64,000 nucleotides of DNA, from NCBI GenBank assembly GCA_025454975.1, contig JALONK010000004.1, forward strand, positions 1 to 64,000. The letters are read 5' to 3'. Positions within the stretch are counted from its first letter, which is position 1, and the number at the start of each line of letters is the position of its first letter. The position numbers were made by a program, and so were the translations under genes. Under the pieces are notes generated by a model that saw only the letters and a list, made by a program, of their open reading frames with translations, was not told the origin of the DNA and searched no databases. Positions 1-64,000 of this stretch are shown here, piece by piece. Source of the stretch: Bacteroidia bacterium. GTDB taxonomy: Bacteria; Bacteroidota; Bacteroidia; UKL13-3.

Positions 1-654
1 TGCCTCACCGCCATCTTTACGTCTAATCAGCTCAGTTCCCGTTACAATATTTCCCCATTGATCGCTTCCACCCATCTGTATTTTTATGCCATGATTTTTC
101 CATAAGTAATAAAAATCATATCCCTGTACCAATTGGTAAGTAAACTCTGTAAAACTCATGCCTGAATCACCTTCAAGACGGCGTTTTACGCTATCTTTAG
201 CCATCATGTAATTAACAGTGATATGTTTACCAACATCACGAATAAAATCAAGGAAGTTAAACTCTTTAAACCAATCATAGTTGTTAACCATAACAGCACT
301 GTTTTCACCACAATTAAAATCTAAAAATTTCTCTAATTGCTGATGTATACAACTTACATTATGTGTTAGAACCTCTTCACTTAATAAATTTCTTTCGGCG
401 CTTTTTCCGCTTGGATCGCCAACCATACCTGTTGCTCCACCAACCAAGGCGTAAGGTTTATGACCGGCTCTTTGAAAATGGATCAGTGTCATTACCTGCA
501 TTAAATGTCCTACATGAAGCGAATCGGCAGTAGGGTCGAACCCGATGTAGCCACGAGTCATCTCTTTATTTAATTGCTCATCAGTAGCCGGCATCATGTC
601 ATGCAGCATACCTCTCCACTTCATTTCTTCTGCAAAATTTATTTTAGTAGTCAT
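1..654 (-). CDS. tyrS: Tyrosyl-tRNA synthetase, N-terminal part (cut by window edge)
   Basis: Class I aminoacyl-tRNA synthetase that charges tRNA-Tyr in the cytoplasm. Translating from the ATG at 654 gives 218 codons open to the window edge, so the C-terminal half is missing. The HIGH-type motif appears as HVGH at residues 47-50 within [13 protein letters not shown], followed by [13 protein letters not shown] and, further on, QGYDFYYLW and the GGSDQWGN tyrosine-site motif, all typical of bacterial TyrS. The KMSKS loop and S4 domain would lie outside the window. It is transcribed divergently from the gene at 730. A -7-like box ends only four bases before the ATG, so the mRNA is probably almost leaderless. 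Confidence 0.96.
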
Positions 655-658
655 GCGG

Positions 659-688
659 CGAAATTACATTTTTTACATTGAACTTAAA
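659..688 (-). promoter_or_regulatory. Probable tyrS promoter
   Basis: On the minus strand TTTA (688-685), an 18-base spacer and TAATTTCG (666-659) match the Bacteroidota promoter TTTG-N17-20-TAnnTTTG with one mismatch in each box. The -7 box ends four bases before the tyrS ATG, implying a very short or absent 5' leader. This is inference from consensus only. Confidence 0.4.
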
Positions 689-729
689 TCCGACATAATA
701 TTTTACGAATTATCTTACTTTCGCAGCAC

Positions 730-1932
730 ATGAAAACAATAGGTGTTATACGAGAATTTAAGCAACCGGCCGATCTTCGCACGCCGCTTACGCCGAAAGA
801 TTGTGTTGATATTCAATTAAAATTTCCCGGGACTAAGGTTATTGTTCAATCCTCTCCCTATCGCTGTTATCCCGATGAGGCTTATATAAATGCGGGCATT
901 GAAGTAAAAGATGATGTTTCTGAAGCTGATATATTAATGGGCGTGAAAGAAGTTCCTTATCAAGAATTAATTAAGGATAAAACCTATTTGTTTTTTTCTC
1001 ATACCATTAAAAAACAACCTCATAATCGTAAAATGTTGCGTGAGATTTTAAAAAAGAATATCACGTTAATTGACTATGAAACTTTAGTATGGGAAGGCGG
1101 TAATCGTATTATTGGATTTGGTAGATTTGCCGGCATTGTAGGTGCACATTATTCATTTTTAATGTGGGGGTTACGCAACCGTATTTATCATCTTAAACCG
1201 GCTTATCAATGTAAAGATATGGCTGATATGTATGCCCAGTATGGCGAACTTACCTTGCCTCCTATAAAAATAGTATTGTGTGGTGATGGACGTGTGGCAC
1301 ATGGGGCTATGGAATTTTTGAAGAAGTTGAAAATTCATCATGTTACCCCTGAAGAATTTTTAGAACAACAATACAATCATCCGGTTTATGTGCAACTGCG
1401 CAGTGAAGATTATTATGAGCGAAAGGACGGTAAAGAATGGGATAAAAGTGATTTTTATAAACATCCACAAGAATACAGAAGTACGTTTGCGCCGTATTAT
1501 AAACAAGCCGACATTATGATAAATGCTGTGTTTTGGCGAGAAGGCATTGAACCATTTTTTACACGGGAAGAAATTAAACGAGATGATTTTAATATTCGTG
1601 TGATCAGTGATGTTACCTGTGATATTCCGGGACCATTACCATCTACCATTAGAAGCACAACAATTGACCAGCCATTTTTTGGTTATCATCCTTTGTTGGA
1701 AAAAGAAATAATACCTTTCGAAAATGCAGCGGCACTTGATGTGCAAGCCGTAGGAAATTTGCCCTGTGAATTACCAATTGATGCCAGTACCGAATTTGGT
1801 GATCAACTCATCAGGCATGTATTACCTTTTTTATTGATGGAAGACTCAGAAGATATTATCGAACATGCCACCATTACTGCAAATGGTCGTTTAAAACCTA
1901 GATATGCTTATTTGTCGGATTATATAGCCTAG
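730..1932 (+). CDS. Saccharopine dehydrogenase / alanine dehydrogenase-like NAD(P)-dependent oxidoreductase
   Basis: This 400-residue protein has the two-lobed architecture of the alanine dehydrogenase/PNT and lysine-forming saccharopine dehydrogenase family. The start, MKTIGVIREFKQPADLRTPL, is the family's N-terminal strand and Arg region. K73 in GVKEVP and H91 in FSHTIKKQ are at the positions of the substrate-binding Lys and His. A nucleotide-binding turn, CGDGRVAHG, lies at about residues 184-192. Dinucleotide oxidoreductase activity is well supported. The substrate (saccharopine, alanine or another amino acid) cannot be decided from sequence alone, although the overall length and the SDVTCDIPG segment favour the saccharopine dehydrogenase-like branch. 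A TACTTTCG box at 716-723 suggests a short leader. It is a single gene, divergent from tyrS. Confidence 0.75.
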   Translation: MKTIGVIREFKQPADLRTPLTPKDCVDIQLKFPGTKVIVQSSPYRCYPDEAYINAGIEVKDDVSEADILMGVKEVPYQELIKDKTYLFFSHTIKKQPHNRKMLREILKKNITLIDYETLVWEGGNRIIGFGRFAGIVGAHYSFLMWGLRNRIYHLKPAYQCKDMADMYAQYGELTLPPIKIVLCGDGRVAHGAMEFLKKLKIHHVTPEEFLEQQYNHPVYVQLRSEDYYERKDGKEWDKSDFYKHPQEYRSTFAPYYKQADIMINAVFWREGIEPFFTREEIKRDDFNIRVISDVTCDIPGPLPSTIRSTTIDQPFFGYHPLLEKEIIPFENAAALDVQAVGNLPCELPIDASTEFGDQLIRHVLPFLLMEDSEDIIEHATITANGRLKPRYAYLSDYIA

Positions 1933-2062
1933 TACCTAAAGTAATCTGAAGTGCTTTCAACTACTGTTCGCCAGCGATTATCTGAGATTTGCCTAATTTA
2001 ACAAGTAACGTTTTTTAGTGTGACAGATAAAGCGTTTTTTTGCGATTTCAATTATTATCTAC

Positions 2063-3937
2063 ATGGCAAGAGGTGGAAGAAATTTAAACAGTAACGGTAA
2101 GCAAAAAGACGAAACTCCGAAAGTAAAAATTACAAAAGAAAGTTTACGAGAAGCCTTAATCTTATTCACGTATTTAAAGCCGTATAAAACCAAATTTATA
2201 CTTAGCTTGGTTTGTATTGCATTATCAGCATTTACTACCAGCATGTTTCCTTTTTTTCTGGGTAAAATGATTGATGCAGCATCTCCGGGCGCTTCCTTAG
2301 GCATGATGGGAAGTTCTCCTTCCATGATAGGATTTTTAGGGTTGTCAAGTGTAAAATGGACATTAAACTTTACATTAACATTAATTTTTGTTCAACTTAC
2401 CTTACAAACCATATTCTCGTTTATGCGAGTGTATTTACTCACCGAGGTTGGCGAAAAAGCACTTGCCGATATGAGAAGGGATGTTTATTCAAAATTATTA
2501 ACCATGCCTATGGGATTTTTCACAGAAAAAAGGGTAGGGGAATTAAGCAATAGAATTTCTTCTGATTTATCGCAAATACAAGATGCAATTTCATTTACTC
2601 TTGCAGAGTTTTTAAGAGGAATTTTTACGTTAATTATCGGCTTAGGATTTATCTTTTGGATTAGCACTAAATTAGCATTGGTTATGTTGGCGGTTGTTCC
2701 TGTAATTGCAGTATTGGCGGTAGTTTTCGGGGTTCGTATAAGAAAAATGGCAAGGAAAGCACAAGATCAACTGGCCGACAGTGGAACTATTGTTCAAGAA
2801 ACATTTCAGGGTATCAGTATTGTTAAAGCCTTTACTAGCGAGTATTACGAAATTAACAGGTATGTGAAAAGTATATATGCTGTGGTTCATACAGCTATTG
2901 CAAATGCGCGTTATCGCGGTACATTTATATCATTTATGATATTTAGTGTATTTGGTGCCATATCATTTGTGATGTGGTTTGGTGCAAATATGATTCAGTC
3001 GGGTGAGTTAACTATAGGGGCATTAACCATGTTTGTTATTTTCAGCATGTTTGTTGGCGGAACATTTGCAGGCTTTGCTGATATGTTTAGTCAACTCCAA
3101 AAAACCTTGGGCGCTACACAAAGTGTAAGGGAAATTCTTAGGGGTGAAGGTGAAGATATAACGATAAGTGAACAACTTCCGGTGGTAGCTTTGCAAGGAG
3201 CTGTAACATTTAAAGAGGTAGCCTTTAGTTATCCATCGCGTGAAGATGTAACGGTATTAAAAAGTATTAGTATGCATGCCGAGTCCGGAAAACGTGTTGC
3301 GATTGTTGGTCCGAGTGGGGCAGGAAAAAGTACCATCGCTTCTTTATTGTTACAATTTTATAAACCAACAAAAGGGGAGGTGTTGTTTGATGGAAAACCT
3401 GCAAATCAAATTTCATTAACCGGATTAAGAAGTCAGTTGGCTTATGTGCCTCAGGATGTATTATTATTTGGCGGAAGTATCAGAGAAAATATTGCTTATG
3501 GTAAACCTGATTATACTGAACAAGAAATTATTGAAGCTGCAAAACAAGCGAACGCACATGATTTTATTTCAGCGTTTCCAGAAGGTTATGATACTATTGT
3601 TGGTGAAAGGGGAATCAAATTATCAGGTGGGCAACGTCAACGCATTGCAATAGCCAGGGCAATTTTACGCAATCCTGTCATTCTTATTTTAGATGAAGCA
3701 ACATCATCATTAGATGGAGAAAGTGAACAATTGGTGCAAGATGCTTTAGAAAATCTAATGAAAAACAGAACCTCGTTTGTTATTGCACATCGTTTAAGTA
3801 CCATACGAAATGCAGACATAATTTTAGTGATAGATAAGGGTTTAGTTGTTGAATCAGGAACACACGAAACACTTATACAAAGAAATGGATTATATAGGCG
3901 ATTGAATGAGATGCAATTTGAGTATAATGAAAGGTGA
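2063..3937 (+). CDS. ABC transporter, fused membrane and ATPase domains (MsbA-like exporter)
   Basis: The 624-residue half-transporter is expected to work as a homodimer in the inner membrane, exporting a lipid or drug-like substrate. The N-terminal half holds about six membrane segments, starting near residue 42 (FILSLVCIALSAF). The C-terminal nucleotide-binding domain has Walker A GPSGAGKST at residues 416-424, the signature LSGGQRQR at 520-527, Walker B VILILDEATSSLD and the switch His in IAHRLST. The order transmembrane domain then ATPase is that of type IV exporters such as MsbA. The substrate is not readable from the sequence. The gene is monocistronic and converges with the DISARM-like operon, 92 bases away. 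Confidence 0.9.
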   Translation: MARGGRNLNSNGKQKDETPKVKITKESLREALILFTYLKPYKTKFILSLVCIALSAFTTSMFPFFLGKMIDAASPGASLGMMGSSPSMIGFLGLSSVKWTLNFTLTLIFVQLTLQTIFSFMRVYLLTEVGEKALADMRRDVYSKLLTMPMGFFTEKRVGELSNRISSDLSQIQDAISFTLAEFLRGIFTLIIGLGFIFWISTKLALVMLAVVPVIAVLAVVFGVRIRKMARKAQDQLADSGTIVQETFQGISIVKAFTSEYYEINRYVKSIYAVVHTAIANARYRGTFISFMIFSVFGAISFVMWFGANMIQSGELTIGALTMFVIFSMFVGGTFAGFADMFSQLQKTLGATQSVREILRGEGEDITISEQLPVVALQGAVTFKEVAFSYPSREDVTVLKSISMHAESGKRVAIVGPSGAGKSTIASLLLQFYKPTKGEVLFDGKPANQISLTGLRSQLAYVPQDVLLFGGSIRENIAYGKPDYTEQEIIEAAKQANAHDFISAFPEGYDTIVGERGIKLSGGQRQRIAIARAILRNPVILILDEATSSLDGESEQLVQDALENLMKNRTSFVIAHRLSTIRNADIILVIDKGLVVESGTHETLIQRNGLYRRLNEMQFEYNER

Positions 3938-4029
3938 TATGACTATATTTATTAAATGACTTTAGAATTATGATTCACTTTTTTATTTCGTGTAGACTTA
4001 TGCTTGAACGATTTTAAAAGTGTGATTTT

Positions 4030-5913
4030 TTAGAGTAATATAAAATTAAAATATCCAATTGACGGATTATCTAACTCTCCAATCAACATCGCTCTATCAA
4101 GAAGCATATTTGATTCTTCACAACATGTTTCCGGTAACAACGAACAGTTATGACACGCTGATAGATTGCAAGAGTTCGGTCCTTGCCCATCGCTGTCAAT
4201 GCAGATAGGGTCGCTTGAACACCATCTTGCATTTTCAATAGCATTATAAACTATCGTTTCAAGATTGCCAGGCTTCCCTTGACGAACAAGCCCACCTAAA
4301 GAACCTTCTGAATCACCAGATGCAGTGTAAATTAAGACACCGTTCATGGTTTCATTTAATAATTCAAGATTGCAATAAATTCTTTCTCTCAAAGCAGAAC
4401 TTCCATAACCACATTCGTAACTGAACTGGTTTATTACCAAATGAGCAAATGTGTGAATCAAAATAAATTCAGGTTTTATTTCCCTTCTCTTTTGTCCTTT
4501 CAATTCCCGTGGACGGTTGTAGTTGTCAGATAAAAAATTTGCTCTCTTAATCACTTCATCTTTTGCAGCCCACTCTTTCAAACGCTTCTCATTGAACTCA
4601 AAGAAAACACCTTCGCCTCTCACAACTACTGCCGGAAGCCATTCAATACGCTGTCCAAGTTTTATGAAGTTCTTTTTTTCAGTCAATGTTTTTCCATCAT
4701 CTGGAAGCCATCTTGAAAATCCTACGAAAGCTCTTGTCTCTCTTAACTTGTGAACTAGTCCAATACTCTTAAATCCTGACTGAATAATTTTAAAATCGGA
4801 ATCTTGCTCATAATTTACTGACGATTCCTTTTCACAATAAAAATCTTCATTTTCCCAACCGCCCCCAGCAATTAAATAATCATACTCCATTTTTCTGTAC
4901 TTTTCTTCTTCATCTCCCATTTCATTTAAATTCGGTCCTGTTTGTTTCTTATTGGCTGCATCCAATAATTTCTCTGTATAGTAATCTCTTTTCTCAGGAT
5001 TAAATTTTTGTTCTGCAACCAACTCAAAACGCATTCTATCAAATTCGCCATTTACCAATCCGGAGGATAGCCAATTCCAATTCTTTTCTAATACTTCAAT
5101 AATTTTTCTGTCAATTGATTTTTCCCATTGAGGCAAATAGATTGAACTTCGAACCTGTGAGAAGTATACATTTGATGCACCTTTTTGAACTACCCTTAAG
5201 TCCTCTCCACAATGAATTGCATTGTCTCTGTCAGCTTCTTGTCCTAACCACGGTCTACCACCTGAACATGTTACTCCAATTTTTGTAAGTGATTTTTCGT
5301 TGAAAGCACCCGCCATTGTTTTGTGTGCTCCACAACTACAAGTAATTTCAATACCAGATAATGTACCTGAACTTCTCCCTGCTCTCAATCTCAAATTATG
5401 TTGTCCTTCAGGACGAGCGCCGTTATGCACCCATTGCATAAAAGGGAAATCTTCAATGTGCCCCTTTTCACAAATAGCGATAAAGCGAACCGGAATCAAT
5501 CGCTGTCTTTTCCTTTCTGCAATTTCGTTACAAGACCTTCCTGAGCTAAAAGAAATTCCTGAGCAAGTTGGTTTCTGTGAATCGTAAATTGAAACTTTCT
5601 CCATGTGTCCGCACCTTGTGCAATAATGCCAACGTGGAAATCTTACGAATGGAATTTTGAGTGACGGATTTGTAACACCTTGACCAGGGTCTCTGAAATC
5701 AGGCGGCAATCTGAAATCTTTTACACCTAATCTTTTTGCTAATCTTTCTTCGGTTACTTTAAATTCATCCAACTCAGAAATCGTTCTGAATTTTTCTTCC
5801 CACATATCAAGCCCGACAACCATCAATGATTCATCCTTTGGAAAATTAATCATTTGTCCAATCCCCCACGGAGAAATTAACTGCGACCTTCTTATTGGTT
5901 TTTTAGCTGGCAT
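4030..5913 (-). CDS. drmB: DISARM protein DrmB (DUF1998 domain)
   Basis: This 627-residue protein is the last gene of the five-gene operon. The N-terminus carries the DrmB-type opening RRSQLISPWGIGQMINFP. Cys-rich stretches with probable zinc ligands follow: C98/C101/C117/C128, C148, C192/C194, C216 and C235. The C-terminal DUF1998 region contains LIHTFAHLVINQFSYECGYG, then LIYTASGDSEGSLGGLVRQG, and ends in a Cys cluster (CNLSACHNCSLLPETCC). In DISARM, DrmB associates with the helicase DrmA to recognise and act on incoming phage DNA. It starts three bases after the drmA stop, so the two are probably translationally coupled. No terminator of clear quality was found in the 92 bases before the convergent ABC transporter gene. 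Confidence 0.9.
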   Translation of the reverse strand: MPAKKPIRRSQLISPWGIGQMINFPKDESLMVVGLDMWEEKFRTISELDEFKVTEERLAKRLGVKDFRLPPDFRDPGQGVTNPSLKIPFVRFPRWHYCTRCGHMEKVSIYDSQKPTCSGISFSSGRSCNEIAERKRQRLIPVRFIAICEKGHIEDFPFMQWVHNGARPEGQHNLRLRAGRSSGTLSGIEITCSCGAHKTMAGAFNEKSLTKIGVTCSGGRPWLGQEADRDNAIHCGEDLRVVQKGASNVYFSQVRSSIYLPQWEKSIDRKIIEVLEKNWNWLSSGLVNGEFDRMRFELVAEQKFNPEKRDYYTEKLLDAANKKQTGPNLNEMGDEEEKYRKMEYDYLIAGGGWENEDFYCEKESSVNYEQDSDFKIIQSGFKSIGLVHKLRETRAFVGFSRWLPDDGKTLTEKKNFIKLGQRIEWLPAVVVRGEGVFFEFNEKRLKEWAAKDEVIKRANFLSDNYNRPRELKGQKRREIKPEFILIHTFAHLVINQFSYECGYGSSALRERIYCNLELLNETMNGVLIYTASGDSEGSLGGLVRQGKPGNLETIVYNAIENARWCSSDPICIDSDGQGPNSCNLSACHNCSLLPETCCEESNMLLDRAMLIGELDNPSIGYFNFILL

Positions 5914-5916
5914 AAT

Positions 5917-8900
5917 TTAATTGTCAATGTTTAGGTATTCTGCCGGAATAATATACGCTTCACAAGTGGAATCAACATTTCTCATTGATGTTGGTGTTGA
6001 CCATGCTCTTGCTTTTATATCTTCTGAAGGATTTGTTCCTGCGGGATACATTAGTGGAATGTTTGTTTGCTGTCCGAATGAACCATACACAAGTGGTAAT
6101 TCATTTTTCCAGTATTCCAGTTTTTCTTCAATCAGTTCAAGTGTCTTGTCGTATTCTTCATCATCAATCAAATGAACTCTGTCAAAAATTATTTGGGTTA
6201 CTCTTTCAATGATTTCTTTTTGAGGAAAAGGTCTTGGAGCTGTTGCACTTTGGTCTGTTGAGTAAAATCTAATCAGTCCAACTAAGATTGCATGCAACCC
6301 TCTTTCTCTAGCCGGTGCTGAAAAAGGTGTAACACTTGTTGGTTCAACTTTGCTGTAAATTTTTGAGTGATATTCTTGGAAATGTTCAAAGTGCGAACGA
6401 TCTCTTGGTTTTGAGCAGTTGTAAATTGTAAAGACAAGTCCGGGACATCTCTTTGAACGACCAACACGGCTTGTTGCCTGAATATATTCCGATGTTGTTT
6501 TTGGTTGACCGATAACGGTCATCAAACCTAGTCGTGGAATGTCAACGCCAACTGAAATCATATTTGTTGCAAGACAAACATCAACCGGATATTCATTTTT
6601 ATCTCCTGTCCATGATTTTGATAGTTGTTCCAAGTATTCAGGAATGTCATTGCTGTTAATACGACTTGTCAATTCAATATTTCTGTTGATGAATCTTCTT
6701 TCATCACCTTTGATTGCTTTCCGTATCCAAATGGAATTCATGTATTCTCGTATGTCTGCACGAATGAGTGTAGCTGCATGTCCTAGCTCCCGAATACTGT
6801 TGAAGTAAGTCAAGGCAGTCCAATATGGATCTCTTAAAATTTCTTCTGCAACTGAAATTGATTTCACAGATTGAAGTAAAGCGGATAAAATCCTTACCTG
6901 TGCAGTTGCATGTGAAGGTAGAGCAGATGCAAATATGCCTGTGTAAATTCTGCCTGTGCTTGTTGTGTCCTCGTATGCAAAGAATGAATCACCCGCACTT
7001 AAACATTGTGCAGGAAAAATATTGACATTTTTTGTCCCTCTGCCATAGAGCGAGTTGATTTGTTCTTTGGCTCTGCTGATTGTTGCTGACGATGCAATAA
7101 TTTTTGGTTTGATACTATTTGCTGTGCAAAGTTCTTCAATCATTGTTTCATACAAACCCACCATCGAACCCAACGGACCCGAAATCAAATGCAACTCATC
7201 TTGAATAATCAATTCAGGTGGTGAAAACATTCTTTCATTTCCTCTAAATCCAAAAATTGTTTTCGCTTCTGGCTTCCATGTGAGCATAGCAAACTTGTCA
7301 ACTGTTCCGATTAAGAGAGTAGGTGGGTTGTCATAAATATCTTCGTCAATAACTACAAGAGGTAAATTGAAATCGGGTTTTGAGAAATCGCATTGTTGAT
7401 TGTCGCACTGATAAATGATTGTTTCTTTCGTTCCTATTTTTCTTCTCTTATATCCTTTCACTTTGTTAGTCCTTGCCTCCTTTAGATAACCCATTTGTGA
7501 ACCGCACCATGGGCATTTCAAAACGATGAAAGGATTTTCTTCCTCTCTTCCTTGTTCCATTATCTGAAATGCTCTTCTTGCTTCGTCTCTTCTGTTTGGT
7601 GTTGAATCAGAACCAACCCACAGTCCGATTGTAATTCTCGCTGTGCCTAATTCTTCTTCATTCTCTTTTCTGATTTTATCGCAAGCACAAATCAATGCGG
7701 CTGCTCTTTGAAACTGTTGTGCTGTTAGTAGTCGCAAAGTGTAACGCATGAGCACAGTTGTGCCTGAATCGTTTTTATCTTTTAATCTTTTCAGAAAAAT
7801 TGTAAACGCTGACAATCCTAAATACGCTTCGGTTTTTCCTCCACCAGTCGGAAACCATATCAAGTCAACCATTTCTCTATCTTCATGACTTGGATCCAAC
7901 ATTGCATTGAGGTTCATTAAAATAAATGCAAGTTGAAAAGGACGCCATGATCCAAGCCCTGGTTTCCATGTTGTACTGTCATTTATATTTGGAATTTCAG
8001 CATGCTTCACTCCGGTAATATTTCCTTTATCAATAATCCAGTTTCTCGTTTCAATGCCGTAATGAAGTTGTTGCAATAACATAGCACGATTCATCAACTT
8101 GAAAGCACGATTTACTTTTTCATTGCTTTTTAAAACTTCAATTCCCTCCTTCATTCTTTGTAAACACAAACGACAAGTATCAATGTGACGCAATGCAGTT
8201 TGTAAAAGTTCATCTTTCAATTCTGCGTTTGCAATTTCATTCTGCCTATCTATCCATGCTTCATATTCCGCATTCAGTTTTACAAGATTGGTTGTAATGT
8301 CTTTGTCCGACAAATCACTCAAGTCAAACATTTTAAGCACAACATTTTTCAATTCATTAGGCACGATTGGTTTTATCTCATAAACTGGAATTGCTTCTGT
8401 TGTAATTGAATCAGTAAAGTCAATATCGTTATCATTCCATGCGGGTGAACAACCGTGTCCAACTGCAAATGTTTTTTTCTTTCGGAACAAAAGCAGATTT
8501 GACTTTTCATCATCCTTGTCAGTTTTAGATGCAGCTGCTTTGTATGGACAAAAACATTTTTCATTTGCTGTAACAGAAAATGAAACCTGAAAAAAACAAT
8601 CTTCATTCTTGATATTTTCTGCTCCTCCGGTATTCAGGTTTATCAACGTGAATGTGAGTAGATGAATATTGTTTGTTGAATTATTTTCATGAGTTCTGTT
8701 TCGGATATTCAGTTTGAGATTAATTTCCTTTCCGTCTTTATCAACCAATAATTTGTCAATGGATTTACCTGACTGCAACGGAATTTCACTTGCATTTAAA
8801 GTAAATTCCTGGTCAAGTGAAATTCGGTAATATGCTTTTCTTGAAACAGAAGTTCCATCTTCTTTTTGATAGCTGTATTCTTTTATTTCATAAACACCAA

Positions 8901-9285
8901 GTGTTGCTTTTATAGTGAAGCCGTCTTTCGGAATTATTGAAAAGCAACTGAATCCCATTGCAGAAGGAAGAAATGAATTTGCTAGTCCGATTTCTTCTTC
9001 AAAATCTTCTGCCATGTCTACTGGCGCTTTGCTTTCTTCAGTTTTTACTGGATCATCTGTTTCTTTTTTTTCTTCTTCAAGTTTCTCTAAAACTTTTTCT
9101 TCCTCTGATGTTGTTGAATCAGCTTTTTCAAAAGTTGCCGCCCTCGGAAATAAAACACCGGCACCATATCTTAATCTTGGTGGCTCGTTAAGAAGTATTT
9201 CTTCTCCGTTCTCTTGTATGTGAGGTTTGATTGGGTCAGGCCCTATCAATTCCTTTTTAATGAATTTTAAAATATCGTCTCTCAT
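5917..9285 (-). CDS. drmA: DISARM helicase DrmA
   Basis: An 1122-residue superfamily 2 helicase. The N-terminal 400 residues are a family-specific domain with an acidic, low-complexity stretch at about 55-100. The motor has Walker A FPTGGGKTEA at 478-487, an inserted zinc motif (C591, C594, C627, C632), DELH at 696-699, motif III ASSATI at 731-736, ATNMISVGVD at 906-915 and motif VI QATSRVGR at 936-943. This length and motif set, together with an adjacent DUF1998 gene, define DrmA. In known DISARM systems DrmA-DrmB binds and loads onto invading DNA. Only one base separates it from the upstream NERD-helicase gene, so it belongs to the same transcript. Confidence 0.9.
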   Translation of the reverse strand: MRDDILKFIKKELIGPDPIKPHIQENGEEILLNEPPRLRYGAGVLFPRAATFEKADSTTSEEEKVLEKLEEEKKETDDPVKTEESKAPVDMAEDFEEEIGLANSFLPSAMGFSCFSIIPKDGFTIKATLGVYEIKEYSYQKEDGTSVSRKAYYRISLDQEFTLNASEIPLQSGKSIDKLLVDKDGKEINLKLNIRNRTHENNSTNNIHLLTFTLINLNTGGAENIKNEDCFFQVSFSVTANEKCFCPYKAAASKTDKDDEKSNLLLFRKKKTFAVGHGCSPAWNDNDIDFTDSITTEAIPVYEIKPIVPNELKNVVLKMFDLSDLSDKDITTNLVKLNAEYEAWIDRQNEIANAELKDELLQTALRHIDTCRLCLQRMKEGIEVLKSNEKVNRAFKLMNRAMLLQQLHYGIETRNWIIDKGNITGVKHAEIPNINDSTTWKPGLGSWRPFQLAFILMNLNAMLDPSHEDREMVDLIWFPTGGGKTEAYLGLSAFTIFLKRLKDKNDSGTTVLMRYTLRLLTAQQFQRAAALICACDKIRKENEEELGTARITIGLWVGSDSTPNRRDEARRAFQIMEQGREEENPFIVLKCPWCGSQMGYLKEARTNKVKGYKRRKIGTKETIIYQCDNQQCDFSKPDFNLPLVVIDEDIYDNPPTLLIGTVDKFAMLTWKPEAKTIFGFRGNERMFSPPELIIQDELHLISGPLGSMVGLYETMIEELCTANSIKPKIIASSATISRAKEQINSLYGRGTKNVNIFPAQCLSAGDSFFAYEDTTSTGRIYTGIFASALPSHATAQVRILSALLQSVKSISVAEEILRDPYWTALTYFNSIRELGHAATLIRADIREYMNSIWIRKAIKGDERRFINRNIELTSRINSNDIPEYLEQLSKSWTGDKNEYPVDVCLATNMISVGVDIPRLGLMTVIGQPKTTSEYIQATSRVGRSKRCPGLVFTIYNCSKPRDRSHFEHFQEYHSKIYSKVEPTSVTPFSAPARERGLHAILVGLIRFYSTDQSATAPRPFPQKEIIERVTQIIFDRVHLIDDEEYDKTLELIEEKLEYWKNELPLVYGSFGQQTNIPLMYPAGTNPSEDIKARAWSTPTSMRNVDSTCEAYIIPAEYLNIDN

Positions 9286-9286
9286 A

Positions 9287-11026
9287 CTAATTGAGTTTGC
9301 GTTTAAGAATTTCCCTGTATTCGTTTCTCATTGATTCGGAAATGAAAAGAATCAGTCCGTATCGTGCTCTACTCATTCCAACATACAAAATCGACTTGGC
9401 GATTTCACTTGATAAATCTTCAATGTCGGTTATCAAAATATAATTGCTCTCCATGCCTTTATATGACTGAATAGTTGCAAAGCCATAGAAACCTTGTGTC
9501 GGTGAAATTTCACTGTTGTTTTTTATTTCTCTGATTGAAAAACCTGGAACTGAATCAGAACATGAGTTTTCAAATTTACGTGGTGATAAAATCACCAACT
9601 CATTCAATGGGAGTTTATTTGATGAAAGTTTTTGCAGTTGCTGTGATAGCAATGTTTTCTGGTGAGCTTCATCATTGTAGAAAATGTATTCAACCGGAAT
9701 TCCTTCAAGATGTTCCAACAAAAATGGTGGCTTCTCAAATCCTGAAATCAGAGAGGTTTCTTCTCCAACTTGCTTAGTGTTCCGGCAATTTATTTTGAGC
9801 AGAAAGTTTGAATGTTGACCTGAATCTTTCAGTAAATCAAGCATTTCTGTTCTGGTCAGCTGTGCATAGATTGCTTGCCTTTCAAAATCACCATATATTT
9901 CCCAATTGCCGTTTTGTAGACCACCTGTTACCATTGAATCAAACAGTTTAAGATATTCTTCTCTGATTAAGTCCTGACCCTCATCAACAATCAACTTGTC
10001 AAACTTTTTACTTATTCCTTTTTGATAAATATCTTTCAGTAAAAGCGGCAAATACTTACTGTAGAAATCCTGCTTACTGCTCTGTGCTTTATCGTAGTCA
10101 AATCCTTTTGACTGCTCAAATAAAAAACTGTGCAAACTTGAAACTGTGATTTTGTCTTTCCATTCTTCAACTTGTTTCTGCATCCACTCTCCAATTAAGC
10201 GGTTGTAACAAGTAAGGAAAACAGTTTTGCCTTCTGCTGCTGCTCTCACTGCCGATTCAATTGCAATCATTGTCTTACCCGTGCCTGCACTTCCCTGTGT
10301 AACACTTCTTTCATTCAATTGAATTGAATCAAGAATTCTGTATTGTTCTTCGGTGTATTTTTTTACTTCTTTATCAAACTCAGTCAATCGTTCTTTCACT
10401 GTCCGAACTCTTTCAAAATCTCCTCTCAGAAAATCGCAAAGCGAATTCAAATCGTTTTTATCAGGCAATGAATCCTTTTCTGAAAACCACCTTTGGTTTT
10501 TGTGTTTGTTGGTGAACTGCTTTACAAGATTCTGGAAAAATTTTTCCGTTCCATTTTTGATAGAATCTTTATCAAGAATCTGCCAGGGTTCATATTCAAC
10601 ACTATGTTTGTCAAAACTGATGTGTGGGAATGCACACAAAAAGCCGGAAAGAATTTTTGTGAACTTGTGTCGTTTGCCGAATTCTTTTTCAATAGCTGAA
10701 CGCAAAGAGAACATTGCATCTCTTGCCTGGTTGAATGGACCTACATTGCTTGTGTTTGTTATATTTAATTTGTTTGTGTAGTGCCAAACCCCGTCAATAC
10801 ATTTTACATCACCGCCTTTAACTTCCATTACAAAAATGCCACCGCCTGGAATCAAAATCAGAAAATCAATTTCACCATACAAGCGAACTGTATGCTGCGA
10901 TAAGTTGAGTGAATGAAGCACGATCCAATCTTTGGTGAACTGTCTGTTCTTGAAAATATCAAACAGCATTTTCTCACCTGTGCTTTTGCAGCTTTTATCA
11001 ATATATGGTGGTAGCAGTTTTGCCAT
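9287..11026 (-). CDS. NERD nuclease-like domain fused to a superfamily 1 helicase (in the place of drmC)
   Basis: A 579-residue two-domain protein. Residues about 15-130 are a NERD (nuclease-related) domain with E18, the GEID motif ending at D54, and EVK at 68-70, the acidic and lysine positions expected of a PD-(D/E)XK-type active site. Residues about 225-579 are a UvrD/Rep-like superfamily 1 motor. Walker A is GSAGTGKT at 245-252, Walker B is LIVDEGQD ending at residue 352, then a conserved NCRNTKQ segment, the Q-S-Y-K-G-M-E motif and a terminal VGMSRARYGL motif VI. The start overlaps the upstream stop by one base (TGATG). Known DISARM operons carry a phospholipase-D protein, DrmC; none is present here. 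This nuclease-helicase may supply that activity or form an extra module. Both roles are inference. Confidence 0.85.
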   Translation of the reverse strand: MAKLLPPYIDKSCKSTGEKMLFDIFKNRQFTKDWIVLHSLNLSQHTVRLYGEIDFLILIPGGGIFVMEVKGGDVKCIDGVWHYTNKLNITNTSNVGPFNQARDAMFSLRSAIEKEFGKRHKFTKILSGFLCAFPHISFDKHSVEYEPWQILDKDSIKNGTEKFFQNLVKQFTNKHKNQRWFSEKDSLPDKNDLNSLCDFLRGDFERVRTVKERLTEFDKEVKKYTEEQYRILDSIQLNERSVTQGSAGTGKTMIAIESAVRAAAEGKTVFLTCYNRLIGEWMQKQVEEWKDKITVSSLHSFLFEQSKGFDYDKAQSSKQDFYSKYLPLLLKDIYQKGISKKFDKLIVDEGQDLIREEYLKLFDSMVTGGLQNGNWEIYGDFERQAIYAQLTRTEMLDLLKDSGQHSNFLLKINCRNTKQVGEETSLISGFEKPPFLLEHLEGIPVEYIFYNDEAHQKTLLSQQLQKLSSNKLPLNELVILSPRKFENSCSDSVPGFSIREIKNNSEISPTQGFYGFATIQSYKGMESNYILITDIEDLSSEIAKSILYVGMSRARYGLILFISESMRNEYREILKRKLN

Positions 11027-13533
11027 CAGAAAATTTCTTTTTGAAGTAATCTGTTCACATAACGAGCATCAATACTCTCCCAAGCATTTGAAATCTCTAT
11101 AACTTTCAAAAAAAATACAATTCCTAATCCTTCAATGGATATTTGTTTGTTGATTACAGAACTGTCAGCATACTGATGTATTTGTGCTTTGATTTTGCTT
11201 ATAATAAAATCTGATGCATTGTGTCTCCATCCTTTCATTTTTGTTATTGAATCTCTTACTTTATTAATATTATCACTCAATAAATCTGACTTTGTAAGTA
11301 AAGCGATACTTATTAAGTCCGAATCATCATCGGGACCAATTCTACTTTCATCGTGTAACCACGTTCTGATTGTAACCTCATGTTTCTTGCAGTCATTCTT
11401 CCGCAAATCCTCAACTAATTTTTTGAAATCATTTCCGATAGAAGCGTAGTAATCTTTCAAAAGATTTTTCCAAAGTTCTGTCCACTGTTTTACAGAAGCC
11501 AGTTCTTTTGTGTTGGTATTTTTCTCAACCAACTCAACCAAAATATCTCTGTCGGTGTTAATCAAAGCAATCACATCACCCGTTTGTAACGATTCAACTT
11601 TTCTCCTGTGAAGATTTGCTTTCTCACCCTTTCTTTCAATCAATTCATTTATGACTAAAAATTTGTGCGATTCAGTTGTGTAAATAAAGAAGTCGCTTTC
11701 AAATACAATTCGTTTTGCTTTTATGCTGTCAATCAAATTTCCTTTTGCTACATATCTTGAATACTGTGCATTGTCAAGTTTGAATTCAAAATCTAAAATG
11801 TCAAACGAACTTTCAGAAGTTGTTTCGATTACATCATCACCTGAATACAAATCGCTGAAACCTTTCCGCTTTGATGAATCAGTTTCTGAACGGATGCCTT
11901 TGCTGTTTATGGTTGCCTTAATGTTCTCACTGTATTGTTTGTTTCTTCTTTGCAAAGAGTTGTAATACTTGTTTTCAAACTGGTAGAACAAAACTGTAAG
12001 TTCAGAAAAAAGAAATGATGAAAGAATTCTGTTGATGTTGTTTGACTTTGCCCAGCCAGTTAGAATTGCTTTTTGAGGTTTGCTTGAAAGTAATTTATCG
12101 TTAACATCTGCAACAGATATTACTCTTGGTTTCTGAATGTGTGCCGGAAATGAATCATCCAATGCTTTTGCTTCTTCTTCAGTAGAGCAAATGATGTAAT
12201 CGTATTGCTTTGAACTCATGAGTGTTTTCAACCTTGCACACTTTTCAGATGGCTGTGTTGCGAACCTTGCAATAACCGATTTTAAAAGAGAAATGCTTTC
12301 TTCAATTGGTTTGTGAGAATCACCCAACCATATTCTGCACCGGAGAAACAAGTTTTCAATGGCGTTTATCTTTGAATGGAGAACTGAAATTTCTTCTACG
12401 GCTGGTATGTGTGCAATTCTTGAAATAAGATTGGTCAACTGAATGAGAGAAATTTTCAGAGAAGTCAAATCATTGTTTAATTCATCCTTTTTAATGGAAT
12501 GAATTTTTTGCGTGGTTGCTTCAAGTTCTGCATCAAGGCAAATCTCTTTTACAACATTGAAAGAAATATATTTTCTCATCTTCTTCTCGAAAGAATGAAA
12601 GGGAGAATGGTTTTCTGAATGGTCAAGTTTTAAATTCTCCTTTGTGAAATTAAAAAACTCAAAGCCATAGTTACCGATGGTTTCAAAACTTTCAATCTCT
12701 GATAAATCCGTAATTAGAATTGTTGGAATATTCTTTACATCAATGTCTGAGAAATCAGTTCCTCTTTCCTGTATAGTGGAGAATCCATCAATGATAATCT
12801 TTGAAACTGAACTTGAAGAAAGCGTAACATACAAAGCAAGAGTAGAAAGATTGTTTGAAATAAGCAGTGGGCTGTTTATGTCTGCTGCACCGTTTTCATC
12901 AATCTTACCACTCTGGAAATATTCAGGTAATGAAGCAAGATTCATTGCTATGTCTTCAATAGAATCATCGTAAGATTTGAATTTGCTTACAAGGCAAATT
13001 TTATTTTTCATGAACTCCTTGTTGCCGTAGGTATTTATTTCCAACAATTCGTCAGTTGGAGTAATGATTTTTCCCGGAAGGGCTTGCTTAACTCTTTTTA
13101 GAGATGAGAGTTGTCTTGTTTGTTCTGTTCGTTGAAGTTTTATTGACTGGGTAATGTCAATAGTGAAAGTTGCAATGTTTGGCTCCTTGCCCGCTCTAAA
13201 AGCTACAGAGTTGTTTCTGATGCCTGCCCATTCAACAATTGCATCCCTGTTGAGTTTTAATTTATCACCAAGATTATATTTCCTGTATGATGCAAAGATT
13301 TCCTCTTTGTATTGCGTGTAGTCATTTTCAATTAGAAACAAAACTGTTGGCACAGATAACCATTGAGCAGAATACTCTTTTGATGGAAAAACCAAACAAA
13401 GCTTGTTGGTCGTGTTATTTGAAAAAAAATCAGATATAAGTTGAAGTGAATCTTTCAGAGGCAATGGAAGCGAATGAGCTTCGTCTTGCCCCGCATAAGA
13501 GTATTGCAGTTTCTGAATTAAATCCTGATTCAT
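11026..13533 (-). CDS. drmE: DrmE-like DISARM protein
   Basis: This 835-residue protein has no catalytic motif that I can identify. The assignment to DrmE, the class 2 DISARM protein of unknown biochemical function, rests on three points. Its length fits. It lies between the cytosine methyltransferase and the DrmA/DrmB genes. Its C-terminal region has RTWLHDESRIGPDDDSDL (about residues 725-742) followed by a D-x-I-x-x-A pattern, which resembles DrmE-type C-termini as I recall them. A middle segment alternates strands and helices (YIICSTEEEAKALDD, then AILTGWAK), like a nucleotide-binding fold without a P-loop. It is 22 bases after the methyltransferase stop and overlaps the next start by one base. 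The family call is less certain than for its neighbours. Confidence 0.6.
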   Translation of the reverse strand: MNQDLIQKLQYSYAGQDEAHSLPLPLKDSLQLISDFFSNNTTNKLCLVFPSKEYSAQWLSVPTVLFLIENDYTQYKEEIFASYRKYNLGDKLKLNRDAIVEWAGIRNNSVAFRAGKEPNIATFTIDITQSIKLQRTEQTRQLSSLKRVKQALPGKIITPTDELLEINTYGNKEFMKNKICLVSKFKSYDDSIEDIAMNLASLPEYFQSGKIDENGAADINSPLLISNNLSTLALYVTLSSSSVSKIIIDGFSTIQERGTDFSDIDVKNIPTILITDLSEIESFETIGNYGFEFFNFTKENLKLDHSENHSPFHSFEKKMRKYISFNVVKEICLDAELEATTQKIHSIKKDELNNDLTSLKISLIQLTNLISRIAHIPAVEEISVLHSKINAIENLFLRCRIWLGDSHKPIEESISLLKSVIARFATQPSEKCARLKTLMSSKQYDYIICSTEEEAKALDDSFPAHIQKPRVISVADVNDKLLSSKPQKAILTGWAKSNNINRILSSFLFSELTVLFYQFENKYYNSLQRRNKQYSENIKATINSKGIRSETDSSKRKGFSDLYSGDDVIETTSESSFDILDFEFKLDNAQYSRYVAKGNLIDSIKAKRIVFESDFFIYTTESHKFLVINELIERKGEKANLHRRKVESLQTGDVIALINTDRDILVELVEKNTNTKELASVKQWTELWKNLLKDYYASIGNDFKKLVEDLRKNDCKKHEVTIRTWLHDESRIGPDDDSDLISIALLTKSDLLSDNINKVRDSITKMKGWRHNASDFIISKIKAQIHQYADSSVINKQISIEGLGIVFFLKVIEISNAWESIDARYVNRLLQKEIF

Positions 13534-13555
13534 ATTGGTTCACTTCAATGTTGCT

Positions 13556-14794
13556 TTAGCCGTTTAGTAAAAGATACTTTAATGATGCTGCAATTTTTTC
13601 TGCCATCAATGGCGGAACTGCATTTCCAATTTGTTTGAACGCTGCTGTCCTACCTCCTTCAAAAAAGTAATTGTCAGGGAAAGATTGAATTCTTGCGGCT
13701 TCACGAACTGAAATAGAGCGCACTTGTTTTGGATCAGGATAGATATAATAATGACCGTCTTTCGCAATATGAGCAACTACTGTGTGGGAATATCCGGTTG
13801 GGTCAATCACTTTGTATCTGTCTAAAAATGCTTCGGTGTTTTTATGAGTTTGTAATCTTTTTGGAATATCGTTGTACTTTAGTCTCTGTCGGTCATTCAA
13901 CCATTTATCAATTGCAAGGGAATAAATTTCCAAATCCCTGTCGTTGTGGTTTCGTGTTATGTGTTGCGTTGTGTAATTGATTCCATTTCTTGTTTCTGTT
14001 TTCTTCAAATACTCATTTATATTTTTTGTGTAGCCGACAACTTCAAGTTCTTGTCCTGGCTTCAAATAGGGTAGGTCAAAAAACAAATCTCGTTTTGTCT
14101 GCCAGTTGTTTTCCATTTTTTGAAGTTCGGGAAACTGGAATTTAGTTTTTCCTTTTCTTCCGATAATAATTACCCTTCTTCTTTTTTGCAGCACTCCATA
14201 TTCTTCTGCATTTAAAACTTTCATATCGGCTGAGTAACCTATTTCCTCAAACAGTTCCAACATTTCATTAAGATACTTTGCATTTCCTGCTGTTAGCAAA
14301 CCCAACACATTTTCAAATACAAAGTATTTTGGCTTATAACGAATGAGAAACTTTGCATAGTAGCGGAACAAAAAATTTCTTTTGTCTCCTTTCATTCTGT
14401 TTGGATCTCGGCTTCTTCCCACAAGTGAATACGCCTGACAAGGCGGACCACCAATGATTACATCAACTTTCTTTTCGTCAAGTTGCGAATCAATTATTTT
14501 AAAGATGCTTTCAATTGTATTGTCAGTAATTTCTTCATTGATAACAGATTCAAGCAAATGCTGTGGGATGGAATCCCATAATTCATTTCTTGAAATGTCT
14601 TGTTGTAGATAACTATAATACTTTGTCAGATTTTTTTTCAGACTGAAGTGGTGAAATGCAATTCTGGTTTTCAATGTGTCGGCTGCTTCCGCACTCATCT
14701 CCACATGTGCAACCGGCTCAAACTTCTCACGGATAAAACCTTCCGAAAGTCCACCTGCACCGGCAAAAAGGTCTATGTAATTGAGTTTGCTCAT
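13556..14794 (-). CDS. drmMII: DNA (cytosine-5-)-methyltransferase, DISARM DrmMII
   Basis: This 412-residue C5-cytosine methyltransferase is the first gene of the operon. Motif I is FAGAGG at 10-15, motif IV is GGPPCQAYS with the catalytic C119, motif VI is ENV at 161-163, motif VIII is QKRRR at 203-207, and motifs IX/X end in ARIQSFPDNYFF and QIGNAVPP. All motifs are intact, so activity is expected. In class 2 DISARM this enzyme methylates host sites so that self DNA is spared. No restriction endonuclease gene is adjacent, which supports DISARM rather than classical restriction-modification. The target-recognition region between motifs VIII and IX is about 150 residues, and the recognised sequence cannot be read from it. 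No convincing promoter was identified upstream. Confidence 0.9.
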   Translation of the reverse strand: MSKLNYIDLFAGAGGLSEGFIREKFEPVAHVEMSAEAADTLKTRIAFHHFSLKKNLTKYYSYLQQDISRNELWDSIPQHLLESVINEEITDNTIESIFKIIDSQLDEKKVDVIIGGPPCQAYSLVGRSRDPNRMKGDKRNFLFRYYAKFLIRYKPKYFVFENVLGLLTAGNAKYLNEMLELFEEIGYSADMKVLNAEEYGVLQKRRRVIIIGRKGKTKFQFPELQKMENNWQTKRDLFFDLPYLKPGQELEVVGYTKNINEYLKKTETRNGINYTTQHITRNHNDRDLEIYSLAIDKWLNDRQRLKYNDIPKRLQTHKNTEAFLDRYKVIDPTGYSHTVVAHIAKDGHYYIYPDPKQVRSISVREAARIQSFPDNYFFEGGRTAAFKQIGNAVPPLMAEKIAASLKYLLLNG

Positions 14795-15729
14795 GCTTAA
14801 TTTACTACGATAATTTTTTTAAATGTATCAAAATTTATTCAAGGTTTTCTTTTATATTATTACTTTTAGTCTACGTTCTAAGATGGTAAAAAACATTCCA
14901 ACCCTCATATTTAAAGTCAGCAGTGTTTTCCGCGTCTCCTTGTTTGTTGCCTTCAATTCTGGTCTGCATAACGTAAACATAATTTAATATTCGATGGTGA
15001 ATAAGTATGCGGGAGCTTGCACTCTTGTGACTATCATATACATATTGGTTTCTGTGAGGGTAGTTAGAGGAATTTGTGCAATATACTCAGATAAATGAAT
15101 TTTAATTTTTTTGTGCGGTGACGACGCTTTAATTTTTTCGATGCTTAGCAATGAGCACCTGACTTTCCGACCAAACTGTCCCAAAGTTATATTGCCTTTA
15201 TGTAGCTTTTTTATAATCAAATTAATTACATTAAGTTTAATTTCAGTTTACAGCAAATCGTTTAGATCTTCAATTGTATTAGTGTTGAGTTGGTAATAAA
15301 TGAATGTTATTCCCCCACCCATCATCCCAATCTTAAATACAATAACTTAACCCATTCCCCTTTTTTAACTAAATTTTCAATAAAACTTTTGGCTTGAAGT
15401 TGAGTTATGGTTTTCATTGTTATAAACGGATATATACGGATACAAATAAGTAAATTAAATATTAAATTCCAAGAAAATTTATGAGTGATTATGTGCAAAT
15501 CATCTAAAAGCTAAACTATGCCTATATAATAGCTTGCCAAAAATAATGCTAGTGTTTTTGCATATTAAAGAAGTAGGTAAATTTATTGTATTGCAAAAAA
15601 CTTAAAGTGTTGATTGTATTACGTCAAAAAGCATATTCATTGTCCCCCCCCCAATTAGCAATTATTTTATAATGAGTTAAACTAAAGAAAACATTCATCA
15701 ATCAATTTTGATGCATCTTAATCTTGAAT
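14795..15729. other. 935-bp gene-poor spacer upstream of the DISARM operon
   Basis: By far the longest non-coding stretch in the window. On the minus strand it holds a 78-codon frame (14984-15220). In another frame a 32-codon stretch from an ATG at 14969 to a stop at 14871 has protein-like composition (GDAENTADFKYEGWNVFYH). Neither resembles anything I recognise, and they may be decayed gene ends. A run of nine C lies at 15644-15652. No tRNA, insertion sequence or terminal repeat was seen. The operon promoter should lie in the first 150 bases, but no clean TTTG-N18/19-TAnnTTTG match was found there. Confidence 0.5.
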
Positions 15730-15948
15730 ATGAAAAATTTACTTTACTCATTTGTACTTTTTATGTTAGGTGTAGGTTTTTTAACCGGTACCCACCTCAA
15801 CCTGCAATCAATTGCATTCTCGGCGGTTTGTTTTATGTTTTTGTCGTTCCCGCTTATTAGTTGTATTGGAAGTAAATTGTTTAAAAAATCAAACCTCGCT
15901 TCTAATGACAATTCTCAAGAGCGCAGTGATATAGGCTTTCAAGCCTAA
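15730..15948 (+). CDS. Small two-segment membrane protein, unknown
   Basis: This 72-residue frame begins at the ATG at 15730; an in-frame TTG six bases upstream is a less likely start. Two hydrophobic segments are visible, at about residues 3-22 (LLYSFVLFMLGVGFLTG) and 28-48 (IAFSAVCFMFLSFPLISCIG), followed by a charged, probably cytoplasmic tail rich in S, N and D. The composition is that of a real membrane protein, but no family is recognised. It is a plus-strand gene isolated between the spacer and the convergent FAH-family gene 15 bases away. A run of nine C lies about 80 bases upstream and could affect its expression. Confidence 0.5.
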   Translation: MKNLLYSFVLFMLGVGFLTGTHLNLQSIAFSAVCFMFLSFPLISCIGSKLFKKSNLASNDNSQERSDIGFQA

Positions 15949-15963
15949 CTATTGTCGTTACGC

Positions 15964-16983
15964 TTATTGTTGAGCCACTGATTTTTTCAGTTCAAGAATG
16001 CTAAAGTCAGTATCAACTTTTTTAATGGTGTTTACCAATTTACCTAAACCTGTAATTTCTAGTTCAACCACATCACCATCTTTCAACCATTGGGTTTGGT
16101 AGTTTTTATCATGAAGTAATCCGGTGCCGTTCAATTCTAGGAAACATCCTGTTCCAACAGTTCCACTTCCAATCACATCTCCGGGTAAAATATCTACTCC
16201 ATAAGCGCAACGTTCAATAATTTCGGCAAATGTCCAGTCCATGTCTGCTACATTTCCTTCACTTACCTGAATGCCATTTACAAAACATTTCATCGTTAAA
16301 TTATGATTATTCCCAACATGGTTTGGTTTTGCAGGCACTAAATATTCTTTAAGTTCATCAGGCGTAATTAAATAAGGTCCGATAACGGTACTAAAGTCTT
16401 TTCCTTTCGCCGGACCAAGGTTTAGTAACATTTCTTCCATTTGCAAGGTTCTTGCGCTCATGTCGTTCATAATCATATAACCTGCAATGTATTCATCTGC
16501 TTGAGCTGCCTTTATGTTTCTTCCTTTTTTACCAATCACAACTGCAATTTCCAGTTCGAAATCAAGTTTAGCAAAATGATCCGGCATACATTCAATTTCA
16601 CCCGGACCTTGAATGGCATTATGGTTAGTAAAATAAAATATAGGATATTGATCAAATTCCGGAATCATTGGTACACCGCGGTTTCTTCTAGCTGCGGCTA
16701 CATGTTGACGAAATGCATAACCATCGCGACAGGAAGTAGGCTCATTAACCGGTGCCAATAATGTAACTGCATCTAGAGTAAGATAAGGAATGTTATTAAG
16801 TTTCCCCGATTTTAAATCAGCATCAATAGCTTTTGCCTTATTCATGGCTGTGTCACCTTCAAACAAAAATGCCCTCATGTTATTTGGCAACGAGCTATCA
16901 AGTTGATGTAAACTATAAATATGATTGTGAATTAAAATTCCAAGATCCGTTTTATGTTGATGCTGATAGGTTACTAATTTCAT
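15964..16983 (-). CDS. Fumarylacetoacetate hydrolase (FAH) family protein
   Basis: This 339-residue protein has the FAH fold. The N-terminal MKLVTYQHQHKTDLGILIHN and the central LDFELEIAVVIGKKGRN segment carry the metal-binding acidic residues, with a downstream MNDMSARTLQMEE loop, KGKDFSTVIGPYLITPDEL, and the GDVIGSGTVGTGCFLE motif that closes the active site. Family members cleave C-C bonds in aromatic or sugar-acid catabolism (fumarylacetoacetate, acylpyruvates, 2-keto-3-deoxy sugar acids). This length, close to 340 residues, is seen in Bacteroidota proteins annotated as fumarylacetoacetase. The precise substrate is not decidable. It is transcribed with the SPOR-domain and deoC genes on the minus strand, but no functional link is obvious. 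Confidence 0.85.
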   Translation of the reverse strand: MKLVTYQHQHKTDLGILIHNHIYSLHQLDSSLPNNMRAFLFEGDTAMNKAKAIDADLKSGKLNNIPYLTLDAVTLLAPVNEPTSCRDGYAFRQHVAAARRNRGVPMIPEFDQYPIFYFTNHNAIQGPGEIECMPDHFAKLDFELEIAVVIGKKGRNIKAAQADEYIAGYMIMNDMSARTLQMEEMLLNLGPAKGKDFSTVIGPYLITPDELKEYLVPAKPNHVGNNHNLTMKCFVNGIQVSEGNVADMDWTFAEIIERCAYGVDILPGDVIGSGTVGTGCFLELNGTGLLHDKNYQTQWLKDGDVVELEITGLGKLVNTIKKVDTDFSILELKKSVAQQ

Positions 16984-16995
16984 AGCTGAAAATGC

Positions 16996-17391
16996 TTAAT
17001 CAAGTTTAGGTAAGTTAATTTTATCCGGTACTATAAATATTTTATCAAATTCGTTGAGAATTTTGCGATACATGGCTTGGGCGTCAAGTGCCGAGCGATA
17101 GTCGCCAACTCGCACTTTAAAATAAGGTTGCTGATAAATAAGGTATGCTTCAATCTCGGGAAATAAGTTTAAGAATTTTGTTCGTTGTTCATTCGCAACT
17201 TTTCTATCTGTTCCAAAAAATATTTGGACCCTGTAGCCTTGAATGGTTGAATGGGTCTTATTTGATTCAATATTTTTTATAATCAATGAATCTAAATGTT
17301 CATCATTAATAATTTGCACGGCAGGTTGTTGTGCAACCAAACTTAGGTTGAACCCCACGCAACATAATAAAAGGATTAAGTATGTTTTCAT
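16996..17391 (-). CDS. Secreted SPOR-domain protein
   Basis: I chose the ATG at 17391, two bases after the deoC stop. An alternative ATG at 17400 overlaps deoC. The protein of about 131 residues begins with a signal peptide (MKTYLILLLCCVGFNLSLVAQ). The rest is essentially one SPOR domain: GYRVQIFFGTDRKVANEQRTKF, then PYFKVRVGDYRSALDAQAMYRKI, ending IFIVPDKINLP. SPOR domains bind denuded peptidoglycan, so a periplasmic or cell-wall-associated role is likely. No other domain is present. It is coupled to deoC by proximity. Confidence 0.8.
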   Translation of the reverse strand: MKTYLILLLCCVGFNLSLVAQQPAVQIINDEHLDSLIIKNIESNKTHSTIQGYRVQIFFGTDRKVANEQRTKFLNLFPEIEAYLIYQQPYFKVRVGDYRSALDAQAMYRKILNEFDKIFIVPDKINLPKLD

Positions 17392-17392
17392 A

Positions 17393-18055
17393 TTAAACAT
17401 GTTCTTCTATTCCGGCTATGCTCACACTTGATGAAGCTCCAATTCTACTTGCTCCGGCCTCAATAAGTTGTTTTGCTTGTTCGGTAGTTTTTATTCCACC
17501 TGCAGCTTTTATTTTAACCTTAGCAGGTAAATTTTTACGCATATTCACTACGTCTTCTATCTTAGCTCCAGATGCTGCAAAACCTGTTGATGTTTTAACA
17601 AAATCTGCTTCTGAATCAGCACACATTCTGCACGCTTTTGCAATTTCTTCCTCATTTAATAAGGCAGTTTCGATAATCACTTTTGCAATTTTATTTTGTA
17701 GGTGACAGGCCATTACTACTGATTGAATATCATTTTGTACTACGGCCATATCCCCGGTTTTAAATGCTGCAATATTCATCACCATATCAACTTCATCAGC
17801 ACCTGCCATGATTGCTTTTTTGGTTTCTTCAACTTTAGCTGCAACAGTATTGTAACCAAATGGAAACCCAACTACAGTTATGATTTTAACATCAGATTTT
17901 TTAAGTGTTTTCTTCGCCAGTTGCACATAATAAGGCGGAACACATACGCCATAAAATTGATGTGCAACGGCCTCTTCACAAAGTTTGATTATATCCTCTG
18001 CTGTTGCATCAGGCTTTAAGTTTGTATGTTCAATATACCTGTTCAATGCTTCCAT
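17393..18055 (-). CDS. deoC: Deoxyribose-phosphate aldolase
   Basis: This 220-residue class I aldolase splits 2-deoxyribose 5-phosphate into glyceraldehyde 3-phosphate and acetaldehyde during deoxynucleoside catabolism. The Schiff-base Lys is K154 in DFVKTSTGF. The catalytic-relay region includes ADEVDMVMNI (D87, D90) and the C-terminal KIKAAGGIKT (phosphate and second Lys). VVGFPFGYN and KVIIETALL are also DeoC hallmarks. The length is normal for the family. It sits 17 bases downstream of secA on the same strand and just before the SPOR gene, so a shared transcript is possible. Confidence 0.95.
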   Translation of the reverse strand: MEALNRYIEHTNLKPDATAEDIIKLCEEAVAHQFYGVCVPPYYVQLAKKTLKKSDVKIITVVGFPFGYNTVAAKVEETKKAIMAGADEVDMVMNIAAFKTGDMAVVQNDIQSVVMACHLQNKIAKVIIETALLNEEEIAKACRMCADSEADFVKTSTGFAASGAKIEDVVNMRKNLPAKVKIKAAGGIKTTEQAKQLIEAGASRIGASSSVSIAGIEEHV

Positions 18056-18072
18056 ATCTTTTAAATTTAAGG

Positions 18073-21000
18073 TTAAACTAATTCTTCTTTACCGTGACAC
18101 GATTTGTATTTCTTACCACTACCGCATGGACAAGGATCATTCCTTCCTATTTTAGCAGTATTAATGATTTGTTGCTGTTTAGGACGTTCCATTGATTGTT
18201 CAATCGCTTCGCGGTTGCCATTTTGTTGTGGCATTAAATCATCGGTTCGACTTGTTTGTAATTTAGGCGCTGCAACTTTTCGAGGCGCTTGTTGCACCTG
18301 CGATAAGTTACCGTCTTGTTGAATAGGAATGTAAGCTTTAAATAACATGCCCAACACTTCTCTATTCACGCGGCTTAACATTTCTTTAAATAAGTTGAAC
18401 GATTCTAATTTATAAATTAACAATGGATCTTTTTGCTCTAATACTGCATTTTGAACCGATTGTTTAAGGTCGTCCATTTCACGTAAATGCTCTTTCCATT
18501 CATCATCAATGATGTGTAATGATGTGAATTTTTCAAATGCATTAATTACTTCCTGTCCTTCAGTTTCGTATGCCTTTTTTAAATTCACTCCAATTTGAAT
18601 TCCCCTTAATCCATCAGTAAAAGGTACACCAATCGTGTCGAATTGTTGTCCCTGGTTTTCGTATACATTTTTTATTACAGGATAAGCCTCAACAGCTAAT
18701 TGCGTACATTTATCTTGGTAATGTTGCATCAAGTCGTCGAAATACATTGAAACAACATCTTCGGTTTTTCCATTTAAAAAAGCATCTTCTGTTATGTTTG
18801 GCTCATAAGCGAAAACACGTAAACTTTCAAATTTAAACTCTGCGTAGTTTTTTAAATCTTTATATCCTTCAACAATTTCATAGCATAAATCATGTAACAT
18901 GTTGTTAAAGTCTAATTCCAACTTATCGCCATATAAAGCATTTCTTCTTTTGGTATAAATTACTTCACGTTGGCTGTTCATCACATCATCGTATTCAAGC
19001 AAACGTTTACGAATTCCAAAATTATTTTGTTCAACTTTACGTTGGGCACGTTCAATATTTTTTGTTATTAATGAGTGTTCAATATTTTCACCTTCTTTCA
19101 TCCCCAACCTATCCATAATTGAAGCAATGCGATCGCTACCGAATAACCTCATTAAATCATCTTCCAACGAAACATAAAAGCGAGATGAACCCGGGTCGCC
19201 TTGGCGACCTGCACGACCTCTTAACTGGCGGTCAACCCTTCGCGACTCATGGCGTTCAGTACCAATTATTGCTAAACCTCCAGCTTCTTTAACACCCTCT
19301 CCAAGTTTAATATCCGTACCACGTCCTGCCATATTGGTAGCAATGGTTACTGTGCCTGCCTGACCAGCTTCGGCAACAATATCAGCCTCTCGTTGATGCT
19401 GCTTTGCATTTAAAACATTATGCTTAATCTTTTTAAATTGAAGCATGCGACTTAAGGTTTCACTTACTTCAACCGAAGTAGTACCAACCAATACAGGACG
19501 ACCGGCTTCCGTAAGTTTTTGCACTTCTTCGATTACTGCATTATATTTTTCGCGACGTGTTTTAAAAATCAAATCATTTTGGTCAACCCTTGATATATTT
19601 CTGTTGGTAGGAATTACAACCACATCAAGTTTATATATCTCCCAAAATTCACCGGCCTCAGTTTCGGCTGTTCCCGTCATGCCTGCAAGTTTGTGGTACA
19701 TGCGGAAATAGTTTTGCAAGGTTATTGTTGCGTAGGTTTGAGTTGCAGCCTCTACCTTTACATTTTCTTTTGCTTCTATGGCTTGATGTAAACCATCGCT
19801 ATATCTTCTTCCGTCTAATACACGACCGGTTTGCTCGTCAACAATCTTTACTTTTCCATCAGCAATAATGTACTCAACATCTTTATCAAACATACAGTAA
19901 GCCTTTAACAATTGGTTTACCGTATGAATCCTTTCCGATTTGATTGAGAACTCTAACATCAATTGTTCTTTGGCTTTTGCCTTATCTTCTTCGGTATGTG
20001 TGCTTTTTTCAATTTCTGCAATTGCTCCGCCTACATCAGGAATAATAAAGAACTGCGGGTCTTCACCGGATGAAGTAATCAAGTCAACACCTCTTTCTGT
20101 AAGTTCAATTGAATTTGTTTTTTCTTCAATAGTAAAGTATAAATCAGCATCAACCTTATGCATTTCTTTTTGCTGATCTTGAAGGTAAAAGTTTTCTGTT
20201 TTAAGTAATAATTGTTTGATGCCTTGTTCGCCTAAGTACTTAATTAAAGCACTGTTTTTAGGTAAACCTCGATGTGCCTGTAACAACTTAAATCCACCAT
20301 CTTTTTCATTACCGGCCGCAATCAACTTTTTAGCTTCTGCTAATGCATTGTTTATATATGATTTCTGAGCGTTAACAATTTTTTCGATTCTAGGCTTTAA
20401 GATATGAAATTGTTGGTCGTCGCCTTTAGGCACCGGACCACTAATAATTAAAGGCGTTCTTGCATCGTCAATCAATACGCTATCCACCTCATCCACCATC
20501 GCATAGTGGTGTTTACGCTGCACCAACTCAACAGTATCGCGGGCCATATTATCCCTAAGGTAGTCGAAACCAAACTCATTATTTGTTCCGTAAATAATAT
20601 CAGCAGTGTAAGCATTGCGTCGTTCTTGTGAGTTTGGTTGATGATAATCAATACAATCAACTTTTAAACCATGAAATTCAAACAATGGTCCGTTCCATTC
20701 GCAATCCCTTCGTGCTAAATAGTCGTTTACTGTAACCACATGCACACCTAATCCACTTAAAGCATTTAAATAAGCGGGTAGGGTAGATACCAATGTTTTA
20801 CCTTCACCCGTTGCCATTTCCGATATCTTTCCTTCATGTAATACTATACCACCTATCAACTGCACATCATAGTGGATCATATTCCACACTACTTTGTTAC
20901 CTGCTGCTTCCCAACTGTTGCTCCAAATTGCTTTATCTCCCTCAATACGAACCGGCTTTTTAATACGTTTGTGAGTAGCTAAGCTTTTGTCATGCTCAGT

Positions 21001-21405
21001 AGCTGAAACAATAATCTCATTATTCTCAGTGAATCGTCTGGCCGTTTCTTTCACTACTGCAAAAGCTTCCGGTAAAATTTCTTTTAATACAATCTCAAGT
21101 TCAGCATCTCGTTTTTTCTTAAGTTTATCAAGCGATCTAAACAATTCTTCCTTTTCAAGAATATCAATATCGGTTTGTTCAGTTTGTTGTTTAACCGCAT
21201 CAATTTCTTCATCAACCGGTTTTAAAAATTCGGCTATTCTTTCCTTAAACGAGGTGGTTTTTGCTCGAAGTTCATCATTCGATAATGAATGCAATTCATC
21301 ATATGCTTGATTGATTTCTTTAACCAGCGGTAAAATGTTTTTTAAATCTCTTTCCGACTTACTTCCAAATATCTTTGTTAGTGCATTAAAAATGGAGCCT
21401 ATCAT
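18073..21405 (-). CDS. secA: Preprotein translocase ATPase SecA
   Basis: This 1110-residue motor drives proteins through SecYEG. It has Walker [11 protein letters not shown], the preprotein-cross-linking region, the [24 protein letters not shown]-box segment, the [15 protein letters not shown] and [23 protein letters not shown] motifs of nucleotide-binding domain 2, and the terminal zinc-binding [13 protein letters not shown]. It is longer than the approximately 900 residues of E. coli SecA. The extra length includes an insertion at about residues 50-130 and another in the region between the two ATPase lobes, as is usual for Bacteroidota. It is the first gene of a minus-strand run that continues into deoC. 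Confidence 0.98.
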
Positions 21406-21665
21406 TGTTCTTGTTTTTCCTATTCAATTAAAGGGCGTAAAAATAATACATTTTGCCCATGTTTGTTGACTATTTCTCATAAATAAAGCCATATCAATTT
21501 TATAGGTATAATTGGCAGTTTTTTTATTAAATAGCAGATTAGCAGAAGGTTTATAAATTTTTTTATATCCTCATATACAGATGAATAAGATTTATTTGAT
21601 AAGCGTGTTGAATCTTTTTAACTGTTTAATTAACCTACTGACATAACAACCTATTTACAATTATT

Positions 21666-22190
21666 TTGGAAAGCACCGATAAACAAATACAGTTTATGAG
21701 TATCTACAAGCCTCTTCATGAAAGGTTATGTAGGTTTGTTCAAACTTTGGTTTGGAACGAGGAAGATGCTAAGGACATATCAAGTGAAGTTGTTTTAATA
21801 GCGTACGAACAATTTCATAAACTGCGGGATGAAAAGGCTATGCTAGCCTATTTGTTTGCTATTGCTTCTAACCTTATTCGTCAACGACAAAGAAAAGAAA
21901 AGTTTAAGGGGCTATTTAATTTTCAGCAAGCAGTTAACCGGCCAACATCATCCTCAGGTGAAGATGCCATCATGCGATATGAACTCAACCAAGCATTAAA
22001 CAAACTTCCATCCAAACAACGAGAGGCCATAGTGTGGTACGAAATCAGTGGTTTAACTATTGATGAAATTGCAAATATTCACCAACTCAGCATTTCAGGC
22101 GTAAAAACGAATATCCATCGCGCAAGGAAACAATTACAATTACTATTGGAACAACAATCCATTAATTCAAAACAAAAGAAAGGGGTATGA
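21666..22190 (+). CDS. RNA polymerase ECF-type sigma factor
   Basis: This 174-residue sigma-70 family factor of the extracytoplasmic-function group begins at TTG 21666; an ATG ten codons later is possible but would trim region 2.1. Region 2 spans about residues 10-75 (YKPLHERLCRFVQTLVWNEEDAKD, with the DISSEV core-binding segment). Region 4 spans 110-165 (LPSKQREAIVWYEISGLTIDEIA, then GVKTNIHRARKQL), the helix-turn-helix that reads the -35 element. The next gene begins one base after its stop and encodes a single-span protein, the usual arrangement of a sigma factor with its membrane anti-sigma factor. Confidence 0.9.
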   Translation: MESTDKQIQFMSIYKPLHERLCRFVQTLVWNEEDAKDISSEVVLIAYEQFHKLRDEKAMLAYLFAIASNLIRQRQRKEKFKGLFNFQQAVNRPTSSSGEDAIMRYELNQALNKLPSKQREAIVWYEISGLTIDEIANIHQLSISGVKTNIHRARKQLQLLLEQQSINSKQKKGV

Positions 22191-22191
22191 T

Positions 22192-23715
22192 ATGACTAAA
22201 ACCTTGGAAAAATATTTTACGACAGCTAAATCTTCTCCTTTACTCCTTAAAGAGGATGAAGTATTGGAAATAATTAAACATTCAAACACAACGAAGCATA
22301 AACGTAAGTTAAGGTACATTTACTTTTTATTACCTGCCGTTGCAACTGTGTTTGTGCTAACTATAAAGTTATGTTTAACTAACCAATCCAGCGATATACC
22401 TAATGTTTCAGATGTATCAACCACCCCCAATAAATCTTACCATCCAACTCATGAACGGCCCCTATCTATTGCAACTTCTGATGAAATCAATTTACTTTCA
22501 TTCGATAAGCAGGGGAGAAATGATAGTTTGCTACCTGATATTTCTATTCCGGCAGGTGTAAATACGCCTTGGGTTCCATCGTTTAGTCATTATTCGGCTT
22601 GGGTACCAAATAGTGAAGAAATTATACCAGAGGATAACGATGCCTCTAATGATTACATGAATGATAATGGCGAACTGATGTTATCTCATCAAACACTTAT
22701 AAACTTAGGGATAATCACCGATGGTAATCATTTAAATTACCGAGTGATTACAGGTAATGACCTTAGTATTGGAAAAAGAAAATCAACTGACGCTAATGGT
22801 TCGATACCGGCCTTTAAATTGAAAGTAAATAATTCAATTGGGAGAGTTACTTATAACGGTACAATACCAACGATTGATTCAACCTTTTTTCAATCTTTTT
22901 TTGCTTTGGCAATTTCCGATAGTTCGGTTACTGCTAATAAGGTTAGTAATGAATTATTATTCACAGAAATTTCTTTCAGCAAAGGTTTTGAATTGGACTA
23001 TTTTAATCAGTTGAAATCAATGTTAATCCCTGTTAAAGTAATATTAACACCTAAGGATAACAATAGTCAAACCGAAAGGCGAATCCTTACGTTTTATTTT
23101 AAGTATGAACCATCTTTTATTTCAGCGCTTCCGAATCATTTATCAACTGCGCTATCCAAAAGATATGGAAATGTTCTACCGACAAGTTTTTTCAGTGAAA
23201 TTAGAAATAAATACACCCCATTTGGAATCACCATTAAATCCTTCGACAGCTTAACGGTAGCCAACTTAAAGCAGTTGTATATTACTGCCAACTCTGAAAT
23301 ATTAGAACAGCTTCATATTAATAAGCAATCAAATTCAATAAGATTGGTATTTTGGAATTATTATCAAAAACATCCCGATACAAAACCGAAATTGAAGCGG
23401 AATAAATTAAAATCCAAAGGCGAAAGTTTTTATTATAATTATAACATTCCGTTTGTTTTATTTGGTTTGAATGCAGATAAGAAGGTAGCTAAGAGTCCGA
23501 TTGCGGTGAGTAATTTTAATTTAACCGATATTAATTTTATAAGAAATATTAATGACTCCATTGGTCCGTTTATGCATCAGCCATCATACCCATATTTTAA
23601 ATCATTAACACCAAATTTATATCCGTTATTTGTTGACAGTAACCATGTGTTTTGGTATGAAAAAAACAAGGAAACAAATTATATACTTGGCGGAGCAGTT
23701 GGCAATAAGAAATAA
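22192..23715 (+). CDS. Single-span membrane protein, probable anti-sigma factor
   Basis: This 507-residue protein starts one base after the ECF sigma stop. About 38 N-terminal, probably cytoplasmic residues (including SSPLLLKEDEVLEII) precede one membrane segment at about 42-62 (YIYFLLPAVATVFVLTIKLCL). A long, Ser/Asn-rich region of about 440 residues on the far side has no recognised domain. The topology and position suggest that it holds the sigma factor inactive until a signal arrives outside. The short N-terminal region has no visible ZAS zinc motif, so the binding mode is unknown. The large external domain is the likely sensor. This role is inferred from context. Confidence 0.55.
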   Translation: MTKTLEKYFTTAKSSPLLLKEDEVLEIIKHSNTTKHKRKLRYIYFLLPAVATVFVLTIKLCLTNQSSDIPNVSDVSTTPNKSYHPTHERPLSIATSDEINLLSFDKQGRNDSLLPDISIPAGVNTPWVPSFSHYSAWVPNSEEIIPEDNDASNDYMNDNGELMLSHQTLINLGIITDGNHLNYRVITGNDLSIGKRKSTDANGSIPAFKLKVNNSIGRVTYNGTIPTIDSTFFQSFFALAISDSSVTANKVSNELLFTEISFSKGFELDYFNQLKSMLIPVKVILTPKDNNSQTERRILTFYFKYEPSFISALPNHLSTALSKRYGNVLPTSFFSEIRNKYTPFGITIKSFDSLTVANLKQLYITANSEILEQLHINKQSNSIRLVFWNYYQKHPDTKPKLKRNKLKSKGESFYYNYNIPFVLFGLNADKKVAKSPIAVSNFNLTDINFIRNINDSIGPFMHQPSYPYFKSLTPNLYPLFVDSNHVFWYEKNKETNYILGGAVGNKK

Positions 23716-23728
23716 TCACAAGCTGTTA

Positions 23729-24499
23729 CTAATTTGTTTTTGGATTAACCTGTGTTATTGCATGATAATTTACAATTTCCGGTTTCGTGACCGGACTACT
23801 GGAAACTATTGCTGCCTCAAGACTTAAAGCTATGATTGTACCTGTTAAAATTAACCCTCCTCCGGTGTTTGAAGAATAAGCCACGTTGTCACCAATTTTA
23901 TAGCCCTTCACCACATTCGTTTTTTTTGTTGAAAAAGATTTATCAATAGCTCGGTAACCAATTTTAGTTTTAAAACGCCCCGTCTTTTTAGTTACCAACA
24001 CTTTAAATTGTTTTTTAAATGGATTTAAGCTAAGAATAACCATTGTTTTTCCTTTATGAGGAGTGAATAATGAATCGCCTGAATTGATGGTGTAATCTGT
24101 TTTGGTAGCAGTATCTTTTAAGCTATAAAGTTGATAATATTCGTTGCTATATTTCTGTGTAACGGTATCACTCACAAACCTGATAACATCAGCCTGCATA
24201 ACAACAGTTTTAGTGAAGCCAAAATCCCACAATGTACTTCTCCAATCTACCCTAATATTTACGTATGCTTCGTTTGCAGCTAAAGGGCGATTGGCTTCCA
24301 TCATTAATTTGGCTTCATTAACCATATCAAATTTACGATTACCTCCTATGTACATAATATTGGTAGATCTGGAGTAACCTGCAGCTCTGCCAACATATTG
24401 ATGTGGTTTTTCGAATGAATTTGATTCAAAAGAACCGTAATGACTTGAGCAAGCTCCCAAAACCAAGGTTGTGATGATGAGTAGTAGTGTGTTTTTCAT
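23729..24499 (-). CDS. Lipoprotein, unknown function
   Basis: This 256-residue protein has a lipoprotein signal: MKNTLLLIITTLVLGACSS with lipobox LGAC, so Cys17 is the likely lipidated residue. The following segment (SHYGSFESNSFEKPHQYVGRAAGYS, in pieces) resembles small Bacteroidota lipoproteins that export with a short N-terminal linker. A basic stretch near the middle (KPFKKQFKVLVTKKTGRFKTK) and a hydrophobic segment near the C-terminus (GGGLILTGTIIALSLEAAIV) are visible. No enzyme motif is seen. It converges with the anti-sigma gene, 13 bases apart. Confidence 0.7.
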   Translation of the reverse strand: MKNTLLLIITTLVLGACSSHYGSFESNSFEKPHQYVGRAAGYSRSTNIMYIGGNRKFDMVNEAKLMMEANRPLAANEAYVNIRVDWRSTLWDFGFTKTVVMQADVIRFVSDTVTQKYSNEYYQLYSLKDTATKTDYTINSGDSLFTPHKGKTMVILSLNPFKKQFKVLVTKKTGRFKTKIGYRAIDKSFSTKKTNVVKGYKIGDNVAYSSNTGGGLILTGTIIALSLEAAIVSSSPVTKPEIVNYHAITQVNPKTN

Positions 24500-24592
24500 G
24501 GAAAGTTATAAGTAGTTTAGTTTATACTTGTTTCACAAATCTAACTCACTTTTTACTTTTAACAATTTGACAAGGAAATATTACTCAAGTTT

Positions 24593-24622
24593 ACAAATAT
24601 TTGTATCATTCTTATACATTTG
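24593..24622 (+). promoter_or_regulatory. metF upstream region: palindrome plus -7 box
   Basis: A perfect 12-base palindrome ACAAATATTTGT (24593-24604) sits 10 bases before TACATTTG (24615-24622), an exact match to the Bacteroidota -7 consensus TAnnTTTG. The -33 position inside the palindrome is a poor match. The palindrome could be an operator overlapping the promoter. This reading comes from sequence only. Confidence 0.35.
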
Positions 24623-24641
24623 CGTACAGTTATAGATTAAC

Positions 24642-25595
24642 ATGAAACTTACTGAAATTATTAATAACGCTAACGACACACTTTTTTCAATAGAAATTTT
24701 ACCTCCTTTAAAGGGTAAAGATATTAATAGCCTATATGCAGGAATTGATCCGTTGATGGAATTTAAACCGGCATTTATTGATGTAACTTATCATAGGGAA
24801 GAGTTTATTCTACGTAAACGTAAAGACGGAGGTTTTGATAAGGTATACACTAGAAAGCGTCCGGGCACTGTAGCAATTTGTGCAGCTTTAATGAATAGGT
24901 ATAAAGTTCAGGCAGTACCGCATTTAATTTGTGGAGGGTTTAGCAAGGAAGAAACAGAGAATGCATTGATTGATTTGAATTTTTTAGGCATTCAGAATGT
25001 ACTTGTATTACGAGGCGATAGTGTAAAAAATGAAGCTAATTTTGTGCCTGAACCTGATGGAAATAAAGACAGCTTAGAGTTATTGAATCAAGTTGAAGCT
25101 ATGAATAACGGCAAATACTTGGATCATGAACTTGAAAATGCTACACCTACTAATTTTTGTATAGGGGTAAGTGGTTATCCTGAAAAACACTTTGAAGCAC
25201 CAAATATGAACAGTGATTTAAAATGGTTGAAACAAAAAGTTGATGCCGGTGCTGATTATATAGTTACTCAAATGTTCTTCGATAACTCAAAGTTTTTTCA
25301 ATTTGTTGATCGCTGCAAAGCTATGGGTATAAACGTCCCAATTATTCCTGGACTAAAACCAATGGCTTCTAAAAAACAATTGGTGGCACTTCCTAAAATT
25401 TTTCATATTGATTTGCCTGATGATTTGGTAAACGCAGTTGAAGCTTGTAAGGATGATAAAGCAGTAAAACAAGTTGGGATTGAATGGGCTATCCAACAAT
25501 CTAAAGAGCTTAAAGCAGCAGGAGTTCCGGTATTACATTATTATACCATGGGCTTAAGTGAAGCTACTAAAGCAATTGCCTCTCAGGTATTTTAA
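24642..25595 (+). CDS. metF: Methylenetetrahydrofolate reductase
   Basis: This 317-residue flavoenzyme reduces 5,10-methylene-THF to 5-methyl-THF for methionine synthesis. The TIM-barrel signature is clear: FSIEILPPLKG near the N-terminus, FIDVTYHRE, VPHLICGG, NVLVLRGD, GVSGYPEKH, and GADYIVTQMFFDN with the substrate-facing Gln and Phe, then IPIIPGLKPM. The length suits a bacterial MetF without the eukaryotic regulatory domain. It is a single gene with its own palindrome-containing upstream region and a hairpin terminator at 25758-25795. Confidence 0.95.
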   Translation: MKLTEIINNANDTLFSIEILPPLKGKDINSLYAGIDPLMEFKPAFIDVTYHREEFILRKRKDGGFDKVYTRKRPGTVAICAALMNRYKVQAVPHLICGGFSKEETENALIDLNFLGIQNVLVLRGDSVKNEANFVPEPDGNKDSLELLNQVEAMNNGKYLDHELENATPTNFCIGVSGYPEKHFEAPNMNSDLKWLKQKVDAGADYIVTQMFFDNSKFFQFVDRCKAMGINVPIIPGLKPMASKKQLVALPKIFHIDLPDDLVNAVEACKDDKAVKQVGIEWAIQQSKELKAAGVPVLHYYTMGLSEATKAIASQVF

Positions 25596-25757
25596 TCCAA
25601 TTTTTGTTGATACCTGTCAGGTTTAATCTTGACTAACATTTTATTTTCTACATATTTATGAGCATAATTTTGTTCAAGTAATTGTGGTAAATCACACAAT
25701 TGTCAAGCAAAATTCACCCGGTTTATCTAGTGCCGGTGTTTTTCATATGTAGTGTTT

Positions 25758-25795
25758 AAAGCCGAATTGCGAAAGTGATTCGGCTTTGTTTTTTA
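25758..25795 (+). terminator. Hairpin terminator after metF
   Basis: The ten-base inverted repeat AAAGCCGAAT / ATTCGGCTTT (25758-25767 and 25778-25787) with a 10-base loop is followed by GTTTTTT on the plus strand. It also lies just past the 3' end of the convergent E1 gene. Confidence 0.8.
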
Positions 25796-25804
25796 TGAAG
25801 ATAA

Positions 25805-27820
25805 TTAAAAGTTCAGCAAGTCTTGTAAAGCCGATTTAAACCTTTCTTTAGGCAGAAACTGTTGTTCTAATTTTATATTAAATGGAACTGCAGTATCTAA
25901 GCTGCCACATCTTTTTACAGGAGCGTCAAGGTAGGTAAAACAATGCTCGGATAGATGTGCGGCAATTTCAGCACCAATGCCACCGGTTAAAGTATCTTCA
26001 TGAAGTATAAATGCTTTTCCGGTTTTCTTTACACTGTTTTCAACTGCTTCTTTATCCCAAGGAAGTAAGGTTCTTAAATCAATAATATCAGCATCAATAC
26101 CTGCCTCATGGCAGTAGCTGTTTGCCCAATGCACACCGGCACCATAGGTAATAATACTAACCTCATCACCTGTTCTTACGGTTTTTGCTTTACCAATGGC
26201 AATTTCATAATAATCATCAAACACTTCTTCCTCTAATTCAACTGCACGATATAGAGCTTTATGTTCAAAGAAAATAACCGGATTTGGGTCGTTAAATGAA
26301 GCAATTAATAATCCTTTTGCATCGGAAGGTGTTGACGGGTAAACTATTTTAAGCCCGGGCACATTAAAAAACCAGGCTTCATTACTTTGTGAATGAAATG
26401 GTCCGGCTCCCACACCTGCACCGGTTGGCATTCGTACCACAACATCTGCTGCTTGTCCCCAACGGTAGTAACTTTTGGCTAAATTATTTACAATTTGATT
26501 AAACCCAACACTTACGAAATCGGCAAATTGCATTTCAACCATCGCCTTCATTCCTTTAATAGATAAACCATACCCTGCGCCAATAATAGCACTTTCACAT
26601 AAAGGTGTATTTCTTACACGAGCTTTGCCAAACTCATCAATAAACCCTTGTGTAATTTTAAATACGCCACCATATTCAGCAATATCTTGTCCCATTAAAA
26701 CTAGGTTGGGATGCTGTTGCATGCTTTGCCTTAATCCATCACTAATAGCATCAACCAAACGCTTTTTACTCACAGCATTGCTTTGTGGGGCAATACTCAC
26801 GTGCTGCAGTTGATGATGGGTTACAGTTGGTTTTTCTGATACAGGTGCGTATACATCCGCTAATTCTTTAGCTAAATCAGGGATGATGTCTGGTTCAGCT
26901 TGAACAGCTTCAACACCTTCATCAATTTCTTTCTTAAATATTGCTCTAAATTCAGCAATCATTTCATCAGTAAGTATGCCTTCTTGTTTCAACCAATTTT
27001 CGTAATTACTGATAGGATCTTTTTTACCCCATTCATCAAATAATTCTTGTGGTACATACTTAGTTCCGGAAGCTTCTTCATGTCCACGCATCCTGAAGGT
27101 GATACACTCAAGTATAATAGGACGAGGGTTGATGCGCATGCTTGAAGCAAGGTTACTCACCATTTCATAAACATCAAGAATATTGTTACCATCCACTTTG
27201 TAACCTTGTATTCCGTACCCTATTGCTTTATCTATAAAGTTTTTGCACCTGAACTGTTCATTGCTGGGAGTAGATAATCCATAACCGTTGTTTTCAATTA
27301 AAAATATAACCGGTAACTCCCAAACCGCGGCAGTATTTATCGCTTCATGAAAATCACCTTCACTGGCACCGCCATCACCACTAAATACAACACTAATTTT
27401 TTCTTCTCCTTTTAACTTATGCGCTAGTGCTATTCCATCAGCTACACCAAGCATGGCACCTAAGTGAGAAATCATTCCAACAATATGATGCTCATTTGTA
27501 CCAAAGTGGAAAGAACGTTCACGTCCTTTAGAATATCCATTGTTTTTGCCCTGCCATTGTGAGAATAACTTTTGGAAAGGCATATTTCTATTCGTCCATA
27601 CGCCTAAATTACGGTGTAAGGGTAAAATGTATTCATCTTCATGAAGCGCTTGAGCTACGCCAACACTTATAGCTTCTTGTCCGATACCGCTAAACCATTT
27701 ACTCACTTGTCCTTGACGAAGCAAAATCAGCATTTTTTCTTCAATCATTCGTGGCTTTAGCATGCCTTTATACAAATTGATTAAAGTTTGGTTGCTGTGA
27801 TGTTTTTTGTTGAATTGCAT
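25805..27820 (-). CDS. Fused alpha-beta E1 component of a 2-oxoacid dehydrogenase
   Basis: This 671-residue thiamine diphosphate enzyme is the decarboxylating part of a 2-oxoacid dehydrogenase complex. The N-terminal half (about 1-330) is the alpha subunit, with the ThDP motif SGDGGASEGDFHEAIN and ENNGYGLSTP. The C-terminal half (about 345-671) is the beta subunit, starting KKRLVDAISDGLRQSM, with NTPLCESAIIGAGYG, EMQFADFV, the GPFHSQSNEAWF loop and a terminal transketolase-C domain (KAFILHEDTLTGGIGAEI). The two are one chain joined by a linker. Such fusions are common in Bacteroidota and usually annotated as branched-chain (2-oxoisovalerate) dehydrogenase. Pyruvate as substrate cannot be excluded. 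No E2 or E3 gene is nearby. Confidence 0.9.
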   Translation of the reverse strand: MQFNKKHHSNQTLINLYKGMLKPRMIEEKMLILLRQGQVSKWFSGIGQEAISVGVAQALHEDEYILPLHRNLGVWTNRNMPFQKLFSQWQGKNNGYSKGRERSFHFGTNEHHIVGMISHLGAMLGVADGIALAHKLKGEEKISVVFSGDGGASEGDFHEAINTAAVWELPVIFLIENNGYGLSTPSNEQFRCKNFIDKAIGYGIQGYKVDGNNILDVYEMVSNLASSMRINPRPIILECITFRMRGHEEASGTKYVPQELFDEWGKKDPISNYENWLKQEGILTDEMIAEFRAIFKKEIDEGVEAVQAEPDIIPDLAKELADVYAPVSEKPTVTHHQLQHVSIAPQSNAVSKKRLVDAISDGLRQSMQQHPNLVLMGQDIAEYGGVFKITQGFIDEFGKARVRNTPLCESAIIGAGYGLSIKGMKAMVEMQFADFVSVGFNQIVNNLAKSYYRWGQAADVVVRMPTGAGVGAGPFHSQSNEAWFFNVPGLKIVYPSTPSDAKGLLIASFNDPNPVIFFEHKALYRAVELEEEVFDDYYEIAIGKAKTVRTGDEVSIITYGAGVHWANSYCHEAGIDADIIDLRTLLPWDKEAVENSVKKTGKAFILHEDTLTGGIGAEIAAHLSEHCFTYLDAPVKRCGSLDTAVPFNIKLEQQFLPKERFKSALQDLLNF

Positions 27821-27961
27821 GATACTCTATACCTATTAAATTTGGTGCTGCAAATAAAGTAAATTGTTAGCCAATTGGCATACCTTATCCATTAATATTT
27901 TAATCCTCAACATGTGATTGCCGATTCAGTTTTTTTTAACATATTCGATAAAAAGAATCCT

Positions 27962-28312
27962 ATGATAAAAGCACCAATTATTAATGAAAAACAATATAAT
28001 CTAATTGAATTCGGACTTAGTATTTCTTTTCTAACTTTGATGATTGTAGTTGTATTAAACCATGTTTTGATGTTTTCTCCGGTTGACACACTGCATAGTA
28101 TATGGACAAATTTGGTGTTTTACTTGTTTTTACCTCTAAGGTTAATTTTAATGGTTGCTAAGTGGATGAAATTTATTCCCGACTATAAAACAAATATACT
28201 AGGTGTAATTTGGCCTAACTACAGTAAAGAGAATTATCCTCATGTATACTTCACCATTCAGGTAATCACTCTTGTAGCAGCCGTACTGCTGTTGATATAT
28301 TTATCAATCTAG
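27962..28312 (+). CDS. Small three-segment membrane protein, unknown
   Basis: I chose the ATG at 27962 (116 residues); a GTG at 27914 would add 16 residues with no obvious function. Three hydrophobic segments are visible: about 15-37 (FGLSISFLTLMIVVVLNHVLMF), 43-64 (SIWTNLVFYLFLPLRLILMVAK) and 93-115 (VYFTIQVITLVAAVLLLIYLSI). Between the last two lies a conserved-looking loop, FIPDYKTNILGVIWPNYSKENYPH. No family is recognised. It is monocistronic, divergent from the E1 gene, with a bidirectional terminator 10 bases after its stop. Confidence 0.65.
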   Translation: MIKAPIINEKQYNLIEFGLSISFLTLMIVVVLNHVLMFSPVDTLHSIWTNLVFYLFLPLRLILMVAKWMKFIPDYKTNILGVIWPNYSKENYPHVYFTIQVITLVAAVLLLIYLSI

Positions 28313-28321
28313 TAAAACAAA

Positions 28322-28345
28322 AAAGGTCGGATTACCCGACCTTAA
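28322..28345. terminator. Bidirectional hairpin terminator
   Basis: The perfect stem AAGGTCGG / CCGACCTT (28323-28330 and 28336-28343) with loop ATTAC sits between two convergent genes. A flanking A-run on the left gives a T-tract for the minus-strand transaldolase transcript; the plus-strand side has a weak T-tract. Confidence 0.75.
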
Positions 28346-28366
28346 TGTTATATTGTATTTAGTGTA

Positions 28367-29023
28367 TTAACCATTTGCTTTAGCATGGTCTTCTAAAAAC
28401 TGGGCTAAACCTTTATCAGTTAGCGGGTGGTTTAATAATGCTAATATTGCGCTCAACGGACTTGTAATTACGTGAGCACCAACTTGCGCTGATTTTATGA
28501 TATGTACCGGATTACGAATAGAAGCCGCTAATATTTGTGTTTGGTATCCTTGAACTGCGAAAATTTGAGAAATTTCTGCAATTAATTGAATCCCGTCGTA
28601 ACTGATATCATCTAATCTTCCAATAAATGGCGAAATATAAGTAGCCCCTGCTTTAGCTGCAAGAATGGCTTGTCCGGCGCTGAATACTAATGTACAATTG
28701 GTGCGAATTCCTTTAGATGATAAATATTTAATAGCTTTAATGCCATCCTTTATCATTGGTATTTTAACAACAATGTTTTCATGCAACGAAGCTAATTTTT
28801 CGCCTTCTGTAATCATTCCTTCAAAATCAGTGCTTATAACTTCTGCACTTACGTCACCATCAACAATATTACAGATGTCAACATAATGTTTAAGGATAGC
28901 ATCTTGACCTTTAATACCTTCTTTGGCCATTAGTGAAGGGTTGGTAGTAACACCATCTAAAATACCGAGGTCGTTAGCCTCTTTAATTTGTGCCAGGTTG
29001 GCTGTATCAATAAAGAATTTCAT
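28367..29023 (-). CDS. tal: Transaldolase (short TalC/MipB type)
   Basis: The start is set at ATG 29023, giving MKFFIDTANLAQIKEANDLG, the standard opening of the family; an upstream in-frame ATG at 29044 would add seven unlikely residues. The 218-residue protein has GVTTNPSLMAKEG, the Schiff-base Lys in NIVVKIPM, TNCTLVFSAGQAILAAKAGA, and YISPFIGRLDDIS. These short enzymes transfer dihydroxyacetone units between sugar phosphates in the pentose phosphate pathway. The related fructose-6-phosphate aldolase is a possible alternative activity, and the sequence alone does not settle it. Confidence 0.93.
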   Translation of the reverse strand: MKFFIDTANLAQIKEANDLGILDGVTTNPSLMAKEGIKGQDAILKHYVDICNIVDGDVSAEVISTDFEGMITEGEKLASLHENIVVKIPMIKDGIKAIKYLSSKGIRTNCTLVFSAGQAILAAKAGATYISPFIGRLDDISYDGIQLIAEISQIFAVQGYQTQILAASIRNPVHIIKSAQVGAHVITSPLSAILALLNHPLTDKGLAQFLEDHAKANG

Positions 29024-29102
29024 TACATTTAAATTTGCATGCAAGATTAAAACATTTAGTCTTAATATTGTTAAGATTTCATCAACAATTACTTAACGCA
29101 TA

Positions 29103-29678
29103 ATGGAGTATTGGGAACAACGTTGGCAAAATAATCAAACAGGCTGGGATATTGGTGAACCTTCTCCACCTTTAATGTACTGCATTAATCAAATTAAAGA
29201 TAAACAAGCAAAAATTTTATTACCCGGCTGCGGTAATGCTCACGAGGCAGCTTATTTAATGCAACAAGGTTTTAATCATGTAGTGTTGTTAGATATTGCG
29301 GCTTCTGCCTTGTTAATGGCGCAACATAAGTTTAAACGCGAAATAGAAGAGGGGCGCTTAACTCTAATTCACGATGATTTTTTTCATCACCATGATTCGT
29401 ATGATATAATATTAGAACAAACTTTTTTTTGTGCAATTAATCCTGACTTACGTCGGTTATATGCAAGTCACACCTCCAACTTATTAAAGCCGGATGGAGT
29501 GTTGGCAGGGGTTATGTTTAATTGCGAGTTTAACGGCGGACCGCCTTTCGGTGGAAATATCCAAGAATATTATGGTTATTTTCAACCGTATTTTAAGGTT
29601 GTACACTTTGAACCTTGTTTACACTCCATTGCTCCGCGTGCCGGGCGAGAAGTGTTAATAAACATGGTTAAAAACTAA
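29103..29678 (+). CDS. SAM-dependent methyltransferase, thiopurine methyltransferase family
   Basis: This 191-residue protein matches the TPMT-like family: MEYWEQRWQNNQTGWDIGEPSP at the N-terminus, the SAM-binding LLPGCGNAHEAAYLMQQG, and the acidic strand end VVLLDIAASAL. These are followed by DFFHHHDSYDIILEQTFFCAINP, GVMFNCEFNGGPPFGG and the terminal EVLINMV. Bacterial members methylate thiols, selenium/tellurium or halide-type substrates. The true substrate here is unknown. It is divergent from the transaldolase gene and overlaps the 3' end of the TonB receptor gene by four bases. Confidence 0.85.
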   Translation: MEYWEQRWQNNQTGWDIGEPSPPLMYCINQIKDKQAKILLPGCGNAHEAAYLMQQGFNHVVLLDIAASALLMAQHKFKREIEEGRLTLIHDDFFHHHDSYDIILEQTFFCAINPDLRRLYASHTSNLLKPDGVLAGVMFNCEFNGGPPFGGNIQEYYGYFQPYFKVVHFEPCLHSIAPRAGREVLINMVKN

Positions 29679-32056
29679 AACTTTAATCCTGCTCCTATAT
29701 ACCAGGTGCGACCTTCAGAAGGCAATAAACCCGGTCCCGGATATCCACCTGCTCTTCTCGTAAAATATGCTTCATCGGTAAGGTTGTTCACACCTCCATT
29801 CAATTGAAAGTTCTTTTTGATTTGAAGGCTCCATGAAAGGTCAGTAATTCTATACTCAGGAATTTTTCCATTAACACCATTTACAGTTGGAGCTTCAGTG
29901 TTTGCGCTGTTGCTATATACCGCACCCACGTAGCTTTGTTGCATGCTTAAGCTAAACTTTTTATACCTATAAGTAAATCCATAACGATGAACAAAAGGCG
30001 GTGCATGTTCAACGCGTTTGTTTTTTATGCTGTTGGTTACATTTCCGGTGTTCCAATCAACATAAGTAGCATCAATAAAACTTAAGGAGGCAAATGCTTG
30101 CAAGTGTCCAAATTTACTGAACTTTAAGGCCTCCGTTATAGATGCTTCTACATAAGATTCAATGCCTTTGCTTACCGACGTGCCAATATTTGTGGTAAAA
30201 TTTCGTCCATTAATTACATAATTACCTATACGATTTCCGTAGTGCAAATAAAATAATGAAACATCGAAAGTGAGCCATTTTTGAACGTTGCCTCTTATAC
30301 CTAAATCAATATTATAACCACTGGCATCTTTAAGATTATTATCAATTGAATCGGTAGTTGCTACGGTTAAATCACTAAACAATACAGGACGATAGGCTTG
30401 GGTTGCATTTGCATACACAGTTGTACTTGAACTTGTTTTGTATTGAATGCCTAATCCACCAATTATAAATTGACGGGTAGCGCTTCTATTGATGATGCTG
30501 TTGATGTTGTTAAAACCATCTGCTTTGTTGTATAAATATTCGTAACGTAAACCTGCGGTGATTGATAAACGATTTGTGACCGTAAATAAATGTTCGGCAA
30601 AAGCGGCCATGTTATCAGATATATAATGAATTTTATTATGCAGCACAGATGAGCTGGCTTCTAGGTTATAGGCTTCATCACGCGATCCATTTCTGTTTTG
30701 AATGCGATAGGTATTACCTCTAAAAAATCTAACTCCGCTAGATAAATATTGTTTTTTGCCTTTAACTGTATATGTAAATAAATGTCTTATTTCTGTGCCG
30801 AAGTTTTCATAATCGTCCTTGTCTATTCTACGCGGACTATAACGCCCTAAACTGTCCTTAGTTTCGGGCAAATGTATATCCGACATATTGCCTATGCTGT
30901 ATCTTTTACCTACTAATCCGAATGCTTTTATTTGTAATGAATGTTGGTTGTTAATGCGATAGTCGAAGTTAATTGCAGCAATATTCCATTCAATATTAAA
31001 CCAATTTCTGTTCCTTACCGATTGACGAGGATTGATTCGAAACATTGAATCAGTAAGGCCACCCGCTTGTTGCATATTGGCATCCATTCGGGTGTATTCT
31101 ATATTCACATGTATTTTCTTACTAATTTTGTATCCAAAGTTTACAAATCCGTTCCAGGTTTCATATCCACTGTTATCCCTCCAACCATCAGCTCTTCTAT
31201 AGTTGATATTGGCATAGTAGGAGAAATTTTTTATGGTTCCTCCAATGGCATTAAAACTACTAAACATACCATAACTTCCAAGTGTTTGCATACTTTCAAC
31301 GCCAATAGGTTTGCCGCTCACCGACTTCTTTTTAATATAATTTACAACACCTCCGAATTGAGCACCGTATTGAATTGAAGATGCTCCTCTTATGATTTCA
31401 ATACGTTCTAATGATTCAACTGATGGTGTGTAATATGCCTCCGGATAACCAAATGGGTCTGACGAAATATCATATCCGTTTTGACGTGTATTAAACTCCC
31501 ACATTCTATTTGGGTTTAAACCACGTGTGGCTATTCCCATTTGAATTCCACTGCCATCGTTTTCCCAAACGTGCACACCAGGAACGCGGGCAAATAACTG
31601 ACGTGAATTATTTTGTGCAAGATTGGCTGTGGCTGTACTAAATTTAACTACTTCTGTTTTTTTGGCTGCGAAAATTACATTGTCTTTTACATCCGGCATG
31701 CGTTCTATCATTTGATTTAAACCACGATCTTTTATGAGTACTTCTTTTAGTAAAATATTTTTATTCATGACAATCGTACCTAATGCCACCTCTGTTTGTT
31801 GTTCATCAACAGAGAAAAAATGAAGGATTACCGTTTGCCCTTCCTGCTCCGTTTTTAATTCATAACTACCTGGCATTACACCCATAAATTGAAAGGCACC
31901 AATGTCATTAGTATAAGTAGCATATCCATTGTTTAAAAAAACCTGTTGGTTAACCACAGGTTTGTTATCGTCGCCTGTTAAAATGCCTGAAATGCTTGCT
32001 GCATAAGTAAATGTGGTGCTTGTGATAATAAGAAATAAGAGTACTATTCTTCCCAT
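29675..32056 (-). CDS. TonB-dependent outer-membrane receptor
   Basis: This 793-residue receptor has a signal peptide (MGRIVLLFLIITSTTFTYAA), then a carboxypeptidase-regulatory-like domain at about 20-95. The plug domain runs from about 115 to 245 (LFARVPGVHVWENDGSG, then IEIIRGASSIQYGAQFGGVVNYI). A 22-stranded beta-barrel follows, ending in the aromatic C-terminus WYIGAGLKF. The plug sequence with RGLNPNR and the SPSVESLERIEIIRG stretch resemble FecA-type iron-complex receptors, so siderophore or iron-citrate uptake is plausible. No partner SusD gene is adjacent, which argues against a glycan-uptake pair. It is a single gene. Confidence 0.93.
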   Translation of the reverse strand: MGRIVLLFLIITSTTFTYAASISGILTGDDNKPVVNQQVFLNNGYATYTNDIGAFQFMGVMPGSYELKTEQEGQTVILHFFSVDEQQTEVALGTIVMNKNILLKEVLIKDRGLNQMIERMPDVKDNVIFAAKKTEVVKFSTATANLAQNNSRQLFARVPGVHVWENDGSGIQMGIATRGLNPNRMWEFNTRQNGYDISSDPFGYPEAYYTPSVESLERIEIIRGASSIQYGAQFGGVVNYIKKKSVSGKPIGVESMQTLGSYGMFSSFNAIGGTIKNFSYYANINYRRADGWRDNSGYETWNGFVNFGYKISKKIHVNIEYTRMDANMQQAGGLTDSMFRINPRQSVRNRNWFNIEWNIAAINFDYRINNQHSLQIKAFGLVGKRYSIGNMSDIHLPETKDSLGRYSPRRIDKDDYENFGTEIRHLFTYTVKGKKQYLSSGVRFFRGNTYRIQNRNGSRDEAYNLEASSSVLHNKIHYISDNMAAFAEHLFTVTNRLSITAGLRYEYLYNKADGFNNINSIINRSATRQFIIGGLGIQYKTSSSTTVYANATQAYRPVLFSDLTVATTDSIDNNLKDASGYNIDLGIRGNVQKWLTFDVSLFYLHYGNRIGNYVINGRNFTTNIGTSVSKGIESYVEASITEALKFSKFGHLQAFASLSFIDATYVDWNTGNVTNSIKNKRVEHAPPFVHRYGFTYRYKKFSLSMQQSYVGAVYSNSANTEAPTVNGVNGKIPEYRITDLSWSLQIKKNFQLNGGVNNLTDEAYFTRRAGGYPGPGLLPSEGRTWYIGAGLKF

Positions 32057-32230
32057 GTTTTTATGATTTCGGAAGCAAATATATTTTTAATTAGATTAAG
32101 TCTAAATAAAAACTGGCTGATTTTTGTCAAGCTTCTCAAAAAAATTACAGTATAAATTAACTGTTATTTTAGCATGAAAAATGCATGAATTCAGGCAGTG
32201 CTTATATTTGTTAGTTTTTATACAAGTTTT

Positions 32231-32881
32231 TTAATTTTTCCAGCGGATGGCTATGTTAAAACGTTGTAACAATAGGTTTTCTTCATTACCTGGCAATTGG
32301 TAACTGATAATAAAATATAGTGGTTTATTTAAATGGCTAAGTGGAAATGATTTTTGTTGTTTATCACCATCAAACCATTGCTCAATTATTTGGGTGGCAA
32401 GAAATCCTGAATCTGTTTTTATCACTGATGAAAAGCGTGAGTCTGTATCGTGCTCGTGGTACCAATAATGAAAGCCCGTTTTAGATAGCATGAACTCTTT
32501 ATCAGGATTTTTAAGGGCTTCGGCCATTCCCATGCCGGCTTCAAAACAGCCTAGTTTTTCAAGGGAATAACCACTAACTGATTTCTCGAATAAACTTTTG
32601 TTGAGTGTAGGTTTTACAAATAATTCGAATTGACTATCGGGCGTAATTAATTCAAAGGTAAAAGGGGTATTGTAAAGTTCGATATTTGATAGGTTGCTAC
32701 AAAGGGTACGTTTATTTTGTTGCACTAGGTATAACTTGTATGGTGCCGATTTCTCCTTTATATGCGAAGGAGTAAATCCGGCTAATCCTAATACAGATAG
32801 CAGCAATATAGTTATAAGAAAAAAGCAACCATTAACAGTGGTTGCTTTCTTCAATAAATTATTCAATTGCCCAACAATCAT
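32231..32881 (-). CDS. Membrane-anchored or secreted protein, unknown
   Basis: This 216-residue frame from ATG 32881 overlaps the end of the TerB-like gene by 23 bases. One hydrophobic segment near residues 17-36 (NGCFFLITILLLSVLGLAGF) could be an anchor or signal peptide. The rest is a soluble region with no recognised domain (VKPTLNKSLFEKSVSGYSLEKLG, and HYWYHEHDTDSRFSS). A strong hairpin followed by a T-tract lies inside its first codons (32822-32848). Translation may therefore really begin later, for example at the TTG within ILLLS, or the hairpin may act as an attenuator. Confidence 0.55.
   Translation of the reverse strand: MIVGQLNNLLKKATTVNGCFFLITILLLSVLGLAGFTPSHIKEKSAPYKLYLVQQNKRTLCSNLSNIELYNTPFTFELITPDSQFELFVKPTLNKSLFEKSVSGYSLEKLGCFEAGMGMAEALKNPDKEFMLSKTGFHYWYHEHDTDSRFSSVIKTDSGFLATQIIEQWFDGDKQQKSFPLSHLNKPLYFIISYQLPGNEENLLLQRFNIAIRWKN
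32822..32848 (-). terminator. Hairpin terminator after the TerB-like gene, inside the next frame
   Basis: The ten-base stem AAAGCAACCA / TGGTTGCTTT with a seven-base loop is followed on the minus strand by TTTTTTCTT. It begins about 10 bases after the TerB-like stop codon and overlaps the first codons of the downstream hypothetical gene. Confidence 0.65.
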
Positions 32882-33224
32882 AAAGTTTGTTGATGAGTTT
32901 GTTTTCGAGCTGCTGCATACTTTCGTCAGCCATTACTACTTCCATTGCGAAACGAGTTAAAGTATGACGTTCATCCTCATTAGATATGCTATAAAAATGT
33001 TCGGCAGTTTCTATAAAATGTTTTTCGTGTTCTTCTTCGGGTAAAGCACGCAAGAAGGCTTGTTCTTTAATTAGATTTATTTCTCCGTCAAAATGGTCGT
33101 TTAAAAAGTCTATTACCACTTCGCTCTCGGCTTTCTGCATGCTTCCGTCGGCTAATGAAAGCAACATAAGTAAATGAAAACCGGCTTCCAGTTTGCTCAT
33201 TTTCTTTATAAACTGTGTTTGCAT
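32859..33224 (-). CDS. TerB-like tellurite-resistance-domain protein
   Basis: This 121-residue, mostly helical, acidic protein has the pattern of the TerB/DjlA N-terminal family: an initial FHLLMLLSLADGSMQKAESEVVIDFL and a second acidic repeat, TRFAMEVVMADESMQQLENKLI. Both contain the D/E-rich metal-binding turns (ADGSM, ADESM) characteristic of TerB. The biological role of stand-alone TerB domains is not clear. It is transcribed with the next hypothetical gene, but a strong hairpin separates them. Confidence 0.75.
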   Translation of the reverse strand: MQTQFIKKMSKLEAGFHLLMLLSLADGSMQKAESEVVIDFLNDHFDGEINLIKEQAFLRALPEEEHEKHFIETAEHFYSISNEDERHTLTRFAMEVVMADESMQQLENKLINKLYDCWAIE

Positions 33225-33315
33225 ATCAATTGGTTTAATGCCATAAATGTAACGAACATTTTAAACGTGAACAAAACAAATATTAAAAAAGATGAAGAGT
33301 GCTAATAATCAGTTG

Positions 33316-33747
33316 TTATTTTCCATCATCTAATATCAAGTACTTCTTTTTAAAATGAAGTATTGCTTTATACTTCATTAAAAAATCACTTCCTAATACA
33401 CCATCAATTTCAGGTATACCAATGTTACGGTAAGTATTGTTAACATGGGTTAAAGGAAGTACGGCAACCTCCATTTTTTTTATATGTATTGATTTTAAGT
33501 GGAGTTTTTTTAATATCACTACTTGCGTTTCAACCGCTTCCGAACCAAGTCCAACAGATAAGCTATCATTTTTAATGATATTATCGGCAACAGTAAATTG
33601 TAATACCTTTTCAACATCAAAAACTGATTTACTGGCCCCTGTATCAATTAATAACCTACAAGGTTTTTTGTCTATTTGTAAATTGATAAACAAGTGGTAA
33701 TTATGTTTCTCTAATGGTAGTACTTCTACTTTAATTTTTTGTTTCAT
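33316..33747 (-). CDS. Retropepsin-like aspartic protease domain protein
   Basis: This 143-residue single-domain protein belongs to the clan AA retropepsin-like group. The catalytic motif is LLIDTGASKSVFD with D35, T36, G37. The C-terminal flap and hydrophobic-Gly region is IDGVLGSDFLMKYKAILHF. It lacks a signal peptide and any second domain, so it probably acts as a homodimer, as one DTG domain supplies only one catalytic Asp. The target is unknown. Neighbours are mdh (separated by a terminator) and the TerB-like gene, neither suggesting a substrate. Confidence 0.85.
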   Translation of the reverse strand: MKQKIKVEVLPLEKHNYHLFINLQIDKKPCRLLIDTGASKSVFDVEKVLQFTVADNIIKNDSLSVGLGSEAVETQVVILKKLHLKSIHIKKMEVAVLPLTHVNNTYRNIGIPEIDGVLGSDFLMKYKAILHFKKKYLILDDGK

Positions 33748-33763
33748 TTGGTTATAAAATTTA

Positions 33764-33801
33764 AATAAAAAAGGCTGCCTAAAACATAATGAGGCAACCT
33801 T
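33764..33801 (-). terminator. Hairpin terminator after mdh
   Basis: The stem AAGGCTGCCT / AGGCAACCTT (33771-33780 and 33792-33801), with one G-U pair and an 11-base loop, is followed on the minus strand by TTTTTTATTT. It lies about 25 bases beyond the mdh stop codon. Confidence 0.75.
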
Positions 33802-33825
33802 TCATCAACAATATTTAATTATCGT

Positions 33826-34767
33826 TTATAATAAATTAGATTCCTTAAGTACATTATTCATGCTACGAACTGCATCGGCGCTTTTAGCAAACAAGGCTTT
33901 TTCTTCATCGTTTAAGTTGTAATCAACAATACTTTCCCAACCATTTTTTCCAATGGTTACAGGAACACCTAAACAGATATCAGATTGGCCATACTCACCA
34001 TCGAGGTAAACGCAGCATGGTTGAATACGTTTTTGATCGCGTACAATATTTTCAACCAATAATGCACTTGCAGCGCCCGGAGCGTACCAAGCTGAAGTTC
34101 CCAACAGTTTTGTTAAAGTAGCACCACCAACCATAGTAGCATCACTGATTTCTTTTAATTGATCAGGGTTTAACCATGCTGACACTGATATACCGTTAAG
34201 GGTAGCAAGGCGGGTTAAAGGTATCATTGTTGTATCACCATGACCACCAATCACAGTACCTTGAATATCTGCCGTAGGTTGGTTTAATGCCAATCCTAAA
34301 TAACCTTTAAAACGTGCGCTATCTAACAATCCGCCCATACCAATGATACGGTTTTTAGGTAAGCCGCTCGACTTTAGCGCCAAGTAGGTCATTGTATCCA
34401 TTGGATTTGAAACTACTACGATAATTGCATCCGGTGAATGTTTTAAAACATTTTCAGTTACTGATTTAACAATATTTGCATTTGTACCAATAAGTTCTTC
34501 ACGTGTCATACCGGGTTTGCGTGGGATACCTGAAGTAATTACAACCACATCGGATCCGGCAGTTTTACTATAATCGTTTGTAGTGCCCGAGATACGGGTT
34601 TTCATTCCTAATAAAGAGGTTGTTTGGTAAATGTCTAATGCTTTACCTTCGGCAAAACCTTCTTTTACATCTAATAAAACTACTTCGTCCGCTAATTCGC
34701 GGTAAGCAATAACATCGGCTGTTGTTGCACCTACGGCACCTGCCCCGATAACTGATACTTTAGTCAT
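33826..34767 (-). CDS. mdh: Malate dehydrogenase
   Basis: This 313-residue NAD-dependent dehydrogenase of the lactate/malate family interconverts malate and oxaloacetate in the TCA cycle. The Rossmann motif is VIGAGAVGATTADVI, with NAD-specific VVLLDVKEG. The substrate-binding Arg lies in ISGIPRKPGMTREEL (an Arg where malate enzymes have it), and the catalytic His is in VIGGHGDTTMIPLTRL. The length suits the LDH-like bacterial Mdh group. It has its own terminator and a TATTTTCG -7-like box at 34810-34817 on the minus strand. Confidence 0.95.
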   Translation of the reverse strand: MTKVSVIGAGAVGATTADVIAYRELADEVVLLDVKEGFAEGKALDIYQTTSLLGMKTRISGTTNDYSKTAGSDVVVITSGIPRKPGMTREELIGTNANIVKSVTENVLKHSPDAIIVVVSNPMDTMTYLALKSSGLPKNRIIGMGGLLDSARFKGYLGLALNQPTADIQGTVIGGHGDTTMIPLTRLATLNGISVSAWLNPDQLKEISDATMVGGATLTKLLGTSAWYAPGAASALLVENIVRDQKRIQPCCVYLDGEYGQSDICLGVPVTIGKNGWESIVDYNLNDEEKALFAKSADAVRSMNNVLKESNLL

Positions 34768-34937
34768 TATAAATACACTGTTTAATTGTAAAAAACTTTA
34801 AAAGCTGTGCGAAAATAGAAATACTTTCTAAAAAAAAGACTGTTTCTTATCATCTAAACCCATAGTGTTCAATTGTGTTTTATTTAACATCATAAAAAAC
34901 TTATTTGACAATTCAGCTTTATGTGATAGGTATTAAA

Positions 34938-35594
34938 TTAAGATAGCATCATTTCTTTAACATGTTCGGAAATCACTAATCTTCCCAATGTTTTTTCTTT
35001 TATATAATCAATACTTACTCCAGGCGCATATTCAATACAGCTAAACCCTTCGGGCGTAATATCGAAAACCCCAAGTTCGGTTACCACTTTTTTTACACAA
35101 TGTAATCCTGTAATAGGTAACGTACAAGTTGGTAACAATTTGCTTTCGCCAGCTTTATTTACATGTTGCATGGCTACAATAATATTTTTAGCACTAGCCA
35201 CAAGGTCCATTGCGCCACCCATGCCTTTAACCATTTTACCGGGAATTTTCCAATTGGCAATATCTCCATTATCAGCAACCTCCATTGCTCCAAGTACGGT
35301 TAAATCAACCCTGCCGCTTCGTATCATTCCAAAACTCATGGCACTATCAAAAAAACTTGAGCCTTTTGTTGTGGTTACGGTTTGTTTGCCTGCATTTATC
35401 AAATCAGCATCAACATCTTCTTCATATGGGAATGGCCCAATTCCTAATAATCCGTTTTCCGATTGAAGAATAACCTCAATTCCGTCGGGTACGTAATTTG
35501 CTACCAAAGTTGGAATACCAATTCCAAGGTTCACATAATAACCATCTTTTAGCTCTTGTGCTATGCGTTTTGCAATACCAAATTTATCTAGCAT
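34938..35594 (-). CDS. scoB: 3-oxoacid CoA-transferase subunit B
   Basis: This 218-residue beta subunit of a succinyl-CoA:3-ketoacid CoA-transferase has the catalytic glutamate in the SENGLLGIGPFPYE motif and the family sequences GIGIPTLVANYVP, KGSSFFDSAMSFGMIRSGRVDLTVLGAMEV and MVKGMGGAMDLV. It carries CoA between succinyl-CoA and acetoacetate or a related acid. The partner subunit A lies upstream at 37082-37780. The two are separated by a membrane-protein gene that overlaps the scoB start by 11 bases, so this operon is split in an unusual way. Confidence 0.93.
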   Translation of the reverse strand: MLDKFGIAKRIAQELKDGYYVNLGIGIPTLVANYVPDGIEVILQSENGLLGIGPFPYEEDVDADLINAGKQTVTTTKGSSFFDSAMSFGMIRSGRVDLTVLGAMEVADNGDIANWKIPGKMVKGMGGAMDLVASAKNIIVAMQHVNKAGESKLLPTCTLPITGLHCVKKVVTELGVFDITPEGFSCIEYAPGVSIDYIKEKTLGRLVISEHVKEMMLS

Positions 35595-36999
35595 AATTTT
35601 GTTGTTTTTCTTTACGTTTTGTAATCCATTTATCCAACCATGTTATTATCATTAAACAGGCAACAGGAATTGTAAACCAAATGATTCGACCATTATATCT
35701 TGCTCCTAATACCGATAGATTGGCAGTAATAGCAGCATTCACAAGTATAAAAAATAAGGTTGTTATTCCTACAAATGCAAGTTTGTTTGAAGTTGAAAAA
35801 AACGTTAGGTAAGCAAGTATAACAAAAATTGAGATGAGGATTAACAAGTCTTGCTTCTTTCGTAATGAACCAAAATCAACTCCAACATTTCCTGATTGTT
35901 GTTTACTGTTTATAAAAGCCTGTAATTCGTTTTTGTAATGTTGTTCAATCATTTGTCTGGGCGGACTCCCTTCGCCGTAAGAAACAAAATCGGAACCAAT
36001 ATGTGTGAGCTTAAGTTGTTCAACAGTATTACTTAATGCTATCATTACCCATTCAACGTAATAGCTCGTTAAAATAGCTGTGTTGATTTGTGCACATGAT
36101 TCGGTATGTACATCCCAACCTCCGTTTTTATTTACCGGACTATTAGAATCCCATAAAAAGGCTGATGAATGTGGTGGCAGGTTGTTGGCAAATGCATAAA
36201 AGTATGATTGTTTTGCTTCCTCTTTTTCAAGAAGATATTTTTTTAACAAACCATTATCCACGAAGGTTGCTGTTAAAAATATTGGATTAGCCTTGTTATA
36301 CCTTAACCCATAACCCCAAATAGCGTTTCCTATAGGATAAAGTAAAAAAAGTGATACAGCACAAAGGGTAAGTTTTAATGATATTGATTGATATGTCTTT
36401 AAATGAGGAATAAGCGTTGAAAGGACGACAAGTATAAAACAACATAAACCTGCTGTTAAGATAAATGACAAGTGAGTGTAAATTAGCCAGACAATAAACA
36501 CATAAATCCAAATTGATGAAGGCTTATTCAAAGCTATTAATAATCCTATCATTAACACCATTACAGTTATCCAATCCGGCATCATATTGTTTAGGTAATA
36601 TGGAAATCCGGTTAATGTTAAAATAATGCTTGATATACTTAAATAACTTATTACAATATATTTAGTGGACACAATTTCCTTTAACATCATTTGAATAAAA
36701 CTCCAAAGTGCAGCACTAAACAGTAGGCATTGCATAAACACTACCAACCATAAACTAGTTGCAAGGCTGATATGTCGAATGAATAGTCCATAATAAATTG
36801 GCCGGTCGTCGGGAACTTTATTAATAAATCCTGAATTGATATAAGTTCCAGTATCAGAAAAAACAAATGGGTAACCGTTAAAGTAGGAGGGGAACATAAA
36901 CAATACACTAACCAAACAAACACATATTAAAGTTGACATGGCAGGTGCATTAACCTTGAAGTTTTGTTTGTTGAGCTTAATAAGATGAAGTGCTTTCAT
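35584..36999 (-). CDS. Multi-pass membrane protein between scoA and scoB, unknown
   Basis: This 471-residue protein has about ten hydrophobic segments. Its first external loop contains SYFNGYPFVFSDTGTYINSG, an acidic, aromatic stretch in the position where GT-C-fold glycosyltransferases carry catalytic Asp/Glu. The arrangement is suggestive but no GT family could be assigned. The C-terminus is basic (ITKRKEKQQN). It starts 82 bases after scoA and its end overlaps the scoB start, so it is probably transcribed with both. There is no known link between such a protein and CoA transfer. An ATG at codon 21 is an alternative start. Confidence 0.65.
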   Translation of the reverse strand: MKALHLIKLNKQNFKVNAPAMSTLICVCLVSVLFMFPSYFNGYPFVFSDTGTYINSGFINKVPDDRPIYYGLFIRHISLATSLWLVVFMQCLLFSAALWSFIQMMLKEIVSTKYIVISYLSISSIILTLTGFPYYLNNMMPDWITVMVLMIGLLIALNKPSSIWIYVFIVWLIYTHLSFILTAGLCCFILVVLSTLIPHLKTYQSISLKLTLCAVSLFLLYPIGNAIWGYGLRYNKANPIFLTATFVDNGLLKKYLLEKEEAKQSYFYAFANNLPPHSSAFLWDSNSPVNKNGGWDVHTESCAQINTAILTSYYVEWVMIALSNTVEQLKLTHIGSDFVSYGEGSPPRQMIEQHYKNELQAFINSKQQSGNVGVDFGSLRKKQDLLILISIFVILAYLTFFSTSNKLAFVGITTLFFILVNAAITANLSVLGARYNGRIIWFTIPVACLMIITWLDKWITKRKEKQQNYAR

Positions 37000-37081
37000 T
37001 CTTGAGGCTTAGGTTAGGCAGCATATTCACCGGCATATTGAGGTTGCATGTTTATTCAAATAAGCGATGATGAAGTTGCGG

Positions 37082-37780
37082 TTATTTTTTCGTTATTGTT
37101 ACTTGTTCAATACGCTTTTCATAATTTTCACCTTTGAAAATTCTATTCACATAAATCCCCGGAGTATGTATCATGTCAGGGTCTAACTCACCGGCCGGAA
37201 CCAACTCCTCCACTTCAGCAATTGTTATTTTCCCGGCCATTGCCATTAACGGATTAAAGTTTCTGGATGTAGCTCTAAAAATAAGATTACCATGAGTATC
37301 ACCTTTCCATGCTTTAACAATGGCAAAGTCACTATCAAATGCATGTTCAAGTAAGTAGGTTTTTCCATTAAACAACCTGGTTTCTTTTCCGTTGGCTACT
37401 TCTGTTCCAACACCGGCAGGTGTATAAATGGCAGGCATGCCGTATCCTGTGGCTAAACAACGTGTTGCAAGTGTGCCTTGTGGGATAAGTTCAACCTCCA
37501 GTTCGCCACTTAATAACTGTCGTTCAAATTCCGCATTTTCACCAACATAAGATGAAATCATCTTTTTAACTTGTTTTGTTTTTAGCATTAAACCGATGCC
37601 AAAATCATCAACGCCTGCATTATTACTGATACAGGTAAGGTTTTTAGTGCCTTTTTTTACCAGTGCAGCAATACAATTTTCAGGTATTCCGCATAATCCG
37701 AAACCACCTAACATAATTACAGCACCATCTTGTATATCAGCAATGGCCTCATCAGCATTTTTAACTATTTTGTTTAGCAT
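37082..37780 (-). CDS. scoA: 3-oxoacid CoA-transferase subunit A
   Basis: This 232-residue alpha subunit has the family markers: [18 protein letters not shown] near the N-terminus, the CoA-binding [13 protein letters not shown], a [17 protein letters not shown] segment, and [18 protein letters not shown]. It pairs with scoB to activate acetoacetate or other 3-oxoacids with CoA. It starts 12 bases downstream of clpS on the same strand. The intact subunits are 1.5 kb apart, separated by a membrane-protein gene. Confidence 0.93.
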
Positions 37781-37792
37781 AATTATTTAATA

Positions 37793-38071
37793 TTATTCTC
37801 CAACTACAGCACTAAGTCCTTCATCTAATAAAGCTTGGCACATGGCTTCAAGGTCGGCTCGAGCACCGGTTTTTACCACTGCCTTGCCCTTAAAGTGCAC
37901 CAATAAAGTACATTGTTCGGCTTGTAATAAATCGTGTTTACAAATACGAACCAAGCAATCAATTACATGCTCGAATGTATTCACATCATCGTTGTACAAC
38001 AATAGTTTTTCCCTATCGGTAACTTCATCTATAACTTCGGCTAATTCTTCTTCTATCAATAACTCTTTCAT
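37793..38071 (-). CDS. clpS: ClpS adaptor for ClpAP/ClpCP protease
   Basis: This 92-residue adaptor delivers N-end-rule substrates to the Clp protease. The N-degron pocket signature is LLLYNDDVNTFEHVIDCL, followed by HDLLQAEQCTLLVHFKGKAVVKTG with the His and K-G-K turn typical of ClpS. It overlaps the plsY stop by four bases (ATGA). The downstream CoA-transferase gene starts 12 bases later, so the three share a transcript. Confidence 0.93.
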   Translation of the reverse strand: MKELLIEEELAEVIDEVTDREKLLLYNDDVNTFEHVIDCLVRICKHDLLQAEQCTLLVHFKGKAVVKTGARADLEAMCQALLDEGLSAVVGE

Positions 38072-38721
38072 ACCGTGTGTTTATTTACATCTGGTTTTTT
38101 ATTAAAGCTAAAGCGATTCTCATTTCCATCCCTTAATCTTTTTACATTTGTGCGGTGAGTATAAACAACTAATACCCCCACAACGCTGCAAAAATAAACT
38201 AAATTCAATTCTTGCCAATGATGTATGAGTCCGGCATATAACGGACTGATCAATGCGGTTAGCATTGAGCCTACTGAAATATACCTTGTAATTCCTACGA
38301 TAATTATAAAACTTATAAAACAAGCAAGTGCCAGCATCCAGTCCATACCACCAACCACACCAATTAATGTAGCAATACCTTTACCACCTCTAAATCCTGC
38401 AAATACAGGGTATATATGACCTAAAACAGCACAAGCACCAAGCGCCATTTTATATTCCATTAAATATGGTGAATCGCTTAGTACTCCTTGCCAAAACACT
38501 AAATTGGCTGCTGTAAAACCTTTCATAAAGTCAATAATTAGTACTGCAATTCCGGCAGGTTTACCTAACACTCGTAAAGTATTGGTAGCCCCGGCGTTTC
38601 CACTGCCATGTTCACGCACATCAATGCCGAAAAATGCTCTTCCAATCCAAACACTGCTAGGGATTGAGCCTAAAATATAAGCAGTGATAAAAACAAGTAT
38701 TAAGGTTGGCGATATTGTCAT
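38068..38721 (-). CDS. plsY: Glycerol-3-phosphate acyltransferase PlsY
   Basis: This 217-residue inner-membrane enzyme transfers an acyl group from acyl-phosphate to glycerol 3-phosphate, the first step of phospholipid synthesis. It has the PlsY signature motifs: GSIPSSVWIGR (motif 1), HGSGNAGATNTLRVLGK (motif 2) and GHIYPVFAGFRGGKGIAT (motif 3), with about six hydrophobic segments. A four-base overlap with clpS indicates translational coupling. It lies directly downstream of the large exported protein gene, with a two-base gap. Confidence 0.95.
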   Translation of the reverse strand: MTISPTLILVFITAYILGSIPSSVWIGRAFFGIDVREHGSGNAGATNTLRVLGKPAGIAVLIIDFMKGFTAANLVFWQGVLSDSPYLMEYKMALGACAVLGHIYPVFAGFRGGKGIATLIGVVGGMDWMLALACFISFIIIVGITRYISVGSMLTALISPLYAGLIHHWQELNLVYFCSVVGVLVVYTHRTNVKRLRDGNENRFSFNKKPDVNKHTV

Positions 38722-38723
38722 AA

Positions 38724-41700
38724 TTATTTCTTTTGGCCGGCTTTCAAAAATTGATTTTTAACTGAAATATTGGCTAATCTCAATTTATAGTCATCTTGTT
38801 TTGAAAACTTGTCAATATTATCTTTAATTATACTATTATACAAGGGGTCGGAGCTTACTGTATACATTACACCTTTTTGGAATTTAAAGTAATACCAACT
38901 TCCACTTACACTTTGAATATATAAGGTAAAATCATCTCCACTTCTTCGTTTCACTAATTCCATTTTACCTTTTACTTTTCTTTCAAACTTATATTTATCA
39001 AACGAATTGATTCCAATATCTCCTTCCGAAACTAAGGAGCGTGTTGCTTGATTCCATCGTACCATAATTTCCGAAATGAATATAGTTTTTTCTAAATCAT
39101 TAATTAACCTGATGGTACCATCTTCTTCTATCTCTTCTACTACCTTTTTAATATTTTTATCTTCCACCAGTTCGGCTAGTGCCTTACTTAAAAATACCGC
39201 ATCAAATTTAGGTACTTCTGCCGAAGCTGATTGTTCTGTTAACGTATCAAACATTAATCGTATCGCACTTTGTGGAAGTGCGAAGTTTAACAGCATCACC
39301 AAATTCATTTTAAAAGTGGTATCGTTTAAATTATATAAACTGTTACCTGCCGCAGCTACGGTGAATTTTGTGCTTTCAAATCCTAGTCGGTAACGGCCTT
39401 CGCCATAAATAGTTTTTTTCTTGTCATTCACCACCATCAAATTACCTTTAGGTGATTTCCCGAAGAGCTTATTAAATTCACCCATGCGATGAGCTTGTTC
39501 TTTTTCATCATAAAATAAGGTTCCTTCAACTTTTAAAAGTTCGGGGTCGCTCTGATTTCTTTTACGACTAAAGAATAATGAATACACATGCGCTGAATCG
39601 TTACTGATATTAAATCCGTTTTGAATGGTTTGCTGCACCATGTTTTTAATTGGTGATTTTACATTGATGTAAACTGAATCAGGATTTACCACTGCTGCAT
39701 TTTTAAACCATTCTGTTTTTGGCATAGGTAAGGTATGAATAGGCAAGAAGTAGCCGTCATATTCAAGATTTTTTATTACGGATATCAATACAGCATCACC
39801 ACGGAATTGTATTTTAGGGCCAACAAAGAACATAACCGAATCAGGTATGTTTGACTTAGCCATAAGCTGTCGAAGTTTGTTAATTTTAATTTCGTTCAGA
39901 TAAAATTTCTGGACTGTTTTGTTTTTATCTACATACTGATATTTACCTGTACCTGATACATTAAATCTTCCCGAAATTTTAATGCTAACACTGTCAATAT
40001 TATGAAACTTATTGATGGTGTCGGCTACAATTTTTGCCCTGTCTAAAATATCCATATCCGCAGCAGCTCTAATAATAGCCTTGTTACTATCAGGAAATAC
40101 CTTTGCATCACCCACGGCAATGTATGGTATTTTTTTCGCATACATTGTAAAGTCTCTAATCGTTAAGGTAGTTAAGGTTGTGTTAAACTTTAATGAATCT
40201 TGTGTAGGATGCACAGAAACCAAGAAAGTCTTATTCGATTCAGGATTTGATGATTTAAAATCAATAGTTTTTGGGTCCATACGCCAGAAAAACTCATCAA
40301 ATGCACCTGCATAATTGTTATAATTAAAAAAAGTATTTAATCCCGGTGTTATTGATTTAAAATCGCCCAAACGGTTGTCTAAATCTATTCTTGCTTTTAC
40401 TGATGCCGAACTGAAAGCAAACTTGGTATCATCATCCAAATCGAATAATTTAAAACGAGCATCTTCACTTAAAACCTGATCCGGTTGAAGCCAAAAATCG
40501 TTTGAGGTGAGTTGTGCTTGTTCCACATTTATATTTCCACGCGCGTGCATAGCACCGGGCGTGTAAATTATTGTGCCGTCAAGCTTTGCCCTATTTTTAC
40601 TGAAGTCAATCAATTCATCTGTTCGTGTTACCAACATGGTATCTCGATATGGCATCCAATGTGTGTAGGTGTTTTTAGCTACTACATCAGGATATACTTC
40701 AGTACGTTTATTAACGAACGACTCGCACATACCATTAAGAGAGTCGAGCAACATTACAAATTTTGTTGATTTACTCACACTGGCTAAATAGTTCAATTCA
40801 CCTGTGCCAAAAAAACCTTCATCACTTAAACTTAAATCAATAAAACCTCTACCTTTTCCTTCATACATCGGATAGCCGGCTTCATTTCGTTTTAGTTTAA
40901 ACCCAAGTGATTTATCGGGCTGAAGATATAATGCATATTTGAGGTCAGGAATAATTCCACCGGAAACAAGCGTTCCTGCGAGCGACATTTTTTCTAAGTC
41001 GAGTTCATTCAAACTATCCATCGTAAATGGCTCCACATCGAAATAAAATCTATTGCGATTATACACCCCATTTTGTGTTGATGGTTTATCGTAATATACC
41101 TTTGAGCCTACGTCTGATTTAAAGATTGGATAACCGGGAAATTTTTTTCTTCCACTTTTATTATTTGGATGATCAATTGCTAATGTCCCATAAATATTTT
41201 GAAGAGCACTTTTTATAGGTAAGTCGGCTCCGGTTTTATCGTCTTTATACAAAAACTTCATCGAATCAACATTGTTCAAACGTACTTGAAAAGTTGTGTA
41301 ATCAAATGTAAATCCATTACCATAGAAATCTGCTTTACCCGCTCGAAGTTTGCCTGAAAAGTCCATGTTACGGTTTTTCTTTAAAGTAACTTGTTGACCT
41401 CTTGGAACAATGTATACATTTTGTGAATCACTAAAATAAAATTGCGGAACACCTTCAATATTCAGGTCATTATTAATTAAACTGATACTTGCATTAGGGT
41501 ATTGTTTTCCAATTACCGACAAAAAGGTGATGGCATCATAATCAGTGTTGCCAAAATGTGCATTCACATAATCTTTTAGTTTTCGTTTAATGGTTACATA
41601 GTCTTTTTTCTCATTAAAATCAACAAAGCCATAGTCGTTTAATTCAATCATTTGCAGACGAATGGATGAAGGGTCACTTTTAAAATTGGCGGCATAATCT

Positions 41701-43088
41701 TTAATAGAAAAACCATTTACTTTAAATTTATCACAATAAAGTTTTATTCGATGTAAAGGATTGTAGGCCAACATCCCTTGAACCCTTTCATATCTAATAT
41801 CGCGGAAGTAATTTACAGATTCAAAACGAGCAGGTTCGCTGTCGTTAATCATATCAATATTTATACTTGGATTATTCAAATCCCATTTTACTTCATCACA
41901 ATAAAATTCAACCTTATGATAACTATCGTAAAATGGGGCGCTACTTACACCTTGTTTTTTATCCCTGAATAATGAAATCTTTTCACCCGGTATATCGTAA
42001 GTAAATTCTAACTGTGGGTGAAAGATGGAATCTTTTTCTAAGTAAATGGTAACTGCAGCTTTTAAGGTTCTCATTTTGTTTGAACGCAGTATTAGTTCAC
42101 TTGCAGATATTTTTAAAATAGGTTTGTTTTTAAATAAAAATATCAAATCAGCAGTAGATGAATCACTACCCTTGCATACAATTTCATCACCTTTCATTCC
42201 AAAACCTCCGGTATATTTTGCACGTCCAAAACTTAATTGATTAAAGTTTTTTATATAAGAGTCAAACTTCGGATAAACCGATTTATTACCTAGTGATTTG
42301 GCCATTGCTTGATCTACAAGTTTTCCATAAAGTGGATTGCTTAATAATCCCTTATAAAAGAACATGGCAGAATCAGCATAAAGGTTTCCTTGTAATAAAT
42401 CTAATGTGTAGTTTCTAAGTTCGGTATATACTACTGCTGAGTCAAATCCTACCCTTGAAAAATCTGTTTTACCACCTTTGCCATACCAAATATTATTTTC
42501 CGCATTATAGGTTCCGGTTGTGTTGTATATTTCTAATGTATCACCGGGAGTAATCCCCATTAATGTTGTGTTTTTAAAAAGAATAACAGGGCTTGATTTA
42601 CTGGCAAAATCAACATCTAAATCGGTTGCTATCCAAGCTATGCCGGGTGTTCGTAAGATAGTTTTATCATATAACACGGCTTTCGACATACTTAAGAAAT
42701 TAAACGAAGCGTCTTTACCTTGGTTAAATGCTTTTTCTGCTGCTTTATGCCAATTATCAAATCTTGCAGTAAGGTTATTGGCTACTAAGCCATTAATCGC
42801 ATTAAAATAATTTTCGAAGTGCGGGCTGGCTTTATAGTTTTGATTGAGCATCTGGTTGGTGAGCTTAATCATAAGTATTTTTTGTGGATTGGTGAATTTA
42901 CCTCCATTGTAATAACCAATAAATTCAGATACCGCATCCTTAGCACTGCTATTACCATATTTATCGAAATATTCATCTAAGTCATTCGGGTATTGCAACA
43001 CATCAAAACTAAAACTTGTTTGCGCATATGTTTGATAGCTAATGCCTAAGGCTAATATAAAATATATAAAAAGTTGTTTTACGTTCAT
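38724..43088 (-). CDS. Very large exported protein, unknown
   Basis: This 1454-residue protein begins with a signal peptide (MNVKQLFIYFILALGISYQTYAQ). The N-terminal 160 residues are helical (YNGGKFTNPQKILMIKLTNQMLNQNYKAS, in pieces). The remainder is a long series of beta-strand-like segments with repeated patterns such as LDLEKMSLAGTLVSGG and RAKLDGTIIYTPGAMHARGNINVE. No transmembrane helix or enzyme motif is visible after the signal peptide. The C-terminus (LKAGQKK) is not a T9SS sorting domain. A periplasmic or outer-membrane assembly role is conceivable, but I do not recognise the family. It is two bases from plsY. Confidence 0.75.
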   Translation of the reverse strand: MNVKQLFIYFILALGISYQTYAQTSFSFDVLQYPNDLDEYFDKYGNSSAKDAVSEFIGYYNGGKFTNPQKILMIKLTNQMLNQNYKASPHFENYFNAINGLVANNLTARFDNWHKAAEKAFNQGKDASFNFLSMSKAVLYDKTILRTPGIAWIATDLDVDFASKSSPVILFKNTTLMGITPGDTLEIYNTTGTYNAENNIWYGKGGKTDFSRVGFDSAVVYTELRNYTLDLLQGNLYADSAMFFYKGLLSNPLYGKLVDQAMAKSLGNKSVYPKFDSYIKNFNQLSFGRAKYTGGFGMKGDEIVCKGSDSSTADLIFLFKNKPILKISASELILRSNKMRTLKAAVTIYLEKDSIFHPQLEFTYDIPGEKISLFRDKKQGVSSAPFYDSYHKVEFYCDEVKWDLNNPSINIDMINDSEPARFESVNYFRDIRYERVQGMLAYNPLHRIKLYCDKFKVNGFSIKDYAANFKSDPSSIRLQMIELNDYGFVDFNEKKDYVTIKRKLKDYVNAHFGNTDYDAITFLSVIGKQYPNASISLINNDLNIEGVPQFYFSDSQNVYIVPRGQQVTLKKNRNMDFSGKLRAGKADFYGNGFTFDYTTFQVRLNNVDSMKFLYKDDKTGADLPIKSALQNIYGTLAIDHPNNKSGRKKFPGYPIFKSDVGSKVYYDKPSTQNGVYNRNRFYFDVEPFTMDSLNELDLEKMSLAGTLVSGGIIPDLKYALYLQPDKSLGFKLKRNEAGYPMYEGKGRGFIDLSLSDEGFFGTGELNYLASVSKSTKFVMLLDSLNGMCESFVNKRTEVYPDVVAKNTYTHWMPYRDTMLVTRTDELIDFSKNRAKLDGTIIYTPGAMHARGNINVEQAQLTSNDFWLQPDQVLSEDARFKLFDLDDDTKFAFSSASVKARIDLDNRLGDFKSITPGLNTFFNYNNYAGAFDEFFWRMDPKTIDFKSSNPESNKTFLVSVHPTQDSLKFNTTLTTLTIRDFTMYAKKIPYIAVGDAKVFPDSNKAIIRAAADMDILDRAKIVADTINKFHNIDSVSIKISGRFNVSGTGKYQYVDKNKTVQKFYLNEIKINKLRQLMAKSNIPDSVMFFVGPKIQFRGDAVLISVIKNLEYDGYFLPIHTLPMPKTEWFKNAAVVNPDSVYINVKSPIKNMVQQTIQNGFNISNDSAHVYSLFFSRKRNQSDPELLKVEGTLFYDEKEQAHRMGEFNKLFGKSPKGNLMVVNDKKKTIYGEGRYRLGFESTKFTVAAAGNSLYNLNDTTFKMNLVMLLNFALPQSAIRLMFDTLTEQSASAEVPKFDAVFLSKALAELVEDKNIKKVVEEIEEDGTIRLINDLEKTIFISEIMVRWNQATRSLVSEGDIGINSFDKYKFERKVKGKMELVKRRSGDDFTLYIQSVSGSWYYFKFQKGVMYTVSSDPLYNSIIKDNIDKFSKQDDYKLRLANISVKNQFLKAGQKK

Positions 43089-43302
43089 ATTAATACTTCA
43101 ACAGGCAATTTACAGTTTTTAGTATTCAGTTTGTTTAGATTTTAACCTTTAAATTATTATTACTTACAGATGAATTTTATAATTCATCAGGTGGTAACTG
43201 TCATAGATAATATGTGAGCGCAGCTATTCATAATTATAGTACATGAAAAAAAATGAAACTTCTTGTATCTGAGAGGAAAAAAGTATTAAAAATGCAGAGG
43301 CA

Positions 43303-43327
43303 AAAAAAAGGCCGACAAGGTCGGCCG
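43303..43327 (-). terminator. Hairpin terminator after tpiA
   Basis: The perfect stem GGCCGAC / GTCGGCC (43310-43316 and 43320-43326) is followed on the minus strand by TTTTTTTT. It lies 21 bases after the tpiA stop. Confidence 0.85.
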
Positions 43328-43347
43328 AAACATTTAATAGGTATTTA

Positions 43348-44112
43348 TTATTTCATTGCTTTTATGATGTCAACAAAACTTCTGCTTTGTAACGCAGCCC
43401 CGCCAACCAAGGCGCCATCAATATCAGGTGAAGCAAACAGTTCGGCTGCATTCTCCGGTTTTACACTTCCTCCGTATTGAATAGTAATGGCTGCTGCAAT
43501 ATCAGTATTATAATGTGTTGCAATAAGCGTTCTGATGTAGGCATGAACTTCTTGTGCTTGCGCAGTAGTAGCTGTTTTTCCTGTACCAATTGCCCATACT
43601 GGTTCATAAGCAATAACTACTTTTTTAATCTCATCTGCGCCTAAGTGAAATATCCCTTCACTAATTTGTTGCTTTAATATTTCAAAGTGTTTGTTATTTT
43701 CCCTTTCATCAAGTGTTTCACCAACACAATAAATTGGTGTAAGGTTATTTTTAATTACAGCATCAATTTTTTTTGCCAGCCAATCATTGTGCTCACCAAA
43801 ATATTGTCTTCTTTCGCTATGACCAACAATTACATATTCAGCACCGATACTTTTAATCATACCTGCACTTATTTCACCGGTATAAGCTCCACTTTCATGG
43901 TTACTGCAATTTTGTGCGCCGGATGAAATGTTATTTATTTCGGCAACCATTCGGTTAATGGCATTTAAGTGAATAAAAGGGGGAATAATTACAACTTCTG
44001 CCGAACCTTGGTATTCATCTTTTACCATTCCAATTATTTCGGTTACTAAGGCCATTCCCTCTTCAAAGGATTTATTCATTTTCCAGTTTCCTGCGATAAT
44101 TTTCTTTCTCAT
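43348..44112 (-). CDS. tpiA: Triose-phosphate isomerase
   Basis: This 254-residue glycolytic enzyme interconverts dihydroxyacetone phosphate and glyceraldehyde 3-phosphate. The catalytic Lys is K11 in GNWKMNK, the catalytic His lies in VIVGHSERRQYFGE, and the catalytic Glu in VIAYEPVWAIGTGKTAT, followed by the phosphate-binding IQYGGSVKPENA and DGALVGGAAL. Length and motifs are standard. It has a strong terminator. The GlmU-like gene upstream is 80 bases away on the same strand. Confidence 0.97.
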   Translation of the reverse strand: MRKKIIAGNWKMNKSFEEGMALVTEIIGMVKDEYQGSAEVVIIPPFIHLNAINRMVAEINNISSGAQNCSNHESGAYTGEISAGMIKSIGAEYVIVGHSERRQYFGEHNDWLAKKIDAVIKNNLTPIYCVGETLDERENNKHFEILKQQISEGIFHLGADEIKKVVIAYEPVWAIGTGKTATTAQAQEVHAYIRTLIATHYNTDIAAAITIQYGGSVKPENAAELFASPDIDGALVGGAALQSRSFVDIIKAMK

Positions 44113-44192
44113 GATTCTAATTTATTTTAATAGGTGGTATGTATTGTTGTATAGCTTATAACCTTACTATCGGGTTAATTCAATCTTTATTT

Positions 44193-45401
44193 TTATTCAG
44201 CTTTTTTCTCCCAAAATCTGTACTTAGCGGTGTTGTCATATACATGTTTTAAAATAGCTTTTTCTACGTCGTCAAATGCTACTTTTCTTCTGCTGCACAT
44301 GGCCTCAGCAGTTTTATAAAATTTGTTTAATACAAAGGTTTCAAATCCTTGTGCTCCACCCCAAGAAAAACTTGGAATAAAGTTCCTTGGAAATCCGGCC
44401 CCGAAAATATTAGCACCAACTCCAACCACTGTTCCCGTATTAAACATGGTATTAATTCCACATTTTGCGTGGTCGGCAAGCATTACACCACAAAAGGTTA
44501 AACCTGTTTTTTCAAATCTTTCAGTTGTATAATCCCAAAGCTTTACTTCATCGTAAGTGTTTTTTAGGTTACTATTATTACTATCGGCACCTACATTTAC
44601 CCATTCACCAACAACAGCATTACCCATAAATCCATCATGTCCTTTGTTACTGTATCCAAAAAACACAACATTATTAACTTCACCTCCAACTTTACAATGT
44701 GGACCAACGGTAGTGGCACCGTATATTTTGGCATCCATTTTTAAACCTGCGTGTTCTCCTAAAGCGAATGGTCCGCGTATTTTACAACCTTCCATTATTT
44801 CGGCATCTTTACCTATATAAATTGGGCCTGTTGATGCATTTAATATGCTAAACTCTACAGTTGCTCCTTCTTCAATAAATATTTGCTCTTCATTTGTGAT
44901 ACCATTTGTTGAAGAAATCGGAGCACTTTTTCGTCCCTGAGTAAGCAAAGTAAAATCCTCTCTAATAGCTAAGTCATTTTTTGAAAATATATCGTAACAA
45001 AAATTAATTTCTAAAAAATTATCAGCTTGCAATTGTTTGTGGTGAAGAGTGGCAATGGTATCAATATTGAATTGCGGTGCATCTTCTTTATTTAATTTGA
45101 TAGCAATTAAGGTTTCTCCCTTCATTAATGATTCACCAATATTCAATGCGGTTATTTCATTTATTAATTCATACGTAGGACAAATGCTCCCATTAATAAA
45201 TGTATTTTCATCATCAATATGAATAGGATATTTTATTGATAAATAATCTTGGGTTTGATAAGAAACCGGTAGACTTGTGTGTTTGCGCCATTTTTCGCTA
45301 ATGGTAAGAATGCCTACTCTTATTTCACTCACCGGACGTGTAAAGGTAAATGGAAGCAGGTGACTTCTGCTTTTACCGTCAAAAAGTATAATGTTTCTCA
45401 T
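44193..45401 (-). CDS. GlmU-like sugar nucleotidyltransferase with left-handed beta-helix
   Basis: This 402-residue protein starts MRNIILFDGKSRSHLLPFTFTRPVSEIRVG, the opening of the Bacteroidota GlmU-family putative sugar nucleotidyltransferases. From about residue 190 it has hexapeptide repeats of a left-handed beta-helix (IYIGKDAEIMEGCKIRGPFALGEHAGLKM, in pieces, then GATTVGPHCKVGGEV). The classic GlmU signature G-T-R-M-x-P is not present, so the N-terminal domain is divergent. The activity is not established for this group. It probably makes or modifies a nucleotide-sugar. It lies between rpmE2 (with a terminator) and tpiA. Confidence 0.75.
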   Translation of the reverse strand: MRNIILFDGKSRSHLLPFTFTRPVSEIRVGILTISEKWRKHTSLPVSYQTQDYLSIKYPIHIDDENTFINGSICPTYELINEITALNIGESLMKGETLIAIKLNKEDAPQFNIDTIATLHHKQLQADNFLEINFCYDIFSKNDLAIREDFTLLTQGRKSAPISSTNGITNEEQIFIEEGATVEFSILNASTGPIYIGKDAEIMEGCKIRGPFALGEHAGLKMDAKIYGATTVGPHCKVGGEVNNVVFFGYSNKGHDGFMGNAVVGEWVNVGADSNNSNLKNTYDEVKLWDYTTERFEKTGLTFCGVMLADHAKCGINTMFNTGTVVGVGANIFGAGFPRNFIPSFSWGGAQGFETFVLNKFYKTAEAMCSRRKVAFDDVEKAILKHVYDNTAKYRFWEKKAE

Positions 45402-45430
45402 CTGTTGTCAACAATTGAATATGCGATAAT

Positions 45431-45460
45431 AAAAAAAGCCCCGCAATATGCGAGGCTTTC
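45431..45460 (-). terminator. Hairpin terminator after rpmE2
   Basis: The stem AAAGCCCCGC / GCGAGGCTTT (45435-45444 and 45450-45459, one mismatch) with loop AATAT is followed on the minus strand by TTTTATTAT. It starts 18 bases after the rpmE2 stop. Confidence 0.8.
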
Positions 45461-45477
45461 GATATAATTTGATTTGA

Positions 45478-45726
45478 TTATTTTTTTGCGTAGCGCTTTT
45501 TGAATTTATCAATACGACCAGCCGTATCAATAAACATGTGTTGTCCGGTGAAGAATGGATGAGACTTGTGAGAAATTTCTAATTTAAACAAAGGGTACTC
45601 ATTTCCGTCTTCCCATTTAGTTGTTTCTTTTGTATCAACACATGAGCGAGTTAAAAAAGAATAACCGTTCGACATGTCTTTAAATACAACTAGTCTATAG
45701 CTTTTAGGATGGATATCTGCTTTCAT
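45478..45726 (-). CDS. rpmE2: 50S ribosomal protein L31, type B
   Basis: This 82-residue ribosomal protein begins [21 protein letters not shown] and has the [33 protein letters not shown] segment (in pieces) of type B L31. The zinc-binding CxxC of type A L31 is absent, as expected for this form, which often replaces the zinc form when zinc is scarce. It ends FKKRYAKK. It has a strong promoter match at 45756-45786 and its own terminator, so it is a single-gene unit. Confidence 0.96.
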
Positions 45727-45755
45727 TTTCTTACTTTTTTACTTTTAAGAGGGGG

Positions 45756-45786
45756 CAAATATATTACTTTTTCACATCAACCCAAA
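45756..45786 (-). promoter_or_regulatory. rpmE2 promoter
   Basis: Minus-strand TTTG (45786-45783), a 19-base spacer and TATATTTG (45763-45756) exactly fit the Bacteroidota consensus TTTG-N17-20-TAnnTTTG. The predicted transcript starts about 25 bases before the rpmE2 ATG. Confidence 0.7.
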
Positions 45787-45866
45787 TATTTGCATTATTT
45801 TTTGTTCATTTCTTTTGGTTATTAGCAATATCAAGGGTTATTCCCGAATTATTATTCAGTAAATTA

Positions 45867-45880
45867 TGTACAATTGTACA
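45867..45880 (+). promoter_or_regulatory. Perfect palindrome abutting the pyrR-like start codon
   Basis: TGTACAATTGTACA is a perfect 14-base palindrome ending directly before the ATG at 45881. TACAATTG inside it also resembles a -7 box. It could be an operator or part of a promoter for a leaderless transcript. Confidence 0.4.
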
Positions 45881-46387
45881 ATGAATATGAATAAGACCCA
45901 AATTTTAAATGATAAGCAAACCAAGCAAATATTAAAAAGATTGGCTTATCAGGTATATGAATCCAATTTTAACGAGAAGGAGTTGATTATAGCAGCAGTA
46001 GAGGGCAGGGGAAGTAAGATCGCAGCCATGTTGTGTGATGAATTGGCCTCAATCAGTAAACTAAAATTAATTACTACCGATATTGTTTTAGATAAATCAA
46101 ACCCTGAGGAAAAAAAGATTGTTTTAAGTACATCGGGTTTAAATATTAAAGGCAAGTCAGTTTTAGTAGTTGATGATGTATTGAATACAGGAAAAACCAT
46201 GCTGTATGCATTAATCCCGTTCGTAAAGGATAAGGCTGCACGTATCCAAACCTTAGTTTTGGTAGATAGGAGTCATAAAATGTTTCCTGTTTCGGCTGAT
46301 TTTATCGGCACTGCCTTAAGCACAACTCTTCAAGAGCATATTGAAGTAAGTATTGAAAGAGGAAAAGTGAATGTTTTCTTAAAATAA
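45881..46387 (+). CDS. Phosphoribosyltransferase, PyrR-like
   Basis: I chose ATG 45881 (168 residues); an ATG at 45866 would put the palindrome inside the coding region. The PRPP-binding loop is VLVVDDVLNTGKTM and the fold is type I phosphoribosyltransferase, with AAVEGRGSKIAAMLCDEL before it and LVLVDRSHKMFPVSADFIGTALST (in pieces) after it, the spacing of PyrR. PyrR proteins are uracil phosphoribosyltransferases and, in some bacteria, RNA-binding attenuators of the pyr operon. No pyrimidine genes are adjacent here, so regulation of pyr genes is not supported by context. A bidirectional terminator follows. Confidence 0.8.
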   Translation: MNMNKTQILNDKQTKQILKRLAYQVYESNFNEKELIIAAVEGRGSKIAAMLCDELASISKLKLITTDIVLDKSNPEEKKIVLSTSGLNIKGKSVLVVDDVLNTGKTMLYALIPFVKDKAARIQTLVLVDRSHKMFPVSADFIGTALSTTLQEHIEVSIERGKVNVFLK

Positions 46388-46411
46388 AAAATCCCGCCTA
46401 GGCGGGATTTT
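46388..46411. terminator. Bidirectional hairpin terminator between pyrR-like gene and HU gene
   Basis: The 11-base inverted repeat AAAATCCCGCC / GGCGGGATTTT (46388-46398 and 46401-46411) is flanked by A on the left and T on the right, so it can end both convergent transcripts. Confidence 0.85.
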
Positions 46412-46433
46412 TAATGCTTTTGCCAAGTAAAAA

Positions 46434-46706
46434 TTACTTGATTTTACCTTGTAAACCAGCACCAGCTTTGAATTTTACAACTTTCTTTGCTGGAATGTTG
46501 ATTTCTTTTCCGGTTTGAGGATTACGACCTTTACGAGCTGAACGCTTAGTTACCGAGAATGTACCAAATCCTACAAGAATAACTTTGTCGTTTTTCTTTA
46601 ATGCTGATTGTGTAGCAGCCATGAAAGAATCTAAAGCAGCAGCAGCTTGTACTTTAGTAAGTTTCGCATCACCTGCGATTTTGTCGATTAAATCTGATTT
46701 GTTCAT
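46434..46706 (-). CDS. hup: HU-family DNA-binding protein
   Basis: This 90-residue nucleoid protein binds and bends DNA as a dimer. It starts MNKSDLIDKIAGDAKLTKVQA, has VILVGFGTFSVTKRSARKGRNPQTGKEI (in pieces) with the signature GFGTF and the arm RNPQTG, and ends VKFKAGAGLQGKIK. All HU/IHF-family elements are present. The promoter match at 46744-46773 is one of the best in the window, in keeping with high expression. It lies convergent to the pyrR-like gene with a shared terminator. Confidence 0.96.
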   Translation of the reverse strand: MNKSDLIDKIAGDAKLTKVQAAAALDSFMAATQSALKKNDKVILVGFGTFSVTKRSARKGRNPQTGKEINIPAKKVVKFKAGAGLQGKIK

Positions 46707-46743
46707 AGTTGATTTATTTAAGAGTTTGTTGTTTTTACACTAA

Positions 46744-46773
46744 CAAACATAGCAACTAAGATGAAGAAAACAA
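46744..46773 (-). promoter_or_regulatory. HU gene promoter
   Basis: Minus-strand TTG (46773-46771), a 19-base spacer and TATGTTTG (46751-46744) match the Bacteroidota promoter consensus. The predicted start lies about 34 bases before the HU ATG. Confidence 0.65.
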
Positions 46774-46874
46774 GCGGTGCACAAGGTTTTTTCAAAAAAA
46801 ATCTAAAATTAATTTTCACAGGTTTTCAACAATAACAGGCATTTACACCATTTTTATCCTTTGTGTAGGGTGTA

Positions 46875-47396
46875 CTAAACAAGCTGAAGTATAGCATTTA
46901 AAAGGCTTTGCAAGGATTTAACGGGTAGGTGAAGGGTATGATTTGCTTTGCTGTAATAGGGTTCTCTAAGGGTAAGCATTTCTTCTATTTTACTTTGCAA
47001 ACTATCTTTATCAAGACCTGATAACAATGGTCGTACTGTTTTCGATTTGCTTAATCGTTGTTTAAAAAAACTTGCATTCCCCTTTAAATAAATAGTCATC
47101 CCATGCGAATTCATCCATTCCATATTATCATAGTAACATGGCAAACCACCTCCTGTAGCAATTACAGCAGCCTCATTCGATGTAATTTCATGAATACAAT
47201 CTCGCTCGGCTATCCTAAAATATGCTTCACCCTGTTGATTAATAATATCAGCAACACTTTTACCATATTTTTCGGTAATCCATTTATCAGTATCAATAAA
47301 ATTGCGTTGAAGTGTGGTTGCGAGTTTTTTACCAATGGTGGTTTTCCCTGCTCCCATAAAACCTATCAAAAAAATATGTTCAGGTTTTTTATGCAT
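46875..47396 (-). CDS. aroK: Shikimate kinase
   Basis: This 173-residue enzyme phosphorylates shikimate in the route to aromatic amino acids. The P-loop is GFMGAGKTTIGK at 12-23, the shikimate-binding Asp is in NFIDTDKWI, Arg lies in AYFRIAERDCI, and the GGG loop is in VIATGGGLPCYY. The lid region with RPLL follows (KTVRPLLSG). It overlaps the upstream DoxX/MauE-like gene by eight bases, so the two are translationally coupled. Confidence 0.95.
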   Translation of the reverse strand: MHKKPEHIFLIGFMGAGKTTIGKKLATTLQRNFIDTDKWITEKYGKSVADIINQQGEAYFRIAERDCIHEITSNEAAVIATGGGLPCYYDNMEWMNSHGMTIYLKGNASFFKQRLSKSKTVRPLLSGLDKDSLQSKIEEMLTLREPYYSKANHTLHLPVKSLQSLLNAILQLV

Positions 47397-48543
47397 CTTT
47401 TGGTCTTATTCCTCTTCTTCCAACCTTACCTTCCATATATAGTTTAACTTGTTCGAATGTAGGAATGCCATAAGCACTCCATTTTTTTATCACAACATTA
47501 TTTTTCATTAATATGATTCCGGGATTGCTTCTTACCATTGATTTTAAAGGTGTAGCATCCATGTTGTAATATTTTATAGGTAATTGAAACTCATGTCGGT
47601 ATGGTTCTACTTCAGCAAGGTTAGTATTTGTTAATCCCCACACAGGAACGCCGGCAGCAATGCTTAAATTGGAAAGTTCAGCCAATTGTTTTTCAATGCC
47701 GTTTCTTGATTTCGGTAAGTAAGTTTGCACCACAATTAGTCTGAATCCCTTTTGATTTAATAATGAATCAGTATAATCTACGCCACCCGCATCAAACAGC
47801 CTGAAATCGTGAATAGGTGGTTCATCACCCTTTACTATCATTTTGTCAATTCTATCTACATAGGTATAAGTTGTGTCAACATTTGCTATCTCATCCATAG
47901 TAAACTCAAACTTTTGTCCATTCTTCTCATAAACAAATAACATTACTACTGAATCTTTTTTAGCATTTGGAGGTAAGGTCATTTTTTCTTGTATATCATT
48001 ACCTACCTTATATGGTAAGAAATCAATTAATGGTAAAAACATGTAAGTATTGAAGGTGAAGAATGTAGTTATTAATAAAGAAGTACCAATCGTTATTCCG
48101 GTAACTGTTTTATTAAATATGGGCTTGATGTGCTGTTTACCGAAGTATAAAATTAAAATTAAAACCAACAATACGACATCCTTCAAAAACGATTCAACAG
48201 GCTTTAATTTAACTGCATCACCAAAACATCCACAATCAGTTACCTTATTGGTAATGGCACTATATCCCGTAAGAATGGTAAAGAAAATTATCATCAATAA
48301 GAGCAACCAGATATTTAAGGTATTGTATGCTCCAAGTAATAAAGCAACTCCTACAATAATTTCGAAAATACAAATGAACATAGCCATACCTACGGCATAA
48401 TCAACAAAAAAATGCATGTTGAAAATTTCAAAATACTCTACCAGTTTATAACTAAATCCAATGGTGTCATTAGCTTTAATAAATCCTGAAAGGATAAACA
48501 AAACGCCAACAAAAATTCGGCTAATCTGGGTAATATATTTCAT
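47389..48543 (-). CDS. DoxX/MauE-like membrane protein with a C-terminal soluble domain
   Basis: This 384-residue protein has four to five membrane segments at about 1-145 (ISRIFVGVLFILSGFIKANDTIGF, then the MFICIFEIIVGVALLLGAY segment and GYSAITNKVTDCGCFGDAVKL with a C-G-C pair). This is the pattern of the MauE/DoxX redox-associated membrane family. One further segment at about 148-170 leads to a soluble domain of about 210 residues with thioredoxin-like features (RLIVVQTYLPKSRNG, GVPVWGLTNTNL, then NPGIILMKNNVVIKKWSAYGIP). No CxxC motif is present in that domain. Homologues in Bacteroidota are commonly annotated as BT_3928-like. A role in disulfide or redox transfer is plausible. Confidence 0.75.
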   Translation of the reverse strand: MKYITQISRIFVGVLFILSGFIKANDTIGFSYKLVEYFEIFNMHFFVDYAVGMAMFICIFEIIVGVALLLGAYNTLNIWLLLLMIIFFTILTGYSAITNKVTDCGCFGDAVKLKPVESFLKDVVLLVLILILYFGKQHIKPIFNKTVTGITIGTSLLITTFFTFNTYMFLPLIDFLPYKVGNDIQEKMTLPPNAKKDSVVMLFVYEKNGQKFEFTMDEIANVDTTYTYVDRIDKMIVKGDEPPIHDFRLFDAGGVDYTDSLLNQKGFRLIVVQTYLPKSRNGIEKQLAELSNLSIAAGVPVWGLTNTNLAEVEPYRHEFQLPIKYYNMDATPLKSMVRSNPGIILMKNNVVIKKWSAYGIPTFEQVKLYMEGKVGRRGIRPKDA

Positions 48544-48602
48544 GTGTTGATTTATTTAATTGGTGCAATTTATAAACTAAACAAGTAAACAACTGTTAAG
48601 GT

Positions 48603-49178
48603 TTACTTAATGCTTGTTTGCAGTTGTATTAAAGCAAACACACTGTAGTTTAGCATGTCTTGAAAATTTGAATCGGCGCCTTCACTTACTTTCGTTGCTG
48701 AGGTAGGCGATAATAATTGTCTGATTCTTAAAATCCGCATCAATATCATATCGGTAAATGTACTAACCAGCATATTTCTCCAAGCTTCTCCATAGTCATG
48801 ATTCTTTTTTAACATCAAATTTTTGGTCTCAAGTATATAATAGTTGTACCGCTCCATTAATACATTTACCTCGATTTCTTGCTCTTCATTAAAGTCTTTA
48901 TGCAATTGAATGAGTCCGATTACACAGTAATTAATAATGCCCATAAATTCACTTTCAATCCCTTCATCAATTTGGTTTGTGCCTTTTTCTTCAATGGTTT
49001 TAATGCGTTGTGCCTTTATATAAATTTGGTCAGCAATAGATAATGGACGCATTACCCTCCATGATGTTCCATAGTCATGCGATTTAGCTTCGAATATACT
49101 TTTACACTGAGCTATTATTTGGTCGTATTGTAAAGATGTTTGATTAATCAAAGGAGTACTGTTTATTTTGTAGTTCAT
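48603..49178 (-). CDS. DUF1599 protein (nucleotide modification-associated)
   Basis: The start is set at ATG 49178 (191 residues), since an upstream in-frame ATG at 49220 would run through the folP start and promoter. Two internally repeated segments are visible, IFEAKSHDYGTSWRVMRPLSIADQIYIKAQRI and LMLKKNHDYGEAWRNMLVSTFTDMILMRILRI (each given in parts), each with a HDYGxxWR core. This duplication and the core identify DUF1599. The molecular role is unknown; a link to nucleotide metabolism has been suggested for the family. It is divergent from folP, with nine bases between start codons. Confidence 0.85.
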   Translation of the reverse strand: MNYKINSTPLINQTSLQYDQIIAQCKSIFEAKSHDYGTSWRVMRPLSIADQIYIKAQRIKTIEEKGTNQIDEGIESEFMGIINYCVIGLIQLHKDFNEEQEIEVNVLMERYNYYILETKNLMLKKNHDYGEAWRNMLVSTFTDMILMRILRIRQLLSPTSATKVSEGADSNFQDMLNYSVFALIQLQTSIK

Positions 49179-49179
49179 G

Positions 49180-49209
49180 CAAAAATAATGGACAACATTA
49201 AAATACAAA
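49180..49209 (-). promoter_or_regulatory. DUF1599 promoter lying in the folP 5' end
   Basis: Minus-strand TTTG (49209-49206), an 18-base spacer and TATTTTTG (49187-49180) match the Bacteroidota promoter exactly. The -7 box fills the nine-base gap between the two start codons and ends one base before the DUF1599 ATG. The transcript would therefore be leaderless. The -33 box is inside the folP coding sequence. Confidence 0.65.
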
Positions 49210-50051
49210 CTCCTTTTCAAAAATTTACCTTAAACTGCAATGGGCGGTTATTGTTTATTGAGCAACCGCAAGTAATGGGTATCATCAATACCACACCCGA
49301 TAGTTTTTTTGAAGGAAGTAGAATACAAACCAACCAACTGGTTGATAAAGCCGGTGAAATGCTTGAGCAAGGTGCTATGTTTCTTGATATAGGTGGTTAT
49401 AGCAGTAGGCCTGGAGCGGATTTTGTAAGTGAATCTGAAGAGTTAGACAGGGTACTGCCGGCGGTAACTGAAATTGTTAAAGCGTTTCCACAAGCCATTA
49501 TTTCGGTTGATACCTTTCGTGCAAGCATAGCAAAATCTGCCATTAGTGCAGGCGCTTCTTTAATTAATGATATTAGCAGCGGCGAAGCAGATGTTGAAAT
49601 GTTAAGTACCATTGCTTCGTTGAAAGTACCTTATATTATGATGCATAAACGAGGTAATCCGCAAACAATGATGAGCTTAGCTCAATATACTGATGTAACT
49701 TCAGAAGTGATTTTTTATTTTCAGGAAAAACTCAAATTAATTCATCAGTACCAAATTAAAGATGTGATTATTGACCCGGGTTTTGGATTTGCCAAGCTGA
49801 TTAACCATAACTATGAATTAATGAAGAACCTAGCTTCCTTCAATCTGCTGGAAAAGCCCATATTGGTTGGTGTTTCAAGGAAAAAAATGGTTCAAATGAT
49901 TACAGGGACCAATGCCGCTAACGCCTTAAACGGAACAACAGTTTTGCATACCTTTGCTTTACTTAAGGGTGCATCAATTTTAAGGGTGCATGATGTGAAA
50001 GAAGCAAAAGAATGTATTAACATTGTAAAAGCACTGCATGGAGATATTTAA
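49188..50051 (+). CDS. folP: Dihydropteroate synthase
   Basis: The start is set at ATG 49188, giving 287 residues; the family's first strand begins at about residue 15. The enzyme joins 6-hydroxymethyl-dihydropterin pyrophosphate and p-aminobenzoate in folate synthesis. Signatures include MGIINTTPDSFFEGS, GAMFLDIGGYSSRPGAD, ISVDTFRASIA, NDISSGEAD, YIMMHKRGNP, VIIDPGFGFAK and GVSRKKMVQ, covering the pterin, pABA and phosphate sites. The last 14 bases overlap cdaA, a pairing that keeps folate and cyclic-di-AMP genes together in this group. Confidence 0.95.
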   Translation: MDNIKIQTPFQKFTLNCNGRLLFIEQPQVMGIINTTPDSFFEGSRIQTNQLVDKAGEMLEQGAMFLDIGGYSSRPGADFVSESEELDRVLPAVTEIVKAFPQAIISVDTFRASIAKSAISAGASLINDISSGEADVEMLSTIASLKVPYIMMHKRGNPQTMMSLAQYTDVTSEVIFYFQEKLKLIHQYQIKDVIIDPGFGFAKLINHNYELMKNLASFNLLEKPILVGVSRKKMVQMITGTNAANALNGTTVLHTFALLKGASILRVHDVKEAKECINIVKALHGDI

Positions 50052-50868
50052 AATATATAGTTATAAATTTACCTTGATACACCTGATTGATATTGTGATG
50101 TTGGGCTTTGTTATCTATCAGTTGTATCGAATTTTAAAAGGTAGTTTGGCGTTTAATATGATGGCCGGACTCCTTACTATTTACGTTGCGTGGTTAGTGG
50201 TACGTTTTTTTCAAATGCCATTGATGGAAACTGTGCTGGGCGAGTTTACAAAGGTTGGTATCATAGCCATATTAATTGTTTTTCAACAAGAAATTAGGAA
50301 GTTTTTATTATTAATCGGCAGGAGTGCTTTAACCGGCGAGAATCAATCAATATTTCGTTTTTTACCTTGGAATTGGAAAGTTGAAAAAAACTTTAATACT
50401 AATTATGAAGAGATTGTAGAAGCCTGCGAATTATTAGCAAATAGTTATACAGGCGCATTAATTGTGTTTCCTAAAACAAGTGAGATGAAGTTTATTGGTG
50501 CCAGTGGTGAAATTTTGGACTCATTTATTACCAAAAAGATTATCCTTAGCATTTTTAATAAAACAAGTCCTTTGCATGATGGAGCCATGATTATAGCCAA
50601 TAGCCGCATCAAAGCAGTAAACGCAGTGTTACCCGTTAGTGATAATCCTGAATATCAAAGTAAATATGGGTTGCGACATCTTTCTGCACTTGGTATCACT
50701 GAACAAACCGATGCAATCGCTTTAGTTGTAAGTGAAGAACGAGGTACCATGGCCATTGCCAAAGGAGGAAAACTTACCGACAATTTATCAAAACAAGAAT
50801 TAGTTGAGATGTTAACAACTGAATTTAGTAGCCAGATGTTGAGTGTTAATACTCAGCCGAACAAATAG
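50038..50868 (+). CDS. cdaA: Diadenylate cyclase (cyclic-di-AMP synthase) CdaA
   Basis: This 276-residue membrane-bound enzyme makes cyclic-di-AMP from two ATP. Three N-terminal hydrophobic segments are at about 14-90 (LIHLIDIVMLGFVIYQLYRIL and following). The DAC catalytic domain has the TSPLHDGAMIIANSRI motif (DGA) and GLRHLSALGITEQTDAIALVVSEERG (in parts), which matches RHR-type with RHL here. The family signature is otherwise complete. It overlaps folP by 14 bases on the upstream side and radA by 16 bases at its 3' end. Confidence 0.93.
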   Translation: MEIFKIYSYKFTLIHLIDIVMLGFVIYQLYRILKGSLAFNMMAGLLTIYVAWLVVRFFQMPLMETVLGEFTKVGIIAILIVFQQEIRKFLLLIGRSALTGENQSIFRFLPWNWKVEKNFNTNYEEIVEACELLANSYTGALIVFPKTSEMKFIGASGEILDSFITKKIILSIFNKTSPLHDGAMIIANSRIKAVNAVLPVSDNPEYQSKYGLRHLSALGITEQTDAIALVVSEERGTMAIAKGGKLTDNLSKQELVEMLTTEFSSQMLSVNTQPNK

Positions 50869-52220
50869 TTTAATAACTCTTCTATCTTACCAACCTCTAT
50901 AAGTTTTATGCCCGACTTATGAGGTATTTTATTAAACTTACTTAAGTAGATTGTTTTAAATCCAAGTTTTTCTGCTTCTGCAACACGTTGTTCAATTCTC
51001 GATACAGCGCGTATTTCGCCACTTAAACCAACTTCACCAATAAAAGCAATACTATTATCAACGGGCATGCTGTGATAGCTGCTTACAATGGCAGCAATTA
51101 AACTTAAATCAATTCCGGGATCTTCCACACGAATGCCGCCCGCAATATTTACAAATACATCCTGAGCTCCCATTCTTAATCCACATTTTTTCTCTAAAAT
51201 GGCCAATAACATATTAAGGCGTTTAGTGTCGTAACCATTACTGTTGCGTTGTGGTGTACCATATACAGCAGGGCTTACCAAAGCTTGAGTTTCGATAAGC
51301 AGCGGGCGTATTCCTTCAATTGTTGCACCTATAGCAATACCACTCAATTGATCGTCTCTTTGAGTAATTAATATCTCTGAAGGATTAGTTACTTCCCTTA
51401 ATCCATTCCCTTGCATTTCATAAATTCCTATTTCACTTGTGCTGCCAAACCGGTTTTTAGTTGTTCTTAGAATCCTATACACATGATGTCGGTCGCCCTC
51501 AAATTGCAGAACAGTATCAACCATGTGTTCCAACAACTTTGGCCCTGCAAGTGTTCCATCTTTAGTAATATGACCGATTAAGAAGATTGGTGTACCTGTT
51601 TCTTTCGCAAACCTGATTAAATCAGCAGCCGTTTCTTTTATTTGAGATATACTTCCCGGTGTGCTGTCAATCAACTCACTTTGTAAGGTTTGTATCGAAT
51701 CAACCACAACTAATTCCGGCGCCAATTCTTGCAAAGCTTTGCCTATTTTTTGAGTGGAGGTTTCTGTAAATAAATAGCATGTTTCATTCCTGTATGGTAT
51801 GCGTTCAGCTCGCATTTTTATTTGTGTTTCACTTTCCTCTCCACTAATATATAATACTTTTTTATCGGGAATTTGTAATGCTATTTGTAACATTAAGGTT
51901 GATTTTCCTATCCCGGGTTCTCCTCCTATTAATGTTACACTTCCAGGCACAATGCCTCCTCCAAGTACCCTGTTTAATTCATTATCAGCCAACTGATATC
52001 TTTCTTCACTCCCTTTTTCAACATGTTTAAGCATTACCGGCTTAAGCACTGCGGTGGTTGAATTGGTTGGTTTCCATGTTTTTTGATAAGTATTTTTTTC
52101 TTTATGAATTACTTCCTCAACATAGGTATTCCATTCGCCGCAGCTACTGCATTTACCAACCCATTTTGCGGAGGTTGCACCACAATTTTTGCAGAAAAAA
52201 GTTGTTTGCGTTTTTGCCAT
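50853..52220 (-). CDS. radA: DNA repair protein RadA
   Basis: The start is set at ATG 52220 (455 residues), giving MAKTQTTFFCKNCG; the longer frame to 52298 runs into the upstream hairpin. A four-Cys zinc finger is at C10, C13, C25, C28. The ATPase has Walker A GGEPGIGKSTLML, and the RadA-specific motif KNRFGSTSEIGIYEM follows. A C-terminal Lon-like domain (about 275-455) includes SPAVYGTPQRNSNGYDTKRLNMLLAIL (in parts) and GLSGEIRAV. It acts in recombinational repair by processing branched DNA. Its 3' end overlaps the cdaA 3' end. Confidence 0.95.
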   Translation of the reverse strand: MAKTQTTFFCKNCGATSAKWVGKCSSCGEWNTYVEEVIHKEKNTYQKTWKPTNSTTAVLKPVMLKHVEKGSEERYQLADNELNRVLGGGIVPGSVTLIGGEPGIGKSTLMLQIALQIPDKKVLYISGEESETQIKMRAERIPYRNETCYLFTETSTQKIGKALQELAPELVVVDSIQTLQSELIDSTPGSISQIKETAADLIRFAKETGTPIFLIGHITKDGTLAGPKLLEHMVDTVLQFEGDRHHVYRILRTTKNRFGSTSEIGIYEMQGNGLREVTNPSEILITQRDDQLSGIAIGATIEGIRPLLIETQALVSPAVYGTPQRNSNGYDTKRLNMLLAILEKKCGLRMGAQDVFVNIAGGIRVEDPGIDLSLIAAIVSSYHSMPVDNSIAFIGEVGLSGEIRAVSRIEQRVAEAEKLGFKTIYLSKFNKIPHKSGIKLIEVGKIEELLNYLFG

Positions 52221-52253
52221 GAGCCGCAATATACCATCTGAAGTAATAAAAAA

Positions 52254-52281
52254 AAACGGAGCCTTCCTCAAAGCTCCGTTT
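52254..52281 (-). terminator. Strong hairpin terminator upstream of radA
   Basis: The nine-base stem AAACGGAGC / GCTCCGTTT (52254-52262 and 52273-52281) is followed on the minus strand by TTTTTTTTTATTAC, a classic intrinsic terminator. It points toward radA, 34 bases before its ATG, with no recognised gene on that strand between it and 52461. Confidence 0.7.
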
Positions 52282-52460
52282 ATTGCAACCTTACACAAAG
52301 TATCCAGATTTTCCTGTACTACTATTGCGTCATTTTAAAGCAAATCAGCAGGTATTTTCATACCATACAGAATTTAATCTGTAAACAATTACTTTTGCAC
52401 TGATTCGTGCACAATAATCAGCTTTAATTATACAGTATTGTGTAGTAGTTATTCTACAAA

Positions 52461-53093
52461 ATGACAGGAAACCGAAGAAAAATTTTAGTTGCGGATGACC
52501 ACGTTATCATCAGAAGAGGTATAAGGGGTATTTTGTACAACCACTTCAACAGGGATGAATTGGTGGAGGCTTCATCATTAGCTGAGATTAGGAAATGTAT
52601 TGCCGATCAGTCCATTACTCATTTAATTCTAGATTTACAATTACATGATGGAAATTTAATTGAATTACTTCCTGAAATTAGAGCTACTTTACCTCAAGTT
52701 CCAATCATGATTTTTAGTATGGCTAATGAAGAGGTTTACGGAAAAAAAATGATGGAATTTGAAGTGGCCGTTTTTTTAAGTAAGAATGCAACCGAAGAAG
52801 AAATTGTTCGTGCTTTAGATTTATTTTTTCAAGGCAAAACCTACTATTGCGATCACTTAAAATGGTCGGTTCAGCATAAAGATACAAATCCTTTAGAGCA
52901 ATTATCTACCAGAGAGCTTTGTGTGTTGAGTCGCTTATTAAAAGGGGAGCCTGTTAAATTAATTGCCGAATCGTTAGCACTTAAGCCAACAACTGTAGCT
53001 ACTTATAAAGCAAGGATTTTTGATAAAATGGAAGTAGATAATGTGTTTGATTTAAAAGCCAAGGCAGAACTGTATTATTTTAAAAGTAATTAA
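52461..53093 (+). CDS. NarL/LuxR-family response regulator
   Basis: This 210-residue regulator has a receiver domain at about 7-125 (acidic pair D12-D13, phospho-acceptor D58 in LILDLQL, S86, and K108 in FLSKNA) and a LuxR-type helix-turn-helix at about 145-205 (STRELCVLSRLLKGEPVKLIAESL, in parts, then KPTTVATYKARIFDKM). A -7-like TACTTTTG box is at 52390-52397. The next gene, a histidine kinase, starts three bases after its stop, so the two form a two-component pair. The kinase is of HisKA type, whereas NarL regulators are more often paired with HisKA_3 kinases. Confidence 0.9.
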   Translation: MTGNRRKILVADDHVIIRRGIRGILYNHFNRDELVEASSLAEIRKCIADQSITHLILDLQLHDGNLIELLPEIRATLPQVPIMIFSMANEEVYGKKMMEFEVAVFLSKNATEEEIVRALDLFFQGKTYYCDHLKWSVQHKDTNPLEQLSTRELCVLSRLLKGEPVKLIAESLALKPTTVATYKARIFDKMEVDNVFDLKAKAELYYFKSN

Positions 53094-53096
53094 TTC

Positions 53097-56000
53097 ATGA
53101 AATATATCAAGTGGAGTTTAGTTTGCATTGTTCTCATCATTCATGCATTAGTTGTTAAAGCCCAATATAACTACCAGTCATTTCATTTTACACAACAAAA
53201 TGGATTGCCTCAAAATTCGGTAAATGATATGTATTGGGATTCTACAGGATATTTGTGGATTTCTACCGAAGCCGGTTTATCGCGCTATGATGGATATAAA
53301 TTTTATACTTTTTCTACTTTAAACAACGAATTAATTACTTCCGATCGTTTTCGTTGGATTAATAAGGATATCAGAGGGCGGTTATTTGTTGCGTCGGCTG
53401 ATGGTAAAGTATTTCAAATTGTAGCTAAATATATTGAACCAACAGATTATTTCTACCAACAAGGATATAGCTTTATCAAAGGAACCCTACCCGGCAAAAA
53501 GCAAACCACCGAATTGTTAAAAAATATAACAAGCCTCTATCGAAAAAATAGGTGGACGTTTAATCCGAGTTTATTTCACTATGTGTATAATGAAAACGGC
53601 GATGCAATGGCACTGGGTAAGTATTGCATCTATCTAACTAAAAATAACAATAATGTTGACAGTATATGTGTAGATGATATCTTAAATGGTCTTTTTAAAT
53701 TAGGTAATCATTATTATGCTTATAATAAATCTTCCATTTATCTCATCAATCCTTTGCAAAAAAGTGTAACACCTGTATTGGGTTTAGATGCACTAAATTC
53801 TTTCACAGGGGTATATCCGCAAGCTGATCATTCATCCGTAATTGTTAATGCATCAGGTGTTATTTGTCAAATTAAAATACCGGTAAATGCAACTGTTTTT
53901 TCTCCAATAATGCTCACTTCCATAAATGATATTCGTGATGATCAAATTAGTAATATTGCTTATCTCGAATCAGCTTCCGTTCTTGCTGTGGGCTCATTTA
54001 TAAATGGATTATATATTTATAAAAAATCACCATTTAAAACTCAATCTTTAGATAATCCTGAACATAAGCGGTTTGGTTATTATGCTCATGTAGCGCTTAA
54101 TGATAGCACAGTAGTTAATCATTACGGTGATGCCTTAACTTTTAACAATAATAAAAAATCAGATTTTATGTTACGTAAAGCCGGACATCAAAATTTGTTG
54201 TTTCATAAAGGTGTTTTGTATTCGTCGAGTAATGATACTATTTATTATCAAAAACAAAATGAAAACAGAGGATTTATAAATACGAATGACAATCGTCGAA
54301 TTTTTGCTATTCTTCCCTTTGGTGATACAGTTTATGTATTAAATCGATCAAGCCTATTTACTTTATATAACCAACGTATAAATGAAACTTTTCAATACAA
54401 CCTGTTTGATACAACTACTTTTGCTAATGATGAAGAGTTAACAGCAGCCTTTTTTAATGGTGGGTTATGGATTAGTTTTAATAATGCTATTTATGAATTA
54501 GAACTTGACCGTAAAAAACTAAACAAACGATTTGATTACAGGCATGTTCGAAGTTTAACAGGTTATCAAGATATGTTGTTTGGCACCAGTTATGGCGACG
54601 GGATTTTTGTAGTTGTGAATAACACATTAAAAAAGTTGGGTTTAGATAAGGACCGACATTTAATGCGAGCACATCATATTACGGTTGTTAAAAATAAATG
54701 GGTTTACATCAGCACAAACAATGGATTGTTTTGTACAACTTTAGATGAGATTAAAGAGTACATCAATGAGCGTTCATCCTATATTCATTATCATCAATTT
54801 AATGAAGAAGACGGACTAGAAAACTCTGAGTTTAATGGAGGGGCACTACCATCTGGAAATTATTTAGGCAATGGTGAACTTACTTTTTCTAACATGCGCG
54901 GAATAGTATTTGTTAATGAAAACCTTACCAGACAACAAATGAGCATTCCTGCCTATGTGCACCTTCATCAAGTTATAGCAGATAACCAAGTTGTATCATT
55001 TGGAGATTCTGTTGTACTAAATAAAGATGTTGAGCAAGTGGTTTTTGAACCATCTTACTTGTATTGGTATAATGCCGATAATATTCATGTCAGATATAAG
55101 TTGGAAGGCTTTAATACTGATTGGCAAGAACCGAAAGATGCCCATCATATTTCTTATACAAATTTACCTGCCGGAACTTATACTTTGTATGTTGAAGCAA
55201 GAACAGGGTTTAATCCTTCATCTATTCAAACTTTGGTTGTTACTGTAATTAAAGAACCTAAATATCACGAAACATGGTGGTTTAAATTATTGATGGTGTT
55301 ACTCGTTATCTCGCTTATTTATTTAGTCGTTAAAATTTATTACCGTAGATTACTGAATAAAAATTTGGAGCTGGAGGTAAAGGTTGCCGAACGTACCTCT
55401 GAGCTTAAAGAAGCTAACACAGAACTTACGAAAAAAACAAGAGACTTAACTGAATCAATTGAAGTAAAAAGTAAACTTATCACTGTAATCTCACATGATA
55501 TCATCGCTCCTTTAAAATTCATTAATATGGTAGCTAAAAAACAAACTGAAAATCCTGATACAGAAACCGGCGAGATTATACATGAGATTAGACATACCTC
55601 ACAAAAATTGTTTGAAAATGCTCAGAATACTTTAAACTGGATTCAGGTACAAAACAATCAAATACGGGTTACTCCTGTTAATCTTTCTCCTTATGCTTTA
55701 GTTGAAGAAATTGTTGAATTGTTGAGTGATATCGCTTCTTCTAAATCAAATCAATTGATTAACCGCGTGAGCATGGATGATGTGATTAGAACTGATAAAA
55801 ATATGTTGCAAATTATTTTGGGTAACATCATTTCAAACGCCGTAAAATACTGTCAAAAATCATCCATAACAATTGAGGCTGAAACCAAACCCGGAACTTA
55901 TAGAATTGTTATTAAGGATAATGGTCCCGGAATTTCAGAAGAACTTCTTAAGCAAATGGAAGAAATAAAATTAAAACGCCATAAAGCAGTAATAAACAAT

Positions 56001-56123
56001 GCAGAAGGTACAGGAATGGGTTTTATAATTATTTATGAAATGGCTCGTATGTTACAAGCAGAAATTTCGATAACCAGTAAAATGGGAGAGGGAACAACAG
56101 TAAGTATTTCGCTTCCATTTTAA
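53097..56123 (+). CDS. Propeller-type sensor histidine kinase
   Basis: This 1008-residue membrane kinase has a signal peptide (about 1-22, ending VKAQ) and a large periplasmic sensor built from two-component-regulator propeller repeats. The first is SFHFTQQNGLPQNSVNDMYWDSTGYLWI, in parts, and the sensor ends in a Y_Y_Y domain at about 640-720. One membrane segment is at about 725-748 (WWFKLLMVLLVISLIYLVVK), followed by a coiled coil at about 750-790. A HisKA domain has the phospho-acceptor H800 in VISHDIIAPL, and the HATPase_c domain has N-box GNIISNAVKYC, G1 KDNGPGISEE and G2 GTGMGFIIIYEMA. It probably senses a carbohydrate or other ligand and signals to the adjacent regulator. Confidence 0.93.
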   Translation: MKYIKWSLVCIVLIIHALVVKAQYNYQSFHFTQQNGLPQNSVNDMYWDSTGYLWISTEAGLSRYDGYKFYTFSTLNNELITSDRFRWINKDIRGRLFVASADGKVFQIVAKYIEPTDYFYQQGYSFIKGTLPGKKQTTELLKNITSLYRKNRWTFNPSLFHYVYNENGDAMALGKYCIYLTKNNNNVDSICVDDILNGLFKLGNHYYAYNKSSIYLINPLQKSVTPVLGLDALNSFTGVYPQADHSSVIVNASGVICQIKIPVNATVFSPIMLTSINDIRDDQISNIAYLESASVLAVGSFINGLYIYKKSPFKTQSLDNPEHKRFGYYAHVALNDSTVVNHYGDALTFNNNKKSDFMLRKAGHQNLLFHKGVLYSSSNDTIYYQKQNENRGFINTNDNRRIFAILPFGDTVYVLNRSSLFTLYNQRINETFQYNLFDTTTFANDEELTAAFFNGGLWISFNNAIYELELDRKKLNKRFDYRHVRSLTGYQDMLFGTSYGDGIFVVVNNTLKKLGLDKDRHLMRAHHITVVKNKWVYISTNNGLFCTTLDEIKEYINERSSYIHYHQFNEEDGLENSEFNGGALPSGNYLGNGELTFSNMRGIVFVNENLTRQQMSIPAYVHLHQVIADNQVVSFGDSVVLNKDVEQVVFEPSYLYWYNADNIHVRYKLEGFNTDWQEPKDAHHISYTNLPAGTYTLYVEARTGFNPSSIQTLVVTVIKEPKYHETWWFKLLMVLLVISLIYLVVKIYYRRLLNKNLELEVKVAERTSELKEANTELTKKTRDLTESIEVKSKLITVISHDIIAPLKFINMVAKKQTENPDTETGEIIHEIRHTSQKLFENAQNTLNWIQVQNNQIRVTPVNLSPYALVEEIVELLSDIASSKSNQLINRVSMDDVIRTDKNMLQIILGNIISNAVKYCQKSSITIEAETKPGTYRIVIKDNGPGISEELLKQMEEIKLKRHKAVINNAEGTGMGFIIIYEMARMLQAEISITSKMGEGTTVSISLPF

Positions 56124-56156
56124 GATTTAGGTTAAAAAGTGTAATTTGCCTGCACC

Positions 56157-57128
56157 TTGAGTAAAATAGACCAAATAAAAGCACCTATAAGCCAAGAGCT
56201 TGATGCATTTGAATTTAAATTCAGGGAGGCCATGCGAAGCAGTGTGCCTCTGTTAGATACCATTATGACTTATATAGTTAAGCGTAAGGGAAAGCAAATC
56301 CGACCAATGTTTGTGTTCCTTTCCGCCGGATTATTTAACGATATTAATGAAAGTACTTACAGGGCTGCAAGCTTGGTTGAACTTTTGCATACGGCTACAT
56401 TAGTGCATGATGATGTTGTTGATGACAGCGACGAAAGAAGAGGTTTTTTCAGCATCAATGCTTTATGGAAAAATAAAATTGCAGTATTGGTTGGAGATTA
56501 TCTATTAAGTAAAGGACTGTTGCTATCCGTAAAAAACAAAGATTTTAATTTACTTGAAATTGTAAGTGAGGCTGTAGAAGCAATGAGTGAAGGTGAATTG
56601 CTGCAAATTGAAAAAACAAGAAATCTTAATTTAAGTGAAGATGTTTATTTTGATATCATACGCAAGAAAACAGCATCTCTCATAGCAAGTTGTTGTGCTA
56701 TAGGTGCTGCAAGTACCGGAGCAACTGCCGAACAATTAAAAATTATGCATTTGTTTGGCGAAAAGGTTGGGATAGCGTTTCAAATGAAAGATGATTTATT
56801 GGATTATGGTGATGACGATATTGGTAAACCAACCGGAATAGATTTAAAAGAAAAGAAACTTACATTGCCCATTATTTATACCATTAATCAGGCTGATTCT
56901 AAAACTAGGGCGCAGATGATTAATTACATCAAAAATCATAACCGTAATAAAAAGAAAATTGCGGAAGTAATTGATTATGTAAACAAGCATGGAGGTATAG
57001 CCTATACCAGAAAAAAAATGATTGATATTAAAAATGAAGCGTTAGACCTTCTAAGTCAAATGCCTCAAAATGTATTCAATCAACAATTAGCTGCTTTAGT
57101 TGAGTTCGTTATTGAACGAAATAAATAA
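56157..57128 (+). CDS. Polyprenyl diphosphate synthase
   Basis: Translation starts at TTG 56157, giving 323 residues; no upstream ATG is available in frame. The protein is a trans-type isoprenyl diphosphate synthase. The first Asp-rich motif is HDDVVDDSDERRG (about 84-96), the second is QMKDDLLDYGDDDIGKPTG, and the region between has GDYLLSKG. It condenses isopentenyl diphosphate onto an allylic primer to make the side chain of menaquinone or a similar product. The length suits octaprenyl/solanesyl-type enzymes, but chain length is not readable. It follows the kinase gene by 33 bases. Confidence 0.9.
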   Translation: MSKIDQIKAPISQELDAFEFKFREAMRSSVPLLDTIMTYIVKRKGKQIRPMFVFLSAGLFNDINESTYRAASLVELLHTATLVHDDVVDDSDERRGFFSINALWKNKIAVLVGDYLLSKGLLLSVKNKDFNLLEIVSEAVEAMSEGELLQIEKTRNLNLSEDVYFDIIRKKTASLIASCCAIGAASTGATAEQLKIMHLFGEKVGIAFQMKDDLLDYGDDDIGKPTGIDLKEKKLTLPIIYTINQADSKTRAQMINYIKNHNRNKKKIAEVIDYVNKHGGIAYTRKKMIDIKNEALDLLSQMPQNVFNQQLAALVEFVIERNK

Positions 57129-57237
57129 TTCATGAAATTTTAAGCCATATCAGATAAGCCTTTCGTACATAACTGACAGTCAGCATTTTTTTATATCAAT
57201 TAGTTTTTTATATTCTCTTTAACTAATTGCTGTCTTT

Positions 57238-60200
57238 ATGAAAACTAACCTTACAAGCCTATTGCTTTTTTTAAGCTTTTTTCCTCTTTTCTCTTATGCA
57301 CAATTAAATTACCAACCCGGTGGATTTTCAACCTCCTTAGGAACTTATACCGACTTAGGTATAAATGGTAATATTATTCCGGTATCCAATACCGATGATG
57401 CTTTTTCTACTGCTCAACCTATTGGTTTTACTTTTCAGTTTAATGGAAGTGCCTACGATTCATTTGTATTTAGCACTAATGGTTTTATTAAGCTTGGCTC
57501 TGATTCCGCTTCACGGCATTTTTTATTTACAACTCATGCGCAACCACCGGCAAATGGTGTTTTTGCCTCGGGTGGTATTACTACTCCAGCTCCATTAGCC
57601 GGCGATTCTAGTATGATATTTGCATTCGGGCAAGATTTACATGCAGGAGGTAATAACTCTGAGTATAGAGTATTTACTGATGGTTTGCCTGGGACTCGAA
57701 TTTGTACCATTCAATGGAAAAACGTTAAGGATAAACTTCAGGCTTCTGTTGGTGGACTTTGGGATACAATTAATTTTCAAATTAAGTTATATGAAGGTAC
57801 AAACGTAGTTGAGATTGTTTATGGCAAATGGACATCTACGATTTTTCTTGCAGCAGCAAGATTTTCAGCAGTCGGAATTGTAGGAAGAAGTGTAACTGTT
57901 GCAAATCAGAATATTCATTTGGTTAAAGGCTCAACAGTAGCTTGGTCGGCCGCTGTAGCCAATACCGGATTTTACGTTAATAATGCGGTAAACTACCGAA
58001 ATCCAACAAGCATTCCGGCAGGTCCTGCACCTGATAACGGACGAGTTTACCGATTTACTCCAATTACATTAAATGATGCTGCTGTAAGATTTATCTATGC
58101 GCAAGGTCGTGTTAGTATGGATTATAATAGGCATGATTCCATCAGGGCGAATATTTTCAACCCCGGTGTTAATGCCATCAATAACCTAACTGTTACCTTA
58201 ACTATTTCCGGTGCACATAGTTATACCACAACAGCCACAGTGCCTACGTTAGCATCTGGCGGAAATATAAATGTTGCTTTTGCTCCCTTTATACCAACAT
58301 TCACAGGTTCAAGTTTAATTACAGTTACCGTTCCTAATGATGATAATAACGCGAACAACAGCCAATTATATAGTTATGCCGTTGGTGATTATCGAATGGC
58401 TTACACCGATACTTTACAACCTCATACAGGAAGTAATGGAACAACCTTGCCAAATTTTTGGGGAGCAAGATATCATATAGCAAATACCGCAGTATTAACA
58501 ACAGTTCGCTCTTTTTTAGTATCGAATTCTGATGCTGTTGGAGATACGGTTTGTGGGTTGATTTTAGATACACTCGGAAATATTTTGGCGCGATCAGCCA
58601 ATCGAATTGTACAAACATCTGATTTAGGTACTTTACTTGTTTTTCACATGTTAGTACCTGTAAGGGTAAGTAATATTCCAATCATTGCAGGTATTGCAGG
58701 TAGTCAATCTGTTTCAGGTTTAAATTATTTCCTCGGAACTTCTCAAACGGAAACACCCATTCGTCCGGGTAACTTTTTTTATTTTATGTCAGGTGCAACC
58801 GGACAATCATCTATGGCTGGTTTGAGGGTGGGAGCACTGTATGCCACGCCTATTCTTTGGGGCACAACCAAGTTAATGATGGAATGTGAAGCGCGTCCGG
58901 TTCCTCAAGTAGATGTGTTAGTTACAAATGCATTCCCCGGAAATCAATTTAGGGTAAGAACGGGTACTAATTTTAATTTACGTGCAATTGTTAAAAATAA
59001 TGGAGCACAATCTCGACCATCAGGAATACCTGTAAGGTATCAAGTTGATAATGGACCGATTTCGGCTGCAGTTAATACAACCGTGGGTATTAATAGTGAT
59101 GATACTACACAAGTATTATTTACAGGTGCAAATGCTTTAAACTTTGCCACACCGGGAACTTATACAGTTAAATTATTTACTTCATTAGCCAATGATAGTA
59201 TTCCCGGTAATGACACATTGGTTATTAATTTAATTGCAGAAGCACCACCAACCATTCCTTATCGAATTCAAACCAATATTAATTCGGCATGGACAGTTAT
59301 CAATCCATCTAATCTCAATATCATTAAAACTGCTTCCATTATTCAAGCCAATGGATTAGCAGTTGCAGGAACAACATGGTTCGATCAGCAAGTTGCACCT
59401 CAAGGTACTGAAGCCACTTTATTATCACCCATGTTAAACTTTACAGGATTATCTCATCCTGTTTTACATTTTAACGTTGCTCATGCACCTACAATCGTTA
59501 ATACTTTCGACGATTCTTTGGAAGTGCTTGTTTCAACTGATGGAGGTTATACTTACACTTCTGTATATTTAAAATCTAGTTTTAATACATTACCTACCTT
59601 AGGTACTGATACTGCAACTGCCTTTAGTTATTTTCCAACAACCCCTCAAGATTGGCGAATGGAGTCGGTAAGTTTATTAAGTTTCGCCGGACAAAGTCAG
59701 GTGCAAATTGCATTTAGAACACATTCAGGAAATGGGAACGGTATTTATATTAGTAATGTACAATTAACAAATACGAACAGTTATCAATCATTACCTATCT
59801 TAACGGCTACTGCATTTAGTAATGCTAATGTTTCTGTTGTGTTTAATAATATTGGTCAGGCCGGTGCCGAACTTAATTTAGCAAGGTATAGTGGCGCATC
59901 GTTCAGTAATGCATCTCCGGTTTTTGCCAACAATACCACGGCCACTTCTAATAATAATTCAATATTCACTCCTTCATTAGCCAGTGTTACCGAATGGCAT
60001 GCTATTTCTTATGGAGGAACAGGCACCGGAAACTCTCCATTAGGCGTTCAGTATATGTTAAGTTACACCATCACCGGTATGACAGGTATGCCTTCTCCTG
60101 ATAGTATTTATATCATGAGAAGAAATAATTTCAGTTCATCTTGGATACCTGTTGCCACCTCTTATAGTTTTCCAAATTTTACATCAGGCATGATAACCGG

Positions 60201-60795
60201 CTTTGGCGAATTTACTTTAGGTTCAATCGCCTCTGTTAATAGTTTACCGGTAGGGTGGTTGTCGATTAAAGCCACTAAACTTAATAATATAACTCACCGC
60301 ATTAATTGGGTAACCGGCAGTGAAGTAAATAACCATTATTTTGAAATTGAGCGTTCGTTTGATGGAAAAATATTTGAAAATATTGGCAAGGTTAAAGGAA
60401 ATGGAAATAGCCGCACAGTTCAGCATTATCAGTATATAAGCGAAGGACAAGACCTGGAAGGGAAAGATGTATATTATAGAATCAAACAAGTTGATTATGA
60501 TGGTAAATTCACTTATAGCCAAATTGTTCAAGTGATATATCAACCGGAGGAAGAATTACAAATTACCAATCCTTTTGATGGTGCTCCAACACTTTGGTAT
60601 AATGGAAATCATGCAGTTGCTGTAATAGTTTATGATGTTACCGGAAAACAAATTGCCGAAATATTTTTTAATGAAGGTGAGCTAAGTTCAGGTAAAACTT
60701 TAAGTATGTTTAATGAATTAAAAGCCGGCACTTACTTCTTACAGCTTAGGTCAACCAATCGCATCCTAAGCAGTAAAAAAGTAATTAAGTTTTAA
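57238..60795 (+). CDS. T9SS-secreted protein with C-terminal sorting domain
   Basis: This 1185-residue protein has a signal peptide (MKTNLTSLLLFLSFFPLFSYAQ) and an N-terminal beta-rich domain (about 25-250). It also has two or more CARDB/Ig-like repeats (for example DAAVRFIYAQGRVSMDYNRHDS and VDVLVTNAFPGNQFRVRTG). A region around residues 680-870 resembles a jelly-roll, with TTWFDQQVAPQGTEATLLSPML (in parts). The final about 80 residues form a type A T9SS sorting domain (VIVYDVTGKQIAEIFFNEGE, then GTYFLQLRSTNRILSSKKVIKF in parts). It is exported across the outer membrane by the type IX system and probably retained on the surface. Its ligand is unknown. Confidence 0.88.
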   Translation: MKTNLTSLLLFLSFFPLFSYAQLNYQPGGFSTSLGTYTDLGINGNIIPVSNTDDAFSTAQPIGFTFQFNGSAYDSFVFSTNGFIKLGSDSASRHFLFTTHAQPPANGVFASGGITTPAPLAGDSSMIFAFGQDLHAGGNNSEYRVFTDGLPGTRICTIQWKNVKDKLQASVGGLWDTINFQIKLYEGTNVVEIVYGKWTSTIFLAAARFSAVGIVGRSVTVANQNIHLVKGSTVAWSAAVANTGFYVNNAVNYRNPTSIPAGPAPDNGRVYRFTPITLNDAAVRFIYAQGRVSMDYNRHDSIRANIFNPGVNAINNLTVTLTISGAHSYTTTATVPTLASGGNINVAFAPFIPTFTGSSLITVTVPNDDNNANNSQLYSYAVGDYRMAYTDTLQPHTGSNGTTLPNFWGARYHIANTAVLTTVRSFLVSNSDAVGDTVCGLILDTLGNILARSANRIVQTSDLGTLLVFHMLVPVRVSNIPIIAGIAGSQSVSGLNYFLGTSQTETPIRPGNFFYFMSGATGQSSMAGLRVGALYATPILWGTTKLMMECEARPVPQVDVLVTNAFPGNQFRVRTGTNFNLRAIVKNNGAQSRPSGIPVRYQVDNGPISAAVNTTVGINSDDTTQVLFTGANALNFATPGTYTVKLFTSLANDSIPGNDTLVINLIAEAPPTIPYRIQTNINSAWTVINPSNLNIIKTASIIQANGLAVAGTTWFDQQVAPQGTEATLLSPMLNFTGLSHPVLHFNVAHAPTIVNTFDDSLEVLVSTDGGYTYTSVYLKSSFNTLPTLGTDTATAFSYFPTTPQDWRMESVSLLSFAGQSQVQIAFRTHSGNGNGIYISNVQLTNTNSYQSLPILTATAFSNANVSVVFNNIGQAGAELNLARYSGASFSNASPVFANNTTATSNNNSIFTPSLASVTEWHAISYGGTGTGNSPLGVQYMLSYTITGMTGMPSPDSIYIMRRNNFSSSWIPVATSYSFPNFTSGMITGFGEFTLGSIASVNSLPVGWLSIKATKLNNITHRINWVTGSEVNNHYFEIERSFDGKIFENIGKVKGNGNSRTVQHYQYISEGQDLEGKDVYYRIKQVDYDGKFTYSQIVQVIYQPEEELQITNPFDGAPTLWYNGNHAVAVIVYDVTGKQIAEIFFNEGELSSGKTLSMFNELKAGTYFLQLRSTNRILSSKKVIKF

Positions 60796-60810
60796 ATTTA
60801 AAATAGTTTT

Positions 60811-60858
60811 AATAGTCTTTGTAAACTTAGGTTTGCAAAGGCTATTTTATTGATTTTT
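60811..60858 (+). terminator. Hairpin terminator after the T9SS gene
   Basis: The 16-base stem AATAGTCTTTGTAAAC / GTTTGCAAAGGCTATT (60811-60826 and 60831-60846; two G-U pairs) with loop TTAG is followed by TTATTGATTTTT on the plus strand. Confidence 0.75.
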
Positions 60859-61012
60859 ATTATCAGTAAAAAAGTTGTGCAATACAAGCGTGATAATATC
60901 AAAAGCTTACACTTGAAAGCGGCATGATTTACTTTTGACAGTATTTTATTAAACAAATGCAGTAATCAAATAATAGTGTTGTGTTTTTAAATAAATAAAC
61001 AATCTTATCAGG

Positions 61013-61609
61013 TTATTTCTTAAGTTTTAAAAACAACTGTTTTTTAACCTCACTCGTCCATTCGTCTTCTAAAATACTTAACACAATGCTATTTCTTCTT
61101 GTTCCGTCAGGTTTAAATGCATTGCTTCTTAAAATACCATCTGTTTTACAACCTATGCTTTTCATCGCTGCTATACTTCTTTTATTATCTTCATCTGCCC
61201 TGAATTCAACCCGCATAAAACCTAATTCTTCGAAGGCGAATGCTAATAGTAAATATTTGCAATGTTTGTTTAGCCCCGTTCCTTGAAATGTTTTACCATA
61301 CCATGTAAATCCGAGTTGTAGTGCAAGATTATCAATTTGAATATCATAAAATCTTGTACTTCCGGCATACGCCTTGGTTAATTTATCAAACACTAAAAAT
61401 GGATATGCATATTTGTTTTTTCTATCAGAAATGGCCTTTTCAATATATATCTTTAATTTCTCAGGTGAACCGGCTTGTATTAAGGAATAACGCCATATAT
61501 CTGGTTCATGTAATGCAAATGGTAATAAATTATGATAATCGCTTTCAGTTAAAGGGGTTAATTTTACCCGTTCATTTTCTAAGATATAATCTCTGTTAAA
61601 ATCTATCAT
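61013..61609 (-). CDS. GNAT-family N-acetyltransferase
   Basis: This 198-residue protein is of the RimJ/RimL-like acetyltransferase group. The start ENERVKLTPLTESDYHNLLPF and the acetyl-CoA-binding region KHCKYLLLAFAFEELGFMRVEF (in parts), with DEDNKRSIAAMKSIGCKTDGILR, are characteristic. The usual Q-x-x-G-x-G/A acetyl-CoA loop appears as KTFQGTGLNKH. The acceptor is unknown; candidates are a ribosomal protein N-terminus or a small molecule. It is monocistronic and convergent to the T9SS gene. Confidence 0.85.
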   Translation of the reverse strand: MIDFNRDYILENERVKLTPLTESDYHNLLPFALHEPDIWRYSLIQAGSPEKLKIYIEKAISDRKNKYAYPFLVFDKLTKAYAGSTRFYDIQIDNLALQLGFTWYGKTFQGTGLNKHCKYLLLAFAFEELGFMRVEFRADEDNKRSIAAMKSIGCKTDGILRSNAFKPDGTRRNSIVLSILEDEWTSEVKKQLFLKLKK

Positions 61610-61645
61610 ATTTTACTTGAATAAAACCAGATTATCGAATGATGT

Positions 61646-62380
61646 TTATGCTATTTTTTGAATGAGGTAGTTTGGATTCTTACCAACGATTTTGTAACGA
61701 CTATCTTTTTTAATTTCTTTCATCATTTTAGCACTGCCAAATGATTGGTCATCGGCTGAGTCATCCAACAAAATAAATCCTTTTGGTACCAAAAACTCAT
61801 CTACATGGTTAAAGTCTTTCCAAGCTGATTCATAAGAATGATCACCGTCAACGTAGGCAAAACTAATTTGTCCGCCTAATGATATAGTCCTGCCAAATAC
61901 ATCTGTTGCTTGTTTGTTTTCTTTCCAATACTCGAAAAAAATATCAGATTTCATGTGAAAGGAGTGAGGTAACCTGTGTGCACTTAACCAAGTTGTAGCT
62001 CTTATAAATGCATCCTTCATGTAACTTTCATAATTTGTTCTAAGCACATCCGGTCTTCCGTCAATGTAATTATCTGCAACAGGTTTTAAATGATCGGTAT
62101 ATCCTTCATAAATCCAAGCATCGCAACTATACAGCATGTTAGGTTTATTATTTTTTATCAGCAAATAATTTATTAAGTTGGTAGATAATCCTCCGTATGA
62201 GCCAATTTCAATTACATGACCATCTTGTGGCAAGTGTTCGATGGCATGCTTAAACAATTCAATATTACCATCTCTTAGCATACCTTCCCCAATCACCAAT
62301 GAGCGAATTCTCTTGATAAATAAGTCGGTTTCAGGCTCAGTTGAATTTAGTTTTTTAAGAAGTTTGTTAAACATGTGCAC
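61646..62380 (-). CDS. Class I SAM-dependent methyltransferase (Methyltransf_24 type)
   Basis: This 244-residue protein has the SAM-binding motif HVIEIGSYGGLSTNLINYLL and a conserved acidic-His motif, ISFAYVDGDHSYESAWKDFN, followed by GFILLDDSADDQSFG. That pattern belongs to the Methyltransf_24 family, often found with sugar- or antibiotic-modifying methyltransferases. The substrate is not known, and no biosynthetic cluster is nearby. The two ATGs at 62380 and 62374 are equally plausible starts. Confidence 0.8.
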   Translation of the reverse strand: MHMFNKLLKKLNSTEPETDLFIKRIRSLVIGEGMLRDGNIELFKHAIEHLPQDGHVIEIGSYGGLSTNLINYLLIKNNKPNMLYSCDAWIYEGYTDHLKPVADNYIDGRPDVLRTNYESYMKDAFIRATTWLSAHRLPHSFHMKSDIFFEYWKENKQATDVFGRTISLGGQISFAYVDGDHSYESAWKDFNHVDEFLVPKGFILLDDSADDQSFGSAKMMKEIKKDSRYKIVGKNPNYLIQKIA

Positions 62381-62451
62381 AAGATAAGTATTTACCGGAT
62401 TATGCCGATTTGATTTTAATACTTAAGCATTATCCCACACCATTATTGCTT

Positions 62452-62934
62452 TTAGTTATTGGGTAGTTTTTGTTTGATATTCTTCGATAACAATACAATT
62501 TGACCCAAGTGATAATAACTGTGTTCTATAATACCATCAATATTTCTTAGCCAATTCCCATATTTCATATCAAAGAATGGTTCATCAAGCGAATGGACAT
62601 TAAGTTGTGAAACATACTTTATTATTTGTTCAGCATGATGAATTAACTCTGTTTTTAGTTTGCTCCATTGCTCTTCACTTTCCATCGGTGTATAATCAAA
62701 ACTCAACCGGTCTTTTATTTTTAGTTCACCATCATTAACTGCGCTTAAAATTCCGCTGAGGTAATAGTTAAGATGAAAGGTTATGGCACCTATGCAATTG
62801 TTTCCATGCCATATCTCGTTAGCCTCTAAGAAGTTAATGTGATTTAATTGTTCCTTTATATTTGTATTGGCTATCCAATAACCGTTAATGTACACCTCTT
62901 TTAATCTGTCTGCGAGATATGCTGTTCTGTTCAT
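62452..62934 (-). CDS. DinB-like protein (DUF1572-type)
   Basis: This 160-residue helical protein has the DinB four-helix pattern with potential metal-binding His residues (H33, HLNYYL near 53, and HSYYHLGQIVLLSK near the C-terminus). The YHLGQI motif is the third His element of DinB proteins. Such proteins are bacillithiol/mycothiol-type transferases or metal-dependent enzymes of unclear substrate. It is on the minus strand, 29 bases downstream of a membrane-protein gene. Confidence 0.75.
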   Translation of the reverse strand: MNRTAYLADRLKEVYINGYWIANTNIKEQLNHINFLEANEIWHGNNCIGAITFHLNYYLSGILSAVNDGELKIKDRLSFDYTPMESEEQWSKLKTELIHHAEQIIKYVSQLNVHSLDEPFFDMKYGNWLRNIDGIIEHSYYHLGQIVLLSKNIKQKLPNN

Positions 62935-62963
62935 TGTTTTAAAATTGTTTTTAGGTAAGCTTT

Positions 62964-63743
62964 TTATTGATTTTGATGCAGCTCCGACTGGTAAAAAGGC
63001 TTACCTTTTAATGCTTGTGTTAAAGTGAAAAATGCTAACCATGCGTACAAAAATGCTAACATAAACGTTAGTGATGTATTTTTTAAAAAGTAGTATGAAC
63101 ATAATGGAAGAATTTGAAGGGCGTGCATACCCAAAAAATGTGCAACTCTTAAGTCGCCAACGGTTTTACTCCATCCCACTATAAATAAATTAGAATTGTT
63201 GTTAAGCGCACCAATACTGTGGTTCAATCTTGATCCCATCATAAAACCTTGAAACGAAAAAATAACAAAAAGAATAATGCCCAAGCGTATAGCCCATAAA
63301 TAGTGTAATGGCAATTCAGGTAAAGGTTTGGTGAAAAACAAGATTCCGATATAAGCAGTATAAATAGTAACTGTTGAAGCAGCAATGGCCATTAGCGCAT
63401 ATAAAAATCCATAGAAAGGTGTGGATATATTATAATGTGATTGTTGCCCGCGTGCGGCTTGAAGTGTAATGTAAAAAAGTTCGAACGACCACAATATGAT
63501 TACCGTTATGTTAAATGGCTTGATATTAAAGTCAGGTAAATAGTAACAATACCAAGCCATTGTCCAAGAATAAATACCAAGGGATAAAGCAAACTTTAAT
63601 GGTTTGTTCCATGCACTAACTTCAAACAGTTGAACCTGCGAAATCCGAGAGAGCAACAAGCACAACAAGCCAACTGTAAAACAAATTATTCCAAACACAA
63701 ATAGTGCTTCATTTCGTTGTTGTAATTCTTGTAACATGTGCAT
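62964..63743 (-). CDS. Multi-pass membrane protein, unknown
   Basis: This 259-residue protein has about seven hydrophobic segments (for example ALFVFGIICFTVGLLCLLLSRI at about 14-35, LKFALSLGIYSWTMAWYCYYL and IILWSFELFYITLQAARGQQSH). It resembles no family that I can name. The start ATG at 63743 overlaps the stop of the upstream short-chain dehydrogenase by one base (TAATG), so the two are translationally coupled. This suggests a shared metabolic or membrane function, but no role can be assigned. Confidence 0.7.
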   Translation of the reverse strand: MHMLQELQQRNEALFVFGIICFTVGLLCLLLSRISQVQLFEVSAWNKPLKFALSLGIYSWTMAWYCYYLPDFNIKPFNITVIILWSFELFYITLQAARGQQSHYNISTPFYGFLYALMAIAASTVTIYTAYIGILFFTKPLPELPLHYLWAIRLGIILFVIFSFQGFMMGSRLNHSIGALNNNSNLFIVGWSKTVGDLRVAHFLGMHALQILPLCSYYFLKNTSLTFMLAFLYAWLAFFTLTQALKGKPFYQSELHQNQ

Positions 63744-64000
63744 TAGGTTTTTAGGCTTGCTAAGTGTTTTTTAATTTTCATCATTAAAACGTCGGGTGTA
63801 ATTCGAGGCAAGTTACTTAAAAACCAATTCATGAAACCAACAATCTTTTTTCTTTTTCCATATAAAAACAATTCAACTCCTGCTTTCGCAACTACTGAGG
63901 CTGATACAGGTTTATTAGCGTGCATGGCATTAGTTTTACGCATGTCGTTTGTATGAAATGGAGTATCAACCGTGCCCGGACAAAGTGCGGTTAATGTTAC
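63743..64000 (-). CDS. Short-chain dehydrogenase, C-terminal part (cut by window edge)
   Basis: The frame is open to the window edge and encodes 85 residues ending in a stop at 63743. Near the edge is VTLTALCPGTVDTPFH, the conserved post-catalytic PGTVDTxF segment of classical short-chain dehydrogenases. The rest is a C-terminal helix and tail (VSASVVAKAGVELFLYGKRKKIVGF, in parts). The Rossmann motif and catalytic Tyr/Lys lie outside the window. It is an NAD(P)-dependent oxidoreductase, probably in one transcript with the membrane protein downstream. Confidence 0.85.
   Translation of the reverse strand, partial: VTLTALCPGTVDTPFHTNDMRKTNAMHANKPVSASVVAKAGVELFLYGKRKKIVGFMNWFLSNLPRITPDVLMMKIKKHLASLKT

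What the first reader, a model, noticed from the sequence alone, without database searches (positions are those of the whole stretch)
4030..14794. Class 2 DISARM-like defence operon lacking drmC, with a nuclease-helicase inside it
Five minus-strand genes with gaps of 22, -1, 1 and 3 bases encode a C5-cytosine methyltransferase, a DrmE-like protein, a NERD/SF1 helicase, DrmA and DrmB. The methyltransferase, DrmA and DrmB motifs are all intact. In published DISARM (Ofir and co-workers) a phospholipase-D protein, DrmC, accompanies DrmA/DrmB, and it was reported as dispensable. Here no PLD motif (HxKxxxxD) appears in any of the five proteins or nearby. The NERD-helicase gene is embedded by a one-base overlap on one side and one base on the other, so it looks like a stable member of the operon. 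This may be an unrecognised DISARM subtype.
Basis: partly seen in the sequence, partly recalled or inferred. Interest (0 to 1): 0.85.

Follow-up and report, generated by a model that had tools for sequence, protein, structure and literature searches.

The report
DISARM variant with built-in nuclease-helicase
This is a five-gene operon related to the DISARM bacterial anti-phage system in which the usual accessory nuclease, DrmC, is missing and a different, intact DNA-cutting helicase sits in the operon; the same arrangement recurs in at least twelve bacterial phyla, so it looks like a real and apparently undescribed DISARM subtype that could explain how DISARM destroys phage DNA.

Summary
Observation confirmed. 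Minus-strand genes at 14794-4030 encode DrmMII, a DrmE-family protein, a NERD/SF1 helicase, DrmA and DrmB, with the stated gaps and no DrmC. The sequence is Bacteroidota-like and the operon stands alone among housekeeping genes.

Among the 80 closest DrmA loci (75 usable), 39 in 12 phyla carry a NERD-helicase directly upstream of drmA, often with a 4-base overlap. None of these has drmC; one other locus does. All 31 aligned NERD-helicases keep the PD-(D/E)xK residues E52, D54, E68, K70 and the SF1 motifs checked. NERD-helicase divergence tracks DrmA (matrix correlation 0.93) almost as well as DrmB does (0.95). On plasmids, 10 drmA records have an adjacent NERD-helicase, 19 have drmC, none both. 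An AlphaFold model of DrmE resembles an SF2 helicase core but lacks a P-loop.

Best reading: a DISARM variant in which DrmAB senses unmethylated phage DNA ends and the NERD-helicase is the cis-encoded nuclease. The mechanism is inferred. It is not strict class 2 DISARM: drmC, which PADLOC requires, is absent, and DrmE matches the DrmE family model, not the canonical one. No description was found in the searched literature. New variant of a known kind.

The parts
13556..14794 (-). drmMII: C5-cytosine DNA methyltransferase, 412 aa, first gene of the operon; PCQ motif (GGPPCQAYS) intact
   Evidence: PADLOC DrmMII E=5e-166; Pfam DNA_methylase 227 bits
11026..13533 (-). drmE-family gene, 835 aa; predicted degenerate SF2-helicase-like core (residues ~1-540) without Walker A, plus a C-terminal region
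   Evidence: NF038316 559 bits vs cut-off 80; PF24957 DrmE_C; model pLDDT 79.5; Foldseek/VIA matches to SF2 helicases; no Walker A at the expected place
9287..11026 (-). NERD nuclease - SF1 helicase fusion, 579 aa; proposed replacement nuclease of the system
   Evidence: PF08378 and SF1 helicase matches; 29-31 orthologues with invariant catalytic residues; model pLDDT 86.8
10670..10981 (-). NERD (PD-(D/E)xK) nuclease domain, residues 16-119, active-site candidates E52, D54, E68, K70
9338..10357 (-). SF1 helicase region, residues 224-563 (Walker A GSAGTGKT at 245; DEGQD at 348; R415; K523-G524; R553)
5917..9285 (-). drmA: YprA-family SF2 helicase, 1122 aa; FPTGGGKTEAYL and QDELH motifs intact
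   Evidence: NF038325 993 bits vs cut-off 950; homologous to solved Serratia DrmA 7s9v, E=1.6e-152
4030..5913 (-). drmB: DUF1998/MZB zinc-binding partner of DrmA, 627 aa
   Evidence: NF038324 476 bits vs cut-off 240; PF09369
14795..15963 (.). 1.17-kb region upstream of the operon without a gene of 90 aa or more; presumed to hold the promoter (not shown)

Best explanation
The operon is a DISARM-type anti-phage system of a drmC-free subtype, drmMII-drmE-nerdH-drmA-drmB. By homology to DISARM, DrmMII methylates host DNA, and DrmA-DrmB form the sensor that loads on unmethylated DNA with a 5' single-stranded end and translocates on it. The NERD-helicase, an SF1 motor fused to a PD-(D/E)xK nuclease, then unwinds and cuts the captured phage DNA, doing the job left to DrmC or to a host PLD nuclease in other DISARMs. 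The DrmE-family protein, which looks like a helicase fold without an ATP-binding loop, most likely acts as a non-catalytic DNA-binding scaffold joining the NERD-helicase to DrmAB. Shown here: gene content, intact motifs, recurring operon structure, mutual exclusion with drmC, co-divergence with DrmA. Inferred: defence activity, nuclease activity, complex formation and the role of DrmE.
For: DrmA, DrmB, DrmMII and DrmE-family profile matches. NERD-helicase directly upstream of drmA in 39 of the 75 closest usable drmA loci, 12 phyla, 38 of 39 with a gap of 30 bp or less. DrmC in 0 of these; a DrmC HMM built from 7 annotated DrmC found only one other locus. E52, D54, E68, K70 and the SF1 residues invariant in 31 of 31. 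Distance matrices: DrmA-NERD r=0.93, DrmA-DrmB r=0.95; within the window's clade 0.91 and 0.95. In 296 own-phylum genomes 11 carry a NERD-helicase and 8 of these lie beside DrmA/DrmB. Plasmids: 19 drmA records with drmC, 10 with NERD-helicase, 0 both. In other lineages the NERD-helicase stands after drmB, the usual place of drmC (L015, L017, L018, L019, L140). DrmAB sensing of 5'-overhang DNA: PMC9142583.
Against: No experiment. Several related loci keep a DrmE-family gene, DrmA and DrmB without a NERD-helicase (11 of 75; mostly Bacillota), so the nuclease is not obligatory for every relative. The genome also encodes a ClsB-like PLD protein that could act in trans, as proposed for other DISARMs. 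The locus sample was selected by similarity to the window's DrmA, so frequencies are for that neighbourhood only. The mutual-exclusion test (Fisher p=0.009) is not corrected for relatedness.
Confidence: 0.66

Rival explanations
1. The NERD-helicase is an independent defence or repair gene (RT-associated or Nhi-like NERD-helicase) that travels with DISARM genes as a neighbour, without taking part in DISARM.
For: The NERD-helicase family also occurs away from drmA (15 of 25 plasmid records; L138 and L139), and PADLOC files its nearest model under DRT.
Against: It sits between drmE and drmA with overlapping or near-overlapping ends, in a fixed order, across 12 phyla; it diverges in step with DrmA; in the NERD tree 47 of 48 upstream-of-drmA proteins group on one side of a branch (support 93, not starred).
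Confidence: 0.15
2. An ordinary drmC-less class 2 DISARM in which DrmAB blocks phage DNA and any nuclease is recruited in trans; the NERD-helicase is a dispensable accessory, as DrmC was reported to be.
For: drmC is dispensable and often missing, and a trans PLD nuclease has been proposed (PMC9142583); the genome has a ClsB-like PLD protein; 11 of 75 related loci have a DrmE-family gene, DrmA and DrmB but no NERD-helicase. RmuC-domain ShdA proteins are another nuclease-type accessory found in DISARM-like operons (PMC10270631).
Against: Full conservation of both active sites and of gene position across phyla argues for a selected function inside the system. The PLD protein is a cardiolipin-synthase type well below the DrmC cut-off (64 vs 133 bits).
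Confidence: 0.15
3. The locus is decayed or misassembled, an artefact.
For: The flanking genes lie on different contigs in related genomes, so the operon sits at a junction not seen in relatives.
Against: All five frames are open and full length with intact motifs; the same order recurs in dozens of unrelated genomes, some on large or complete contigs.
Confidence: 0.01

Closest known systems
Class 2 DISARM (drmMII, drmE, drmA, drmB, drmC; Ofir et al. 2018, PADLOC type II)
   Same: C5 methyltransferase of DrmMII type, a DrmE-family protein, DrmA and DrmB above curated cut-offs
   Different: no drmC; NERD-helicase inserted between drmE and drmA; DrmE matches the DrmE family model but not the canonical DISARM_DrmE model
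Class 1 DISARM (drmD, drmMI, drmA, drmB, drmC)
   Same: DrmA-DrmB core
   Different: no DrmD, no adenine methyltransferase, no DrmC; DrmC-bearing DrmA sit on a different side of the DrmA tree
TALON (Bell et al. 2025, PMC12458937)
   Same: a YprA-family helicase with a NERD-type PD-(D/E)xK nuclease in one operon
   Different: TALON uses an ARMADA-like YprA and TOTE-like TPR-CSD and TBP genes; here DrmA and DrmB are separate DISARM-type genes with a C5 methyltransferase and a DrmE
NERD-helicases of other defence loci (PADLOC RTasNERD-Hel, C3a187, Nhi)
   Same: same domain order NERD + SF1 helicase; all 29 members match RTasNERD-Hel
   Different: those models come from other system contexts; here the gene is a fixed neighbour of drmA
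RmuC-domain ShdA in DISARM-like operons (PMC10270631)
   Same: another nuclease-type accessory embedded in DISARM-like operons
   Different: RmuC domain and about 70 homologues; not a NERD-helicase

Membership tests
DISARM (any class) | DrmA helicase | tested here: met
   NF038325 993 bits vs cut-off 950; homologue of solved DrmA 7s9v
DISARM (any class) | DrmB (DUF1998) as a separate gene | tested here: met
   NF038324 476 bits vs cut-off 240; separate gene 4030-5913
DISARM (any class) | DNA methyltransferase in the operon | tested here: met
   DrmMII E=5e-166
DISARM (any class) | broad anti-phage activity | not testable with these tools
   needs an experiment
Class 2 DISARM (PADLOC type II) | DrmC PLD nuclease | tested here: not met
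   absent in the window and near it; no PLD protein in the genome above the DrmC cut-off; required by PADLOC (PMC9252829)
Class 2 DISARM (PADLOC type II) | DrmE | tested here: inconclusive
   DrmE_fam NF038316 met (559 vs 80 bits), but the canonical NF038323 DISARM_DrmE is not matched by the window protein at E<=1e-5, nor any PADLOC DrmE model
Class 1 DISARM | DrmD SNF2 helicase and DrmMI | tested here: not met
   no such match in the operon or the adjacent genes scanned
TALON | NERD nuclease in the operon | tested here: met
   PF08378
TALON | ARMADA-like YprA with fused OB-DUF1998 region, TPR-CSD and TBP genes | tested here: not met
   DISARM-type DrmA with DrmB as a separate gene; no TPR-CSD or TBP gene in the operon

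The most novel reading that the evidence does not exclude
A widespread, self-contained DISARM subtype that works as a RecBCD/AddAB-like machine: DrmAB captures phage DNA ends, an ATP-inactive SF2-fold DrmE serves as scaffold, and the NERD-SF1 helicase is the built-in motor-nuclease that degrades the DNA.
Probability: 0.3. Interest if true: 0.78.

Novelty: new variant of a known kind. Interest (0 to 1): 0.62.

Why it matters
How DISARM destroys phage DNA is open: DrmC is dispensable and often missing, and the DrmAB structure paper calls it a mystery how degradation is achieved (PMC9142583). A recurrent, phylum-crossing operon in which an intact nuclease-helicase takes the place of DrmC, and never coexists with it in the loci examined, gives a cis-encoded candidate effector with nameable catalytic residues and makes the question directly testable. 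It also suggests a function class for DrmE (ATP-inactive helicase-fold scaffold), and it shows that a definition requiring drmC, such as PADLOC's type II, would not call this system by that name.

Tried and rejected
Viral contigs: the NERD-helicase found no relatives. Phage records: no match. DrmE against plasmids by tblastn: no match, probably because the family diverges fast. Literature: no paper found joining DISARM, DrmE and NERD; Ofir 2018 is not held. Empty-site test: left and right flanks are each collinear with same-genus genomes but on different contigs, so the region is at a junction and no clean empty site could be shown. Defence-island idea: the other sampled genes of the window are housekeeping or unassigned, so the operon is solitary. 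Promoter and terminator scans gave no more than shuffles. The ~330-aa upstream partner in related loci (X) has no Pfam match; in long DrmE forms (L033) a weak, sub-threshold DUF1232 hit suggests X is fused there; not followed further. L114 (Lactiplantibacillus), which I grouped as DrmE-without-NERD in the DrmA tree, was not among the DrmE HMM hits when checked later, so that single label should be ignored.

Full report
OBSERVATION. The five minus-strand ORFs are at 13556-14794 (412 aa), 11026-13533 (835 aa), 9287-11026 (579 aa), 5917-9285 (1122 aa) and 4030-5913 (627 aa), with gaps of 22, -1, 1 and 3 bases. Profile searches give DrmMII, DrmE family, NERD plus SF1 helicase, DrmA and DrmB; DrmE_fam, DrmA and DrmB pass the curated NCBIfam cut-offs. 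No PLD motif lies in the five proteins or near drmA. In the whole genome (98% complete) the only PLDc_2 proteins are ClsB-like and polyphosphate kinase. The SecA next door fits the PRK12901 model best; from my own knowledge of that model I take the host to be Bacteroidota.

SURROUNDINGS. The operon stands alone among housekeeping genes (alanine dehydrogenase-like, ABC transporter, FAA hydrolase, deoC, secA). In same-genus genomes each flank is conserved (about 70-80% DNA identity) but the two flanks lie on different contigs, so the 12-kb operon sits at a junction not present in relatives. No DrmE relative was found in eight same-genus genomes, which fits horizontal gain. The nearest DrmA found is in the anammox bacterium Candidatus Brocadia pituitae (85% over residues 392-1122).

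RELATED LOCI. A profile scan of 84,980 species genomes with a DrmA alignment returned the 80 best loci; 75 hold a DrmA of 900 aa or more. A NERD-helicase is directly upstream of drmA in 39, from 12 phyla, 38 of them with a gap of 30 bp or less (many ATGA-type -4 overlaps; the larger overlaps come from my crude choice of start codon). A C5 methyltransferase lies within 9 kb in 32, and a DrmE HMM match in 22, with another large ORF directly upstream of the NERD gene in 10 more. The usual order is [X ~330 aa] - DrmE-like - NERD-helicase - DrmA - DrmB. DrmC occurs in one of the 75, and that locus has no upstream NERD-helicase.

INDEPENDENT SAMPLES. In 296 genomes of the window's own phylum, a NERD-helicase profile hit 11 genomes; 8 are beside DrmA and DrmB, one more ends at a contig edge after a DrmE-like gene, two are unrelated loci, and none of the DrmAB loci has DrmC. 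The profile was built from DISARM-linked proteins, which favours them. In the plasmid collection, 55 records hold DrmA (E<1e-40); 19 have DrmC adjacent, 10 have the NERD-helicase adjacent, none both (Fisher one-sided p=0.009, not corrected for relatedness). In alphaproteobacterial plasmids and one Bacteroidota genome the NERD-helicase stands after drmB, where DrmC normally is (L015, L017, L018, L019, L140). These proteins group apart from the upstream type, which suggests more than one recruitment of the same nuclease type to DrmAB.

CO-DIVERGENCE AND TREES. Over 40 loci, pairwise distances of DrmA and NERD-helicase correlate at r=0.93, close to DrmA-DrmB at 0.95 (0 of 2000 permutations as high); in the window's clade alone 0.91 and 0.95. 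In the DrmA tree the window lies in a clade of 45 rows (support 98) with 35 upstream-NERD loci and no DrmC, while all DrmC loci lie in another clade that has no upstream-NERD locus. FastTree only; some long branches.

THE PROTEINS. The NERD-helicase keeps E18, H38, E52, D54, E68, K70 and Q100 of a PD-(D/E)xK site, and the Walker A, DExQD, D380/Q384, R415, K523-G524 and R553 helicase residues, in all 31 aligned sequences. Its model (pLDDT 86.8) has closest folds in Schlafen-11, Upf1, Dna2 and UvrD; by sequence the closest solved relatives are HelD-type helicases, Schlafen-11 and GajB. The DrmE model (pLDDT 79.5) matches SF2 helicases over residues ~1-540 (Foldseek E to 8e-6; VIA Z about 13 to ALC1, UvsW and RecQ). 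At the place of the P-loop DrmE reads CLVFPSKEYSAQW; no aligned DrmE has a Walker A there (two stray pattern matches elsewhere). So it is predicted to be an ATP-inactive helicase fold. The overall TM-scores are low, so this is a domain-level resemblance.

MECHANISM. DrmAB of Serratia binds 5'-overhang DNA, is autoinhibited by a loop and is sensitive to methylation; DrmC does not co-purify and is dispensable; how DNA is degraded is called a mystery (PMC9142583). Here a dedicated nuclease-helicase is encoded between drmE and drmA. The simplest model is that it is the effector, with DrmE as scaffold and DrmMII protecting the host. Everything after 'gene content and conservation' is inference.

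KNOWN OR NEW. Bell et al. 2025 (PMC12458937) describe DISARM as typically carrying the PLD nuclease DrmC, report a NERD nuclease only for TALON (a different YprA clade), and note many uncharacterized DISARM-like classes. No paper in the searched library joins DISARM with a NERD-helicase in this way; subscription papers and supplements could not be read. I therefore call it a new variant of a known kind: DISARM-like, not strict class 2 because drmC is absent and the DrmE is a family member rather than the canonical one.

LIMITS. The locus sample is biased towards the window's DrmA; gene calling and labels come from simple ORFs and HMMs built here; loci are counted, not independent events; and there is no experiment.

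Noticed in passing
L023 (Candidatus Brocadia pituitae) 7578-14064: A DrmA/DrmB pair 77% identical in DNA to the window's, but DrmE, the NERD-helicase and the first 391 residues of DrmA are gone; between a DrmMII-like gene (52% identity) and the truncated DrmA lies a 256-aa protein similar to phosphorothioate-DNA restriction endonucleases. It looks like a recombinant with a different nuclease.
   Followed up: partly
L030, L032, L036, L037, L039, L054 and others, directly upstream of the DrmE-like gene: A ~330-aa protein without Pfam match precedes short (~520 aa) DrmE-like genes; long (~1100 aa) DrmE forms such as L033 seem to carry it as an N-terminal fusion with a weak DUF1232-like hit. The window's DrmE lacks it.
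   Followed up: partly
L067, L072, L073, L078, L086, L089, L090, L095, L098, L100, L101: A distinct actinobacterial DrmAB architecture: a ~1600-aa protein (ResIII/DEAD helicase plus a weak Sacsin-like match in L067), a ~600-aa UvrD-type helicase, DrmA and mostly DrmB, without DrmC.
   Followed up: no
L021 (Paracoccus versutus pTAV4): A 2052-aa ORF labelled DrmA, long enough to be a DrmA-DrmB fusion, is followed by a NERD-helicase.
   Followed up: no
L013 6705-8117 (Tsukamurella): A RelA/SpoT-domain protein sits between a C5 methyltransferase and a UvrD helicase in a DrmAB operon.
   Followed up: no
window 3924-15981: The operon occupies a junction: left and right flanks are each conserved in same-genus genomes but on different contigs.
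   Followed up: partly

What the first reader, a model, noticed from the sequence alone, without database searches (positions are those of the whole stretch)
9287..11026. NERD-helicase as a possible replacement for the DrmC nuclease
The protein joins a NERD domain with E18, D54 and E68-x-K70 at catalytic positions to an intact superfamily 1 motor. A nuclease plus translocase in a single chain resembles stand-alone nuclease-helicase defence proteins such as Nhi. Within DISARM this gives the effector step both unwinding and DNA cutting, so the system could destroy phage DNA rather than only block it. Domain content is seen in the sequence; the effector role is inference.
Basis: partly seen in the sequence, partly recalled or inferred. 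Interest (0 to 1): 0.75.

Follow-up and report, generated by a model that had tools for sequence, protein, structure and literature searches.

The report
Helicase-nuclease core of DrmC-less DISARM systems
A single protein that joins a DNA-cutting domain to a DNA-walking motor is a fixed, co-inherited part of a branch of the bacterial anti-virus system DISARM that lacks the usual DrmC nuclease, which makes it the best candidate for the missing cutting enzyme in those systems.

Summary
Window 9287-11026, minus strand, encodes a 579-aa NERD + superfamily 1 (UvrD-like) protein, third gene of a tight operon DrmMII - DrmE-family - NERD-helicase - DrmA - DrmB with no DrmC. E18, D54 and E68-x-K70 are intact. 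D54, E68, K70 and Q100 are invariant in 40 of 40 relatives down to about 20% identity; E18 is kept in 39. The motor motifs are intact too.

The gene is not a passenger. Ten close relatives (72-98%) sit between DrmE and DrmA in the same way. In 395 Bacteroidota genomes, 10 of 12 carriers also carry DrmA (p = 5e-13). NERD-helicase and DrmA distances track each other (Mantel r 0.97). NERD-helicases joined DrmAB in at least three lineages; in one they occupy exactly the drmC slot.

"Replacement for DrmC" is partly supported. The two never share a locus and DrmC is absent from the window's DrmA clade, but I found no DrmC-bearing ancestor of that clade. Nuclease activity, target and effector role remain inference. 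Both structure predictions failed (pLDDT 44 and 40).

I found no description of this association in the papers held. Verdict: a new, widespread DISARM variant with a testable candidate effector.

The parts
9287..11026 (-). NERD + superfamily 1 helicase, 579 aa, the finding
10670..10981 (-). NERD (PD-(D/E)xK-type nuclease-related) domain, residues 16-119
   Evidence: PF08378, 38-40 bits against a cut-off of 22.1
10973..10975 (-). E18 codon, first catalytic-type residue
   Evidence: kept in 39/40 relatives
10865..10867 (-). D54 codon
   Evidence: kept in 40/40
10817..10825 (-). E68-V69-K70 codons, E-x-K motif
   Evidence: E68 and K70 kept in 40/40
9329..10357 (-). SF1 (UvrD/PcrA/GajB-like) motor, residues about 224-566
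10271..10294 (-). Walker A GSAGTGKT, residues 245-252
9971..9985 (-). motif II DEGQD, residues 348-352
9362..9388 (-). motif VI LYVGMSRAR, residues 547-555
13556..14794 (-). DrmMII, C5-cytosine DNA methyltransferase, 412 aa, first gene of the operon
   Evidence: PADLOC DrmMII 5e-166, PF00145
11026..13533 (-). DrmE-family protein, 835 aa; stop and NERD-helicase start share one base (TGATG)
   Evidence: NF038316 E 1.6e-167 over cut-off; PF24957; no hit to the equivalog NF038323
5917..9285 (-). DrmA, YprA-like SF2 helicase, 1122 aa; starts one base after the NERD-helicase stop codon
   Evidence: NF038325 992.9 bits over the 950 cut-off
4030..5913 (-). DrmB, DUF1998/MZB protein, 627 aa, last gene of the operon
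   Evidence: NF038324 476 bits over the 240 cut-off

Best explanation
The protein is a core component of a DrmC-less, class-2-like branch of DISARM and most likely its nuclease effector. Proposed working: (1) DrmMII marks the host's own DNA by cytosine methylation (inferred from its family). (2) DrmAB loads on unmodified DNA with single-stranded 5' ends and starts to translocate (reported for a class 1 DrmAB, PMC9142583; inferred here). (3) The NERD-helicase joins or follows DrmAB; its UvrD-like motor moves along the exposed strand and feeds it to the attached PD-(D/E)xK-type NERD active site (E18, D54, E68, K70), which cuts it. Shown here: domain content, conserved motifs, fixed operon position, shared inheritance with DrmA and purifying selection. 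Inferred: physical contact with DrmAB, metal-dependent DNA cleavage, direction of movement, and phage DNA rather than host DNA as target.
For: Domain and motif conservation across 25-40 relatives. DrmE - NERD-helicase - DrmA - DrmB order in ten close relatives where the contigs allow. In 395 Bacteroidota genomes 10 of 12 NERD-helicase carriers also carry DrmA, against 20 DrmA carriers in all (Fisher p = 5e-13). In those loci the gene lies within the DrmA operon. DrmA and NERD-helicase trees show the same groups and distances correlate at r = 0.97. dN/dS 0.07-0.14. In relative L014 NERD-helicase and DrmA are nearly identical to the window's (dS 0.07 and 0.11) while DrmMII is not (dS 1.5), so the motor pair moves together while the methyltransferase is exchanged. 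DISARM lacks an agreed essential nuclease: DrmC is reported dispensable and often missing (PMC9142583).
Against: No activity was measured. AlphaFold models were too poor to show the active-site geometry (pLDDT 43.9 whole protein, 40.0 NERD alone). Some DrmAB loci have neither NERD-helicase nor DrmC (7 of 23 Bacteroidota loci chosen by DrmA alone, some of them cut by contig ends), so DrmAB may not need a nuclease in the operon. The genome also holds two PLD proteins that could act in trans.
Confidence: 0.6

Rival explanations
1. The protein is a core DISARM part but its motor is the important half: it remodels DNA or displaces proteins so that DrmAB can load, or senses replication forks, and the NERD site only nicks or has a regulatory use.
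For: SF1 proteins recur around DrmAB without a NERD domain: UvrD-type genes just before drmA in L033-L035, L075 and L098, and NERD-less SF1 genes in the drmC slot in L029, L084, L099 and L100.
Against: The nuclease residues are kept as strictly as the Walker A residues over 40 proteins; a site without catalytic use would be expected to decay.
Confidence: 0.17
2. The nuclease acts on the infected cell's own DNA or on all DNA without distinction, giving abortive infection rather than selective destruction of phage DNA.
For: NERD domains elsewhere are interpreted as suicidal backup effectors (PglW of type 2 BREX, PMC12839542).
Against: The operon keeps a cytosine methyltransferase, as expected for protection of self; the DISARM relative ARMADA is reported to act directly, without abortion (PMC12458937).
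Confidence: 0.15
3. A stand-alone Nhi-like defence gene or repair helicase that merely lies in a defence island beside DISARM.
For: NERD-helicases of the wider family also occur away from DISARM (L032, L088, L090-L092, L094, L097).
Against: One-base overlap and one-base gap to its neighbours, constant position, parallel phylogeny with DrmA, strong co-occurrence.
Confidence: 0.05

Closest known systems
Class 2 (type II) DISARM: DrmMII, DrmE, DrmA, DrmB, DrmC
   Same: DrmMII, a DrmE-family protein, DrmA and DrmB in one operon.
   Different: No DrmC, which PADLOC's type II model requires (PMC9252829); a NERD-helicase is inserted between DrmE and DrmA; DrmE matches the subfamily NF038316 but not the equivalog NF038323.
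PADLOC RTasNERD-Hel (PDLC03813) and C3a187 NERD+UvrD (PDLC01087)
   Same: Full-length match to both, 124 and 77 bits, residues 1-566.
Nhi, nuclease-helicase immunity (Staphylococcus)
   Same: Nuclease and helicase in one chain; Nhi-like proteins are listed with NERD (PMC10952713).
   Different: Nhi is described as a multifunctional enzyme that degrades phage replication intermediates (PMC11084316); this protein is fixed in a DISARM operon and no Nhi-named model was among its hits.
TALON (ARMADA-like YprA helicase plus NERD endonuclease)
   Same: YprA-family helicase paired with a NERD nuclease (PMC12458937).
   Different: TALON is a separate, rare, mostly Chloroflexota system with TPR-CSD and TBP genes; none of these are here.
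ARMADA ArmD (GajB-like UvrD helicase with RelE-like domain)
   Same: SF1 motor fused to a nuclease domain next to a YprA helicase (PMC12458937).
   Different: RelE-like RNase instead of NERD; BrxHII helicase and PglX methyltransferase instead of DrmE and DrmMII.
DrmC of class 1 DISARM
   Same: Nuclease-type partner of DrmAB; a sister lineage of DrmA carries a NERD-helicase in the same slot.
   Different: Phospholipase D family and no motor; never in the same locus in this sample.

Membership tests
DISARM (any class) | DrmA helicase and DrmB DUF1998 protein adjacent in one operon | tested here: met
   NF038325 and NF038324 over their cut-offs, genes 3 bp apart
DISARM class 2 / type II | DrmMII cytosine methyltransferase | tested here: met
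   PADLOC DrmMII 5e-166
DISARM class 2 / type II | DrmE | tested here: inconclusive
   DrmE_fam NF038316 over cut-off, DrmE_C PF24957 over cut-off, but no hit to the equivalog NF038323 at E 0.001
DISARM class 2 / type II | DrmC phospholipase D nuclease | tested here: not met
   no such gene in the operon; a Bacteroidota DrmC protein finds nothing in the genome; the two PLD proteins elsewhere were found by PLDc_2 but not by DrmC
DISARM class 2 / type II | protects against phages | not testable with these tools
   needs phage challenge
NERD domain, PD-(D/E)xK clan | PF08378 over cut-off with E...D...ExK residues | tested here: met
NERD domain, PD-(D/E)xK clan | restriction-endonuclease-like fold with the four residues in one site | tested here: inconclusive
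   model confidence too low, pLDDT 44 and 40
SF1A helicase (UvrD/PcrA/Rep type) | motifs I, II, III, IV, V, VI | tested here: met
Nhi | member of the Nhi protein family | tested here: inconclusive
   no Nhi-named model among PADLOC hits up to E 0.001; no Nhi sequence was compared directly
TALON | ARMADA-like YprA with TPR-CSD and TBP genes | tested here: not met
   DrmA is a DISARM DrmA and the operon has no such genes

The most novel reading that the evidence does not exclude
DISARM is a DrmAB loading platform onto which different helicase-nucleases have been plugged several times; in the window's clade the NERD-helicase is the obligate degradative effector, so DrmC-less DISARM forms its own class that acts by processive, motor-driven DNA destruction.
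Probability: 0.4. Interest if true: 0.75.

Novelty: new variant of a known kind. Interest (0 to 1): 0.55.

Why it matters
[quoted passage not shown] A co-inherited protein with an intact nuclease site and motor gives a concrete gene to delete and residues to change. The association runs through Bacteroidota, one Planctomycete MAG, Actinomycetota, Deinococcota and Alphaproteobacteria, and PADLOC's published type I and II definitions, which require DrmC, would not recognise these loci as complete systems. The recurrent pairing of DrmAB with different SF1 proteins suggests a common design.

Tried and rejected
Structure of the whole protein and of the NERD domain from 11 close sequences: confidence too low, so no fold search was made. 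PDB search with the NERD profile: only a chance hit to pyruvate oxidase. Viral contigs: one weak partial hit, nothing useful. DrmE against plasmids: no match. Empty-site comparison: the flanking ABC-transporter and FAH genes lie on different contigs or far apart in nine same-family genomes, so insertion at that junction could not be tested. First exclusion test over all loci (p about 0.02) was discounted: some plasmid loci had been chosen because they carry a NERD-helicase, and one locus (L031) was miscounted because a pentapeptide protein with a NERD-like stretch triggered the label. A reading as a chance island neighbour was rejected on co-inheritance. Promoter and terminator scans were no richer than shuffles. 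A wider survey in other phyla by the genome search was not possible because the centre must be a genome handle and mine are all Bacteroidota.

Full report
What is there. The ORF at 9287-11026 is on the minus strand and encodes 579 aa. Its first 120 residues match the NERD domain above Pfam's cut-off and the rest holds a UvrD/GajB-like superfamily 1 motor. It is the third of five genes in one orientation: DrmMII, DrmE family, NERD-helicase, DrmA, DrmB. The stop of drmE and the start of the NERD-helicase share one base (TGATG), and drmA starts one base after the NERD-helicase stop, so the genes are probably translated together (inference). No DrmC lies in the operon. A Bacteroidota DrmC finds nothing in the genome, although that empty search had no positive control in this genome; two PLD-domain proteins lie elsewhere.

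Active site. In 18 NERD domains as little as 19% identical the only fully invariant columns are P6, E18, D54, F55, E68, K70, P97 and Q100. In all 40 NERD-helicases found, D54, E68, K70 and Q100 never vary; E18 varies once, in a protein outside DISARM. The motor motifs are present and nearly invariant. Rates of change show purifying selection equal to that of DrmA. The site is therefore conserved; that it cuts DNA is inference. The two AlphaFold runs were too poor to judge geometry.

Co-inheritance. Ten close relatives, 72-98% identical, keep DrmE - NERD-helicase - DrmA - DrmB as far as the contigs reach, nine in Bacteroidota records and one in a Planctomycete MAG; DrmMII stands in front in all whose contigs reach that far except Pedobacter L020, and DrmE is broken in L018. 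In an even draw of 395 Bacteroidota genomes, 12 carry a NERD-helicase of this kind and 20 carry DrmA; 10 carry both, p = 5e-13 (the window's own genome is among the ten). Of the other two, one contig ends beside a DrmE-family gene and one is a stand-alone gene (L088). Pairwise distances of NERD-helicase and DrmA correlate at 0.97 over 22 loci.

Not one lineage but several. The DrmA tree and the NERD-helicase tree share three groups: one with the gene directly before drmA, which holds the window, Rhodococcus opacus and several Bacteroidota; one with it directly after drmB, in the drmC slot (Rhizobium, Azospirillum, Shinella, one Bacteroidota), with a UvrD-type SF1 gene before drmA; and a Bacteroidota group with it two genes before drmA. 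A fourth small pair (Deinococcus L029, Bacteroidota L084) branches apart. The drmC-slot group lies with the DrmC-bearing class 1 DrmA in one clade (support 99), the clearest case of one nuclease in place of the other. NERD-helicases of that group lie among NERD-helicases from outside DISARM, which suggests separate recruitment (inference; deep branches are long).

Exclusion of DrmC. No locus in the sample has both. In the Bacteroidota genomes chosen only by DrmA, 14 of 23 assessable loci have a NERD-helicase, 2 have DrmC and 7 neither. In this phylum the NERD-helicase is thus the commoner nuclease-type partner. The exclusion by itself is not significant there (p = 0.14); it is the phylogenetic split that carries weight.

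How it may work. For a class 1 system DrmAB is reported to load on unmodified 5'-overhang DNA, and the authors propose that it then may recruit DrmC or another nuclease; DrmC did not co-purify and is described as dispensable (PMC9142583). A protein with its own motor and nuclease site would fill that gap without DrmC. Contact with DrmAB, polarity and target are not shown.

Known or new. PADLOC has general NERD-helicase models but its type I and II DISARM definitions require DrmC (PMC9252829). The 2025 YprA survey mentions many uncharacterised DISARM-like classes and a NERD nuclease in TALON; the passages I read name no NERD-helicase in DISARM (PMC12458937). My searches found no paper describing it. 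The original DISARM paper and all supplements were not available, so prior mention there cannot be excluded.

Noticed in passing
L029, L084, L099, L100: Superfamily 1 motor genes of about 360-460 aa without a NERD domain follow drmB, in the drmC slot, of some DISARM-like loci, in L084 and L099 followed by a gene of unknown kind (584 and 483 aa).
   Followed up: partly
L033-L035, L075, L098: A UvrD-type helicase directly precedes drmA in loci with the order UvrD - DrmA - DrmB - NERD-helicase (L098 has a different DEAD-box helicase after drmB).
   Followed up: partly
L020:6724-7476: In Pedobacter sp. ASV28 no DrmMII was found before drmE; an AbiGi-type (antitoxin family) gene stands there instead.
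   Followed up: no
L014 compared with window 4030-14794: NERD-helicase and DrmA are nearly identical (dS 0.07 and 0.11) while DrmMII is far apart (dS 1.5), a sign that the methyltransferase is exchanged between otherwise equal systems.
   Followed up: partly
L018:7865-10001; L110:7018-8208: Broken versions: DrmE split into two frames in L018, an inverted DrmA fragment at the contig end in L110.
   Followed up: no
L022: A Planctomycete (Candidatus Loosdrechtia) MAG contig carries the operon at about 80% protein identity to the window's, which suggests transfer between phyla or a binning error.
   Followed up: no
L102, L077, L086, L103, L104, L108, L109: DrmAB loci with a DrmE-like or unknown 790-860 aa gene before drmA and neither DrmC nor NERD-helicase nearby; their DrmA fall in a separate group.
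   Followed up: partly
window 14795-15963: About 1.2 kb without a convincing gene upstream of the operon, with a pair of 17-nt inverted arms (15336-15352 and 15576-15592).
   Followed up: no
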